Shown here in pieces: positions 1 to 48,737 of a stretch of 48,737 nucleotides of DNA. A program made the position numbers and the translations under genes. Position 1 is the stretch's first letter; the number at the start of each line of letters is the position of its first letter. Under the pieces are notes generated by a model. The model had not been told where the DNA came from. It saw nothing but the letters and a program-made list of their open reading frames with translations, and made no database searches. Source of the DNA: a virus; IMG/VR virus record IMGVR_UViG_3300030101_003614, positions 1 to 48,737 of that record; one strand, given 5' to 3'.

Positions 1-1
1 G

Positions 2-2332
2 GGTATTGGAACGACTTCGCCTGATGCTATAATTGAAACGAGTTCTAGTGCAACTGGTAACGCTGTAGGTGCATTATTAACAAATACAAATGGTTCAGGT
101 ACGGCAGATAGTGTTTCTCTTAATTTTGGATTAGGTCGTTCAGCAGATTCTCTTATATTCAAAATACCTGCTATAAAATTACTGAAAGAGCAACAATGGA
201 CTGGCACAGCATCAACTGTAGATGCTTCTTTGGTTTTTAGCACCATAGGCAATGAGACTATATCAGAACGTATGCGTATTGATTCTAGTGGGAATTTATC
301 TTTAGCAACTGCAACATCTATAGATTTTAATGTAGCTGATTTTGCACAAATTAAATTTAAAGAATCAGGTGCAATTACGATTGATTCAGATAACAATCAG
401 TCTAGTAGAAACTTTCAAATTAAAGATGGTAGTGGTTCAAGTCTTTTAACAGTTTTAGATACTGGAAACGTAGGTATAAATCAGACGAGTCCAAGTGCAA
501 AATTAGAAATAGTCACAGCAGTTGGAACTGATGCTATAAAATGTAATATAGGTCAAAGTGCAGATATATTTATTGGTTTTGATTCAGCAAATCCAAGAGT
601 TTTATTACAAGATAATAGTAATGTGACCACACACAACTTTGTGTCTAATGGTGATAATTTTATCATTGGTTCAGACGTAGGTTTTGGAACGACATCACCT
701 ACTGGAAAAATAACATCAGAAGCATCAGGTAATCATCTACACCTTAGAGCAAATACTGCGGCAGCAGGAAAATATTGGAATTTTGATGTTACATCTAATA
801 ACCAATTATTTATTATTACAGATGATAATATTGGAATAAATATTAAGAATACTGGTGAGGTAGGTGTAGGTGTGACTGCACCAGTTGTACCAGTTCACAT
901 TGTAGGTACTGCTGTAAATAATCCATCTAATGGTACTGGTGGTTATGAAGTTATGCAAGTATTTGATGATACTTCTTATGCAGCTGGAGTTGGTGGTGGA
1001 ATAGGACTTGGTGGTAAATTTCATTCTAACGGTACTGATACAATATTTGGAGAGATAAGAGGAATTAAAGAAAACGCTACAGACACTAATTACGCAAGTG
1101 CTTTGATATTTTCAACAAGAAAAAATCTTAATAGTATAACAGAGCAAATGAGAATCACTAGTGATGGAAATTTAGGACTAGGAATTACAGCCCCAACTAA
1201 TTCTACAAACTACAAAACTTTAGATATAAGAGGAACTTCAGGTGGTCAAATAATATTAGGTAGAACTGGTGTTGATTTCTTTTTGTATAGTACATCTGCA
1301 AGCACTCATCTTGCTTCAAACTCAGGGCAAGATTTAGTATTTCATACAGGTGGTAGTGGCTCTAGCAACGAGCGTTTACGTATTGATTCTAGTGGTAATG
1401 TATCAATCGGTGATACAGATAACAATGGTAGAATATTAAGAGTAAAAGGTAGTGGAGACCTTTTACAATTAACTTCAACAAATGCAGGTGCAGGAGGAGC
1501 ACAATTAGATTTGACACACGAATCTTCTTCCCCTGCTGATGATGATGCAGTAGGAATTATAAATTTTGGTGGTTTTGATTCGGCCTCTAATCCTACTAAT
1601 TACGCTACAATAAAAGCTTTAGCAACATCTGTAAGTTCTGAAACTGGGGATTTATCATTTATGACAAGAAGTAATGCAAGTACATATACTGAAAAAATGA
1701 GATTAGACCATAATGGTGATTTGACTGTTATTGCATCTCATAGTGGTGGAACAGACCCTTTCAGAGTAGGTCACGGAACTTATGATTCATTCACCCCTAC
1801 ATTTTTAATTGATGATACTGGTGCTGTACGAATAGCTACTACATCTCACGTTTGGAATGATAGGGAATTAGTAACAATGAAAAGAACAACTGGTGAAGTT
1901 TATGCTACACAAACTGATGATTTAAACTATTCTCATTGGGTTGCTAGAAGTAATGCCGCTAGTTCTTCTACACACTTTATGGCATATTTTGTAAAATCAG
2001 ATGGTGCTAATGTAGGTACTATTACACATAATGATACAAATACATCTTTTAATACTTCATCAGATTATAGATTAAAAGAAGATTTAAAAGACTTCAATGC
2101 TTTAGAGATAGCATCAAAGATAAAGATGTATGACTTTAAATGGAAAGAAGCAGATTCAAGAAGTTACGGTGTAATGGCACACGAACTTCAAGAAGTATTA
2201 CCACAAGCAGTAGTAGGTGATAAAGATGGTGAAGATATGCAAGGAGTTGATTATAGTAAGTTAGTACCAATCTTATTAAAGTCAATACAAGAATTAGAAG
2301 CTAGGGTGCAAGAACTAGAAAAAGAGTTATAA
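2..2332 (+). CDS. Tail fibre, C-terminal part with S74 intramolecular chaperone (5' end outside window)
   Basis: The frame is open from base 2, so the first in-frame ATG at 230 is internal and this is the 3' part of a fibre gene whose 5' part probably lies at 44127-48737. The protein is a string of beta-rich modules with recurring endings such as MRIDSSGNLSLA, MRITSDGNLGLG and LRIDSSGNVSIG, each followed by a GxGxTSP-like turn. The last ~90 residues are a Peptidase_S74 (endosialidase chaperone) domain. It shows the SDYRLK motif (Ser codon at 2060, Lys codon at 2075, the Ser/Lys pair used for self-cleavage), then YGVMAHELQ and a C-terminal coiled coil. In this family the domain drives trimerisation and is then released. 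The fibre should bind the host surface. Confidence 0.9.
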   Translation, partial: GIGTTSPDAIIETSSSATGNAVGALLTNTNGSGTADSVSLNFGLGRSADSLIFKIPAIKLLKEQQWTGTASTVDASLVFSTIGNETISERMRIDSSGNLSLATATSIDFNVADFAQIKFKESGAITIDSDNNQSSRNFQIKDGSGSSLLTVLDTGNVGINQTSPSAKLEIVTAVGTDAIKCNIGQSADIFIGFDSANPRVLLQDNSNVTTHNFVSNGDNFIIGSDVGFGTTSPTGKITSEASGNHLHLRANTAAAGKYWNFDVTSNNQLFIITDDNIGINIKNTGEVGVGVTAPVVPVHIVGTAVNNPSNGTGGYEVMQVFDDTSYAAGVGGGIGLGGKFHSNGTDTIFGEIRGIKENATDTNYASALIFSTRKNLNSITEQMRITSDGNLGLGITAPTNSTNYKTLDIRGTSGGQIILGRTGVDFFLYSTSASTHLASNSGQDLVFHTGGSGSSNERLRIDSSGNVSIGDTDNNGRILRVKGSGDLLQLTSTNAGAGGAQLDLTHESSSPADDDAVGIINFGGFDSASNPTNYATIKALATSVSSETGDLSFMTRSNASTYTEKMRLDHNGDLTVIASHSGGTDPFRVGHGTYDSFTPTFLIDDTGAVRIATTSHVWNDRELVTMKRTTGEVYATQTDDLNYSHWVARSNAASSSTHFMAYFVKSDGANVGTITHNDTNTSFNTSSDYRLKEDLKDFNALEIASKIKMYDFKWKEADSRSYGVMAHELQEVLPQAVVGDKDGEDMQGVDYSKLVPILLKSIQELEARVQELEKEL

Positions 2333-2372
2333 AATAAATAGTAGTTCTTCTATTGTTAAGAATTAATATTTA

Positions 2373-2388
2373 TTAACTTAAATTTGTT
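2373..2388 (+). promoter_or_regulatory. AT-rich leader or -7-like element before 2389
   Basis: TTAACTTAAATTTGTT lies directly against the ATG at 2389 and contains TAAATTTG, which fits the Bacteroidota -7 consensus TAnnTTTG. It resembles the leaders before 2722 and 29915. There is no Shine-Dalgarno sequence. Used as a promoter it would give a nearly leaderless transcript; it could equally be a translation-initiation context. Confidence 0.3.
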
Positions 2389-2691
2389 ATGAAAAGAAAG
2401 AAAAAAAGAGATCCAAAAGTTGGTACAGGCAAAAAACCAAAAGGATCTGGTAGAAGATTATATACAGATGAAAATCCTAAAGATACCGTTAGGATTAAGT
2501 TTGCAACCCCGACTGATGCTAGAGCTACTGTAGCAAAAGTCAAACGTATTAGAAAGCCATTTGCTCGTAAGATTCAAATACTTACAGTCGGTGAACAAAG
2601 AGCGAGGGTTATGGGTAAAAAGACAGTAGCAGAGATATTTAAAAAAGGAAAGCAATCTATAAGGAGATTGCATAAAAAGAAATTAAAATAG
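2389..2691 (+). CDS. Small lysine/arginine-rich phage protein, unknown function
   Basis: This 100-residue protein is very basic, with a lysine-rich N-terminus (MKRKKKRDPKVGTGKKPKGSG) and a basic C-terminal tail. A more ordinary central segment runs through TDENPKDTVRIKFATP and FARKIQILTVGEQRA. I recognise the style from uncultured marine phage genomes but know no function. The charge suggests nucleic-acid binding or virion packing, and its place right after the fibre gene fits a late gene. It is one of at least six K/R-rich small proteins in the window. No Shine-Dalgarno sequence; a TTAAC..TTAAATTTG leader precedes it. Confidence 0.75.
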   Translation: MKRKKKRDPKVGTGKKPKGSGRRLYTDENPKDTVRIKFATPTDARATVAKVKRIRKPFARKIQILTVGEQRARVMGKKTVAEIFKKGKQSIRRLHKKKLK

Positions 2692-2694
2692 TTT

Positions 2695-2721
2695 TTTGTT
2701 TAACATTTAAATTTTGTAAAA
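2695..2721 (+). promoter_or_regulatory. Repeated 17-bp leader element before 2722
   Basis: TTTGTTTAACATTTAAA at 2695-2711 is identical to 29888-29904. In both places exactly 10 bases separate it from the ATG, and TTTGTA occurs in that gap. No Shine-Dalgarno sequence is present. A shared promoter or translational leader is the simplest reading. Confidence 0.4.
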
Positions 2722-3093
2722 ATGGCTTTAGAAGGTAAATATACTTATAAAGGGATTGATTTAGCGAAAGCATATGTTATGATTAATAATGTAAATTATA
2801 ATACTAACATAAACTCTGAGACTACTGTGAAAACTCCTATGAAGTACAATGAAGACGGAACTGTAAAAAGTGAGGCTGTCATGGAAACTAAGTGGGTAAA
2901 AAATAGCTCAGCTAATTGGAGTGCTTCTGTATACAAAGACAAAGATGCTAGAACAAACACACCTAATGTTGTGATTTGTAGCGTATCTGGTTCTTTTGAT
3001 ATGGATGTCAAAGCTAGTGCTAAAAATCCTATTGTTCAGGCTTATACAGCAATGAAAGCTGAAGATGCTTGGAAAGGTTACGCAGACGCATAG
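2722..3093 (+). CDS. Hypothetical protein, possible minor structural protein
   Basis: The 123-residue product has no signal peptide, membrane helix or motif I recognise. It is rich in Ser, Thr, Asn and Lys and has alternating beta-like patches (VKTPMKYNEDGTVKSEAVMETKWVK, shown here only in part as AVMETKWVK; then ANWSASVYKDK and VVICSVSGSFDMDVKAS). This suggests a small beta-sandwich such as a decoration or tail component. It sits between the fibre cluster and the lysis cassette. The start is set by the conserved leader at 2695. Confidence 0.7.
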   Translation: MALEGKYTYKGIDLAKAYVMINNVNYNTNINSETTVKTPMKYNEDGTVKSEAVMETKWVKNSSANWSASVYKDKDARTNTPNVVICSVSGSFDMDVKASAKNPIVQAYTAMKAEDAWKGYADA

Positions 3094-3099
3094 TAAAAA

Positions 3100-3384
3100 A
3101 TGAATAAGTCTGAGAAAGATAATTTAAAATTAATTGAGTATCAGGTTCAACAGATTGTAAACTCTATTTCTAAAATGGAAATAGCCAATGAAAAAGCACA
3201 CAGTGATGTGAAAAATGATTTGCGATTTATTAAAAATAATTTGTTTGATCCCAAGGAAGGACTATGGACTGAGGTCAAACAAAATTCTTTATTTAGAAAA
3301 AATACTTCTAAATGGAGAGGGGCAATAGGCTTAGGTTTTTTTAGTTTGATAGGTAAATATTTTTATGATTTGTTATTTAAATAG
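3100..3384 (+). CDS. XhlA-like coiled-coil plus C-terminal membrane anchor protein
   Basis: The 94-residue protein has an N-terminal heptad-like helix (about 8-45) and one C-terminal hydrophobic segment (GAIGLGFFSLIGKYFYDLLF, about 74-93). This layout matches haemolysin XhlA-type phage proteins, which associate with holins at the inner membrane. The starting AAAAAATG lies six bases after the preceding stop. Its position before a membrane protein and a DUF5675 enzyme supports a lysis role, but the similarity is in layout, not in a diagnostic motif. Confidence 0.55.
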   Translation: MNKSEKDNLKLIEYQVQQIVNSISKMEIANEKAHSDVKNDLRFIKNNLFDPKEGLWTEVKQNSLFRKNTSKWRGAIGLGFFSLIGKYFYDLLFK

Positions 3385-3438
3385 TTATATATATTAAGTT
3401 ATTTATATATTTTTTTATTAGTTTTGTTTTGTTGTAAT

Positions 3439-3473
3439 AGCCGATGGGTCTTGTGATTTATCGGTTTTTTTTT
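3439..3473 (+). terminator. Terminator-like hairpin in front of 3490
   Basis: AGCCGAT at 3439-3445 pairs with TATCGGTT ending at 3466, around a ~13-nt loop, followed by nine T residues. It closes the 1-3.4 kb group and stands 16 bases before the ATG at 3490. It is one of six such hairpins placed directly before a module start. The rest of 3385-3489 is AT-rich with no further feature. Confidence 0.65.
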
Positions 3474-3489
3474 AAATTAAATAAATAAT

Positions 3490-3888
3490 ATGTTTGAAAG
3501 CAAAAAAATGAAAATTGCCGAGATTGACAGCATCGGACAAGGATTATTAATATTAAAAAATGCTGTAGATAAGAATGGTGGTGCTAATGCAAAACTATCT
3601 TATAAGGTTGCTAGATTTAATCAAAAGATTGGAAATGTGCTTACTACTGTTAACGAACAAAAAAATGAGTTAATAAAAAAACATGGCAAAGAGGATAAAA
3701 GTGGAAATGTTTCTATTGATCCTAAAGACGAGAAGGCACAAAAATTATTCTTAAAAGAATTTACAGACTTATTGGAAGTAGAGGAGGATGTAGACGTTTT
3801 ATCAGAAAAAATATCTATATCTGAATTTGGAGAACTCAATGTGCCTATTGAAGTTTTTGAAAGGCTGTCTGATTTTATAGATGATTAA
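3490..3888 (+). CDS. Hypothetical charged helical protein
   Basis: The 132-residue product is strongly charged and predicted helical, with no membrane segment or signal peptide. It begins MFESKKMKIAEIDSIGQGL and ends with an acidic helix-rich half (EFTDLLEVEEDVDVLSEKIS). I do not recognise the family. Its 3' end overlaps the next gene by 8 bases, so it is translationally linked to the probable holin. A cytoplasmic accessory of the lysis cassette or a structural chaperone are both possible. Confidence 0.7.
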   Translation: MFESKKMKIAEIDSIGQGLLILKNAVDKNGGANAKLSYKVARFNQKIGNVLTTVNEQKNELIKKHGKEDKSGNVSIDPKDEKAQKLFLKEFTDLLEVEEDVDVLSEKISISEFGELNVPIEVFERLSDFIDD

Positions 3889-4186
3889 AAATATTGCAAG
3901 TTTTTTTCAGAATAATGTTATATACATTGTAATTATAGCAGTAACATTAATATTTTCTTTTGTATACTACGACTCCATATTTGATGTGATAATTGAGTCT
4001 TTACAAAAATTTATTTTTGTTATTGCTACTACAATATTTTTTATGAAAAACGTGTTCAATAATTATTACAGATGTTTGTTTGATAAAAATTGTAATGTAG
4101 AAATGCTTACTCCAGCATATAGAAAAAGTGCATTACAGACATTTTACGTAATAATATTAAGTGTATCCTTGATTGTGTCCTTATGA
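3881..4186 (+). CDS. Small three-helix membrane protein, candidate holin
   Basis: The 101-residue protein has hydrophobic segments at about 12-30 (NVIYIVIIAVTLIFSFVYY), 42-56 (FIFVIATTIFFM) and 86-101 (FYVIILSVSLIVSL), with a short Cys-containing hydrophilic loop (RCLFDKNCNVEM). Size and topology fit a class I holin. The gene overlaps the DUF5675 gene downstream by 4 bases (ATGATG over TGA), the usual holin/endolysin arrangement. A second holin-like gene at 28932 means the assignment is not certain. Confidence 0.6.
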   Translation: MIKNIASFFQNNVIYIVIIAVTLIFSFVYYDSIFDVIIESLQKFIFVIATTIFFMKNVFNNYYRCLFDKNCNVEMLTPAYRKSALQTFYVIILSVSLIVSL

Positions 4187-4686
4187 TGAATTTAGAGGTA
4201 TTAAGGTTTAGTAGTGGGAGAACAGACACATTGGGTCTTTTGTTTGATATTTCTAATGGAGAAAGAAAATTTTTATGTTATACTCTAGAAGATGAATACA
4301 GGGGTTATGATAAAGAGCAAAAGGTTTATGGGGCAACCAGAATACCTACAGGAAAATATGAAATAAAATATAGAACTGAAGGTGGATATAATCAAAGATA
4401 CATTAATAAGTTTGGTACGGAACATAAGGGCATGTTACATGTGACAAATGTTCCAAATTTTAAGTACATTTTAATACATATAGGAAATTATGCAGATGAA
4501 GACGTAAAAGATGATACTCATGGTTGTTTGTTGGTTGGCTCTAGTCAAAACACAAACACAGCATCATCTGGTAGTCTTTCAAGATCAACTCATGCCTACA
4601 AAAAGCTATACAGATATATAACCACAGCATTAGATAAACAAGATAAAGTATTTATTACATATACTGATTTTGATAAAGTAGAGTAG
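4183..4686 (+). CDS. DUF5675 family protein, probable lysis enzyme
   Basis: This 167-residue protein matches the DUF5675 pattern as I know it. It opens with a strand (LEVLRFSSGRTDTLGLLF), then CYTLEDEYRG, IPTGKYEIKYR, MLHVTNVPNFKYILIHIGNY, and a conserved DDTHGCLLVG segment with His and Cys that resembles the active-site region of L,D-transpeptidase-like folds. The family is common in phages of Bacteroidota, usually next to holins, and is suspected to act on peptidoglycan. The enzyme activity is inferred from context. The start is the first of two consecutive ATGs. Confidence 0.7.
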   Translation: MMNLEVLRFSSGRTDTLGLLFDISNGERKFLCYTLEDEYRGYDKEQKVYGATRIPTGKYEIKYRTEGGYNQRYINKFGTEHKGMLHVTNVPNFKYILIHIGNYADEDVKDDTHGCLLVGSSQNTNTASSGSLSRSTHAYKKLYRYITTALDKQDKVFITYTDFDKVE

Positions 4687-4688
4687 AC

Positions 4689-5948
4689 ATGAAAATTCCT
4701 GGTAAGAGTGAAATCAAAAAAAGCATCCAGGGATACTTTGATAATAAAGGGCAATGCAAGCTAACTATGTCAAAACTTAGGATAAAAGTTTTGAAGTTAT
4801 GTGAGTATAGTGAAGAAGAGTATTCCATAGTAAATGCTACACTAAGAAAAATTTTATTAGAAATAATAAATGAATTTGAGGTAGAAAACGAAGACAAAGA
4901 GGTAGATATGCCTCTTCCACAACAAGAACAATACGACAGAAAAGTTTTTAAATTAAAAAATAAATTAAGAGAACTTAGAAGGCTACACAATCATACCCTT
5001 AAAAGTCTTGAGCAGGCAGAGAGGAGATTTGAAACTCTGGTAAATATAAAAGATTCAGGTGAATCATTTTATTACAGTTATGAAGAGACAAAACAAAAAA
5101 ATCCAGTAATACCTTTAATACTGTTGAGTGATTGGCACATAGAAGAGAAAGTTGATCCCTCTACTGTAAATGGTTTAAATGAATATAACCCAGACATAGC
5201 TAAGAAAAGAGTAGAAAGATGTTGGAAAAATATTATACACATAATAAAAAATATAAGACATTGGTGTACGGTAGATACTGTCTTTATAAATCTGTGTGGT
5301 GACTTTATTACAGGATATATTCATGAGGAGCTGGTTGAAGATAATTATTTATCACCGACTGAGGCTACTATTTTAGCAAAAGAACTAATATTAGGTGGTC
5401 TTAGGCATTTAGAGGATTATGGAGATTTTAAAAAAATTATTGTTGTTTGTAATTATGGTAATCATGGTAGGACAACAAAAATGAGGAGACAATCTACAGG
5501 ATATAAAAATTCATACGAATGGATGATGTTTAAAGAAATACAGATTTTACTCAAAGACAATGATTTATTTGAGATACATGTCCCAAAAAGTTTAGTTAGT
5601 TATTATAACATGGAGCTAAAAACTAAAACAGGTAACAAAAAGTTTACCATAAGAAATTTTCATGGAGATAATATAAGATATGGTGGTGGTATTGGTGGTA
5701 TATCTATACCTTTGAATAAAAAAATACAAATTATGGACAAAACAGAACCAGCAGATTTCAATATGCTAGGTCATTGGCATACTTTCTTAGAGCCAACACC
5801 AAAAACTTTAATTAATGGGTCTATAATAGGATACAATGCATACGCTTACAATTTGGGTCTACCATATGAGCCTCCATGTCAAGCACTTAAAGTTCTTGAC
5901 TGTGAAAAAGGTATTACAACAACTAAATATCAAATATTTGTAGAATGA
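4689..5948 (+). CDS. Calcineurin-like metallophosphoesterase with N-terminal helical/wHTH-like region
   Basis: The 419-residue protein carries the metallophosphatase motifs in order: SDWH at 147-150 (D-x-H), GD at 204-205, GNHG at 257-260, the NFHGD segment near 325 and GHWH at 361-364. These are the residues that bind two metals in calcineurin-like phosphoesterases. The first ~120 residues are charged and helical with a coiled coil at 83-118, resembling the DNA-binding front part of some phage MPEs. A nuclease or phosphodiesterase role in DNA metabolism is likely; the substrate is unknown. It starts three bases after the DUF5675 gene and overlaps the next gene by 4 bases, so it opens the replication operon. 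Confidence 0.85.
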   Translation: MKIPGKSEIKKSIQGYFDNKGQCKLTMSKLRIKVLKLCEYSEEEYSIVNATLRKILLEIINEFEVENEDKEVDMPLPQQEQYDRKVFKLKNKLRELRRLHNHTLKSLEQAERRFETLVNIKDSGESFYYSYEETKQKNPVIPLILLSDWHIEEKVDPSTVNGLNEYNPDIAKKRVERCWKNIIHIIKNIRHWCTVDTVFINLCGDFITGYIHEELVEDNYLSPTEATILAKELILGGLRHLEDYGDFKKIIVVCNYGNHGRTTKMRRQSTGYKNSYEWMMFKEIQILLKDNDLFEIHVPKSLVSYYNMELKTKTGNKKFTIRNFHGDNIRYGGGIGGISIPLNKKIQIMDKTEPADFNMLGHWHTFLEPTPKTLINGSIIGYNAYAYNLGLPYEPPCQALKVLDCEKGITTTKYQIFVE

Positions 5949-6202
5949 CAAAAGAAGAATTAACACAATCAGAAACCAGAAAACTGTTTGGAAGATATCA
6001 CACATCTAAAGAGTGTAAGAAAAAAATAGATCATTTGCTCTGGCAGTGTGCAGTAATAAATGCAAATATAGGTATTGATTCTACTCAAGAAGAGTTAGAA
6101 CTAGCCAGACAAAAAAAAGACGATCTGTATAAAAAAATTAAAGACGAAGACCCAATAAAATATGAAACACTAACAGGAGGATATGACAGAGAATCAGTAT
6201 AA
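5945..6202 (+). CDS. Small hypothetical protein
   Basis: An 85-residue charged, helical protein (KECKKKIDHLLWQCAVINAN, then ELELARQKKDDLYKKIKDED). It has two cysteines and no recognised motif. The ATG overlaps the stop of the metallophosphoesterase gene (ATGA), which shows translational coupling. Its 3' end contains the GGAGG that serves the next start. Confidence 0.7.
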   Translation: MTKEELTQSETRKLFGRYHTSKECKKKIDHLLWQCAVINANIGIDSTQEELELARQKKDDLYKKIKDEDPIKYETLTGGYDRESV

Positions 6203-6332
6203 TATGTTAAAAACTTTGATGGATTCATACAAGAGAGAGTGTGAACATTCAAATAATGAAGAGTGGTCAGATTTATTTGGTAAACTTCATGGTGTAATAT
6301 TTGATTATTTAAGAAAAAACAAAAAGATATGA
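6183..6332 (+). CDS. Small hypothetical protein (49 aa)
   Basis: This short ORF begins MTENQYNMLKTLMDSYKREC. It overlaps the end of the previous gene by 20 bases and is preceded by GGAGG four bases from its ATG, one of the few good Shine-Dalgarno sequences on this strand. A second in-frame ATG at 6204 is possible. The stop overlaps the next ATG (ATATGA), as expected for a packed operon. The product is a short acidic/basic helix; function unknown. Confidence 0.55.
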   Translation: MTENQYNMLKTLMDSYKRECEHSNNEEWSDLFGKLHGVIFDYLRKNKKI

Positions 6333-6661
6333 GTGCTATAGAAGAATGTAGAAAAAAAAATCCAAAAACTGTAGCTGAATTTGAAAAGATACTAGAGGAT
6401 ATGCTAGAAACATTCTGTAAAAAACAACTTGATTATGGTTCACAAAACATAACTCTAGGAGGTGATCTTGAAAATGATGATGATAAAAACTTTGCTTTAG
6501 TTGGTCTCTGGATGAGAATGAATGATAAAATGCAAAGAATTAAAAATATAATCTTATCTCAAAAAAAAACTCAGAATGAACCCTTATCTGATTCTTGGTT
6601 AGACTTATCTGTTTATGCTATTATCTGTAGAATAGTAGACAAAAAAATATGGGGTAAGTAG
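6329..6661 (+). CDS. Nmad1/DUF1599-like protein
   Basis: The 110-residue protein has the pattern of the DUF1599 / nucleotide-modification-associated domain 1 family: KKQLDYGSQN near the N-terminus, then a GLWMRMNDKMQRIKNI helix, then PLSDSWLDLSVYAIICR. Such domains are small all-alpha proteins resembling MazG/dUTPase-type nucleotide hydrolases and are frequent in phages with altered nucleotide metabolism. The acidic residues expected to bind metal (D in DYG, E/D in the last helices) are present. The exact substrate cannot be given. It is followed by a ~90-base gap containing a control element. Confidence 0.7.
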   Translation: MSAIEECRKKNPKTVAEFEKILEDMLETFCKKQLDYGSQNITLGGDLENDDDKNFALVGLWMRMNDKMQRIKNIILSQKKTQNEPLSDSWLDLSVYAIICRIVDKKIWGK

Positions 6662-6670
6662 CTCAGTTTT

Positions 6671-6697
6671 ACAAACATTTACAAAGAAATACTCAAT
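6671..6697 (+). promoter_or_regulatory. Phased ACAAA repeats and AATACTCAAT motif upstream of 6755
   Basis: ACAAA occurs at 6671 and 6681, exactly 10 bp apart. ATTTACAAAGAA (6677-6688) is identical to 14630-14641, and AATACTCAAT (6688-6697) is identical to 14601-14610. Both copies lie in intergenic control regions, so a shared binding site for a phage protein is likely. Confidence 0.5.
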
Positions 6698-6705
6698 AAT
6701 ACTTG

Positions 6706-6733
6706 TTTGGTAATATTATAATGTTTTAATTTG
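6706..6733 (+). promoter_or_regulatory. Candidate promoter for the ERF operon
   Basis: TTTG at 6706 is followed after 16 bases by TTAATTTG at 6726-6733, one mismatch from the Bacteroidota -7 consensus TAnnTTTG; the spacing is slightly short. It lies about 20 bases before the ATG at 6755 and just downstream of the phased repeats. Confidence 0.3.
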
Positions 6734-6754
6734 TATCTAAATTTAATAATCAGT

Positions 6755-7042
6755 ATGGAGTATCACAAAAATAACAAAGTGCTAATAGATTTTTTGACTA
6801 CAAACAAAAGGCACTGGTCTTTTAATGATTTTAAAAGTGTTTTTCTGAAAGAAGACAAAGATTTTAGTATAAGTTATATGCAACATCTTAAAGCTACTCT
6901 TTTAAGTGGTAAAATAAGAGATGGGTCAATATCTAAGTACAGAAAGGCAATATTAAATCTGTGTAAAATAGTTTCTCAAAGACTAGAGGAGGAAAAAGAA
7001 ATTCTTGAAAGAATTAAAAACTTGCAAGAAATTAACAATTAA
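6755..7042 (+). CDS. Small hypothetical protein opening the ERF suboperon
   Basis: I chose the ATG at 6755 (MEYHKNNKVLIDFLTTNKRH) over an upstream TTG at 6731 because the latter falls in the presumed promoter. The 95-residue product is basic and helical with a coiled-coil C-terminus (SQRLEEEKEILERIKNLQE). Its middle (SFNDFKSVFLKEDKDFSISYMQHLKATL) is only loosely domain-like and I do not recognise a family. The TAA overlaps the ATG of the ERF gene. Confidence 0.65.
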   Translation: MEYHKNNKVLIDFLTTNKRHWSFNDFKSVFLKEDKDFSISYMQHLKATLLSGKIRDGSISKYRKAILNLCKIVSQRLEEEKEILERIKNLQEINN

Positions 7043-7656
7043 TGTATAATAAAATGGTAAATAAAAATGTATATGATAAGTTACTTCAAGTGCAGAGTGT
7101 ACTTAAAGTACCTAAAAATCAATGGAATGGATTCGCTAAATTTCATTATAGATCATGCGAAGACATACTTGAGAGTGCAAAGCCTGTTTGTATAAAACAT
7201 AGGCTTTTATTGACAACAGACAACAAAATCATTTCTCATGGTGATGTTATGAATTCTAGAGTATTTGTAAGATCAACAGCCAGAGTGACGTGTATAGACA
7301 CCGAAAAACATTACGAAGTATCAGCGTGTGCTGAGATTCCTGTAAACAAAAAAGGTATGGATAGTAGTCAGTTGTCTGGTTCAGCTCAAAGTTATAGTAA
7401 AAAATATGCTTTGAGTGGATTGTTTTCTTTAGATGATGTAAAAGACTCTGACTCTGAAGAGTTATCCGTTCCTGTAGATCAAACTCCTTTGAAAGATTAT
7501 ACGGATGAGGTTCACTTAAACATTATAGATTACATATCTAATAATGGTTACACAAAAATTTTAAAGGATCGGTTATCAGAATATGATATACCAGAGGTTT
7601 ATAAACAAGCAATTAATGAAAGTGTTAAGAAGTTTAAGAATGTTCAAAAAAGATAA
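7042..7656 (+). CDS. erf: ERF-family single-strand annealing protein
   Basis: The 204-residue protein fits the ERF recombinase superfamily. It has the N-terminal VPKNQWNGFAKFHYRSCEDI segment, then LLLTTD, a central STARVTCIDTEKHYEVSACAEIP strand pair (ARVTCIDTEKHYEVS), and the hallmark SGSAQSYSKKYALSGLFSLDD. ERF proteins anneal complementary single strands in phage recombination and can help circularise or repair ends. It sits with a single-strand-binding DUF3127 gene and a DnaA-like gene, consistent with a host-dependent replication system. An alternative ATG four codons later is possible. Confidence 0.88.
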   Translation: MYNKMVNKNVYDKLLQVQSVLKVPKNQWNGFAKFHYRSCEDILESAKPVCIKHRLLLTTDNKIISHGDVMNSRVFVRSTARVTCIDTEKHYEVSACAEIPVNKKGMDSSQLSGSAQSYSKKYALSGLFSLDDVKDSDSEELSVPVDQTPLKDYTDEVHLNIIDYISNNGYTKILKDRLSEYDIPEVYKQAINESVKKFKNVQKR

Positions 7657-7783
7657 ATGCCAAGCGAAGGGGTGTGATGAGTATTATACTCCTTTAGGTT
7701 ATTGTCCGAATGGACATTTCTATTTACATAAAGAATATTATGATGATAGGGATGATAAAACTAATGCGATTCTGTTTATCTAA
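7640..7783 (+). CDS. Zinc-ribbon-like microprotein (47 aa)
   Basis: The start at 7640 (MFKKDKCQAKGCDEYYTP) overlaps the ERF gene by 17 bases; longer in-frame starts would lie deep inside ERF. C7, C12, C22, H26 and H30 are spaced like a small zinc-binding knuckle (C-x4-C-x9-C-x3-H-x3-H). A highly charged tail follows. Function unknown; a DNA- or protein-binding accessory of ERF is possible. Confidence 0.5.
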   Translation: MFKKDKCQAKGCDEYYTPLGYCPNGHFYLHKEYYDDRDDKTNAILFI

Positions 7784-7793
7784 TTATAAGCTG

Positions 7794-7988
7794 ATGAATA
7801 TAAAAAAATATGTGATTGATGCTGTGAGTACACTATTATTATATAATGATAGAGATAACACAGAATATGCTCTAGAGTTATTAGACAGAGTAGATAAAGA
7901 CATAAAGAAAACTCAAGAGGCTTTATGGAAAGAAAGAGTTAGGTTTAGATATAGAAGGCTTAAAAAATATGCGAAGAGTAAAAATTAA
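7794..7988 (+). CDS. Small hypothetical helical protein (64 aa)
   Basis: The ATG at 7794 (MNIKKYVIDAVSTLLLYNDR) is preferred because the upstream in-frame ATG at 7710 lies inside the 7640-7783 gene. The product is a charged helix with a basic C-terminus (KERVRFRYRRLKKYAKSKN). The 3' end overlaps the next gene by 20 bases. No known family recognised. Confidence 0.6.
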   Translation: MNIKKYVIDAVSTLLLYNDRDNTEYALELLDRVDKDIKKTQEALWKERVRFRYRRLKKYAKSKN

Positions 7989-8289
7989 TGATGTATATAA
8001 CAGGGTAAAAAGAAAGTTAGAAGATTACCCTAACTGTAGGGATTCAAATAGTCTTTTGATAGGTTCTATCTGGATAGATGAGTTAGTTGCTAGAGGTTAC
8101 GATAAAGATGTGGTTTCAGATATGATGCGTATTATTTTTAAAGATAATAAACTAAGTAATGTTCAAAGCATTACTAGAGCCAGCAGAAAAGTACAGGAAG
8201 ATTACCCAACGCTAGCTGGAAAAAATAGAAGGTCAAGGTTAAACAAACAAAATAATGTTTTAAAAGAATTAAATTATGTCAGAGACTAA
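7969..8289 (+). CDS. Phage replication-operon protein, unknown function
   Basis: The 106-residue protein has a pattern I have seen in phages of Bacteroidota and others: a DSNSLLIGSIWIDEL segment, a short variable part, then KLSNVQSITRASRKVQEDYP followed by a basic C-terminus. Such proteins usually sit beside replication initiators or resolvases. It is basic and helical, with no catalytic motif. It overlaps the neighbouring genes on both sides, so it is embedded in the replication operon. Confidence 0.65.
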   Translation: MRRVKINDVYNRVKRKLEDYPNCRDSNSLLIGSIWIDELVARGYDKDVVSDMMRIIFKDNKLSNVQSITRASRKVQEDYPTLAGKNRRSRLNKQNNVLKELNYVRD

Positions 8290-8992
8290 AGCTCCAGCAT
8301 TTCAATTTTATGCTCAAGATTTCTTGACTGGAACACTACATCTCACCATGGAGGAAAGAGGTTTATATATAACATTACTTTCACTTCAATGGTCAAAAGG
8401 TAGTATCCCAAAAGAAAGGCTTGGGTTAGTAATTCAAAGAGAGTGGGATGATGTACCTCCATTGGTAAAAGAAAAATTTGATGATCTTGGCGAATTTGTT
8501 AGAAATAATAGATTATATCAAGCTAAATTAAAAATGGATTCATTTAGAGAAAAACAAAGAATAAACGGATTAAAGGGTGGTAGACCAATTAAATCTAAAA
8601 CCCAAACAAAACCCAAAAATATCCCAATCAAAAGCTCTTCTATTGAAGATAGAAGTAAGAAGATAGAAGATAGAAAAAAGAAAAAGCAAATAGAAGTAGA
8701 ATTACCTTTTGCGAGTAAAATTTTTTCGGAGACTTGGAATACTTTTCTCCAGATGAAGTGGGATGCTCACAAATTTAAATATAAGTCTGAGGCATCAATG
8801 AAAAGACAGCTATCAAATCTTATAAGTATTAGTGAGAATGATGAGTCTGTAGCAATACAGATATTAAATCAGTCTATTGCAAATCAATGGTCTGGTATAT
8901 TTCCGTTAAATAACAATAATAAAAATTATGCAACAAGTAGTAAAACAGGCATCAACATTAAAGAAGTTGAGCAATGGGTTAATAAACCTTAA
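8276..8992 (+). CDS. DUF1376 family protein, probable replication initiator-like
   Basis: The N-terminal ~95 residues match DUF1376: APAFQFYAQDFLTGTLHLTM, then EERGLYITLLSLQWSKGSIP and a basic GLKGGRP linker. The domain resembles a winged helix found at the front of many phage replication (O-like) proteins. After a Lys/Pro-rich linker (about 105-150) the C-terminal third is an acidic helical domain that may contact a helicase loader or primase. The total of 238 residues is normal for the family. It overlaps the preceding gene by 14 bases. Confidence 0.8.
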   Translation: MSETKAPAFQFYAQDFLTGTLHLTMEERGLYITLLSLQWSKGSIPKERLGLVIQREWDDVPPLVKEKFDDLGEFVRNNRLYQAKLKMDSFREKQRINGLKGGRPIKSKTQTKPKNIPIKSSSIEDRSKKIEDRKKKKQIEVELPFASKIFSETWNTFLQMKWDAHKFKYKSEASMKRQLSNLISISENDESVAIQILNQSIANQWSGIFPLNNNNKNYATSSKTGINIKEVEQWVNKP

Positions 8993-9020
8993 AGACAATC
9001 AGTTGGAAAAAGGATTTTCT

Positions 9021-9626
9021 ATGGTCAGAGACATGACCAAAGAAGATTTAATAGACAAGGGTACTCAGCTATCTACTGTAGCTAGATACGAAAAAGCTAA
9101 AACCAGGATTTTTCTACTAGCTGTTTTAAAAGATACTATAGATTATGTGGAAGCAAATAAAACATTAAATCAAAATCAGATGCAGTCTGCTGTAGATGAA
9201 CTTATGAAAGAATTTTGGTATTTTAAATTAGAAGAAATAGTTTATTTGTTGGATAAGCTCAAGTATCAAAAGTTTTATGAGAGACTTAAATACGGAGAGA
9301 TTAGAGACTATTTAATCAAATATGAAGAGACAGAAAGATCTTACATAATAGATTCTATAATAGATTCCAGAAAAGAATATGAGGAAAACAAGGTTGATTA
9401 TGATGCTTACAAAGAATGGCAGAAAGATAATCCTCCTAAAAAAAGAAGAGATGAGAGTGACTATAATAATTATAAAGCTCAATATAATGCAACAAATCAG
9501 AGGTGTAAAAGTATAGCTTTTAAAATTTATGCAGGAACAAAGCTGATTCCTAGTGAAGAACATTTTTATAAGAAAAACAAAACAACGATTGAACTATTAA
9601 GATTGTCACTAAGTAAAAGAGTATGA
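9021..9626 (+). CDS. Replication-operon protein of a type seen in Bacteroidota phages
   Basis: I chose the ATG at 9021 because AAGGA stands about six bases upstream; the in-frame ATG at 8928 would overlap the DUF1376 gene by 65 bases. The 201-residue helical protein contains AVDELMKEFWYFKLEEIVYL and YQKFYERLKYGEIRDYLIKY. This pattern recalls a family in Bacteroidota mobile elements and phages that lies next to replication genes. The C-terminal half is a charged coiled coil. No enzymatic motif; a helicase-loader or initiator accessory role is a guess. Confidence 0.65.
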   Translation: MVRDMTKEDLIDKGTQLSTVARYEKAKTRIFLLAVLKDTIDYVEANKTLNQNQMQSAVDELMKEFWYFKLEEIVYLLDKLKYQKFYERLKYGEIRDYLIKYEETERSYIIDSIIDSRKEYEENKVDYDAYKEWQKDNPPKKRRDESDYNNYKAQYNATNQRCKSIAFKIYAGTKLIPSEEHFYKKNKTTIELLRLSLSKRV

Positions 9627-9928
9627 ATTTAATAAAACAAAATCAATTATTTGATGAGATGTTTCAGTTTTACTGCGATGAATGTAGAAAAACTAAAAGT
9701 GATCTAATCAACCCAAAAGGTTCTGATACAAAATTAAAGACTATATTTATTGGTATTTTATATAGAGACTATAATTTTAGTGGACAATTTTTGTCTGAAA
9801 AATTTAATTGTAAGCCTCCAGATATACATAATTACTTAGCTCAGTTACAAAACGCTGTCAAAGGAAATGTTCTGGAAGAGACTTACACGTATGCTAGAGA
9901 GAAAATGAAAAAAGAATTCAATGAATAA
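9623..9928 (+). CDS. Small protein, possible HTH relative of the next gene
   Basis: The 101-residue protein has two cysteines at its start (CDECRK) and a helix-turn-helix-like stretch (TIFIGILYRDYNFSGQFLSEKFNCKPPD, here only the core LSEKFNCKPPDIHNYL) that faintly resembles DnaA domain IV. The start codon overlaps the previous stop, and the end overlaps the DnaA-like gene by 8 bases. I would not assign a function, only note that two small DNA-binding-like proteins are adjacent. Confidence 0.6.
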   Translation: MNLIKQNQLFDEMFQFYCDECRKTKSDLINPKGSDTKLKTIFIGILYRDYNFSGQFLSEKFNCKPPDIHNYLAQLQNAVKGNVLEETYTYAREKMKKEFNE

Positions 9929-10220
9929 AGTAAATATAATTAAAGATATTGTATCATCTTACTACGACATAACTGTAAATGAGTTAGAATCTAGAAGTAA
10001 AAAACAGAATTATGCTACAGCTAGATCGTTAGCGTATTACTTGTTACACATGCATACTCCCATGAGTATGAAGGACATAGGAAAGAGACTAGGTAATAGA
10101 GATCATAGCACAGTAGTTACAATGAAAAAAAAAGCTATGTACATGTATAAAAATGATATAATAACTTTACAAAAAATTTTAACTGAAAAATTAAATAATT
10201 ATCATGAACGTAAAAATTAA
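9921..10220 (+). CDS. DnaA domain-IV-only DNA-binding protein
   Basis: The 99-residue protein aligns along its length with the C-terminal DNA-binding domain of DnaA. It has the YYDITVNELESRSK start, a TARSLAYYLL helix, then MSMKDIGKRLGNRDHSTVVT, where GNRDHSTV (58-65) is the DnaA signature that contacts the DnaA box. AAA+ and helicase-loading domains are absent. In the host, DnaA binds the origin; a free domain IV could mark the phage origin, compete with host DnaA or act as a regulator. It sits between two small replication genes with overlapping starts. Confidence 0.85.
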   Translation: MNKVNIIKDIVSSYYDITVNELESRSKKQNYATARSLAYYLLHMHTPMSMKDIGKRLGNRDHSTVVTMKKKAMYMYKNDIITLQKILTEKLNNYHERKN

Positions 10221-10542
10221 TGGTGAGGTGATAGAAGTATTTCCTACAAAGCAAGTCACAGACAAGTTTTGTAAAAGAGAGTTTGTTGTAAAAACTTTAG
10301 AAAACTCTGAGTATCCAGAGGTCTTAAAATTAGAAGTAATACAAGATAAGTGTGGACATCTTGACTACATTGGTAAAGGTGACATTGTAGATGTATCAGT
10401 AAACCTTAAAGGTAGAGCATGGACTAATCCTAAGACTAAAGAGGTTTCTTACTTCAATACACTACAGGCTTGGAACATAGATAAACAAGGAGGCGTAACC
10501 AAATCTGTATCTGGTGATACGGTGGAGGATTTACCATTTTAA
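10204..10542 (+). CDS. DUF3127 family, probable single-strand DNA-binding protein
   Basis: The 112-residue protein matches DUF3127: GEVIEVFPTKQVTDKFCKRE, FVVKTLE, YPEVLKLEVIQDKC, then KGDIVDVSVNLKGRAW, NPKTKEVSYFNTLQAWNI. It ends in an acidic tail (SGDTVEDLPF) like the DDIPF-type C-terminus by which SSB proteins recruit partners. The family is an OB-fold found mainly in Bacteroidota, which supports that host. In this operon it should coat single strands for ERF and replication. It overlaps the DnaA-like gene by 17 bases. Confidence 0.85.
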   Translation: MNVKINGEVIEVFPTKQVTDKFCKREFVVKTLENSEYPEVLKLEVIQDKCGHLDYIGKGDIVDVSVNLKGRAWTNPKTKEVSYFNTLQAWNIDKQGGVTKSVSGDTVEDLPF

Positions 10543-10545
10543 AAT

Positions 10546-10965
10546 ATGGGTAGAAAATCGTACAGTTTAGAGGATAAAAAAAATGCAGTAGCTCTGGCTA
10601 ATATGCAAGGAGTATACAAAGCCTCAAAAGATTTAGGCGTGTCGCATCATGCACTATCCAGATGGGTCAAGGATAAGTCTTTGCAGGAGGATAGCGAAAA
10701 AAATAATGCTATTGTTAAACATATAGTTGGAGGCAGTATCATGAAACTAAAACAAGTACGAGAAAAAGCTATAGATAAAATGAATGACATTGTAGATAAA
10801 TGTGATGAGCCAAATCATTTGCCTTATTTGAATTCAGTATTTCAATCTACCTCAAATGAAATAAACAGAGAGAATGGCGTTGAAGAAAAAACCCACGATA
10901 ATCATTTCACACAAATGAATACTTTTATTTCTATAGTTAACGGAGACGATAAAAAAAGTAAATAA
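10546..10965 (+). CDS. Transposase-type HTH protein, possible regulator or small terminase
   Basis: The first ~45 residues form a helix-turn-helix of the HTH_Tnp/HTH_23 kind: YSLEDKKNAVALANMQGVYK, then ASKDLGVSHHALSRWVKDKS. The remaining ~90 residues are helical without a catalytic domain, so this is not a transposase. It is the last gene before the operon terminator. A transcription regulator is likely. Because no other small terminase subunit is obvious, that role (HTH plus oligomerisation helices) is an alternative. Confidence 0.65.
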   Translation: MGRKSYSLEDKKNAVALANMQGVYKASKDLGVSHHALSRWVKDKSLQEDSEKNNAIVKHIVGGSIMKLKQVREKAIDKMNDIVDKCDEPNHLPYLNSVFQSTSNEINRENGVEEKTHDNHFTQMNTFISIVNGDDKKSK

Positions 10966-10986
10966 TATTTTTCATTGGTTTATTTT

Positions 10987-11011
10987 AGCCCCTCTTCGGA
11001 GGGGTTTTTTT
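10987..11011 (+). terminator. Rho-independent terminator of the replication operon
   Basis: CCCCTC (10989-10994), tetraloop TTCG, GAGGGG (10999-11004) and seven T residues form a textbook terminator 23 bases after the stop codon at 10965. Confidence 0.9.
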
Positions 11012-11012
11012 A

Positions 11013-11092
11013 TTTTCAACGAAAAACGGATCGCACAGATGCGTTCTAACGAATGATCTCAGACCAGGCAATGGTATAAGACCCTAGAATTT
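11013..11092. other. Noncoding GC-richer island between two opposed terminators
   Basis: This ~80-bp stretch carries no ORF and is about 45% GC over 11021-11080, against about one third elsewhere. It contains a perfect CGCA-CAGA-TGCG hairpin (11032-11043), two copies of AGACC and a CTAGAATTTAG near-palindrome. It lies between the rightward terminator and the leftward terminator, so neither operon should transcribe it. No tRNA can be folded from it by eye. Confidence 0.45.
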
Positions 11093-11093
11093 A

Positions 11094-11124
11094 GACAAAA
11101 AGAAAGGGGAGACAAAATCTCCCC
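11094..11124 (-). terminator. Rho-independent terminator of the leftward operon
   Basis: On the minus strand GGGGAGA (11124-11118), loop TTTTG, TCTCCCC (11112-11106) and TTTCTTTTTG form a terminator about 55 bases past the end of the last leftward gene. A weaker AT-rich palindrome (AATATCC/GGATATT, 11151-11170) lies between gene and terminator. Confidence 0.85.
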
Positions 11125-11179
11125 CAATTAACTAACCTAACTATAAAATGAATATCCAAATATGGATATTAATTTTTAA

Positions 11180-11647
11180 TTAATCAACTTTAACCTCTTC
11201 AATGAAAACATCTTCATAAAGTTTTTTATTTGTGTAGTAATATTTAAACAACTCATTAAAATGTTTTTCAGATTTAACAATCTCTACATCTTCATGATAT
11301 GTTCTGAAATGTAGGCATAAATATTTAAACACTCTTTTGTGAGGGTAGGGCATATTAAAGCCACGCATATGACTTTCTATTTCTTCCTCTACTCTTTGTC
11401 CTAACAAAGACCTAAAGCTCTCTAGCAATCTTTCCTTAGACCAGTCATGACTAAGGCATAACGATCCATTAGACTCTTTACCATCTACCTCACATATTAG
11501 ATAAGACTTATCATCCTTATCAACAGTCACAATAAATTTAAATTCATGTGACACACCTTTCTTATCCTTTCTTTTTTTAGTGAAGGTCAAGACTACTTTC
11601 TCATTCAAGTAGTCTTCACCAACTCTATACACAGATACGTTACTCAC
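11180..11647 (-). CDS. Hypothetical protein, last gene of leftward operon
   Basis: The 155-residue product starts with GTG, backed by a strong AAGGAGG six bases upstream, and overlaps the previous gene by 8 bases. It has an N-terminal beta-rich half (VVLTFTKKRKDKKG, EFKFIVTVDKDDKSYLICEV) and a charged helical C-terminal half. I do not recognise a family. Position in an operon of small unknown proteins suggests an early host-interaction gene. Confidence 0.7.
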   Translation of the reverse strand: MSNVSVYRVGEDYLNEKVVLTFTKKRKDKKGVSHEFKFIVTVDKDDKSYLICEVDGKESNGSLCLSHDWSKERLLESFRSLLGQRVEEEIESHMRGFNMPYPHKRVFKYLCLHFRTYHEDVEIVKSEKHFNELFKYYYTNKKLYEDVFIEEVKVD

Positions 11648-11924
11648 TTTTATCCTCCTTTCTTTTCTGATCTTTTTCCCAATGATATTTTATAATATCC
11701 CATTGTCTTTTTCCTACCTCAAGAAAGTCAACATTCTCTTGTAATCCTTTTTTGTGTACAAGCCTACGTCTGTATTCCGACATATCTCTTAGATAATGTC
11801 TGTATTCATAATTCCAAAAGTAAGCTATACCCATATAGTTGGGCGTTCCAACAAAAGACTTATCTAACAAAAGTAATTTACTGAAAGCCTCAAAGGTGAT
11901 AGTGTTTAAATTTATCTTACTCAT
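11640..11924 (-). CDS. Hypothetical protein
   Basis: A 94-residue, Tyr- and Arg-rich helical protein (GIAYFWNYEYRHYLRDMSEY, RRRLVHKKGLQENVDFLEVG). GGAGGG lies five bases before the ATG. It overlaps both neighbouring genes by 8 bases. No known domain. Confidence 0.65.
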   Translation of the reverse strand: MSKINLNTITFEAFSKLLLLDKSFVGTPNYMGIAYFWNYEYRHYLRDMSEYRRRLVHKKGLQENVDFLEVGKRQWDIIKYHWEKDQKRKEDKSE

Positions 11925-12129
11925 CAGAACCCTCCTCTCTAGCTACGATTCTAATAGTATCCCATACAATCTCATCAACACCAGAGTTATTAAAAACTTT
12001 ATCTAGTACATTGTAAGATTTATAACCACTAAACTTAAAGCCTAGGTCTTTAACATCATCTTCGTGAAATAATCTATCCACGTAATAGCCATGATCTTTT
12101 AAAACCTTCTTTGCTTGATCAACATTCAT
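11917..12129 (-). CDS. Hypothetical protein (70 aa)
   Basis: I start this gene at 12129 (MNVDQAKKVLKDHGYYVDRL) because AAGGAGG stands six bases upstream; the longer in-frame start at 12183 would overlap its neighbour by 65 bases. The product begins with a helix (DQAKKVLKDHGY) and has a C-terminal EIVWDTIRIVAREE segment. Function unknown. Confidence 0.65.
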   Translation of the reverse strand: MNVDQAKKVLKDHGYYVDRLFHEDDVKDLGFKFSGYKSYNVLDKVFNNSGVDEIVWDTIRIVAREEGSDE

Positions 12130-12610
12130 TGCTAACCTCCTTTCTTTCAGAAAAATATTTAGTAGCAGGATCTTCAATCTCACTAGCTATCTTAAAAGAA
12201 ACTCTAAACACAGACTCGTATCTATCATAGAGATCATTGTAATCATCTTGAGCCTCTTCCGTAAACCTTGACTCACCATCAACAGTTTCATAAGTATACT
12301 CACCATATCTAGCCTCCACTACATCAGTAGCTAAATCAGAAATAACTCGCATCCATGTACTATTATCAATATATTGAGGTTCAACCTCCTCTACCTCTAA
12401 ATCGCAATCAGAACGTAAACCCTCTATGTATTTAACTCTATATTTATTTTTGCTAACAGAGTCACACAGCTCTTGCATTTGATCAACATCGTCACCAGCC
12501 TCCCAGCCTTTACCAAATAATTGATCAGCAAGTTTTTCTAAATCATTACTACAGACAAAATCATTAGTGCTAAAGTAACGACCTTCTTCAATTTTAAACT
12601 TACTCATCAT
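12119..12610 (-). CDS. Acidic hypothetical protein
   Basis: The 163-residue product is strikingly acidic, with Asp/Glu clusters throughout (DDVDQMQELCD, DCDLEVEEVEPQYID, EEAQDDYNDLYDRYE). Two ATGs in a row (12610, 12607) follow AGGAAGGGGGG; the spacing favours the second. Strong negative charge in an early phage protein is compatible with a DNA mimic that blocks a DNA-binding host enzyme, but charge alone is weak evidence. No enzyme motif seen. Confidence 0.65.
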   Translation of the reverse strand: MMSKFKIEEGRYFSTNDFVCSNDLEKLADQLFGKGWEAGDDVDQMQELCDSVSKNKYRVKYIEGLRSDCDLEVEEVEPQYIDNSTWMRVISDLATDVVEARYGEYTYETVDGESRFTEEAQDDYNDLYDRYESVFRVSFKIASEIEDPATKYFSERKEVSNEC

Positions 12611-12956
12611 TACCCCCCTTCCTGTAAAAATCTAAATACATCTTCTGTATTTTATTAGGCAGGCGAGTCATACTAACCCACTTCCAATTACACAGAGTAT
12701 CGTCAACATCAATCAACACTTCTCCTTCTTTTTTAAGTGTTTTCATTTTGTTTTCTATTTCCTCTTCAGTATATGTACCTTGAGTAAATTCATCATAGAC
12801 TGACTCTTCAGCAAGACAAATATCTAAACCATCTACAGGATTATAATCTTTGTCTACCAAAACGTAGTCAGTTTCATATAATTTAATTTCTCTAGGAGAG
12901 ACGAACATGTTCTTCATGTCTAGCATCTCTTCTATTGTTTCAAATTGTTTGTTCAT
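12600..12956 (-). CDS. Hypothetical protein after first intergenic RNA element
   Basis: The 118-residue product is acidic and has no known domain. VLIDVDDTLCNW near its C-terminus looks like HAD motif I, but the protein ends too soon for a HAD fold. There is no Shine-Dalgarno sequence; instead the ATG is preceded by AACTTAATAAA and, further up, by the bulged hairpin at 12978-13035. It overlaps the next gene by 11 bases. Confidence 0.65.
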   Translation of the reverse strand: MNKQFETIEEMLDMKNMFVSPREIKLYETDYVLVDKDYNPVDGLDICLAEESVYDEFTQGTYTEEEIENKMKTLKKEGEVLIDVDDTLCNWKWVSMTRLPNKIQKMYLDFYRKGGNDE

Positions 12957-12977
12957 TTTATTAAGTTAAAAAAATCT

Positions 12978-13035
12978 GCAAAATTGCATTGAAGGTAGGA
13001 GGGGTAACGATCCCCTCCAAGTTCCATACTACCTT
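12978..13035 (-). promoter_or_regulatory. Bulged-hairpin RNA element, copy 1
   Basis: Read on the plus strand: palindrome-like GCAAAATTGC (12978-12987), outer arm AAGGTAG (12992-12998), inner arm GAGGGG (12999-13004), loop TAACGAT, CCCCTC (13012-13017), an 11-nt bulge (13018-13028) and CTACCTT (13029-13035). Copy 2 at 13998-14052 has the same 7-bp/6-bp/7-nt/11-nt geometry with different paired bases. It begins right after a stop codon and ends about 20 bases before the SD-less start at 12956. Confidence 0.7.
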
Positions 13036-13036
13036 T

Positions 13037-13519
13037 TTATTTGACAAAGTATGAGTTAGCACACCATCTGCCACAATCCCATATATCTCTATGTTCACCA
13101 TTGATAACAGCAGTTAAATGATTTCTTGTTAAGAATATATAAGACTTGTTGTGATCCACATCAACATATTGCAGTCTTTTCTTTCTTTTAACTTCTCTCA
13201 GTAAAGGCATATCATTATGATCATGAATTAATATTCCATTTTCATCCTCAGCCTCATCATGTTGTATATGATATTGAGGTTTTTGTTTTACAAATCCTAG
13301 CTCCTTTAAATAAGGTTCATATACCCTTTCTTCATTTGGGAAATCACCTTGATCTAAAGCTCTCTCAAAAAGGTCTTTCATAACCTTCTTGTAGTCTAGA
13401 CCACTAGCGATACTTATCGCTCTAATAACACAATCACCTACTTTGTGTTTCTTTGTTGTCAGAGGAAAATATCTGTATCTACCTCCGTCATCTTTGATAA
13501 ATTGTTTTATGTTACCCAT
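13037..13519 (-). CDS. Probable papain-like cysteine protease
   Basis: The 160-residue protein shows a likely C-H-D catalytic set: GDC30VIRAISIASGLDY near the N-terminus, then NH134LTAV and a following RDIWDCG (D145 or D148). Cys at the start of a helix after GD, and His in a hydrophobic strand followed by a DxWD turn, are typical of small phage papain/C39-like peptidases. The target is unknown; an early gene of this kind could process or disable host proteins. GGAGG lies six bases before the ATG. It overlaps the next gene by 8 bases. Confidence 0.6.
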   Translation of the reverse strand: MGNIKQFIKDDGGRYRYFPLTTKKHKVGDCVIRAISIASGLDYKKVMKDLFERALDQGDFPNEERVYEPYLKELGFVKQKPQYHIQHDEAEDENGILIHDHNDMPLLREVKRKKRLQYVDVDHNKSYIFLTRNHLTAVINGEHRDIWDCGRWCANSYFVK

Positions 13520-13979
13520 TGATAGCCTCCTCTCTAATCATAAACCTTAAAGCCTCATCACCAACAGCATCTTTATCATATATACTATTCTCTAATAACT
13601 CACCATCTAATGGTATAATTGACTTGTTTTTAGTATTAATTATTTTCACGCCAACTTGAACTAAATTATCACGAGCATCTTTGTCGTGCCACATAACTTC
13701 ATAAAGGTAGCCTTGACGTTTGTCAATTATTTTAGTACCAACTTCTACGTTTTCACCTAAAACTCTTTTAAGTTTAAACTTCTTTTCCTCTCTAACATAA
13801 GGATGTATCTCTACGACATATCCTTCTTTCAACATTTCAGAGATTACGTAATCTCTATCTTTAGATTTACACCAATTATGCAAATCCCATTTACCGTCCC
13901 TGTGTACGCTATATTCAAGGCGATTATTTTTACTCTTATTTCTATGTGGAGTAAAGACACATTTTTTATTATTATTCAT
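13512..13979 (-). CDS. Hypothetical basic protein after second RNA element
   Basis: The 155-residue product starts with a basic segment (MNNNKKCVFTPHRNKSKNNR), followed by a probable beta-barrel-like stretch (VGTKIIDKRQGYLYEVMWHD). I do not recognise a family. It has no Shine-Dalgarno sequence; AACTTAATTTATAACT precedes the ATG, downstream of the bulged hairpin at 13998-14052. Confidence 0.65.
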   Translation of the reverse strand: MNNNKKCVFTPHRNKSKNNRLEYSVHRDGKWDLHNWCKSKDRDYVISEMLKEGYVVEIHPYVREEKKFKLKRVLGENVEVGTKIIDKRQGYLYEVMWHDKDARDNLVQVGVKIINTKNKSIIPLDGELLENSIYDKDAVGDEALRFMIREEAING

Positions 13980-13997
13980 AGTTATAAATTAAGTTGT

Positions 13998-14052
13998 GCA
14001 AAATTGCGAAGCTAGGGGAGGAAACGATCCTCCCTTGCAACCATTCTAGCTT
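13998..14052 (-). promoter_or_regulatory. Bulged-hairpin RNA element, copy 2
   Basis: Plus-strand reading: GCAAAATTGC (13998-14007), AAGCTAG (14009-14015), GGGAGG (14016-14021), loop AAACGAT, CCTCCC (14029-14034), 11-nt bulge (14035-14045) and CTAGCTT (14046-14052). The outer arm overlaps the stop codon of the upstream gene (14051-14053). Compared with copy 1, the paired bases change while pairing is kept; the AACGAT part of the loop and GCAAAATTGC are conserved. Confidence 0.7.
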
Positions 14053-14554
14053 AATAGTAGACGTAAAAGTTTTTGTCTGATTTGTTATAGGCTATATCTA
14101 TTATCATTTTTCTCTTAACCTCATCCCCTTTACTATATGCCTTAACAACATCTCTAAACTCACACGCATCTTTCTCATTATCAAAAATTCTATTAGTAGT
14201 CCATGAAGGATCAACATTAACCATAGGATATCTCATGCTCAACATATCTTCTTTCTGTTCGTCTTTGGTTTTCCAAGTCTTAACAACAAGTCCATACATA
14301 TAATCTAAAAAAGTTTTTCTGTTAAACTCATCAAGATTTAAATACCAAGGTATAAACACATCTCCTGCGTTGTCTACTTTTTCCATTGACATTATACTCC
14401 TAAGTTTCTTAATTAAATACTTAGCAGTACCCTCATCAAATTTAAATGCTTGCTTTATTTCAGTTTCGCTAAATCTATGTACAGAATAAGCGATAATATC
14501 AGCCATACCATCTGTGTAGGCTTTGTGATCTAATTTATTAGTTGAATTGTTCAT
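14051..14554 (-). CDS. Hypothetical protein, first gene of leftward operon
   Basis: The 167-residue helical protein (AYTDGMADIIAYSVHRFSET, EGTAKYLIKKLRSIMSMEKV) matches no family I know. The AYSVHRFSETEIKQAFKFDE part could be an HTH-like helix pair. It is read away from the control region at 14555-14842 and is therefore probably among the earliest expressed. There is no Shine-Dalgarno sequence; AACTTAACAATTTTACA precedes the ATG. Confidence 0.7.
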   Translation of the reverse strand: MNNSTNKLDHKAYTDGMADIIAYSVHRFSETEIKQAFKFDEGTAKYLIKKLRSIMSMEKVDNAGDVFIPWYLNLDEFNRKTFLDYMYGLVVKTWKTKDEQKEDMLSMRYPMVNVDPSWTTNRIFDNEKDACEFRDVVKAYSKGDEVKRKMIIDIAYNKSDKNFYVYY

Positions 14555-14600
14555 TGTAAAATTGTTAAGTTAAAAATTAATTAAATGTAATTTATACATA

Positions 14601-14641
14601 AATACTCAATTATGCAAATCGGTACAAAGATTTACAAAGAA
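14601..14641. promoter_or_regulatory. Three 10-bp-phased (A/G)CAAA repeats, candidate origin/operator
   Basis: GCAAA at 14614 and ACAAA at 14624 and 14634 are exactly one helical turn apart. ATTTACAAAGAA (14630-14641) and AATACTCAAT (14601-14610) both recur at 6677-6697. A very AT-rich stretch (about 14640-14720) adjoins. This divergent region between the leftward operon and the late genes suits an origin or operator bound by a phage DNA-binding protein such as the DnaA-domain protein. Confidence 0.45.
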
Positions 14642-14713
14642 TAAAGTAGAGATTTATGAAAATTTATTGCTTAATTATTCATTAAATAAGGTTTTTTATA
14701 ATTAAAAAAAATA

Positions 14714-14721
14714 TATATTTG
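14714..14721 (+). promoter_or_regulatory. Candidate -7 element of the late ejection-protein promoter
   Basis: TATATTTG fits the Bacteroidota -7 consensus TAnnTTTG exactly. No good TTTG -33 element is seen at the right distance, only a T-run near 14692. A strong hairpin (ATCTAGG-AGAAA-CCTAGAT, 14727-14745) begins five bases downstream and would lie at the 5' end of the transcript. Confidence 0.35.
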
Positions 14722-14794
14722 TAATGATCTAGGAGAAACCTAGATTATGACAAAAAACTATCAAAAAATAGTTAAAAGTTAATAAGTGGTTTGG

Positions 14795-14828
14795 AAGCTA
14801 TAGGGCTATGTCTTATAGCTTTTTTTTT
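14795..14828 (+). terminator. Terminator-like hairpin in front of 14843
   Basis: AAGCTATA (14795-14802), an 11-nt loop, TATAGCTT (14814-14821) and a run of nine T ending at 14828. The next ATG is 14 bases downstream. No rightward gene lies upstream for 3.8 kb except the already terminated replication operon, so as a plain terminator it would have little to stop; an attenuator or leader function is likelier. Confidence 0.65.
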
Positions 14829-14842
14829 GTAAAAAAATTCAG

Positions 14843-15670
14843 ATGGGATTAAAGCGTAGACAAAAAAAATTAAATGAATTAAGTGCTACAATACAGCAGG
14901 ACATGTTAAACACAGCACGAGGAACACAGAGTCAGTTTTTATCAGCAGTAGGTCAACCATTATCAGAATTAGAAACGCTAGGTCAATTATTTAGACAGCA
15001 GGCAATGACACCTTTTTCTCAAACAGTACAGGGTCAAGGATTAGTAGATATTATAGAAGGTCAATCAGAGCAAGCTCAAGAAAGATTAGCAGAACAATCA
15101 GATTTATTAGGTCTTTCAGATGAGGCTTACTTGAGTGGTACTCAACAAATAGCAGACTCAGAACAAAAAAGACTACAATCACTCTTTAGTTTAGGTGAAT
15201 CATCAAGACAAAACGCATTGAGAGGCTACGGAAACATACTTAATAACTTGATTGGAGTACAAGAATCTGGATTTAGATTAGGACTAGGAATGGCACAACA
15301 GACGGCAAATCAAGCTCGTTTAGCTTTAGCAGATCAAGACAGAGCTAGATCAGAACTTATTGGAGAAGGTGTAGATGCAGTAGTAGATATTACTCAATTA
15401 GCACTTAGCCAAGGTGGTGGTGGAACGACTACTACATTCCCTGGTTATTCTGACATTAGATTAAAGAAAAATATATCAAGAGTAGGAAAATCTGCTCAAG
15501 GACATAACATATATACTTTTGAATATATTGATAAAGATAAATTTGGACATGGTTTATATAGAGGGGTAATGGCTCAAGAATTAGAGTCACATAGTGTTAG
15601 AAGAGATAGTAATGGGTATTATAAAGTAAATTATGACACAATAGATGTAAACTTTGAAAGAATCAAGTAA
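14843..15670 (+). CDS. Probable ejection (internal virion) protein with C-terminal S74 chaperone domain
   Basis: The 275-residue protein has a long Gln/Ala/Leu-rich helical body (about 5-170), a short Gly/Thr linker (QGGGGTTTTFPG) and a C-terminal S74-like segment starting near residue 203. That segment has SDIRLK (the Ser/Lys self-cleavage pair), HNIYTFEYI and YRGVMAQELE. The rich helical body and its position before two larger ejection-type proteins match T7 gp14-like small internal proteins. S74 domains are usually on fibres, so this use is unusual. No Shine-Dalgarno sequence; the start follows a terminator-like hairpin. Confidence 0.75.
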   Translation: MGLKRRQKKLNELSATIQQDMLNTARGTQSQFLSAVGQPLSELETLGQLFRQQAMTPFSQTVQGQGLVDIIEGQSEQAQERLAEQSDLLGLSDEAYLSGTQQIADSEQKRLQSLFSLGESSRQNALRGYGNILNNLIGVQESGFRLGLGMAQQTANQARLALADQDRARSELIGEGVDAVVDITQLALSQGGGGTTTTFPGYSDIRLKKNISRVGKSAQGHNIYTFEYIDKDKFGHGLYRGVMAQELESHSVRRDSNGYYKVNYDTIDVNFERIK

Positions 15671-17176
15671 ATGGCATTATTTGGGAATATAGAAAACGCA
15701 AAAGATCAGCAGTTAGCAAAAATACTTTCTGGTACAGCTCAAAATAAAACTTTAGAGGAAATACAGAATGATATTAGTATACAGCAAGAACAATCTGATC
15801 CACCTATGGGATCACCTTTAGGAGATGCTACTGTTCCTGTAACGAATCAAGTAAATCAAGCTACACCACAGCCTGTTTCATTAGCAACACAACCAAAGAT
15901 ACCACCATCACCGATATCTATGGAACAGCAACAAATGAACAATCAAGCTACAATGTTCGGTCAGTTAGCTCAGATGCAACAAACAGACCCATTTGATGCA
16001 GTATTAGGTGATAAGCCTACTATAGATCAAGAAAGACTTAAAAGAGCTAAGACTCAAGATTTAATCAATGCATTTGGTGATATAGCTAAGGTTGGAGCTG
16101 GGTCAATTATGTTAGCTACAGGAGGCATGCCTACTTCAGCATTAACCAATCCAAAAGATAGAGGTATTTCTGCGATCAAAGGTGTGTATGATGACTACTA
16201 CAAAGAGCTTGCAGACTATAGAGATAAAGAAAGTAGAGTAGCCTTAGCTAAGATACAAGACGAATCCAGAAAGGCATCAGATAAAGCTAAAATGGATTTT
16301 GACAGAGAAAAGTTTGAAGCTACACAAAGAGCTAATCAAGAAAGACTAGACGAACAACAAAGACAATTTAATATAACAACTCAAATAAATCAAAAGGATA
16401 GAGATAGAAGGTTTGCATTAGAACAAGAAAACTTAAATCTAAAAAGACAATCAAACAAAAATTTAGCTGACAGATTAGGGCTAGAGTTAGAAAAATTTAA
16501 AGAACAGCAACTACAGAATGATAGAAAATATAATGAATTCTATATTAATTTAGATGAAGAAAGAAAAGCTAGTGCAGATGCTTTACTTTTGAAACAAATA
16601 GAGATTGAACAGATTATAAAAAGAAACAACACATCAGAACTTAAAACTGGTTTTGATGCTGTTAAAGAAGGTAGAGATGCATTAGTAGACACATATAGTG
16701 GATTAACGTATGGAAATGCTATAACAGAATTTAGAAATAACCCAGATACACAGGAAGGTAGAGATGCAAAAAGGTATATAGATTCATACAATGAGTTGGC
16801 TGAATTAGAACAAATATTGTTTACAAGGCTAAGAGGAGATAATCAAGTAACTAATCAAGTAACAACTAGTGAATCTGTAGAACAAACAAATCCATCAGAT
16901 TCATTGCAAAAATCTGTAAGTGATGAATTAAATAATATATATGGCAAATTAGATGCTGATTTTACAGAAAGTCTATTTGGAAAAGGAATGGGAGCTGGTG
17001 GAACTCTTAATGTTACAAATCTTCAGAATGCTATAACGTATTTAGAAAACCCACAAAATTTGTTTAAGATACAAGAAAAGTTTGGATTTAGTGATGATGA
17101 ATTAGAGACGAAGAGACAGGAATTGCTTTTTAATCTTAATAAAAACATAAGACAGATACAATCATTAAATCAGTAA
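15671..17176 (+). CDS. Probable ejection (internal virion) protein, coiled-coil rich
   Basis: The 501-residue protein begins directly after the previous stop. It has a Gln/Pro-rich N-terminal region (about 30-110), a Gly/Ala-rich hydrophobic patch near residue 140-155 (AKVGAGSIMLATGGMPTSAL), a charged coiled coil at about 180-320, and a helical C-terminal domain. No catalytic motif. Size order, position and composition fit the middle member of a three-protein ejection set as in T7 gp14/15/16-like modules. This rests on context rather than on a recognised domain. Confidence 0.65.
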   Translation: MALFGNIENAKDQQLAKILSGTAQNKTLEEIQNDISIQQEQSDPPMGSPLGDATVPVTNQVNQATPQPVSLATQPKIPPSPISMEQQQMNNQATMFGQLAQMQQTDPFDAVLGDKPTIDQERLKRAKTQDLINAFGDIAKVGAGSIMLATGGMPTSALTNPKDRGISAIKGVYDDYYKELADYRDKESRVALAKIQDESRKASDKAKMDFDREKFEATQRANQERLDEQQRQFNITTQINQKDRDRRFALEQENLNLKRQSNKNLADRLGLELEKFKEQQLQNDRKYNEFYINLDEERKASADALLLKQIEIEQIIKRNNTSELKTGFDAVKEGRDALVDTYSGLTYGNAITEFRNNPDTQEGRDAKRYIDSYNELAELEQILFTRLRGDNQVTNQVTTSESVEQTNPSDSLQKSVSDELNNIYGKLDADFTESLFGKGMGAGGTLNVTNLQNAITYLENPQNLFKIQEKFGFSDDELETKRQELLFNLNKNIRQIQSLNQ

Positions 17177-17180
17177 CTAA

Positions 17181-20100
17181 ATGGCTAATGGTAAAAAAAA
17201 TAAATTCTCTATTGATCTAGGATTTAATGTTACAGATCAGCCTTCTTTATCAGAACAAACATCTGATCTACCAGATACAACTAATTTAAATTTTGATTTT
17301 TCAAGACCTATAGATAGGGTAGATATGAATTTGCCTAGTTATAAATCTGGTGAGTCTACATGGTATCCAACTAAATATTTTTTAGAAGGAGTAGAGCAGG
17401 GTTATAAAGGTATAGAAGGAGGATGGAATTACCTTCAAACTCTAGATGGTGATTTAAGTTCATTTGATAAATTAGAACTATTAAAAGAGTTTGAAAAATC
17501 CTTACAAGATGCTCCACCACCAGCAGAAGATTTTTTATCAGTAAAAGGTTTAGGACAGTTTCTTGGACAATTAGTACCTTCTGCTTTAACATCATTAGCA
17601 GGAGTAGGAACGGCATTTGTTACTAAAAATCCATACATAGGAGGTGCAGTAGCTAGTCTAGGTTTTGGAGGATTAGCAGTTTCTTCATTTGGTCAAGGAA
17701 TGAAAGAATATGATACATATAAATTATCTAAAGGTGAAGACCCATTTAATACAAAAGCTGATATAAATTTAAGATACGGTCAATCATCTGTCAATGAAAG
17801 AAAAATTATTGGAGCTACATATGGTGCTTTTGAATTTATTGGTGAGACAATTCCTTTTGTTAAGTTTGTACCTAAAACATTTAGAAATCTAGCAGTACGA
17901 GGTGCTGGAGATAAGATAATGAAAAGATCGTTTCATCCAGAATTATCTGATGAATTTATAGAAAGTGCAAATAAATCATTTATAAACTTTGCTAAAAAAA
18001 ATAATGCTAATAAAAAATTAGCTACTAAACTTTTAGGTCTTGGATCATTAGAAGGAGCTGGAGAAGTTGTTACTGAAGTAGGTCAATCATTTGGTGATTA
18101 TTTAATTACTGAAGACAAGACTGCATTTGACAACATAGCACAAGAATCTGGTAAAGCATTTTTAGGAGGATTACTTATGGGTACAGGCTTAGGGCGTGTA
18201 TCATATGGAGCTCAAAATAACATGAATAAGCAAAGAAGAGAGAATCAACAAAACTTATTTTTTACTGAGCATGATGATAAATTTCAAGAAATAGTAAATA
18301 TTAAAGAAAAAGACGATGGGTCTAAAGAATTTACTTTGATGGATGCTTATGGAGACGTTACACCAAAAGTCAAAGATACAGAGATAAAAGGTCAGATAGT
18401 AAATCTATCTAACGATCAGTTTAATGCTATATTGAAAAGTAAACAAGATGATATAAACCTACAAGATGAAGCCTTTATCTACAATAACAACTTTGAGTTA
18501 GAACAGCAAAAAGAAAAACTTATAGACTTAGGAAAATTTGTAAACTCGCAACAGAAAAAAGGTGAAGAAACAAATCCTGTAATAAACATAGCAAACATAA
18601 ATGGGGATGATATAGTAATAACAGGAAGAGGAGATGCAGATAGTAACATATTGTTTGGTTTTAAGCTAAGTGAATATTCTGAAGGAGGAACTGCTAATGT
18701 AGAAGTATTTAGAACAGATCAGATAGAGAACAATGAAATAAAATCCGTGAATGTTGATGAAGCTACAAGTCTAATAGAACAACAAAAGAAAAAAAATATA
18801 GAGATAGTAGAATCTTCTTCAAGACCCGTTATAGGACAAAAGTTTAATATAGATAATAAAGAATGGAAGGTAGTAGGTTCATCTGCTAATGAGGTAAGAA
18901 TACAAGACAAAGATGGTGATGTAGAGACGTTAGATATAGCTCAGTATACAGAATTGAATACTGATACGGATGGATCAATGCAAGAAAACACAGAAACCAC
19001 TGGTGCAACTATTTCTTTAGATCAAATTCAATTTAATGAGGATGGAAACATTATTCCAGAAATTAAACCAAAAGATGCTGTAGCTGAAAAATTTGAAGTA
19101 GGTAAGAAAACATTCAAAGTTAAATCACTAAATAAAGACACAGGATCAAGAGAATTATCAGAGGTATACAAAACACAAAAGACAGCTCAAAAGTATGCTG
19201 ATTTACTTAATGAAGAGTATGGTAATCAAACCTTTGAAATTGAGGACAGAACTGATAAGAATGATCCTCTGGCTAAAAACAATTTTATCATTGTTGCTAA
19301 GCCTAAGATTAATGATAATCAGATAAAGAAAATAAAAGCTAAAGCAAAAGAGATACAGGCAAAAGAAAAAGTCTTTAGTCCAGCCGCAGATGATGTTCTG
19401 AAAGCTATAGAAACTAATCAAGGCAAGGAGCAGGCAGATATATTTAAGGCTGAGTATGATAGGCTAGTAGAAAAGACCATACAAGCAAGACAAAAGAAAG
19501 AAAAAGCTCCTAAAGTCAAAGGAGAAAAGGTTTATCATGGATCACCTACTAAGATTACAGGAAATACAATAAAAAGAGGTAGTGAAGAAGCAATTTTTGT
19601 TACGCCACAAAAAGAATATGCTAGTATTTATATGGGTACATCGGATGATGGTACAATAACAGAATTAACATTGACTAAAAACAAAATATCAAAACTTTTT
19701 GATTTAAGAAACCCAAAACACGTAGAAAAATTAAAAGAAGGGTTTATAAAAAACAATGAACAACTAGAGGTTGAATATGATTCTAAAGAATCTGCTTTAA
19801 GAGACTATGATAATGCTATAAAAAGCATGAGAGAATCTAGTAGAGAAGGATTGAATGATTGGGCAACTGGTGGTAATTACATGGCACAAATGGAAAATGC
19901 AGGATTTGAAGGAGCAATTTTTTCTGAAAGACCTAATGTTATAAGTTATGCTTTATTTGACAAAGAAATTACAGTTAGTAAGCCACGTGAGACAGTTAAA
20001 ACTAAAAAAGTAACAAAGAAAGAAACTAAAAAGACCACAAGTGAGACAAAAACTAAGAAAAAAGTGTCTCAAAAACCTAAAGTTGTAATTAAAAAGGTTG

Positions 20101-23100
20101 ATCCTCAAATAAAAATTAAATTTTCAAGAGAATTTTTCCAACAATTACCACAAGTAGACGAAAAAAGAGACAAAGGTATGTACTTTACAAGGGTAGTTTC
20201 ACCTTTAAACAAGAATCAAGTAAAAAAAGTAGAGACAATAATCAATAGGATCAAAGGATCATGGAAAAACTCACCTAATACCATCGTATATCAGTCATTA
20301 GACGATTACAGATTAGATAATGGACAGGCTAACGTAGACAAATTCACAAATGCTTTCTACGACCATGATAATGATCAGATCGTGTTCTTCGCTGACATGT
20401 TTACTGACGCAGGAAAGGTACAAAAAAAATTCTATCACGAGACAATAGGACATCAAGGACTCAAAGGTATTTTTTCTGACAAAGAATTGAATCAAAATTT
20501 AGATAGTGTATTTGCAAAACTTGATCCAAAAAACATTACACTCCAACAAATAGTATTTAGTTATCATCATCATTCTTTGGACAACTCATTAATTTTTGAT
20601 CCTAAAAAGAATTATCTCAATGAGGTTAAACCAAATGGATTTTCTTTGACTCTTCAAGACAAAAGAGATATAGCTGAAGAATACATAGCAAATGAGGCAG
20701 AAAAAGTTGAAGTTAGGGCTACTACAAATCGTTTAGTAAAACTTTTTAACACCTCAATACAAAAACTTACAGGAAAAAAACCAAACTTGCTAGATAAGGA
20801 GGTTAAGGAGATCATACAGGCATCAAAACAATATTTAAAGGTAGGGGATCAGTACGTTAATAAAAATGCCGTAAAACAAGCTACAGCCAATAATTATAAT
20901 GTAGCTGGAGGTAAGGATACAAAAAAGGCATCTTCATCTAGAGTATTACAAAAAATTAAACAAAATAGAGATTTTAGAAGAAGTCAGCTAGCTAGTCAAG
21001 TAGAGATTATAAATGATTCTATAGATATACTTGAAAAAGATTACAAGAAAGGCAAAACAGTAAACACCTCAAAAGGTAAAGATGTGGTTTCTATGAAATT
21101 AATAGAAAACTTACTTGGCAAAAACAATAAAGCAGATGAACAATATTTAAAACTTGCGAATATAATTAAGGACTACAATCAAGTCAAAGGATCGTATTCT
21201 GAAAACATTACAGATATTAATGAAGCTAAACAAGTATTTGATGAAATCAAATTAGATATAAAGTCAAATCTTTTATTTATATACAATAGTATTGATCCAG
21301 ATATAAGAAACATTTCCAAACTATGGTATGATTCTTCACATTCTACTATAGCTAAAAAATTCTCTGATGAATATGGTATTACAAGAGATCAAGCGTCTGG
21401 TATTATTGCGGTTATGTCACCACAAAAAGATTGGTTTAGAAATATAGGTTTAGCAGAAAGAGTTTTAAAAATAGCAATAGGTAACAAAGGATATGCTTTT
21501 GATCAAAACATGGCTAATTACATTTTAAATTCTGTAGATGCAAAAGGCAATAAAATATTTTTAAAAAATTTAAAAACTACAGAAAGAAAAAAGAAAGTAA
21601 ACAGTTTAGTAGGAAAAAAGATACAACAACTTGATGGTACAGATGTAGGACTTTTTATCAGAGCTTTTGATTGGGAGTATTTAGGCGATAGAAGTTATTA
21701 TAATTATTCGCCTACAGGAGATGTAATTGGTAAAGTAAAAACAAAATTAGGATTAGATTCTAAAATAGCTTGGGGATCAACAGGAGAAATAGCTAAAGCT
21801 GTAAGTATTATACAAAACGGATCAAAAGAAAATATATCTGATCAGCTAGGTGATCAACATAAAGTTAGAAGTTTTTATAATAACATATCTGACCCTAAAG
21901 ATGTAAATTCAGTTACCATAGACACACATGCTATTGCATCTGCATATCTATTACCACTTAGTGGAAGTAGTCCAATTACTTTACTTGGTTTAGGAGGCTC
22001 ACCATCATCTTTAGTCACTGGTGTTAAGGGTAGCTATGGGTTAATAGCTGATGCATATAGAGAGGTAGCTACTGACCTAAAAATATTACCAAGAGAATTA
22101 CAAAGTATAGTCTGGGAAGGTATACGAGGTTTTTATAGCGACACATTTAAAAGAAATAAAAACAGTGTACTGCAAGTTACTAGAATATGGGAGGACTATA
22201 AACTAGGTAACATCAAAGACAAAAAAGAAGTATTTAAAAAACTCAAAGAAATAGGTGGAGACTTCAATAATCCTGTATGGCTAGAGAATGTACTTAACGG
22301 AGACAATACTCAAGTAGAACAAAAGGCTATAGATCAAGACCTAGCTAATTTAGATGTAGATGTATTAGAAGGGCAAGAAAATGCAGAAGCTGAAAAGGTA
22401 TTTAAACAATCTAGAGACTACGTAAACTCAGAACAATTTAAAAAATTCTTTGAGGGATCAACTGTAATCAATAGCGATGGATCACCTAAAGTAATGTTCC
22501 ATGGATCACCAGCTACAGATAATATTAACCAGATATGGTTCAATAGTAAGTATATAGGTCAAGGAAATGATCAGTTAGGTGCTGGATTTTACTTTAGTTC
22601 AGAGCCTATGGAGGCAGGTGCATATGCAGAAACTTATAAATTAGATGGTGCTTTGACAGATAGAATAAAAAGAAGAATTGCAGGGACTAAGTTTTCACCA
22701 GGGATTGTTCCTGTATATATATCTATCAAAAATCCTATGCCTAATATTTTTGCAACCACAAAAGAACAAGTAAAAAAATTAATATTAGCCTCACCTTTAG
22801 CTCAATCTAAAGATGAATATGTAAATCCTTTTGTGGATTGGTTTCCAGAATTTGGTGAACTAATAAAACAAAAAGATGGTTTAGATTACATGGCTGATCA
22901 AGTAGCAGATTCATATTCGGATTTCTCAGACAATGGTGCTAATATGATACAAACAAGACGCACTCAAGATCTTATTATGAATGACTTTTACGAAGGTGGA
23001 CAGTTAGCTCCAGTTATGTTAAAAGCAATTAAAGATATTTATAAATACGATGGTTACATACTTGATGAAAATATAGGTGATAGAAGAAAATTTACTGTAG

Positions 23101-26100
23101 TAGCATTTTTTCCAGAGCAGATACAATCAGCACTTCAAACAGACATACCAATCAACAATACACCTATAAAAAAATCTATACATATGGATTATCCATATAA
23201 TGAAAACAAAAGAGATAATCTTATCAACAAAATGTTAAATAGTTTATATCTCTTACCAGAGAATAAAAAAATAGGATATGGAGAGTTGGTAAGACATTTT
23301 GTGCAGTATACAGGATATGACATACCGATAGGTAAATGGTTAGGTATTAACGATAAAATTAAAAACAAAAAATTGTTGCCATCTCAAATTTGGGATATTA
23401 TATCTGAACAACAGATTGACGTATTAGATTTAACACCAAACTCAAATAGCAAATTGTTGGTATTATCCAAAAAATACAATAAACAACGTAACGAAGAAAA
23501 TGAATCGTTTATTGATAGTAGTCTTGATTTTTATATAAGAGGAGACATAGTTGAAAGAACTTTAATACTTCTCGCAGGAAAGGATGTATCTAAAAATATT
23601 GACGTTGTGACAGCTCATAAAAAGCTGATAAAGTATGCTACATTAAACAACATGGATAATATAATATCTACAGATATTAAATCTTTAAATCAAATTAAAA
23701 CCACTCATGATTTTAAAGCTCCTATATCTAAAAAAAGATTTGAAACACCAACAGGATTTGAAACTTATTACAATCTAGAGTTAACTCCTGTACTCAAAAG
23801 ATTATCACTTAAAGAAAGCAATATAAGTCAATCACTTGATTTAGAGCTGACAACAGGAGTGAAAAAAAGTTATGATGAAAAAAGATGGCTACTTCAAGAT
23901 GATTTATTATTTCTAAAAAGACTACAAAATGAAATAGAAGAAAGAACAGGAAAAAAGATCAAAGATTATAATAATGCGTATGTTCTTGAAAATTTAAGCA
24001 AAGGTAAAATACTTAATTCTTTTGAAAAGTTTGAATTTGAATACGAAACACCTTTAAAAAACGCAATAAGTAATATTGTGAATGATAATCAAAATATCTT
24101 TTTTCAAGACATAAACGATTACGTATATGCAAAACACGCCTTAGAGAGAAATAAAATAAAACCTTCTGGTATGTCTAATGAAAAGGCTATTGAAATAGTC
24201 ACCGAGTTTGAAAAAACAGTATCTAAAAAACAAGTAAATAGTCTGATAGATGTTATAAAAGACATAAACAGATTTTACGTACAGTTAGCATATGATAGTG
24301 GACTAATTACTAATGAGAGATATAATGTTATGTTTCCAACGAAAAAAGGAGGTAAAAAACAAATGTTTGATTTTTATGTTCCACTGAGAGGTTTTGAAGA
24401 ATCAGAAACAGATAATTCAATATTTGTAGATTTAAATAAAAAAATGAAAGGTAGGGTTTCTAAAGCAGATAGTCCTCTCGCATATTTATTAGCATCAGCT
24501 CAAACTGTAATTACACAGGCAGAAAAAAATAAATATAAATTAGCTTTATACAATTTACTTTTAGAGAACCCAGATTCTAAATCTTATGAGATTAAAAACT
24601 TGTATTACAAAGAAGTAGATGGAAAAATTATAGAGGATGATGTCAAAGGAGATAAAGGTAAATTAACAATATCTGAAAAAGATTATAAGCTAGGAAAACA
24701 AATACAAAGGTTTCAAATGTCTGGTGATCCTAGACTTACTACTATTAGTGTGAAAGTTAATGGTCAGAGAAAAGTTATTGAATTTTTTGGAGATGATAAT
24801 ATAAAAATAGCTCAAGGAATTAATAAATACATAGACCCAGAAAGCAAAGCAGGTAAGTTTCAAAAATTAGCAAGTAGTGTTGGTGATTTCGGTGGACCAT
24901 TTTCTTTGTCTAGAATTAATGGTGTTATGAGAAGTTTCTTTACGCAATACTCTCCAGAATTTATACCTATTAACTTCTTTAGAGATATTACTGCTGGATT
25001 AATAAATATTACTGTAGATTTTGACAGCTCTACAAGAAACGCTGTTTTAAAAGAAACTTTTAAATCTATGGGAGCTTTAAAAGGATTTTTTGCAGGAAAC
25101 AAAAGAAAATTTCCAAAAGGCGAAGAAGGAGATATGTTAAAATTATTTATAGAAAACGGAACTAGGACTGGATATTCACAACCTAGAACTGTTGATGAAC
25201 TTAAAAAAAGTTTAAATGATTTTGATAAAATATTAGAGCCTACTGACAAAGGAATAAAGTTTCAGACGGTAAAAAAATTACAAGATGGTAGTTATACTTT
25301 TGGTAAGTCTATTCTTGATCTTTTAGATCAAACTAATTTAATATTAGAAAATACTGTAAGATATTCTGCTTTTAAAGTTTTAGTTAATAAAGGTGAGTCA
25401 GTAGATACAGCGAGTAAATATGCTAAAGACCTAACAGTAAACTTTAATAAAAAAGGTATGTTAACAAATGACATAGCTAAAAATTATTTGTTCTTTAATG
25501 CAGGAGTGCAAGGTGTTGAAAGAATTACTAGACCATTTTTCACTGGTAAAGCAGGTAGAGCAGCAAGTGTTTTTGCTACCATTGCAGCAGCAGGATTTTT
25601 TAATCAAATGGCAGTGAGATTGATCGCAGGAGAAGATGAGGATGGTAAATATTTTTATGATAAATTGCCAGAATATGTAAGAAATAAAAATATAATAATT
25701 GTAAATCCTTTGTGGCTATTGGGTCTTAGTGATGTTAAATTTAAAACTTTTCCTTTACCTTATGGTTTTAATGCTATATATAGTGTTTCTGATCCTATAG
25801 TAAGATATGGATTAGGATACCAAAGTTTTGCATCTTCAGCAGCAAGCATGGCAGATAATGTTGCAGAGTCTTTTTCACCTCTAGGTTCTGTTAATTCAGA
25901 AAACAGAACATTTGGAGAATCTGTTTTATCTTATATTGCTCCAACAGCTTTACAGCCAGTTATAGAATTAAGTCAAAATAAAAATTTTATGGGATCAAGA
26001 ATTTACCCAGAAGATAATCCATTCTCAAAAGATGAAAAACCTGGCTTTAGAAGTGCATACTCTAATAGTGCAGATTACGCTGTATTCATATCTAAAGCCT

Positions 26101-26705
26101 TCAATAAACTTAGTGGTGGAGATAAATTTGAAAAAGGTTTTTTTAGTCCGAAGCCTCAACAAATAGAATACTTAGTAAATCAATATTTAGGTGGTGTTGG
26201 AGCTACAGTAAATAGATCTGTAAAAATCATAAACAACACAATATCTGGTAGACCTATAATAGAGGATGTAAATGATATACCTATTGTTAGAAGATTTGCT
26301 ACACAATCAGAAAAATATGATGAATATGGTGTTTATTATGATATGTTAAACTTTATGAAACAAGCTCAAGATAGAGAAAGAAGTTTTAGAAAAGACATCA
26401 AAGAAAGAGAAATGTCTAGAAAAGAGTATAATGAAAAAATGAATGAGAAAAAACCAGATGCTTTTAATTATACTTTAAAAGAATTAATAAGACTTGAAAA
26501 AAGAACTAGTGGTATAGTTGAAAGAGTTAAAAAATTAAGAGACGATAGAAATAAGGCTATAGATAATGATAATTATGAATTAGCACAGAAAAAAGAGGCT
26601 GATATCTTAAAACAAATGAAAAAATTCAATAAATTTGTTACTAAGGGAAAATATCAATCTTTACCGTCTGGAGAAATTTTACAAAACCTCTTAGGTGAAG
26701 AGTAA
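17181..26705 (+). CDS. Giant polyvalent ejected protein with two ADP-ribosyltransferase-like domains
   Basis: At 3174 residues this is the largest gene, about a fifth of the window. Regions seen: Gly/Ala-rich hydrophobic helices (about 118-175 and 280-345); a first ART-PolyVal-like domain (about 780-935, starting KVYHGSP); a Lys/Thr-rich linker; a zincin-like segment with YHETIGHQGLKG near 1084; a domain with MSPQKDW and DTHAIASAYLLP (about 1370-1650) typical of phage polyvalent proteins; a second ART-like domain (about 1770-1990, MFHGSP, GAGFYFSS, VYISIKNPM); an LPD38-like part with YSPEFIPINFFRD and YLFFNAGVQG (about 2570-2800); and a C-terminal coiled coil. Proteins of this type are packaged and injected with the DNA to act on host targets. 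It starts four bases after the previous stop. Confidence 0.85.
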   Translation: MANGKKNKFSIDLGFNVTDQPSLSEQTSDLPDTTNLNFDFSRPIDRVDMNLPSYKSGESTWYPTKYFLEGVEQGYKGIEGGWNYLQTLDGDLSSFDKLELLKEFEKSLQDAPPPAEDFLSVKGLGQFLGQLVPSALTSLAGVGTAFVTKNPYIGGAVASLGFGGLAVSSFGQGMKEYDTYKLSKGEDPFNTKADINLRYGQSSVNERKIIGATYGAFEFIGETIPFVKFVPKTFRNLAVRGAGDKIMKRSFHPELSDEFIESANKSFINFAKKNNANKKLATKLLGLGSLEGAGEVVTEVGQSFGDYLITEDKTAFDNIAQESGKAFLGGLLMGTGLGRVSYGAQNNMNKQRRENQQNLFFTEHDDKFQEIVNIKEKDDGSKEFTLMDAYGDVTPKVKDTEIKGQIVNLSNDQFNAILKSKQDDINLQDEAFIYNNNFELEQQKEKLIDLGKFVNSQQKKGEETNPVINIANINGDDIVITGRGDADSNILFGFKLSEYSEGGTANVEVFRTDQIENNEIKSVNVDEATSLIEQQKKKNIEIVESSSRPVIGQKFNIDNKEWKVVGSSANEVRIQDKDGDVETLDIAQYTELNTDTDGSMQENTETTGATISLDQIQFNEDGNIIPEIKPKDAVAEKFEVGKKTFKVKSLNKDTGSRELSEVYKTQKTAQKYADLLNEEYGNQTFEIEDRTDKNDPLAKNNFIIVAKPKINDNQIKKIKAKAKEIQAKEKVFSPAADDVLKAIETNQGKEQADIFKAEYDRLVEKTIQARQKKEKAPKVKGEKVYHGSPTKITGNTIKRGSEEAIFVTPQKEYASIYMGTSDDGTITELTLTKNKISKLFDLRNPKHVEKLKEGFIKNNEQLEVEYDSKESALRDYDNAIKSMRESSREGLNDWATGGNYMAQMENAGFEGAIFSERPNVISYALFDKEITVSKPRETVKTKKVTKKETKKTTSETKTKKKVSQKPKVVIKKVDPQIKIKFSREFFQQLPQVDEKRDKGMYFTRVVSPLNKNQVKKVETIINRIKGSWKNSPNTIVYQSLDDYRLDNGQANVDKFTNAFYDHDNDQIVFFADMFTDAGKVQKKFYHETIGHQGLKGIFSDKELNQNLDSVFAKLDPKNITLQQIVFSYHHHSLDNSLIFDPKKNYLNEVKPNGFSLTLQDKRDIAEEYIANEAEKVEVRATTNRLVKLFNTSIQKLTGKKPNLLDKEVKEIIQASKQYLKVGDQYVNKNAVKQATANNYNVAGGKDTKKASSSRVLQKIKQNRDFRRSQLASQVEIINDSIDILEKDYKKGKTVNTSKGKDVVSMKLIENLLGKNNKADEQYLKLANIIKDYNQVKGSYSENITDINEAKQVFDEIKLDIKSNLLFIYNSIDPDIRNISKLWYDSSHSTIAKKFSDEYGITRDQASGIIAVMSPQKDWFRNIGLAERVLKIAIGNKGYAFDQNMANYILNSVDAKGNKIFLKNLKTTERKKKVNSLVGKKIQQLDGTDVGLFIRAFDWEYLGDRSYYNYSPTGDVIGKVKTKLGLDSKIAWGSTGEIAKAVSIIQNGSKENISDQLGDQHKVRSFYNNISDPKDVNSVTIDTHAIASAYLLPLSGSSPITLLGLGGSPSSLVTGVKGSYGLIADAYREVATDLKILPRELQSIVWEGIRGFYSDTFKRNKNSVLQVTRIWEDYKLGNIKDKKEVFKKLKEIGGDFNNPVWLENVLNGDNTQVEQKAIDQDLANLDVDVLEGQENAEAEKVFKQSRDYVNSEQFKKFFEGSTVINSDGSPKVMFHGSPATDNINQIWFNSKYIGQGNDQLGAGFYFSSEPMEAGAYAETYKLDGALTDRIKRRIAGTKFSPGIVPVYISIKNPMPNIFATTKEQVKKLILASPLAQSKDEYVNPFVDWFPEFGELIKQKDGLDYMADQVADSYSDFSDNGANMIQTRRTQDLIMNDFYEGGQLAPVMLKAIKDIYKYDGYILDENIGDRRKFTVVAFFPEQIQSALQTDIPINNTPIKKSIHMDYPYNENKRDNLINKMLNSLYLLPENKKIGYGELVRHFVQYTGYDIPIGKWLGINDKIKNKKLLPSQIWDIISEQQIDVLDLTPNSNSKLLVLSKKYNKQRNEENESFIDSSLDFYIRGDIVERTLILLAGKDVSKNIDVVTAHKKLIKYATLNNMDNIISTDIKSLNQIKTTHDFKAPISKKRFETPTGFETYYNLELTPVLKRLSLKESNISQSLDLELTTGVKKSYDEKRWLLQDDLLFLKRLQNEIEERTGKKIKDYNNAYVLENLSKGKILNSFEKFEFEYETPLKNAISNIVNDNQNIFFQDINDYVYAKHALERNKIKPSGMSNEKAIEIVTEFEKTVSKKQVNSLIDVIKDINRFYVQLAYDSGLITNERYNVMFPTKKGGKKQMFDFYVPLRGFEESETDNSIFVDLNKKMKGRVSKADSPLAYLLASAQTVITQAEKNKYKLALYNLLLENPDSKSYEIKNLYYKEVDGKIIEDDVKGDKGKLTISEKDYKLGKQIQRFQMSGDPRLTTISVKVNGQRKVIEFFGDDNIKIAQGINKYIDPESKAGKFQKLASSVGDFGGPFSLSRINGVMRSFFTQYSPEFIPINFFRDITAGLINITVDFDSSTRNAVLKETFKSMGALKGFFAGNKRKFPKGEEGDMLKLFIENGTRTGYSQPRTVDELKKSLNDFDKILEPTDKGIKFQTVKKLQDGSYTFGKSILDLLDQTNLILENTVRYSAFKVLVNKGESVDTASKYAKDLTVNFNKKGMLTNDIAKNYLFFNAGVQGVERITRPFFTGKAGRAASVFATIAAAGFFNQMAVRLIAGEDEDGKYFYDKLPEYVRNKNIIIVNPLWLLGLSDVKFKTFPLPYGFNAIYSVSDPIVRYGLGYQSFASSAASMADNVAESFSPLGSVNSENRTFGESVLSYIAPTALQPVIELSQNKNFMGSRIYPEDNPFSKDEKPGFRSAYSNSADYAVFISKAFNKLSGGDKFEKGFFSPKPQQIEYLVNQYLGGVGATVNRSVKIINNTISGRPIIEDVNDIPIVRRFATQSEKYDEYGVYYDMLNFMKQAQDRERSFRKDIKEREMSRKEYNEKMNEKKPDAFNYTLKELIRLEKRTSGIVERVKKLRDDRNKAIDNDNYELAQKKEADILKQMKKFNKFVTKGKYQSLPSGEILQNLLGEE

Positions 26706-26732
26706 ATTCTTAATAAAAATATTTTATATAAC

Positions 26733-26769
26733 AAGCCTATGGCATAGATAGTCATAGGCTTATTTTTTT
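26733..26769 (+). terminator. Terminator-like hairpin abutting the portal start codon
   Basis: AAGCCTATG (26733-26741), an 11-nt loop and CATAGGCTT (26753-26761) form a perfect 9-bp stem, followed by A and seven T. The portal ATG begins at the next base (26770), leaving no room for a ribosome-binding site outside the hairpin and T-run. Confidence 0.75.
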
Positions 26770-28731
26770 ATGGCTGAAGAAAAAAACGATTATACGGAAA
26801 TAAATCTTGAAACCCTCAAAATGTTTGAGGATGCAGGGATGATGAATGTCTTAGATGATACAGAAGTAACTGAAGACATGAAAGTTATATTGGAAGATGC
26901 TGAAACGTATTGGTCCAACTTACAAGATTTTAGAAATAGGAGAGAAAGAAATAGAGAATACTACAGAGGTAGACAATATTCAGACTTAGTAGATGATCCA
27001 GATAATGAAGGATCTTCTGTATCAGAAGAAGAGTTAATATTAAGATCTGGTAGACAGCCACTTGTCAACAATCAGATTAGACAACTAGTAAAGAATTTGA
27101 TAGGTCAATATCGTATGAACGATTATAAACCTATGGTCAGAGCAAGAAAGAGAGAGGATGCTAAGAAGACAGAGATGATGACTAATGCACTCCAGTATTG
27201 CTATGATACAAACGAACTGACAGAGTTAGACGCTAGAGCTTTTGAGGAATTCCTAATTAGCGGATCTGTCGTGTGGAAGACTGGATTTGATTACTTCATA
27301 GAGAAGGATATGGAGGATGTAAGTGTGGAGTTAGTCAACCCATCTAGGCTTTTTTTTAATACTGATGTAAGCGATGTCAGATTGAGAGATGTGCGGTTTA
27401 TAGGAGAAATAATAGACACCACGTTGGAGCAAGTAATCAAGGCATTTGCTAAGAACCCTGGGGATGAGGAGAAGATAAAGATGATCTATGCCAACGATGA
27501 CTATAACAGAGCCGATTATACAGGCGATTTTGATAGCGATAATGTTGATAATACATCATTCTATGTTTCAGAGACGTTGGATCAGGTGAGGCTGTTTGAA
27601 GTGTGGAGAACGGAGATGGAAGATAGAGTTATGTGTCATGACTTACTTTCTGGTGAATACTACCAACACCCTATTGATATTGTGGATGTCGCTATATCAG
27701 TTATTGAAGAAGAAAATGTAAAAAGAATAGAACTTGCACAATCTCAAGGTGTAGCTCTAGAATTAGTTCCTCTTATAGAATATGAGGTAAGAAAAGAAGA
27801 AGTTTGGAAATATTATTTTATATCACCATATGGCGATTTATTAGCTAGTGGTAACACACCATTTGAACATCAGCAGTTCCCATATACACTAGGTTTATAT
27901 CCAATGGTTGACAGTGAAGTTTTTGGATTTGTTGAAGATATTATTGATCAGCAAAGACATATAAACAGAGTTATATCGTTGATGGACTTTATGTTGGGAG
28001 CGTCTGCTAAAGGTGTGCTTATGATTCCAGAAGAAAGTATACCAGATGGATTAACACCACAAGACTTTGCGGACCAGTGGGTTAAGGCTAATGGGATTAT
28101 TGTGTATAAAGGCAAAAGTGGTGTTATGCCCCAACAAGTAGTAGCTAATTCATCAACAACTACTGGCACTCAATTACTTGGTTTACAGATGCAATTAATT
28201 AAAGAGATATCAGGCGTTACCGAAGCGATACAAGGACAAACTCCAGGCTCAGGTACTCCAGCATCATTATATCAACAAATGACCACAAACGCCACTATAT
28301 CAAGCCGAGACTTTTTTGAGTTTTTCTTTGGTGTAAGAAGAAAAAGAGATTTTAAAATGGTGCAAAACATAAAACAATTTTATGATGCACCTAGATTTGT
28401 TAATGTTAGCGGTAAAGACTATGATGAAGAAGCATACATGTACGACCCAACACAGGTGCAAGATTGTAAATTTGATATAGTAATTGCAAAGTCAGCTAAC
28501 GCTCCAGTATTTAGACAGATGATTGATGACTACTTATTCCAGTTCTTACAAGGAGGACTAATAGACATCAATATGTTCTTAGAAAATACTAGTATGCCTT
28601 TCGCTGATAAGTTATTAGAACAAATAAAACAGAAACAAGATACTCTGCAACAGACTATGCAGGGGGGCCAACCGCCTTCTCCAGAAGCTATGCAGATGCT
28701 AGAGCAAGCGATGGGAGGGAATAGGCAATGA
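26770..28731 (+). CDS. Portal protein, P22-like
   Basis: The 653-residue protein matches P22-type podovirus portals. It has a helical N-terminus with NRRERNREYYRGRQYSD, PLVNNQIRQLVKNLIGQYRM, ARKREDAKKTEMMTNALQYC, a central wing with SGSVVWKTGFDYF and VELVNPSRLFFNTDVSDV, and HQQFPYTLGLYPMVDSEVFG plus DIIDQQRHINRVISLMDFML in the stem/clip part. The family forms the dodecameric DNA gate at the capsid vertex. Length is close to the 600-750 typical of this group. The 5' part to about 27660 is somewhat richer in GC than the rest. The start directly follows a terminator-like hairpin. Confidence 0.9.
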   Translation: MAEEKNDYTEINLETLKMFEDAGMMNVLDDTEVTEDMKVILEDAETYWSNLQDFRNRRERNREYYRGRQYSDLVDDPDNEGSSVSEEELILRSGRQPLVNNQIRQLVKNLIGQYRMNDYKPMVRARKREDAKKTEMMTNALQYCYDTNELTELDARAFEEFLISGSVVWKTGFDYFIEKDMEDVSVELVNPSRLFFNTDVSDVRLRDVRFIGEIIDTTLEQVIKAFAKNPGDEEKIKMIYANDDYNRADYTGDFDSDNVDNTSFYVSETLDQVRLFEVWRTEMEDRVMCHDLLSGEYYQHPIDIVDVAISVIEEENVKRIELAQSQGVALELVPLIEYEVRKEEVWKYYFISPYGDLLASGNTPFEHQQFPYTLGLYPMVDSEVFGFVEDIIDQQRHINRVISLMDFMLGASAKGVLMIPEESIPDGLTPQDFADQWVKANGIIVYKGKSGVMPQQVVANSSTTTGTQLLGLQMQLIKEISGVTEAIQGQTPGSGTPASLYQQMTTNATISSRDFFEFFFGVRRKRDFKMVQNIKQFYDAPRFVNVSGKDYDEEAYMYDPTQVQDCKFDIVIAKSANAPVFRQMIDDYLFQFLQGGLIDINMFLENTSMPFADKLLEQIKQKQDTLQQTMQGGQPPSPEAMQMLEQAMGGNRQ

Positions 28732-28788
28732 AAGATGAGAAAAGATATTAAATAAAAAAAATTTTTTATAACGATAAATGTGATTGAT

Positions 28789-28926
28789 ATGTTATTTGGT
28801 AATCAAAAAATGATGGATTTAAATAAAAATGGAAAGATTGATGCTGAGGATTTAAAACTTCTTAGACAAATGAAAAATAAAAATCCTAAAAAGATGAATA
28901 TTTCTTACAAAAAGAAGAAATATTAA
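28789..28926 (+). CDS. EF-hand/dockerin-like microprotein (45 aa)
   Basis: The peptide MLFGNQKMMDLNKNGKIDAE continues DLKLLRQMKNKN and ends in a lysine-rich tail. DLNKNGKIDAED fits the 12-residue EF-hand loop (D1, N3, N5, G6, I8, D12), and the following LKLLRQM helix makes it look like one dockerin repeat. One repeat alone would have to dimerise or bind a partner. It lies after the portal and six bases before the holin-like gene. No Shine-Dalgarno sequence; the ORF is accepted because of the motif and the tight packing. Confidence 0.6.
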   Translation: MLFGNQKMMDLNKNGKIDAEDLKLLRQMKNKNPKKMNISYKKKKY

Positions 28927-28931
28927 AAAAA

Positions 28932-29330
28932 ATGAGTAAATTATTAGCAAAGATATTAGGTAATGCTGGAGGTAGCGTATTGGAAAAAATATCTAATGTA
29001 GCTGACAAATTTATTACCACGAAAGAAGAAAAAATGGATTTTGAGAAGTCCATGAAACAAATTCTCATAGATGCCGAACAAAAGGCACAGGCAGAGGTAA
29101 CGGAGAGATGGGTAGCAGATGCTAAAGCTGGATGGTTAGCCGCAAATATCAGACCCCTAACTTTAATATTTCTCACGTTTGTCTTTGTTATTATGAGTTT
29201 TTTTGATGGTAATATTGGTGATTTTTCTATATCTGATGGATATAAACCAATATATCAAACATTGTTGCTATCTGTATATGGATCTTACTTTGTTGGAAGA
29301 TCTATAGAAAAAATTAAAAAAAGCGCATAA
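28932..29330 (+). CDS. GTA_holin_3TM-like membrane protein
   Basis: The 132-residue protein has an amphipathic N-terminal half (ISNVADKFITTKEEKMDFEK, AEQKAQAEVTERWVADAKAG), the typical WLAANIRPLTLIFLTFVFVI membrane segment with its Arg-Pro, and a second hydrophobic segment near the C-terminus (YQTLLLSVYGSYFVGRSIEK). This is the layout of the 3TM holin family of gene transfer agents and many marine phages. It is a stronger holin match than the gene at 3881, but it lies far from the likely endolysin. Confidence 0.75.
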   Translation: MSKLLAKILGNAGGSVLEKISNVADKFITTKEEKMDFEKSMKQILIDAEQKAQAEVTERWVADAKAGWLAANIRPLTLIFLTFVFVIMSFFDGNIGDFSISDGYKPIYQTLLLSVYGSYFVGRSIEKIKKSA

Positions 29331-29465
29331 ATGGCAAGGCGTGCAGTTGCTATTTATAGGGAGAAAAAAAGGGTTCGTAGACCAGGTATACACGCAAAAA
29401 GTAAAACGAGCAATCATAAAACATCTCGTTTTTACAAGAAAAAATATCGTGGTCAAGGACGCTAA
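29331..29465 (+). CDS. Very basic microprotein (44 aa)
   Basis: MARRAVAIYREKKRVRRPGI continues with HAKSKTSNHKTSRFYKKKYR and ends GQGR; nearly half of it is Lys, Arg or His. I recognise the RPGIHAK...YKKKYRGQGR pattern from uncultured marine phages but know no function. The ATG follows the previous stop directly. DNA packing or an RNA/ribosome contact are possible. Confidence 0.7.
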   Translation: MARRAVAIYREKKRVRRPGIHAKSKTSNHKTSRFYKKKYRGQGR

Positions 29466-29479
29466 TAAATTATAATGGT

Positions 29480-29704
29480 ATGTGGAGTATATTTAAAGAT
29501 AAAAATGATTATAATGAAAAATCTATTATAGGATTTTGCTCATTTGCAATCATGGTTATGTTTGCTATTTTTGATTTAGCTACTGGATTTTTTGGTAAAG
29601 ATTTAGTTATTAATGAAGTAGTTTACAATAGTTTTGTTTGGGTAACATTAGGATCTTTAGGGATTTCTGGTGTAGAAAAATTTAAAAGTGATGAAAAAAA
29701 GTAA
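29480..29704 (+). CDS. Small two-helix membrane protein
   Basis: The 74-residue protein has two hydrophobic segments (SIIGFCSFAIMVMFAIFDLA and VVYNSFVWVTLGSLGISGVE) and a short charged tail. It may assist the holin-like protein upstream or be an independent membrane peptide. The end overlaps the next gene by 14 bases. Confidence 0.6.
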   Translation: MWSIFKDKNDYNEKSIIGFCSFAIMVMFAIFDLATGFFGKDLVINEVVYNSFVWVTLGSLGISGVEKFKSDEKK

Positions 29705-29882
29705 AAAAGTAAAAGTAAAAGGTGTAAATGTTAGCTCTTTAAATAAAAGACAACAAGGAGCTTTAAAAAGACACTCAAAACATCATACAGTTAAGCATAT
29801 TAAAAGTATGGTTAACGCTATGATGAAAGGATCTACTTTTGGTAAATCTCATAAGATTGCCATGAAAAAGGTAGGAAAATAA
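29691..29882 (+). CDS. Basic His-rich microprotein (63 aa)
   Basis: I start at the ATG 29691 rather than the GTG at 29688. The product has a lysine-rich front, then LNKRQQGALKRHSKHHTVKH, IKSMVNAMMKGSTFGKSHKI and AMKKVGK. This RHSKHHT..H pattern is familiar from marine phage genomes. Four His near each other could bind metal or nucleic acid. Function unknown. Confidence 0.7.
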   Translation: MKKSKKVKVKGVNVSSLNKRQQGALKRHSKHHTVKHIKSMVNAMMKGSTFGKSHKIAMKKVGK

Positions 29883-29887
29883 TATTA

Positions 29888-29914
29888 TTTGTTTAACATT
29901 TAAAATTTGTAGTT
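29888..29914 (+). promoter_or_regulatory. Repeated 17-bp leader element before 29915
   Basis: TTTGTTTAACATTTAAA (29888-29904) is identical to 2695-2711, and in both cases the ATG follows after exactly 10 bases. TAAAATTTG within it resembles a -7 element. The two genes served (2722, 29915) are otherwise unrelated, so the element itself is what is shared. Confidence 0.4.
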
Positions 29915-30019
29915 ATGCCAAGAGGTAAAGGAACATACGGAAAAAAGGTTGGTAGACCTAAAAAAAAGAAATCTACCATAAAAAAGAAAAAAAAGAATAA
30001 CAGTAGATATAGTTATTAA
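29915..30019 (+). CDS. AT-hook-like microprotein (34 aa)
   Basis: MPRGKGTYGKKVGRPKKKKS plus a lysine-rich tail ending NNSRYSY. The GRPKK core fits an AT-hook, which binds the minor groove of AT-rich DNA such as this genome. MPRGKGTYG starts recur in small proteins of marine phages as I remember them. The conserved leader upstream supports the ORF as a real gene. The TAA overlaps the next ATG (TAATG). Confidence 0.6.
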   Translation: MPRGKGTYGKKVGRPKKKKSTIKKKKKNNSRYSY

Positions 30020-30156
30020 TGAGACTTATTAGGTGTACTTGCGATGATCAATTAGAAATATGTGATTGTGAATTGACAGTCCAACTTGTGTGTAAAAATG
30101 AAAGTTTTGGAGATGATAGATGTGAAGACATTTTATCATGCGAAGTTTGTAATTAA
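30019..30156 (+). CDS. Cysteine-rich acidic microprotein (45 aa)
   Basis: MRLIRCTCDDQLEICDCELT and the following VQLVCKNESFGDDRCEDILS-CEVCN hold eight cysteines in 45 residues (6, 8, 15, 17, 25, 35, 41, 44), as C-x-C, C-x-C and C-x2-C pairs. The peptide is acidic, unlike its basic neighbours. Zinc or copper binding in the cytoplasm is more likely than disulfides because no signal peptide is present. No family recognised. Confidence 0.55.
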   Translation: MRLIRCTCDDQLEICDCELTVQLVCKNESFGDDRCEDILSCEVCN

Positions 30157-30158
30157 TT

Positions 30159-30461
30159 ATGAAGGAGATAGAAAAATTAGGAGATAAAACTATAGGTATA
30201 GATATTGATGGTGATAAAAAACCAGACTTTAAGATTGATGTCAAAAGCATAGCTATAGTTGTAGGATTTATAATAAGTGGTTCTATGGGTTATCAAAACC
30301 TTAAACAAGAAATAGAGCTGGCTAAAGAATTACCTAAATACGAAGTCAAGGAAACCTCTGATGGTTTATTGCTTAAACAAAAAGTAACATATCTTGAAAA
30401 AGAGATAGAAAAGCTAGAAGATAAAGTAAATAATTTAGAGAATAAAGTATATAAAAGATGA
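30159..30461 (+). CDS. Membrane-anchored coiled-coil protein, paralogue 1
   Basis: The 100-residue protein starts with an Asp-rich patch (GIDIDGDKKPDFKIDVKS) resembling a calcium-binding DxDGDxxPD loop. One membrane segment follows (IAIVVGFIISGSMGY, about 51-65), then a C-terminal coiled coil ending NLENKVYKR. The gene at 30793 has the same order of parts and ends ELEDKVYKR, so the two look like a duplicated pair separated by the thioredoxin-like gene. A spanin- or Xhl-like membrane role is possible. Confidence 0.65.
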   Translation: MKEIEKLGDKTIGIDIDGDKKPDFKIDVKSIAIVVGFIISGSMGYQNLKQEIELAKELPKYEVKETSDGLLLKQKVTYLEKEIEKLEDKVNNLENKVYKR

Positions 30462-30793
30462 GAGGATTAATTTTATTTTTATTTTTATTTTTTAGTTATG
30501 AGAGTCATAGTCAAAGATATGCGACCACTAGTGAAAAGATAAGAGTTGTTCAAATTAATGCAAAGTGGAATCAAAAGAACTCACTGTACTTAGATAATTT
30601 AAAGGGTTGTAAATATGAGTATGGTTGGTTAGAAGAGCAAGGAGATAATCTTAAAAGTCAAATCAAATCTGTTCCTGTTATATTAATTTGGGTAGGTGAT
30701 AAAAGAGTAAAAACTTATCAAGCTGGATTGGATTTTAAATTACCAATAACAAAAGATGATATACAACAATACATAAATCAATTTAGTAAGTAA
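30458..30793 (+). CDS. Exported thioredoxin-like protein lacking the CxxC motif
   Basis: The 111-residue protein has a short signal-like N-terminus (RGLILFLFLFFSYESHSQ) and a probable thioredoxin fold: IRVVQINAKW37NQKN41, where the usual WCxxC is WNxxN, then a variable helix, then SVP73VILIWVGDKRVKTYQAG. The latter matches the cis-Pro strand pair and is followed by a C-terminal helix. Only Cys51 is present. Without the active cysteines it cannot be an oxidoreductase and more likely binds a partner. It overlaps both neighbours by a few bases. Confidence 0.6.
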   Translation: MRGLILFLFLFFSYESHSQRYATTSEKIRVVQINAKWNQKNSLYLDNLKGCKYEYGWLEEQGDNLKSQIKSVPVILIWVGDKRVKTYQAGLDFKLPITKDDIQQYINQFSK

Positions 30794-31098
30794 TGGCAAA
30801 AATTAGCGAAGACACAGAAGTAAAATTAGATCTTAAAACAATTGGATTATTAGTTGGTGGCGTAATATCATTAGCTAGTATGTGGTTTACTCTTCAAGGA
30901 GAAATTCAAGAATTAAATAATAAAATAGATAATTTCAGTAGTGAAGAATTTGTACAAAAAATGGAGTTTCAGTTAAAAGATGAGCTTGTAAGATCAACCA
31001 TCATACAAATAGAAAAGTCAACTGAAGTATTAAAGGAAGATATATTAGACAATAAAGAATCAATAAAAGAACTAGAAGACAAGGTTTATAAGAGATGA
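30793..31098 (+). CDS. Membrane-anchored coiled-coil protein, paralogue 2
   Basis: The 101-residue protein has one membrane segment (IGLLVGGVISLASMWFTL, about 17-34) and a long coiled coil ending IKELEDKVYKR, close to the end of the 30159 product (NLENKVYKR). Its N-terminus (EDTEVKLDLKT) lacks the Asp-rich loop of paralogue 1. The ATG overlaps the stop of the thioredoxin-like gene, and its own end overlaps the HMA gene. Function unknown. Confidence 0.65.
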   Translation: MAKISEDTEVKLDLKTIGLLVGGVISLASMWFTLQGEIQELNNKIDNFSSEEFVQKMEFQLKDELVRSTIIQIEKSTEVLKEDILDNKESIKELEDKVYKR

Positions 31099-31415
31099 TA
31101 ACATACATATTAGCATTATTTTTGTCTTTAAATAACGTGACTATCAAAATAACGGGGTTGGCTTGTAGCATATGTTCTTTAAATGCACAAAAGAACATAG
31201 AAAAAGTATACTTTGTAGATAAAGTTAATGTAGATATAGAGGATGTAACTTTTAATATAGAATTTAAAAAAAATCATTATGTAGATTTTTTTGCAATACA
31301 AAATTCTATTGAAGAAGTTGGATTTGTTGTTGATAAACAATCGGTAGTAGTAGATGTCAAAAATACAAATGAGTTTTGGCAAAATAGTAATTACATAATT
31401 TGGAAAAATGAGTAA
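31095..31415 (+). CDS. HMA-like (heavy-metal-associated) domain protein
   Basis: The 106-residue protein has a short hydrophobic N-terminus (ITYILALFLSLNN), then a ferredoxin-like HMA pattern. This comprises VTIKITGLAC24SIC27SLNAQ (the GMxCxxC metal loop), KNIEKVYFVDKVNVDIEDVT, a short helix AIQNSIEEVGFVV and a tail rich in Trp and Asn. HMA domains carry copper(I) or similar metals between proteins. The hydrophobic start suggests export or membrane attachment. It overlaps the genes on both sides, so it belongs to the same transcription unit as the thioredoxin-like protein. Confidence 0.65.
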   Translation: MITYILALFLSLNNVTIKITGLACSICSLNAQKNIEKVYFVDKVNVDIEDVTFNIEFKKNHYVDFFAIQNSIEEVGFVVDKQSVVVDVKNTNEFWQNSNYIIWKNE

Positions 31416-31806
31416 ATCAGCGACCAAAACAAAACCAAAACTTTGGAAAAGAATTGTAGCTAGTGTAAAAGCTGGATCAAAAGGAGGTAGACCAGGTCAA
31501 TGGTCAGCAAGAAAAGCTCAGCTAGCAACAGCTAGATATAAAAAAGCTGGCGGTGGTTATAAAGGTAAAAAATCATCAAGTAATAGACTTAGTAAATGGT
31601 CTAAACAAAAATGGGGGTATGTTTCAAAAGGAGACGAGAAAAAACCAAGAGCAAAAAGAGGAAGGTATTTACCTGAAAAAGTTAGAAAAAATATGACTCC
31701 AGCTCAAAAAGCGGCTACCAATAGAAGAAAAAGAGCAGCTAGTAAAGCTGGAAAACAAAGAGCTAAGTATAGTAAATCAGTAGCAAGAAAAGTAAGAAGA
31801 GCATGA
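31408..31806 (+). CDS. DUF5872 family basic protein
   Basis: The 132-residue protein matches the DUF5872 pattern: KPKLWKRIVASVKAGSKGGR, then PGQWSARKAQLATARYKKAG, GGYKGKKSSSNRLSKWSKQK, WGYVSKGD, and a lysine-rich C-terminus with RGRYLPEKVRKNMTPAQKAA. The family occurs in marine phages and giant DNA viruses; its role is unknown. The high charge suggests DNA binding or a virion component. Confidence 0.85.
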   Translation: MSKSATKTKPKLWKRIVASVKAGSKGGRPGQWSARKAQLATARYKKAGGGYKGKKSSSNRLSKWSKQKWGYVSKGDEKKPRAKRGRYLPEKVRKNMTPAQKAATNRRKRAASKAGKQRAKYSKSVARKVRRA

Positions 31807-31901
31807 TTCAAGAATCTGTTTTTTTTATAATTTTTTGTATTGTTTTAATGTTTGCATTTTTTTTTATGATACACAAACACATAGATGATAATGATTGGTA
31901 A
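31803..31901 (+). CDS. Single-helix membrane microprotein (32 aa)
   Basis: MIQESVFFIIFCIVLMFAFF continues FMIHKHIDDNDW: one membrane helix and a short charged tail. The ATG overlaps the DUF5872 stop (ATGA) and its end overlaps the next ORF, which is typical of real genes here. Too short for a family call. Confidence 0.45.
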   Translation: MIQESVFFIIFCIVLMFAFFFMIHKHIDDNDW

Positions 31902-32031
31902 ATTTAATAAAATTTATAATTATTTTAATAACATGACATTAGATGAAAAAACAGTCTGTTTTATAATGCTTGCATATATTTTGGCAGGAATTGGTGTATT
32001 TATAGCACATTATGTTTTAGAACTTTTTTAA
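31891..32031 (+). CDS. Single-helix membrane microprotein (46 aa)
   Basis: MIGKFNKIYNYFNNMTLDEK is followed by a membrane helix (TVCFIMLAYILAGIGVFIAH). It overlaps the preceding microprotein by 11 bases. Together the two could form a small membrane pair. Function unknown. Confidence 0.5.
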   Translation: MIGKFNKIYNYFNNMTLDEKTVCFIMLAYILAGIGVFIAHYVLELF

Positions 32032-32045
32032 ATTTAAAATAGTTT

Positions 32046-32333
32046 ATGAAAAGAAGAAAAAAAGATCCTAAATTATCTAGAGCTGGTGTAAGTGGTTATA
32101 ATATACCTAAAAGAACTCCTAATCATCCAAAAAAATCTCATGTTGTCGTAGCAAAAGTAGGGAACAAAACTAAACTTATTAGATTTGGACAACAGGGCGT
32201 TAGTGGTGCTGGTAAAAACCCACAAAGTGCAAAAGATAAAGCGAGAAGAAAATCTTTTAAAGCTCGTCATGCAAAAAATATTGCAAAAGGAAAGATGAGT
32301 GCAGCTTATTGGGCAGATAAAGTTAAGTGGTGA
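32046..32333 (+). CDS. DUF6321 family basic protein
   Basis: The 95-residue protein matches DUF6321: DPKLSRAGVSGYNIPKRTPN, HPKKSHVVVAKVGNKTKLIR, FGQQGVSGAG, and the C-terminal RRKSFKARHAKNIAKGKMSA ending AYWADKVKW. The family is common and strongly conserved in marine phages and viruses, with unknown function. The conserved C-terminus suggests a specific binding role rather than mere charge. Confidence 0.88.
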   Translation: MKRRKKDPKLSRAGVSGYNIPKRTPNHPKKSHVVVAKVGNKTKLIRFGQQGVSGAGKNPQSAKDKARRKSFKARHAKNIAKGKMSAAYWADKVKW

Positions 32334-32335
32334 TT

Positions 32336-32557
32336 ATGGCTAAATTGAATAAAGAACAAAGAGATCAGTTAGAAAACGATTTACAAAACTTAATTAATAA
32401 CAAACAATTTGAAAGATTTGAGCAAATATGTATTTCTGAAAAAATACAAACAATAATGGATGTTATGGAGAACATAAAAGATTTTGACAATCCACATGTA
32501 ATTAAATTACAAAGAAAATGCGAGAAGAAATTAGACCAATTAATAGATTATTTGTAA
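32336..32557 (+). CDS. Small hypothetical helical protein
   Basis: I start at ATG 32336 (MAKLNKEQRDQLENDLQNLI); a GTG at 32327 is also in frame. The 73-residue product is a charged helical bundle-like peptide with no known motif. It is the last well-supported gene before the opposing terminase cassette. Confidence 0.6.
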   Translation: MAKLNKEQRDQLENDLQNLINNKQFERFEQICISEKIQTIMDVMENIKDFDNPHVIKLQRKCEKKLDQLIDYL

Positions 32558-32565
32558 GGTTTTGG

Positions 32566-32652
32566 ATGAACAAAACTGATATACAATTACCAGACTATGA
32601 TATAAATTATACTTGTAACGAAAATTTTTCTTACGAATATATATTAGACTGA
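32566..32652 (+). CDS. Possible microprotein (28 aa)
   Basis: MNKTDIQLPDYDINYTCNEN plus FSYEYILD. It is supported only by its ATG nine bases after the previous stop and the absence of other content. Its end overlaps the end of the leftward gene at 32644 by 9 bases. No terminator lies between the convergent units. Confidence 0.25.
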   Translation: MNKTDIQLPDYDINYTCNENFSYEYILD

Positions 32653-32835
32653 CTCCTCAAACTTCTTAAAAGATATAAGATCTAATCTAGATAAGTTAAT
32701 TACTTCTTGATCATTATACCATATGTGTTTTACCCCTGTCCATTTATTTTTAAGATATAATTTATCACCCTCTCTGTGAATTTTAATAGTAGCACACTCA
32801 TGAGATTTTAAATACTTATAGTAAGATTTTTTCAT
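32644..32835 (-). CDS. Small hypothetical protein of the terminase cassette
   Basis: The 63-residue basic protein (KLYLKNKWTGVKHIWYNDQE) has probable beta strands and no known motif. Its ATG overlaps the stop of the DUF1064 gene, so it is the third gene of the leftward terminase unit. Confidence 0.6.
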   Translation of the reverse strand: MKKSYYKYLKSHECATIKIHREGDKLYLKNKWTGVKHIWYNDQEVINLSRLDLISFKKFEESV

Positions 32836-33209
32836 TTTACTAGAGTTAATCTAGCATCTGGATAATTATATTTAAGCATTGCATTTGTAACCCTCCATTT
32901 CAAGGTAAATGCATATTGTTTTGCTGTTATAGCTGATTTTACTTCTATGTACTCATCTTCACCATCATGATGTTTTACAAGAAAGTCAATCCTATAATTA
33001 AATAACCATTCACCTGTCGGTGCATGAATTTTAAGATTTGGATGAGGTTCCCAATCTTTTATCTCACCAGCTCTTTTTTTGTCTTCTAAATACATAGCGT
33101 ATTCAGCCTCTTTTTTAGAATCGTACTTATGTCCGTTCCACTCTGTTCTTTTTGCGTTGTACTTGTTTTTCTTTTTTGCGTTATAAAACCAATTTACTCT
33201 ATATGCCAT
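32832..33209 (-). CDS. DUF1064 family nuclease
   Basis: The 125-residue protein matches DUF1064: KYNAKRTEWNGHKYDSKKEA, EYAMYLEDKKRAGEIKDWEP, a strand pair, NYRID75FLVKH, and YIE89VK91SAITAKQYAF. D75, E89 and K91 fit the PD-(D/E)xK nuclease core, together with E34 in the SKKEA helix. The family resembles Holliday-junction or end-processing nucleases. Its place directly after terminase suggests it resolves branched DNA before packaging. Confidence 0.8.
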   Translation of the reverse strand: MAYRVNWFYNAKKKNKYNAKRTEWNGHKYDSKKEAEYAMYLEDKKRAGEIKDWEPHPNLKIHAPTGEWLFNYRIDFLVKHHDGEDEYIEVKSAITAKQYAFTLKWRVTNAMLKYNYPDARLTLVK

Positions 33210-33213
33210 AATT

Positions 33214-35172
33214 CTAAATTTCTACAAACGATGATCTTCTATTAATGTACCTATGATGATTATTAACATCTACTTCTACACATGCATCCATGTAACTTGT
33301 AGCTAACCATAATGCACCCATAGTTGATATTAACATATCATCATTTTGTCCATCTACAGCTCCCACAGTTCCATCAGCTTTCATTTCGTAATAATCAGCC
33401 TCATAATATACTCTTTCATCATATTCTTCGTAAGCTCTTTCTCTTAATAATTTATTAAAATTATCTATAATCATAGTTTTGGTAGCTTTATTAGTATGGA
33501 ATCCATATCTTTTTGGCTGACCTTCCCTAATTTGATCTAAACTTGTTCTAGTAAACAAGTTATCATAATGTTCAGATATTTCATCTAATATTGTAAGATA
33601 ATGATTTCCTTCAGCACCTAAGCCTTTTGATTGTAAAGAATTTACTTCTACAGCTAAAAGAGCATTGTCATATATTTTTGCTATCTGTACTGCTTTCCAT
33701 GCAAAAAGATCTTGATCTAGATGACCTCTCCATGAGCAAGCTCTAACAGGCAATCCTCCATTCATCATATCAATTCTATCTATAACGGTTATTGCAGAAT
33801 AATCTGCTTTCTCTGTTCTACCTCCTATATCAACAAATGCGCAATATCTGTTTTTAAATATTTGTTGTTTACTAATCTCTGGAAATCTCCATACTTTTAA
33901 ATTACCTTTTTTAGTTTCAAGCATTGTAACGTCTTCTAACGAGTCAACTCCTCCAGTTTGAGGAAAAACATCACCCACTAGCTCAGGCTCTCTTAGAAGC
34001 TCTCTAAGATTAATAATATAAGCAGGAGAAAATGCTTTCCTTCCAGTAGACTGAAACGCCTCTCTATCATTACTTGGAAACTCACTTTGCATCCTCCACA
34101 AATCCTCACCAAACTCTGTAAACTTTTCTCTGTACCAGTGTATTCCTTCTAGAGTAGCACCTTTACGCCACAAAGTTTTTTCATAGCTATTTAGAGACTC
34201 AAAAAATTTTATTTTTTCGTTTTCTGTTTTAAATGATTTTTGATATAATTCAATTTCATACCAGGATACAAAAACAGGTTTCATGTTGTTTTCACCTCTT
34301 TTAGATTTTAACCATGTAGAATGAAAATAATTTCCTACACCTTTAGCTGTAGACTCCATAATAAATAAAGAGTAAGGTATAGATGGTATTGTACCCAAAA
34401 TAGATTGTACCATATCATCTGGTGATTTTCCTTGTGTTGTTTTCCATAAACCAACCTCAGTCAAATGTGCCATTGCTATATCAGAAGATCTTATAGTGTC
34501 TGGTTTTTGAGCAGAACCTATTCTAATTACACATCCTCTTTCTGGTATCCATTTATTTTTCTGTGAGTTTTCATAATTAGCTAAACTATACTTTGCGATT
34601 TCTTTTGGAATATTTTCTATAAGTCTTGTATACATACTTCTTACATTAATAGCTTGAGCCTCTACATCACCTGCTATGACACTATTCCAATTTTTTTTAT
34701 GCATAAGCTGTATCCATGCCATATATATTTGTATAAGAGTTGATCCTCCCCACTGTCTAGCCTTAGTTAATATAACTCTTATAGGTTTTTCTTTAACTCT
34801 CTGCGACTCTAAAGCCTTTAATAATTTTAGTTGAGCTTTTCTTAAAACAAAAGGAATAATCTTTTCAGACTCTTTATCTTTTATTTTTACACACATAATG
34901 CAAAAAAATTCAAAATCATGTATGATTCTATATATAACAAACTGATGTAATACCTTGTCTATAATTAAATTATTGTCATTACAATAATCTTCAAATGAGT
35001 CGTATCCATCGTATGTATTCATGGAAATAGGTATATAAAACCACATACCTTTTTTGTTGTATAATCTAAATTTTCTTCTTTTTATGGAGCTGCCTACTCC
35101 TGTATACGGATCATATTTAGCATTTAATTTTGCAAGTCTTTTGTCATTTTCTTGTAAAATTTTATGAATCAT
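33214..35172 (-). CDS. terL: Terminase large subunit
   Basis: I start at 35172 (MIHKILQENDKRLAKLNAKY); an upstream ATG at 35211 adds 13 unlikely residues. The 652-residue protein has an ATPase half with Walker A TKARQWGGST (about 136-145) and Walker B MAHLTEVGLW (about 234-243). The nuclease half has the RNase-H-like acidic residues in AFVDIGGRTEKADYSAITVI, LLAVEVNS and DGQNDDMLIS. It pumps DNA into the procapsid through the portal and cuts the concatemer. It is encoded on the strand opposite to portal and capsid genes, which is unusual. A DUF1064 nuclease follows four bases later. Confidence 0.92.
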   Translation of the reverse strand: MIHKILQENDKRLAKLNAKYDPYTGVGSSIKRRKFRLYNKKGMWFYIPISMNTYDGYDSFEDYCNDNNLIIDKVLHQFVIYRIIHDFEFFCIMCVKIKDKESEKIIPFVLRKAQLKLLKALESQRVKEKPIRVILTKARQWGGSTLIQIYMAWIQLMHKKNWNSVIAGDVEAQAINVRSMYTRLIENIPKEIAKYSLANYENSQKNKWIPERGCVIRIGSAQKPDTIRSSDIAMAHLTEVGLWKTTQGKSPDDMVQSILGTIPSIPYSLFIMESTAKGVGNYFHSTWLKSKRGENNMKPVFVSWYEIELYQKSFKTENEKIKFFESLNSYEKTLWRKGATLEGIHWYREKFTEFGEDLWRMQSEFPSNDREAFQSTGRKAFSPAYIINLRELLREPELVGDVFPQTGGVDSLEDVTMLETKKGNLKVWRFPEISKQQIFKNRYCAFVDIGGRTEKADYSAITVIDRIDMMNGGLPVRACSWRGHLDQDLFAWKAVQIAKIYDNALLAVEVNSLQSKGLGAEGNHYLTILDEISEHYDNLFTRTSLDQIREGQPKRYGFHTNKATKTMIIDNFNKLLRERAYEEYDERVYYEADYYEMKADGTVGAVDGQNDDMLISTMGALWLATSYMDACVEVDVNNHHRYINRRSSFVEI

Positions 35173-35222
35173 GTTAATTATTGTGTATTTTTTAATGATA
35201 AATATAATCAATAATCTATCTT

Positions 35223-35576
35223 ATGCCAACAAAGACTGAGCTACAAGAATTTAAAAATCTTGGAGAAAAGTGTCTTGATTATTTAGATTACATCAAACAA
35301 ACATACCGTTACGACAGAAAAACAATACACTTAGCAAAGTGTAAAATACGTTCTGGTTTGTCTCTTATGAGCCATAAAACAACCAATAAAGACAAAGAGT
35401 TGTCACAGAAATCTTTATACAAACTAATGGATTCTTTACAAGATTTAATAAGCGGTAAAATAACAAGACTGTATATTGAAAGATCAGAAGACGATACAGG
35501 TCTCTACGATATTATCAATGGAAAACAATATATGTTTGTTGATGATAAAGAAAAAAAAGATTACAATATGTCTTAA
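35223..35576 (+). CDS. Hypothetical protein divergent from terminase, possible small terminase
   Basis: The 117-residue basic helical protein (LGEKCLDYLDYIKQTYRYDR, KSLYKLMDSLQDLISGKITR) starts 50 bases from the divergent terL start. Helical content, size and location allow a small terminase subunit, but I see no clear HTH. Function open. Confidence 0.55.
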   Translation: MPTKTELQEFKNLGEKCLDYLDYIKQTYRYDRKTIHLAKCKIRSGLSLMSHKTTNKDKELSQKSLYKLMDSLQDLISGKITRLYIERSEDDTGLYDIINGKQYMFVDDKEKKDYNMS

Positions 35577-35613
35577 ATTGCAGAAATATTGTTAATTTTA
35601 AACTAATTGTAAA

Positions 35614-35631
35614 ATCGTTATTATCAACGAT
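35614..35631. promoter_or_regulatory. ATCGTT/AACGAT inverted repeat upstream of scaffold gene
   Basis: ATCGTT-ATTATC-AACGAT forms a 6-bp inverted repeat; a GTTAAGTTAA stretch follows at 35636-35645. It precedes the leader hairpin at 35650 and could be an operator or a second RNA stem. Confidence 0.35.
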
Positions 35632-35649
35632 GTAAGTTAAGTTAATTAT

Positions 35650-35685
35650 AAAGCCTTGTGGTCAATACTATAAGGCTTTCTTTTT
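35650..35685 (+). terminator. Terminator-like hairpin in front of scaffold gene
   Basis: AAAGCCTT (35650-35657) pairs with AAGGCTTT (35672-35679). The stem can extend inward through GTGG/CTAT to a 6-nt loop. CTTTTT follows, and the ATG at 35688 comes nine bases after the stem. Confidence 0.65.
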
Positions 35686-35687
35686 AT

Positions 35688-36830
35688 ATGAGCGAAGTAA
35701 AAAACAACAGTGCGGAGGCTAAAGAAACTCCTACACCTGTAAAAACTGGCAAAGGCAACACCTACGATGAATTGTTAGGTGTTGCTAGAGATAAAAATAC
35801 TGAGTCTGCAACAGAGGAAAATGCAGAACAACCTCAAGAACAAGTTGAGGATAATGCAGTAGAAACAGAAGAGAATAAAGAAGAGGTTGCTAAAGAAGAA
35901 GAAGAAAGTGTTTCTGAAGATACTGATAATAAAGAAGCTACAGAAGAAGTAGATGTAGAATCTCGTGTCAAAGAACTCCAAGAAAAAGAAGAACTCACAG
36001 ATGATGAGGTTAAATTTTTGGAGGATAATGGATACGAGGTAACAGTAGAAGAAAAAGAAGAAACAGTACAGGAGAATAAAGAAGAGGTAAAGAATGAGGA
36101 GGATATTGGAATTCCAAAATATGCTGAAACACTTCTTAATTTATATCCTAATGAAAAAATTGATTCAAAAGATGAGGCTGAAAGTTTATTAAACAGACAT
36201 CTTGAGAATGAAAAAAATGTCACTAATCAGTTGGGTAACATAATTAAAAGTAACCCAGAGTTATCAGATGTGTTAAAAGACATGATGAATAACAAAACTG
36301 ATTTTATGACAGCAATAACTACACACTTAGATATTGAAGGCTCTAAGCCTGTTCCTGGTGATGATAACTATGAGCAGTGGGTTGAGCAAAAAATTATAAG
36401 AAAGCAACAAAAAGAGCAAGAACAAAAAAGGGTTGAGCTTTTAGAACAAAACAAAAAGTCCTCTGCTGAAGTTGCAAATAGTTATGTAAAAGATAAAGGA
36501 TTAGATACTAACACTAGGTCAGAATTTTTTAACAAAATAGATGCCGTAGTGCAAAGTTTAAATCAAGGTAAAGTAGATGATCAGATGTTAGACATCTTTT
36601 TTAAAGGAATGAACTATGAGAAAGACATAGCGGTTGCCGAAAAGAAAGGTGAAATCATGGGAGCAAATAAAAAGATCTTTACCATAAAAAGAAAAGAAGG
36701 TGCTGTAATGCCTAAAGTGACAAGTAACTCTGCTATAAAAAGCAAACAAGAGCAGCAGTATACTAATGAGTCTGCAAGAAAGCTAGACGCATTTTTAGGT
36801 AAAAGCAAACCAAGAACACCCAGAAAATAG
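35688..36830 (+). CDS. Probable scaffolding protein
   Basis: I start at 35688 (MSEVKNNSAEAKETPTPVKT); the in-frame GTG at 35658 lies in the leader hairpin. The 380-residue product has a long Glu/Asp-rich disordered part (about 35-150), then a helical core with coiled coil (about 155-290) and a basic C-terminus ending KSKPRTPRK. Acidic helical proteins with a basic tail directly before the major capsid gene are typical phage scaffolds, where the tail contacts the capsid shell. Identified by composition and position, not by sequence motif. Confidence 0.7.
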   Translation: MSEVKNNSAEAKETPTPVKTGKGNTYDELLGVARDKNTESATEENAEQPQEQVEDNAVETEENKEEVAKEEEESVSEDTDNKEATEEVDVESRVKELQEKEELTDDEVKFLEDNGYEVTVEEKEETVQENKEEVKNEEDIGIPKYAETLLNLYPNEKIDSKDEAESLLNRHLENEKNVTNQLGNIIKSNPELSDVLKDMMNNKTDFMTAITTHLDIEGSKPVPGDDNYEQWVEQKIIRKQQKEQEQKRVELLEQNKKSSAEVANSYVKDKGLDTNTRSEFFNKIDAVVQSLNQGKVDDQMLDIFFKGMNYEKDIAVAEKKGEIMGANKKIFTIKRKEGAVMPKVTSNSAIKSKQEQQYTNESARKLDAFLGKSKPRTPRK

Positions 36831-36890
36831 ATAGACGGTTTGATGGTGTGTGAGGATGAAGAAAGTTTTTAATTAAACTGTTTATTTATT

Positions 36891-38270
36891 ATGAATATAA
36901 ATGTGAAAAACATCGCAAAGTGGTCACTCAGTTTGGTGGCTCTTGCGTATATAGTTATGCCAGAGGTAGCTACGGCTATTGATGGTTTGTTTGGATTTGG
37001 AGGAGAAGGAGTCGTAATGGGTATGGCTTTAGTCCAAGGTACTAATAGCAATGATGCTACAGAGGCTGCTGATAGTGGTACTGGTGCTGGCACTGGTAAC
37101 CTTCTCTACAAACGTGATGTTTCTCAAATAGTAACGGAGATTAAGCCTGATGACTTTCCTCTAGATACTATTTTAAGAAATATAAGAGGTGCTGAATCGG
37201 CATACAACAGAAAAGTTGAGTACGAAGAAGTAACCTTTAGGAGTGCAAGTGCAACAGCGACAGCAAAAGCATCTGTTTCAGGATTAACTCAAGACATTAC
37301 TTTTGGTAGTGACAAAACTTTTTGGGCAAAAGATGATATCGCATATAACCCTGCGGTAACTACTAATGCTCCAGGAGGTCAGAGATTAATCGTAACAGAT
37401 GTTGTTCCAGCTACTGGTGTTGTTTCGTTCCAGTGTATTAACAACGCTACAGGAACTATGACAGATGCAGGAACTAACACTTTTTATAGACTAGGAAATG
37501 CTAAGACTGAGCTAGATGCTCAAACTACTAGCGTTTACGCTTTACCAGCACAAGATTTCAATTATGCTCAAACTTTTATGGCGCAAATTGAAAGATCAGT
37601 TATTGAATCTAAATATCAATCAATTAGTGGTTATTCTTTCCAAGATAAAGTAAGACAAGTCATTTATGACATGAGGTCTTCTATGGAAAGATCATTAATC
37701 GCTGGTGTTAAGTCTAAGACTACAGTTGGTTCTGACATCCACTATACTGCTGACGGATTAAAAAACAAAATCTCAAAGGCGTTTAGTTTAGGTGCATCTG
37801 GAGCTGCTAGTGCAAATTACGTTGATAAATTAAATGTAGGTCATATCATTGATATGTTAGAAAATGCTTTTGCAGGTAATGCAGGATCAGATTCAAGACT
37901 TGTCTTAGGTGGTAAAACTTTCATTTCTGGTATATCAAAAATTGATAAGTATGAAAGAAACTTACAATCTGAAGGTAACACTTTATTACATGGTGTTCAA
38001 GTAAGAAGATTAGTTTCTGACTTTGGTGTGTTGGACGTAAAACACTCTAAAGCTATGGATGAGTTAGGATTATCTAAAAATGCTCTTATCCTTGATTTAG
38101 ATCATATTTACAAGCATGAGCTTGAGCCAATGTCTGTTGAAGAGTTAGATCTCAATACGGCTGGTACAAGAAGAACTCAAGATGCTATGAGAATGGTAGA
38201 AACTTCGTGTGCCTCTATCAGATACTCTGGTGCTAATGGAGTTCATACTTTTGTAAGTCCTACATCATAA
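36891..38270 (+). CDS. Major capsid protein
   Basis: The 459-residue protein lies between scaffold and connectors. From about residue 70 it has the style of SU10/DUF5309-type HK97-fold capsid proteins: KRDVSQIVTEIKPDDFPLDT, KVEYEEVTFRS, QTFMAQIERSVIESKYQSIS, RQVIYDMRSSMERSLIAGVK, DSRLVLGGKTFISGISKIDK, and a C-terminal VRRLVSDFGVLDVKHSKAMD. The first ~48 residues include a hydrophobic stretch (WSLSLVALAYIVMPEVATAI) unusual for a capsid protein. An internal ATG at 37017 has GGAGGAGAAGGAG just upstream and could be the true start. Confidence 0.82.
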   Translation: MNINVKNIAKWSLSLVALAYIVMPEVATAIDGLFGFGGEGVVMGMALVQGTNSNDATEAADSGTGAGTGNLLYKRDVSQIVTEIKPDDFPLDTILRNIRGAESAYNRKVEYEEVTFRSASATATAKASVSGLTQDITFGSDKTFWAKDDIAYNPAVTTNAPGGQRLIVTDVVPATGVVSFQCINNATGTMTDAGTNTFYRLGNAKTELDAQTTSVYALPAQDFNYAQTFMAQIERSVIESKYQSISGYSFQDKVRQVIYDMRSSMERSLIAGVKSKTTVGSDIHYTADGLKNKISKAFSLGASGAASANYVDKLNVGHIIDMLENAFAGNAGSDSRLVLGGKTFISGISKIDKYERNLQSEGNTLLHGVQVRRLVSDFGVLDVKHSKAMDELGLSKNALILDLDHIYKHELEPMSVEELDLNTAGTRRTQDAMRMVETSCASIRYSGANGVHTFVSPTS

Positions 38271-38308
38271 TAGACAATATTTATTGTTTATTTAGCAACA
38301 ATTAAATT

Positions 38309-38333
38309 GGGGGAGGTTTTCCTCTCCCTTTTT
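38309..38333 (+). terminator. Terminator after major capsid gene, before 38350
   Basis: GGGGGAGG (38309-38316), TTTT loop, CCTCTCCC (38321-38328; one G-T pair) and five T residues. It would give capsid-rich transcripts, with the following ATG 16 bases downstream. Confidence 0.8.
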
Positions 38334-38349
38334 ATTAAAATTTAATTAT

Positions 38350-38805
38350 ATGAGTAAAAATCAAAAAGAAGGAAAATTAATAGGAAAAACATTTGAAAGT
38401 GTAAACTATACTGACTGGCAAACACTTATAAATGTTAATGGCGAAGATAGAAGAGTACACTTTGCTAACGGTATTGATCAAAGAGAAAATGGATTTATTG
38501 GAGGTAAGTATCACACTACTGATCCAGATGAAATTAAATCTCTAGAAAATCATCCATTATTTGGACAAGAAATTGTTTTATTTAAAGATGTTATAGAATA
38601 CGATAATAATCCACAAATACAAAATGATTCTGAATATCAAGATAATACAGTACAGATTGTAGATGAAGTAACTACAATGGCTGAAGCGTCAGCTTGGCTG
38701 AAAAAAAACTTTGACGATGTTTCTTACAAAGAAATATCAAATGCTAAATCAATTAAAAAATTTATAAAGGATAACAATGTAAGTTTTCCTAAACTGTTTA
38801 AATAA
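38350..38805 (+). CDS. Hypothetical head protein
   Basis: The 151-residue product follows the capsid gene. Its first ~80 residues look like a small beta-rich fold (KLIGKTFESVNYTDWQTLIN, EDRRVHFANGIDQRENGFIG). The C-terminal ~40 residues form a helical segment (TTMAEASAWLKKNFDDVSYK) resembling a small SAP/HeH-like tail. No assigned function; a head-completion or capsid-associated protein is likely from position. Confidence 0.65.
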   Translation: MSKNQKEGKLIGKTFESVNYTDWQTLINVNGEDRRVHFANGIDQRENGFIGGKYHTTDPDEIKSLENHPLFGQEIVLFKDVIEYDNNPQIQNDSEYQDNTVQIVDEVTTMAEASAWLKKNFDDVSYKEISNAKSIKKFIKDNNVSFPKLFK

Positions 38806-38811
38806 TTCATC

Positions 38812-39822
38812 ATGGCAAGAACCAGAGAATTTCTAAAAAATCTTGTCTCATCTAGGATAGATGAGGTCATTCCAGTAGGTGATGTTGTTCAAGGACAAAC
38901 AGCAATAGAAACACCACTAGATGCGATAGAAGATGAATTAGATTTCTCTGCGGAGTTTGTTACCAGAGTTGGAGACTTAGAACAATTATTTCCAGCTTTG
39001 GTATCAGATTTAAAATATTTTCATGATCACAATAATATAACAAAATCTGATGGATCAAAGGTTGCAGCTAACACAGATGTAATTAAATTTATTAAAACTG
39101 ATCTGACAACAATAATACCTTTACCAGAAGATTTCGTAAGATTTGTATCATTAAAATTAAATTCTTCTAAAAAACAAATTACTGAATTACTAAGTTCTAC
39201 TGATCCAAGATACAGATTACAACAAAACAATCCATATACTTCTGGAACAAGACATAAACCTGTAGGTGCTTTGGTTTCTTTTACTGATTATGCTGATTCA
39301 AGTAATTTTAAAAATAATTCTAATTCTGCTGTAAACACAAATCTATTAAAAAGAAAATACACTATAGATGCAAATGGTAATTTTACTACAAATCAAACAT
39401 TATCATCTCTTAATAATTCATTTTCTGGTTTAGCGACTGATGATGTTATAGTTCTTAAAGGTCAAACAAATCCGAGAGAAAACGGAACATATCTTATAAA
39501 TGCTAGTGGATCACCAACAAAATTATCAAAAAATTTTAACACAATAACCGATTCTGGTACTGTGTTTGCAACAGGTCAAGTAAATAATATGGCTATAGAA
39601 TTTTTCAAAGCAAATGCAACTAACGATACTATAGAAAAATTTGCTTATATACCTAGATTATTAGCAGAAGAAATACCAGATGGACTTATAGATCCTTTAT
39701 GCTACCATTGTGCTGGTAGAGTATTAGAATCTTTACAACGACCATCAGAAGCTCAAATAATGTATGCAAAAGCTGACGATTATTTGAGTATATTTAAAGA
39801 TGTAACTACAGGAAAAGGATAA
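38812..39822 (+). CDS. Head-tail connector protein with inserted fibre-type domain
   Basis: The 336-residue protein has a helical N-terminal part and a conserved turn (TDPRYRLQQNNPYTSGTRHK) I associate with ring/adaptor proteins of Bacteroidota podoviruses. It ends with PDGLIDPLCYHCAGRVLESL and a short helix, as in gp4-like adaptors. Between about 195 and 270 lies DDVIVLKGQTNPRENGTYLI, a segment type normally found in tail fibres. It starts seven bases after the previous gene, and its end overlaps the next ATG by one base. Confidence 0.65.
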   Translation: MARTREFLKNLVSSRIDEVIPVGDVVQGQTAIETPLDAIEDELDFSAEFVTRVGDLEQLFPALVSDLKYFHDHNNITKSDGSKVAANTDVIKFIKTDLTTIIPLPEDFVRFVSLKLNSSKKQITELLSSTDPRYRLQQNNPYTSGTRHKPVGALVSFTDYADSSNFKNNSNSAVNTNLLKRKYTIDANGNFTTNQTLSSLNNSFSGLATDDVIVLKGQTNPRENGTYLINASGSPTKLSKNFNTITDSGTVFATGQVNNMAIEFFKANATNDTIEKFAYIPRLLAEEIPDGLIDPLCYHCAGRVLESLQRPSEAQIMYAKADDYLSIFKDVTTGKG

Positions 39823-40493
39823 TGGCAACAGATAGTAAAAACACAACAAGATTAGATTTAGATGATATATACGATAGTATAAAAAGAAGAACTTTTTATA
39901 AGTGTAAAGCTAGAAATTTAGATCACGATAAATATGGAATATCTGGTGAGGACACACAGGTGTTATATGAATTTATTACAGAAGGAGCTGAAATAGTCGC
40001 TAACTCTGCTAACTACATTAAATTTCACACACAGTCTGGATATGACGCTCTAACATATTATTCTCAATATGAAAAACAAGATACAGATAACGATGGTAAA
40101 TTTAAGTTTGAGTCTGATACTGATGAAGATGGTGATTTAACAAATCCAGATAGCGTTGAAATAGACAACGAAGATATAATGTACCAGGATGATAATTCTG
40201 ACAATTTAGGAGATAGAAAGACTGGAGAAAAACTTACAGCATCTGCTGGAGATACGATAACATTTCAAATCACTGATTTAAATACAGACCAAACAAGATA
40301 TACTATAGTACAAGGTTTTATACGATCTGCTTTGATTAATTATTCTTTATATAAGTGGTACTCACTTGTAGGTCTTGGAGAGGAAGCTAGTTTAGAGTTA
40401 GCTGAATTTAATGTTGCTAAAGACAGAGTAAGATACAATGCTGTGGGAAATCACAGAAATAAAAAAATAAGTAGAAAGTATAGAACATTCTAA
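39822..40493 (+). CDS. Second connector / tail adaptor protein
   Basis: The 223-residue protein has an N-terminal helix pair (DDIYDSIKRRTFYKCKARNL, DTQVLYEFITEGAEIVANSA), an acidic middle segment (about 95-150, many Asp) and a C-terminal helical part (GFIRSALINYSLYKWYSLVG, LGEEASLELAEFNVAKDRVR). The pattern fits connector proteins that sit between portal and tail in podoviruses. The acidic part might bind cations. Overlaps both neighbours by one base. Confidence 0.6.
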   Translation: MATDSKNTTRLDLDDIYDSIKRRTFYKCKARNLDHDKYGISGEDTQVLYEFITEGAEIVANSANYIKFHTQSGYDALTYYSQYEKQDTDNDGKFKFESDTDEDGDLTNPDSVEIDNEDIMYQDDNSDNLGDRKTGEKLTASAGDTITFQITDLNTDQTRYTIVQGFIRSALINYSLYKWYSLVGLGEEASLELAEFNVAKDRVRYNAVGNHRNKKISRKYRTF

Positions 40494-43400
40494 TGGCAGG
40501 ATCATTTAAACAACATCAAATAAAAACACTGAACACCATATCAGATGAAGATGCATATGTAGATGGATCTTGTGAGATATTAGATAATTTAGAACCAGAT
40601 GGTCTAGAATCTAATCCTAAGTGGTTGCCAGTTCCTCAACATTTACTAAAACATAATACTAATTACACTACAGGAAGTAATGTAAGGGAAAGAATTTTTC
40701 ATGTCAAAAGACAAGGATTAAATTCTGATTTTGATAATAATAGTAGATCTGTATCAAATGGAGTAGATTACTTTATTGTTTGTGAGGCAGAAAGCACAAA
40801 TGATATGATTATAGTTTCTACAACAACTAATTCTGGCTCTGCAAAAAATAAACTTACACAAATAATTGGTTTTGATGTTGGTGAGCATGATACAGAATTA
40901 GCACATGGTAATCCTAATATGCAGGCTTTTTCTCTTCGTGATGATCAACAATTTATTTTAATAAATAAAAGTAATGAAACAGACAAGCACTCGCCAGAAA
41001 CTTATGATGAGAAGTTATCTTTTTTATATATGAATAGAGGAGATACAGTTGGTCCATTATTACCTCCAACTTTTCCAACATTAAGTGTTAGTCACACCAG
41101 CGAAGAATTTACATTAGATCAATTTGAAAAGGCTTTTCCGTTAGGAGATTATCCAGGCATATTAGCAAATAGAGATAGATTTGTAGGTATTATATATGCT
41201 TATCAAGCTCCTTCAGGTCAATATATTAAACAAACAGCTCCATACATACATAAAATTGACGGACTTATATCTGGAGCTACAACACAACAATTTGCAAGAT
41301 TAAAAAATGACGAAAACACTAGTAGTGGAGATACGTCAGTAACAAATGGTACAGAAAGATTTGGTTTTTCTTTGCAAGATGAAGTTGATGGTTCTGGTGC
41401 TGTGTCTATTGATGGAATATCTTCAGATTTGACTAATGAAAGATTTACAATAACTCAAACTTTGAACGGAAAAATAGTTGTTAATTTTAGAATTGTATCA
41501 TCATCACCACAGGGTACTGGTGCTAGTTTTAATATAGAAGTTAGAAAAGATGGATTTACAACTCAGTATCCACTAATATTTTCCTACACAATCCAATCTT
41601 ATCAAATATTTTCTACACCAGCAGGAACTAATATTATAGCACAATCAGATCAATTAGTATTTGAACCAGGTGATTATTATCTAATTGTTAATGCAAATGG
41701 TGCTTGGAATAGTCTAGTATTGCGAGCTACTAGATTTCAGTTTAATCTTGATGTTCCTGTAACAAACACTGCTAATGTAAATAATAGAGTTGCAAAATTA
41801 AAATTCACTTCACATGGATCAGACACTGGTGATGTTTTTGGTTCTTCAAGCGCAAATGTTTATAAAAATTTATTTAAAAGTAGTCAAACATATTACCCTG
41901 CGAGAGATTTGATTGCAGACTCTGGTGAGGTAGGAAGAACAAAAATAAAAGACTTTTATGATATCACTGGACCACATATATTTATTACAACACCTAAAGA
42001 CACTTTTGATGATGCAATAAATGAAGGCACATATTATCACATTGCAAATTTTAGTAAAAACAATTTATCTGGTGTCCTTGAATTTAAAGATAATGAAGAA
42101 AAAATTGTTACAAAAAGAGTGATGAATAACGATCCGTTTTCTCATCACATTTTAAGTGGATATAATGTCAAAAAAGCATTGAATAGAGTTTGGATTTTAG
42201 GTTTAGTTACCGATTTTGCGCCATCTAATTCAGCTTTTAGTCCTAGATATCTAGCTCATACTACTAATGGAAATGAAGCTACTACGATTGAAAATTTTAA
42301 TGCATCAGAAGATTTTGTAGTAACAGATACTGCAAAAGTTTTTGATAAGCCATTGGTCGCTTATATAACCGTTACCATAAATATTGATGGTAAAGAATTT
42401 AAAAGAGTCACAAAAACTTTTTTGAAAGGATATGTAAATGGAAATGATAAAATTACTCAGATACCTAATCAAATAGGATACCCAGATAGAAGAGCTACAA
42501 AAATAGAGTTTATAGCAACCCATAATACTGGTTTACAAAAAATAGAATATGAGCTAACGCCTCATCCTTTCTTAAATGTAGCTTACAATTACAGTGAAGA
42601 ACAAAGAGTAACTACACAAGTTGATGGCACTGTATCTGTACCTAATGGTGCTGCCTCAAAAACTTTAAACATTAATAAACTTTATGAACCTGGTAAAGTT
42701 CGTGTATCTTCTATAGACGGATTTACTTTTCCATTAGATCAAACTTACGATCTTGACGATATGGCTATATCATGTGTAGATAACATACAAGAAGCTGCTC
42801 AAAGCACGTTTGGAAGATATCCTGTTACAGTTTTTTGTGCTAATAAAATATATGGATTTGAGTTTGGTCAAGGTGGTGTGCTGTTTAAAAAACTTATGTT
42901 GATTACAGATGATTTCGGTATTTACTCAAGAGATGCTGTTACTACATTAGCAGGTAGTATATTCTTTTTAGATAAAGACAGTATGTATGTTATGGTTGGC
43001 AATAATATACAAGAAGCTCATAGACCTATAGAAAATTTAAAAGAACCATCCTTGTCGGTAGATACATCTGATCCTTTTGCAGTGACAGTTGGTACTACAG
43101 ACTTATTCAAAGGATATTTTACTGGAACAGGTGATCCGAGACTATTTAGTGATCCTAATAAAAATAGATTATATATTTTTAAAGGAGGTAATTATTCTCC
43201 CCTAAAGCCTTTTTTAATTTACGACACCAGATACAACTCGTATTATACATCAGCTCAGATTTATAAAGATTTATTTTATGTAGGAAGCACTCCTTATGGA
43301 TTTAAAATAGAAAGCAACACAATCAAGATATATAATTTACACGAAACAGATACTAGTATCACATCAACAAACATAAAATTAGCAACACAATTTATGCCTT

Positions 43401-43711
43401 TTGATAGCACATTTAATTATAAAAAATTGCTATCTAGTGTTATGCAAGGAGATTTTGAGACAAAACAAAACGAATATGTTTTTATAACTCTACAAGGTAA
43501 AAGATCAACACATGCTAGTCCAACTACATTAATTAAAATTACTATAGGTAATTCTAATACTGCCGTTTCTCAAGATAATATATACTTAAAATCCAATAGA
43601 GGTTCTTATCAGTCTTTTAGGTTATTAATTAATGGAACAGCTAAATTGACGACAAAAATAGGACAAACATTATTCAATTATTTGCCTAGAAACGCTAAAA
43701 TTAAAATATAA
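40493..43711 (+). CDS. Large tail protein, possible P22 gp10-like stabilisation/hub protein
   Basis: The 1072-residue beta-rich protein starts KQHQIKTLNTISDEDAYVDG, as many tail stabilisation proteins of podoviruses do. Its last third resembles a beta-propeller-like tail closure protein: FGRYPVTVFCANKIYGFEFG, SRDAVTTLAGSIFFLDKDSM, YVMVGNNIQE and RLYIFKGGNYSPLKPFLIYD. It should form the lower tail between connectors and fibres. No enzymatic motif. No Shine-Dalgarno sequence; it overlaps the previous stop. Confidence 0.65.
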   Translation: MAGSFKQHQIKTLNTISDEDAYVDGSCEILDNLEPDGLESNPKWLPVPQHLLKHNTNYTTGSNVRERIFHVKRQGLNSDFDNNSRSVSNGVDYFIVCEAESTNDMIIVSTTTNSGSAKNKLTQIIGFDVGEHDTELAHGNPNMQAFSLRDDQQFILINKSNETDKHSPETYDEKLSFLYMNRGDTVGPLLPPTFPTLSVSHTSEEFTLDQFEKAFPLGDYPGILANRDRFVGIIYAYQAPSGQYIKQTAPYIHKIDGLISGATTQQFARLKNDENTSSGDTSVTNGTERFGFSLQDEVDGSGAVSIDGISSDLTNERFTITQTLNGKIVVNFRIVSSSPQGTGASFNIEVRKDGFTTQYPLIFSYTIQSYQIFSTPAGTNIIAQSDQLVFEPGDYYLIVNANGAWNSLVLRATRFQFNLDVPVTNTANVNNRVAKLKFTSHGSDTGDVFGSSSANVYKNLFKSSQTYYPARDLIADSGEVGRTKIKDFYDITGPHIFITTPKDTFDDAINEGTYYHIANFSKNNLSGVLEFKDNEEKIVTKRVMNNDPFSHHILSGYNVKKALNRVWILGLVTDFAPSNSAFSPRYLAHTTNGNEATTIENFNASEDFVVTDTAKVFDKPLVAYITVTINIDGKEFKRVTKTFLKGYVNGNDKITQIPNQIGYPDRRATKIEFIATHNTGLQKIEYELTPHPFLNVAYNYSEEQRVTTQVDGTVSVPNGAASKTLNINKLYEPGKVRVSSIDGFTFPLDQTYDLDDMAISCVDNIQEAAQSTFGRYPVTVFCANKIYGFEFGQGGVLFKKLMLITDDFGIYSRDAVTTLAGSIFFLDKDSMYVMVGNNIQEAHRPIENLKEPSLSVDTSDPFAVTVGTTDLFKGYFTGTGDPRLFSDPNKNRLYIFKGGNYSPLKPFLIYDTRYNSYYTSAQIYKDLFYVGSTPYGFKIESNTIKIYNLHETDTSITSTNIKLATQFMPFDSTFNYKKLLSSVMQGDFETKQNEYVFITLQGKRSTHASPTTLIKITIGNSNTAVSQDNIYLKSNRGSYQSFRLLINGTAKLTTKIGQTLFNYLPRNAKIKI

Positions 43712-43758
43712 ATTTTGTAAATTTATGTTTTAAATGATTTTTCATTTTGTTATACAAT

Positions 43759-43795
43759 AAGCTACAGGCTCTCACGAATCTGTGGCTTTTTTTTT
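43759..43795 (+). terminator. Terminator-like hairpin in front of fibre genes
   Basis: AAGCTACAG (43759-43767) pairs with CTGTGGCTT (43780-43788; one G-T pair) around a 12-nt loop, followed by T residues to 43795. The next ATG is at 43803. Confidence 0.7.
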
Positions 43796-43802
43796 GAATT
43801 CT

Positions 43803-44126
43803 ATGCAAGTACCTTATGAATACATTAAAAAACAAGTAGTTACTAGCGGAGACTCTAGTCATGTTTTTAATTTTGTTCCTAACTACGATTGCACAGGAGA
43901 GACACTAAATGTAGATGTTTTTAAAAAAGGTATTAATAAAATTAAAACTGTTGCTAGTGGTATTAGTGGAGGCAAAAGATATAATCCAATAGTTGTTACT
44001 GGAGACTTTAGTGGGATTAGCGCAGAAAGTGATTACACCATAAAGGTCATATCTACAAGTCCTACTGATGCTGAGGGAAACACCACAAAAAAAACGGTAG
44101 CAAAAGGAAATTTAATAATAAAATAA
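43803..44126 (+). CDS. Small tail protein, paralogue of the fibre N-terminal domain
   Basis: I start at ATG 43803 (MQVPYEYIKKQVVTSGDSSH) because the in-frame GTG at 43782 is inside the leader hairpin. The 107-residue beta-rich protein shares CTGETLNVDVFKKGINKIKT with CTGENIDAEVFLLGGQKIGD of the following fibre, so the two are probably paralogous baseplate-attachment (BppU-like) domains. It may form a ring or collar to which the fibre binds. It ends directly before the fibre ATG. Confidence 0.6.
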   Translation: MQVPYEYIKKQVVTSGDSSHVFNFVPNYDCTGETLNVDVFKKGINKIKTVASGISGGKRYNPIVVTGDFSGISAESDYTIKVISTSPTDAEGNTTKKTVAKGNLIIK

Positions 44127-47100
44127 ATGGCAGTAAATGACGATTTAACTTTAGTATTAGGTCATGTAGATGATACAAACATACCTGTAACGTTTGTGTT
44201 ACAACAAACATGTACAGGTGAAAATATAGATGCTGAAGTATTTTTATTAGGTGGTCAAAAAATTGGTGATGTTCATATAACAGGTAATAGAACAGCAGGT
44301 GGATTACAAGGTCAAGAGGTAACTGTAAACATCAAGTTAAACACAATACCTATAGGTGATAAATATTCATTAAAATTTTCAACACCAAATGTAGGTGTTG
44401 TAGGTAAATCTAAATTAGTTGTTTTTGCTGAAGATGCTTTTTCAACTGTGCCACTTACGTCTGCTGGTACAGACTTTATACTTAATAGCATATCAGGAGG
44501 TCTAGTCACAGTCTACAAGCCAAATGTACAGTATCCTTCAGGACCTGTATTAGTCGTTCATAACAATGAGCTTTTTCTCTATATTGGAACTTTTCCTTTT
44601 ACTACTACTAATATTACAAATGAATTAGCTAGTGGATTATGGAGAAACGTTCTAAGTCTAGACACTGAAACACTTCAAGATCTTATAGGCCAAATGGTAT
44701 CATCTAATAGCGAAACAGGAATTGCTGTTACTTATGATGATACTAACGGTAAGTTAAATTTTACGATAGACGGCACAATAGCGACACTAACAGGTTCTCA
44801 AACACTTACAAATAAGACTATAGATGTAGATAACAATACAGTATCTAACATAGAAGTAGACAACTTAAAGTCAGGTGTATTAGACACAGATTTATCTTCA
44901 GTAGCAGGAACAGACACTACATTAGCATCTGCTAAAGCAATAAAATCATATGTAGACTCACAAGTAACAGCTCAAGACTTAGATTATAGAGGAGACGATG
45001 CGGCTGTTGTGGCGTCAATAGATTTAGATTCTGAAACATTTAAAATAATAGGAACACAAAATGAAATAAACACACAAGTTAGTGGTAGTGATGGTATAAA
45101 AATTGGATTAGTTAATAATCCTGAAATTTCTGGTAATTTACAAGTAGCAGGAGGCAGAGTATCTTTAAATTTCATGCACCACCTAAAGGACGTAAATAAC
45201 GACCTTGTTATAGAAAATACAGATGCTGATAATGATATAATATTAAAAACTGATGATGGTAGTGGTGGTACTACCGCATATATTACATTAGATGGTAGCG
45301 CTACAGCTATAACAATGCATAAATCTACTGAGTTTAGTAGTTCAATAACATTAGACAGCGTAGCTATTTCAGCAGTACAAACATCAGGAGAATCATTTGC
45401 AGACAACAATACAAGTTTAATGACATCTGCTGCTATTGATGATAGAATAAACGCAGCTGTAGCAACAAAAGATAATACAGATGAAATAACAGAAGGTAGT
45501 AGTAATTTATACTTTACTAATGCTAGAGCAAGAGGTGCTATATCAGTATCAGGTAATGCTGTAAGTTATGATTCAGCAACAGGTGTTATAACAAGTAACT
45601 TTGAAGAAGCTCCTGTATTTACAGGAACTGTAACAGCAGCTAGTTTAGATATTTCAGGCGATGTAGATATAGACGGTACTTTAGAAACAGATGCACTAAC
45701 AATCAATGGTAGTGCAATTAGTTTAAATGATTTGAGTAATGTTTTAATAGAAAACGAATCAATATTTATTGGTTCTGATCCTTCTTCTACAACAAACACA
45801 GCATCACAAAATATAGCTATCGGTTTAATTGCTTTAGATTCTATAACAACGGGTGATCAAAATGTAGCTGTTGGTCATAATGCTGGAACAAGTATAACAA
45901 CAGGTGCTCAAAATATTATAATAGGTAGTAGAACTGCTCCTAGCATGCAAACAGGTGCTAATAATATTGCTATAGGATATAACGCTTTATTTGATTTTGA
46001 AAGCGGATCTGGAAGTGGTGGTCAATTTAATGTAGCAATAGGAAGTGAAGCTGGAGCTGATTTAAATCGTAGTACTGGTGATGAAGGTAGTAACAATACT
46101 TTTGTCGGTGGATATGCTGGTGGAGTTATAAATAGCAGTGGTGGTGCAAACATAATAACTGGACAAAAAAATACTTTTATTGGTATGGGAGCAACAGGAT
46201 CTACATCAGCAGCTATAAATGAAATAGCTATTGGGTATCTTGCTGTTGGTGGTGGAGATAATACAGTAGTTTTAGGTAATTCAAACATTACCGCCTGGTT
46301 ACCACCAGACGACAATGGTGTTGATTTAGGTAGTTCTGCAAGATCATTTAAAGATGCTCATATTCAAGGAACACTTACGGTAGGAACAGTAGTAGGTGAT
46401 TTAAATGGTACAATCAATACCGCAACAACAGCAACAACACAATCAGCAAGTGATAACTCAACTAAAGTAGCTACAACAGCATATGTAGATACAGCAGTAA
46501 CAAACTTAGTAGATTCATCACCTTCAGCTTTAGATACATTAAACGAACTAGCAGCAGCGTTAGGTGACGATGCAAACTTTAGCACTACAGTAACAAATAG
46601 TATTGCAACTAAATTACCATTAGCTGGTGGTACTATGACAGGAAATTTGAAATTAAACGATTCTGTCAAGATACTTGTAGGTACAGGAAATGACTTAGAA
46701 ATATTTCACTCTGGTAATGATAGTTTCATACAAGATGTTGGCACAGGTAGTTTATTTATAGATACTGATGGGACTGCAATTCAACTAACGTCAGGTAGCA
46801 CTTCAAAAAATATGCTAAGAGGTATCAAAGATGGTGCAGTTGAATTATATCACAATAATTCTAAACGCTTAGAGACGACAAGTGACGGAGCTCTAGTAAC
46901 AGCCTCTGGAAATTCATTATTAACAGTCCGATCAACAGATGATAATGCTATTTTAAAAATTGATGCAAATTCTGGCGGCACAGGAATAAACGCAAACCAA
47001 GACCCATTCTTACAATTTGCAAGTGGTGGAACAATTAAAGCAAACATTCATTATGATAATACAGAAACAGATTTAATATTTCAAACTAATACTAACGTAA

Positions 47101-48737
47101 CTGCTTTAACCATTGATAATTCACAAAATGCACTTTTTGCAGGAAATATAAATTTTGGAGATGGTCATTTTATTGGAAATCAATCTGGTACTGACAATCT
47201 GTTATTAGAAGGATCAAGTGGAGAAAGTATTATTGTGAACTCTAAAGTTTCAATTAATTTGAGGACAAACAATGGTAATGATGCCTTGACTTTAGACAGT
47301 TCCCAAAACGCAACTTTTGCAGGAAATGTATCAATAAATGGTTTAACAAATAGTGATTATGATGCTGATGCTGATAATTTAGTTGTAGGCACGTTATCAG
47401 GAAATAATGGTATAACTATTGCCTCTGGTTCAAATGCAGGAAACTATGGTAGTATTTATTTTGCAGATGGCACAACAACTACGGCTAACAAGGCAGGTTT
47501 TATAAGATACGAGCAGAACACTTCTGAGATGACGTTTGGTATTAACGCAGTAGAAAAATTAGGTATTGCACTTGATGGAACAGCAACTTTTGCAGGTGAT
47601 GTTACAGTTAACGGTGGTAATATAAATATTAACAGCTCTACTGGTCCTATAATAACACTTACAGATACAGATTCAACTATCGGTGTTGATTCTATTATTG
47701 GACACATTGCTTTTGTTGGCACGGAAATAGCTGGTGAAACTTCTAGAATTGCATCTGTATCAGAAACAGCAGGTGGTGAAGCTGGTTTAAGATTCTACAC
47801 CGGTTCAAGCGTAACACAAGCACTAAAATTAGACATATCACAAAATGCGACTTTTGCAGGTGACGTTACTGTAAGTGGTGGTAATTTAGGTGTTGGTATG
47901 GCAGCTAGTTCTTTTGCTGTTGAAATTGAGACTTCTGGTAACAATGGCTTAAAAGTTAATGCTGGCACAAGTGGAGCTGAAGAATCATATTTAGGTAACA
48001 CAGGTGGAGAAGCATCAGTTGGAACTCTAACAAATCACAACTTTAGAGTAATTCAAAATGGTGCAACCGCTGTAGACTTTGATACTTCTAAAAATGCAAC
48101 TTTTGCAGGGACAATTACATCAGGTGCTTTAACGGTCGGAAATTCTGGCACTTCAAGGTTTACAGATACTAGTGCATTTCCTTTACAAATAAGTAGAGGT
48201 TTAGATGTTGATTCTGTTGGTCCTAATGGAGCATTTTTATCAATGGGAAGTATTAAAGCAGGTAGTTACGTAGATGCAATAAGAATGTCAGGAGGTTTAG
48301 CAGTTAATGGAACAGATGGAACTTTTACATTACAAACTCTAGGTAGTGGTTCTTATACAACTGCTTTAACTGTAGACAGTTCACAAAATTCAAATTTTAC
48401 TGCTTCTGTAGGTATCGGACACACCAGTACGCCTGATTCTGCTTTAGATGTTAGAAAAAATGATTCAGCTACTACCCCTATATTAACGCTAAGACAACTA
48501 GGTAGTGGCGATGCTTCTATAAACTTTCAAACAACTACAAGCCCATTTGGTTTTAATATGGGAGTTGATGGAAGCGATAGCGATTCATTCAAAATTGCAG
48601 TAGGTCTTGGTGACGTAGGAACTGATACTGCTATTAAAATTGATACATCAAAAAATACTACGTTTAGTGCTCTTGTTACAGCAGTCAGTTTAAACTTATC
48701 AGACTTCGCACAAATTAAAGTTGATGATGCAGAATTT
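44127..48737 (+). CDS. Tail fibre, N-terminal part (3' end outside window)
   Basis: An open frame of 1537 codons runs from ATG 44127 off the window end. Its layout is: an N-terminal attachment domain (1-100) like the preceding gene; a shaft-like part; a stretch of NIAIG/NVAVG repeats (45771-46305) as in YadA-type heads; a common phage-fibre linker with KVATTAYVDTAVTNLV and LPLAGGTMTGNLKL (about 46455-46650); and modules ending NATFAG (47113-48680). The continuation is probably at 2-2332, which carries the S74 domain. Total length would exceed 2300 residues. Confidence 0.88.
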   Translation, partial: MAVNDDLTLVLGHVDDTNIPVTFVLQQTCTGENIDAEVFLLGGQKIGDVHITGNRTAGGLQGQEVTVNIKLNTIPIGDKYSLKFSTPNVGVVGKSKLVVFAEDAFSTVPLTSAGTDFILNSISGGLVTVYKPNVQYPSGPVLVVHNNELFLYIGTFPFTTTNITNELASGLWRNVLSLDTETLQDLIGQMVSSNSETGIAVTYDDTNGKLNFTIDGTIATLTGSQTLTNKTIDVDNNTVSNIEVDNLKSGVLDTDLSSVAGTDTTLASAKAIKSYVDSQVTAQDLDYRGDDAAVVASIDLDSETFKIIGTQNEINTQVSGSDGIKIGLVNNPEISGNLQVAGGRVSLNFMHHLKDVNNDLVIENTDADNDIILKTDDGSGGTTAYITLDGSATAITMHKSTEFSSSITLDSVAISAVQTSGESFADNNTSLMTSAAIDDRINAAVATKDNTDEITEGSSNLYFTNARARGAISVSGNAVSYDSATGVITSNFEEAPVFTGTVTAASLDISGDVDIDGTLETDALTINGSAISLNDLSNVLIENESIFIGSDPSSTTNTASQNIAIGLIALDSITTGDQNVAVGHNAGTSITTGAQNIIIGSRTAPSMQTGANNIAIGYNALFDFESGSGSGGQFNVAIGSEAGADLNRSTGDEGSNNTFVGGYAGGVINSSGGANIITGQKNTFIGMGATGSTSAAINEIAIGYLAVGGGDNTVVLGNSNITAWLPPDDNGVDLGSSARSFKDAHIQGTLTVGTVVGDLNGTINTATTATTQSASDNSTKVATTAYVDTAVTNLVDSSPSALDTLNELAAALGDDANFSTTVTNSIATKLPLAGGTMTGNLKLNDSVKILVGTGNDLEIFHSGNDSFIQDVGTGSLFIDTDGTAIQLTSGSTSKNMLRGIKDGAVELYHNNSKRLETTSDGALVTASGNSLLTVRSTDDNAILKIDANSGGTGINANQDPFLQFASGGTIKANIHYDNTETDLIFQTNTNVTALTIDNSQNALFAGNINFGDGHFIGNQSGTDNLLLEGSSGESIIVNSKVSINLRTNNGNDALTLDSSQNATFAGNVSINGLTNSDYDADADNLVVGTLSGNNGITIASGSNAGNYGSIYFADGTTTTANKAGFIRYEQNTSEMTFGINAVEKLGIALDGTATFAGDVTVNGGNININSSTGPIITLTDTDSTIGVDSIIGHIAFVGTEIAGETSRIASVSETAGGEAGLRFYTGSSVTQALKLDISQNATFAGDVTVSGGNLGVGMAASSFAVEIETSGNNGLKVNAGTSGAEESYLGNTGGEASVGTLTNHNFRVIQNGATAVDFDTSKNATFAGTITSGALTVGNSGTSRFTDTSAFPLQISRGLDVDSVGPNGAFLSMGSIKAGSYVDAIRMSGGLAVNGTDGTFTLQTLGSGSYTTALTVDSSQNSNFTASVGIGHTSTPDSALDVRKNDSATTPILTLRQLGSGDASINFQTTTSPFGFNMGVDGSDSDSFKIAVGLGDVGTDTAIKIDTSKNTTFSALVTAVSLNLSDFAQIKVDDAEF
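45771..46305 (+). repeat. YadA-head-like protein repeats in fibre
   Basis: At least five degenerate repeats of the form T-G-x-x-N-[IV]-[AI]-[IV]-G (QNIAIG, DQNVAVG, AQNIIIG, NNIAIG, NEIAIG), spaced roughly 15-30 residues at first. The pattern indicates a trimeric left-handed beta-roll. Confidence 0.65.
47113..48680 (+). repeat. Seven NATFAG-type modules in fibre
   Basis: Variants of SQNATFAG occur near 47113, 47291, 47572, 47828, 48078, 48371 and 48640, spaced about 180-290 bases. Each is preceded by an L/I-x-[IV]D strand. They are diverged copies, suited to domain shuffling of receptor-binding modules. Confidence 0.7.

Follow-up and report, generated by a model that had tools for sequence, protein, structure and literature searches.

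Repeated tRNA-like elements lacking an anticodon arm at gene junctions of double-stranded DNA phages: a possible punctuation signal for mRNA processing

Results

Genes and hairpins at the locus

The stretch of DNA analysed here, referred to as the window, comprises the 48,737 nt of IMG/VR virus record IMGVR_UViG_3300030101_003614 (positions 1 to 48,737) and derives from a phage that is nearest to Bacteroides phages. A leftward operon, encoded on the minus strand from position 14554 to 11180, begins with gene A (14051-14554), followed by gene B (13512-13979), gene C (13037-13519; phrog_3754, function unknown) and gene D (12600-12956). A protein search for relatives of the gene C protein found none in viral contigs. 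Elsewhere in the window, positions 17181-26705 encode a polyvalent protein of 3174 aa in which the domains LPD38 and DUF7178 are present.

The RNA of this operon contains two bulged hairpins. Copy 1 (13035-12992, minus strand) reads AAGGTAG-TATGGAACTTG-GAGGGG-(ATCGTTA)-CCCCTC-CTACCTT and lies between genes C and D, and copy 2 (14052-14009, minus strand) reads AAGCTAG-AATGGTTGCAA-GGGAGG-(ATCGTTT)-CCTCCC-CTAGCTT and lies between genes A and B; in both, the 11-nt bulge is on the 5' side of the RNA. The original prediction had described two hairpins with identical stem, loop and bulge geometry, each beginning at the stop of one gene and ending shortly before the start of the next. Re-reading of the minus-strand RNA bore out this geometry, and the placement is likewise as described at both copies. 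The last base of the gene A TAA is also the first base of the element 2 core of 12 bp, and element 1 begins 1-2 nt beyond the TAA of gene C. The next ATGs are located about 27-36 nt downstream, with about 27 nt between element 2 and the start of gene B and about 33 nt between element 1 and that of gene D.

The two copies were also said to share an identical flank. This flank, GCAAAATTGC, is indeed common to both and corresponds to a second small hairpin, and the window contains just two copies of the sequence GCAATTTTGC, one behind each bulged hairpin. The second hairpin is TGCA-ATTT-TGCA after element 1 (12977-12988, minus strand) and a weak GCA-ATTT-TGC after element 2 (13998-14007, minus strand).

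Most internal genes of the leftward operon have a strong Shine-Dalgarno sequence, including gene C. The genes that follow the elements, B and D, have none, and are preceded by an AT-rich AACTTAA leader like that of the first gene in the operon. A leader resembling that of a first gene, together with the missing Shine-Dalgarno sequence, is what would be expected if the elements create new mRNA starts. A clear Shine-Dalgarno sequence is almost confined to the internal genes of this operon (11180-13519, minus strand) and is scarcely seen elsewhere among the approximately 45 genes of the window. Ribosomes of Bacteroidia read the Shine-Dalgarno sequence mainly when they are without bS21 (PMC9976891).

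The two window copies by themselves are little proof of a functional structure, since their folding energies are only moderately unusual in comparison with shuffled sequences (z = -1.64 and -2.80). A chance origin is excluded by a family-wide structural scan, in which both copies scored at least 14.0, while 3.19 Mb of Markov-shuffled sequence gave a single match of at least 12 and none of at least 12.5. The covariance-model scores are 51.3 bits (E 2.9e-12) for element 1 and 48.5 bits (E 2.3e-11) for element 2.

The fold resembles the acceptor and T-arm half of a tRNA

The fold was identified as tRNA-like from the canonical T-arms found in copies of the contig L187, which decided the matter, and of other phages. 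L187 holds seven copies within about 2.2 kb, and these mostly exhibit textbook tRNA T-arms, such as GG-TTCGAAT-CC, GAG-TTCAAAT-CTC and GGGG-TTCGATT-CCCC, for which the window counterpart is GG-ATCGTTA-CC. In tRNA terms, the outer stem corresponds to the acceptor stem, the inner stem to the T stem and the 7-nt loop to the T loop, and the bulge, with its (T)ATGG(TA) letters, is a remnant of the D loop.

Element 1 extends from 13035 to 12990 in the 5' to 3' direction of the RNA. Its acceptor-like stem pairs 13034-13029 with 12998-12993 (plus an optional A13035-U12992 pair), and is followed by the D-loop-like bulge TATGGAACTTG (13028-13018), a T-stem (13017-13012 with 13004-12999) enclosing the T loop ATCGTTA (13011-13005), and a 3' end with discriminator T at 12992 and CA at 12991-12990, all on the minus strand. 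Correspondingly, element 2 extends from 14052 to 14007, also on the minus strand, with an acceptor-like stem of 14051-14046 and 14015-14010 (plus an optional A14052-U14009 pair), the bulge AATGGTTGCAA (14045-14035), a T-stem of 14034-14029 and 14021-14016, the T loop ATCGTTT (14028-14022), discriminator T at 14009 and CG at 14008-14007. The T loops of the window have A54/U58 instead of U54/A58.

In general terms, the acceptor and T stems form a stack of 12 bp, capped by a T loop of 7 nt that contains U55-C56, and a bulge of 10-12 nt contains AUGG (G18-G19). At the 3' end there is a discriminator base, with C-A or C-U after it in most copies. The equivalents of G18, G19, G53, U55, C56 and C61, which form the elbow in tRNA, are invariant in 56 aligned elements. 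The G18-G19 letters would be able to contact U55-C56, and an elbow contact of this kind is what we infer for the elements. The D stem, the anticodon arm and the variable region are absent, with only 10-12 nt separating the acceptor and T stems. The 3' end does not encode CCA, as C74 is present in 57 of 71 elements and C75 in one, and the tails are mostly ACA, ACT, TCT or TCA.

The original prediction had not noticed the likeness to tRNA or the existence of a family with many copies, and had not counted the second hairpin as belonging to the element. Several other identities were considered and set aside. A pseudoknot between bulge and loop (AUGG with UCGU) explains the letters less well than an elbow (GG with UC). 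For a small open reading frame within the hairpin, with its ATG in the bulge and the residues ...GDR[YF]P..., the frames and stops vary among copies while the pairing is kept. No core matching a self-cleaving ribozyme or riboswitch was recognised, and the ends AAGGTAG...CTACCTT and AAGCTAG...CTAGCTT are not the RYYYAAC / GTTRRRY cores of an integron attC site. A hairpin promoter for an N4-like giant vRNAP was rejected as well, the 3174-aa protein matching LPD38/DUF7178 instead.

A family of elements in phages

An exact-pattern scan of IMG/VR with ATGG-N7-G-N2-GGATCGTT-N-CC identified a related phage, G001 (IMGVR_UViG_3300030110_003917), in which both elements are kept in the same order. All 44 nt of element 1 are identical to the window, and element 2 differs by a few bases. 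The second hairpins are present at the same spots, as TGCATATGCA after element 1 and AATGCA-ATTT-TGCATT after element 2. Identity is 60-95% for most structural genes of the two phages, and G001 has a homologue of gene D with a conserved N terminus. On the other hand, the two genes between the elements, B and C, have no homologues in G001 (no blastp match at 1e-3 in either direction). Since these genes have been replaced while both elements stay, the elements outlast their neighbouring genes, and they may mark or aid module exchange. In place of this two-gene cassette (window 13037-13979 versus L092 12467-13403), G001 carries two other genes that are unrelated to B and C.

With less stringent patterns and a first covariance model, prophages of Dysgonomonas and Sphingobacterium and further viral contigs were added. 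A second covariance model, R2, was run on 100 sources and gave 74 matches, 71 of them distinct, with a maximum of eight per phage. Operons of G007 and G008 have eight copies each and those of G009, G010 and G013 four each, so that most gaps of some operons hold one. Bacteroides phage BF1-TP2, which is distantly related to the phage of the window (TerL 36.5%), contains a plausible member directly before the Erf gene (872-918). Homologues of the large terminase of the window are annotated as 'tail spike protein' in three Bacteroides phages (PQ571277, PQ571269 and PQ571263).

Among the named phages examined, no element was found in T4, SPO1 and phiKZ. Weak matches in crAss001 and in Cellulophaga phages phi17:2 and phi38:1 lie in or beside tRNA clusters and were excluded from the count. 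A bacterial scan gave matches in 8 of 296 Bacteroidota genomes, and as these are few and mostly weak, several of them being ordinary tRNA 3' halves, the element is mainly phage-borne.

Covariation and controls

The prediction that paired bases change together while pairing is kept was supported across the family. In the R2 alignment 89.5% of stem cells are paired, compared with 51.9% when the letters of the 3' side were shuffled and 43-54% when the partners were slid. Double-sided changes in stem cells number 336 (104 expected), and the covariation score is 0.924 versus 0.209 in the control. All stem pairs covary except the invariant closing pair G53-C61. A covariance model was thus built and searched, as had been suggested, and it returned homologues with covariation, so that the claim of a structured RNA is now strongly supported.

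Since the search patterns had fixed bulge and loop letters, two extra controls were run. With a stem-free pattern, at least 11 of 12 pairs were formed in 33 of 107 matches, where 0.43 would be expected. In a scan for geometry only, with all bulge and loop letters free, 30 of 73 matches in 322 kb of phage sequence had both the bulge GG and U55-C56, compared with 0 of 25 in shuffled sequence; the 322 kb had been chosen for holding elements, and many copies inside were not pattern matches themselves. The T loop has U54-A58 in 54 rows and A54-U58 in 15, an exchange partly imposed by the search patterns and hence suggestive rather than proof. Taken together, the family and its tRNA-like fold are well supported, and the secondary structure of the elements is near certain.

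Placement at stop codons and the second hairpin

As in tRNA punctuation, the elements are found between co-directional genes and abut stop codons. An upstream co-directional stop ends within -10 to +6 nt of the first paired base in 38 of 72 elements, compared with 5.9% of random positions, and 15 elements share one or two bases with the stop codon. The median distance to the next ATG is 32 nt, with a spread of 0-149 nt. Phages with four to eight copies typically carry them in successive gaps between small genes.

Members in L248, L258, L310 and L311 are located outside gene junctions and may represent another use of the same fold. Phages of Streptococcus agalactiae (L408 4249-4660 and L310 5589-5800) have a cluster of odd tRNA-like RNAs beside annotated tRNA-Ser/Tyr/His genes, including an apparent nested RNA with two T-arms inside one acceptor stem. 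In L192, a DUF805b RNA (RF02914; 1565-1653, minus strand; 33.9 bits, slightly below a cutoff of 35.6) directly follows an element and precedes a repressor-like gene.

A second small hairpin often starts within a few bases of the element end. It is strong in 15 of 71 elements (1.5 expected in shuffles), and in related phages its stems show compensatory changes around a constant loop (ACGAC-AATTAA-GTCGT, AGGAC-AATTAA-GTCCT and GTGGC-AATTAA-GCCAC).

Searches of catalogues and literature

No family in Rfam 15 matches the elements, at the gathering threshold or at permissive E-values, the only tRNA matches being separate whole tRNA genes. When the 44-56-nt elements were compared by blastn with 50,697 phage records only chance-level matches were obtained, and L354 and L358 gave no blastn match to phages. 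ARAGORN found no tRNA at the elements of the window, and reported one apparently spurious tRNA-Phe over an L432 copy (11638-11709, minus strand), which suggests that elements may hide in databases as spurious phage tRNAs. No description was found in the literature on tRNA-like RNA in phages; open-access papers were covered, and an earlier description is possible. Within the searched literature, a repeated anticodon-less intergenic element in phages appears undescribed.

Discussion

A proposed mechanism of processing

A processing site, by analogy with the RNase III hairpins of T7, had been suggested as one possible function beside a protein-binding site or a riboregulator. A processing site is still the best guess. 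The analogy is not the best fit, because the acceptor/T-arm fold points to RNase P, RNase Z or another factor recognising tRNA. The best reading of a natural RNA that keeps the features of a minihelix, drops the rest of the tRNA and lies in intergenic positions is that of a punctuation signal. We give roughly an even chance to the elements being such tRNA-like signals, cut by host RNase P and perhaps by RNase Z.

According to the proposed mechanism, G18-G19 of the bulge and U55-C56 of the T loop would form a tRNA elbow. Host RNase P would recognise the element, measure the 12 bp and cut at the 5' base of the stack, either at the upstream stop codon or immediately behind it. RNase Z might cut after the discriminator base. 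The polycistronic transcript would be split, and the downstream mRNA left with a small hairpin at its 5' terminus; after an RNase Z cut it would begin a few bases before this second hairpin. The 5'-terminal hairpin would slow 5'-end-dependent decay, and a 5' hairpin is a known way of resisting such decay. A ribosome terminating at the upstream stop would unfold the element, and cutting would in this way be coupled to translation. Owing to the overlap with stop codons, cutting would destroy some stops unless it is timed by translation, and the fact that the presumed cut falls inside the stop codon in 15 elements counts against the cutting model. The members outside gene junctions and the A54/U58 of the window T loops likewise speak against it.

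Bacterial RNase P cuts acceptor/T-arm minihelices at the canonical site and binds the T-loop region, with the 12 bp serving as a ruler to the cleavage site and with G19, G53 and A58 being of importance (PMC11143913; PMC10465520). The 12-bp helix, the T loop and the letters for a D/T-loop contact described for RNase P substrates (PMC11143913) are all found in the elements. Their tails lack the 3' RCC(A) motif, with whose RCC the E. coli RNase P pairs (PMC10465520). The lack of a full RCC is therefore a mark against strong binding of the E. coli type. Some forms of RNase P work without RCC. CC(A) stops RNase Z in some bacteria, and a tail that avoids CC(A) thus fits cutting by RNase Z.

The more general proposal is that many dsDNA phages, in different hosts, use anticodon-less mini-tRNAs after stop codons to enlist essential enzymes of host tRNA maturation, namely RNase P and perhaps RNase Z, for splitting polycistronic mRNA into individually protected messages. 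We hold this with slightly less confidence, a little short of an even chance.

Alternative explanations

The main rivals are ribosome-directed mimicry and a protein-binding or stabilising element, both without cutting. In the former, the element would be an uncut tRNA mimic whose elbow and stack are held on the ribosome, for instance at the L1 stalk/E site, so that the ribosome is retained for the next start. The L1 stalk contacts the elbow of tRNA, the element abuts the upstream stop with the next ATG at a median of 32 nt, and the genes after the window elements have no Shine-Dalgarno sequence. However, the distance to the next ATG varies widely (0-149 nt), many element-bearing phages have a Shine-Dalgarno sequence before the next gene too (e.g. 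L358), and the second hairpin is left unexplained, for which reasons we consider this explanation unlikely.

Much the same low probability is assigned to an uncut mRNA stabiliser or protein-binding site with a tRNA fold, which might serve, for example, as a barrier to exonucleases, as the carrier of a regulatory protein or as a binding site for an enzyme that modifies tRNA. Such a role would suit stems that are compact and stable and lie at junctions of the mRNA, and to our knowledge enzymes binding the T-arm are present in all hosts. Yet it offers no reason to keep 12 bp, a discriminator base and a C, which measure tRNA ends.

That the elements are tRNA fossils, or attachment or recombination sites left by gene exchange and devoid of RNA function, is improbable. 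The differing genes between conserved elements in the window and G001 would fit, as would letters that derive from, or converge on, tRNA; but strong two-sided covariation indicates selection on pairing rather than decay or mere homology, and a pattern of elements at stop codons, repeated from gap to gap within an operon, does not resemble integration scars. A still smaller probability is given to decoys that soak up host defences or toxins attacking tRNA. Phages do face tRNA-cleaving immunity, e.g. Cas12a3 (PMC12851939), and there are several copies per genome, but the elements lack the anticodon, where many such nucleases cut, as well as a CCA end, and decoys would not need to be placed in cis at stop codons. 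Equally improbable are hairpins processed by RNase III, like those found between the early genes of T7. These would account for intergenic hairpins in a phage operon but not for the invariant GG and UC, of which RNase III, as far as we know, has no need, and T7 RNase III sites are longer irregular duplexes without a tRNA signature.

Implications

With the elements, an RNA family built like a tRNA joins the parts known from phage mRNAs. Processing by RNase P would suggest that phages leave the maturation of their mRNA to a ribonuclease that their host could hardly lose or change, and the elements, if cut, would be natural counterparts of the minihelix substrates of RNase P used in the laboratory. 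The copies in prophages of Dysgonomonas and Sphingobacterium make the idea testable at once. Annotation programs miss the elements or may miscall them as tRNAs.

Comparison with known systems

The model substrates of RNase P (AT1, pATSer) also have a 12-bp acceptor/T stack and a T loop without an anticodon arm, and the RNase P RNA of E. coli cleaves substrates of this type at the canonical site (PMC11143913, PMC10465520). These are laboratory constructs with RCCA ends, whereas the phage elements are natural, have a D-loop-like GG bulge and NC[AU] tails, and are putative substrates. C4 antisense RNA of phages P1/P7, as cited in PMC11143913, is a phage RNA cut by host RNase P, but a single antisense RNA, while the elements are repeated, intergenic and tRNA-like.

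The tRNA-like domain of tmRNA resembles the elements in having an acceptor and T arm and a stemless D loop. It differs by a long insert with the mRNA module and by an encoded or added CCA, while only 10-12 nt separate the halves of the elements. The tRNA-like structures of plant RNA viruses (e.g. turnip yellow mosaic virus) are likewise viral mimics of the acceptor/T half, and such a structure is an RNase P substrate in vitro according to work cited in PMC11143913. They are 3'-terminal, single and often aminoacylated, in contrast to the internal and repeated elements in mRNA of dsDNA phages.

Finally, mitochondrial tRNA punctuation also places tRNA structures between genes and abutting stops, and the mitochondrial tRNAs, cut by RNase P and RNase Z, delimit the mRNAs (PMC4394434). 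Mitochondria use whole functional tRNAs, whereas the elements of phages, being without an anticodon, are unable to decode. Mimics of tRNA and tRNA punctuation are thus already known elsewhere, and it is the phage version that appears undescribed in the literature searched.
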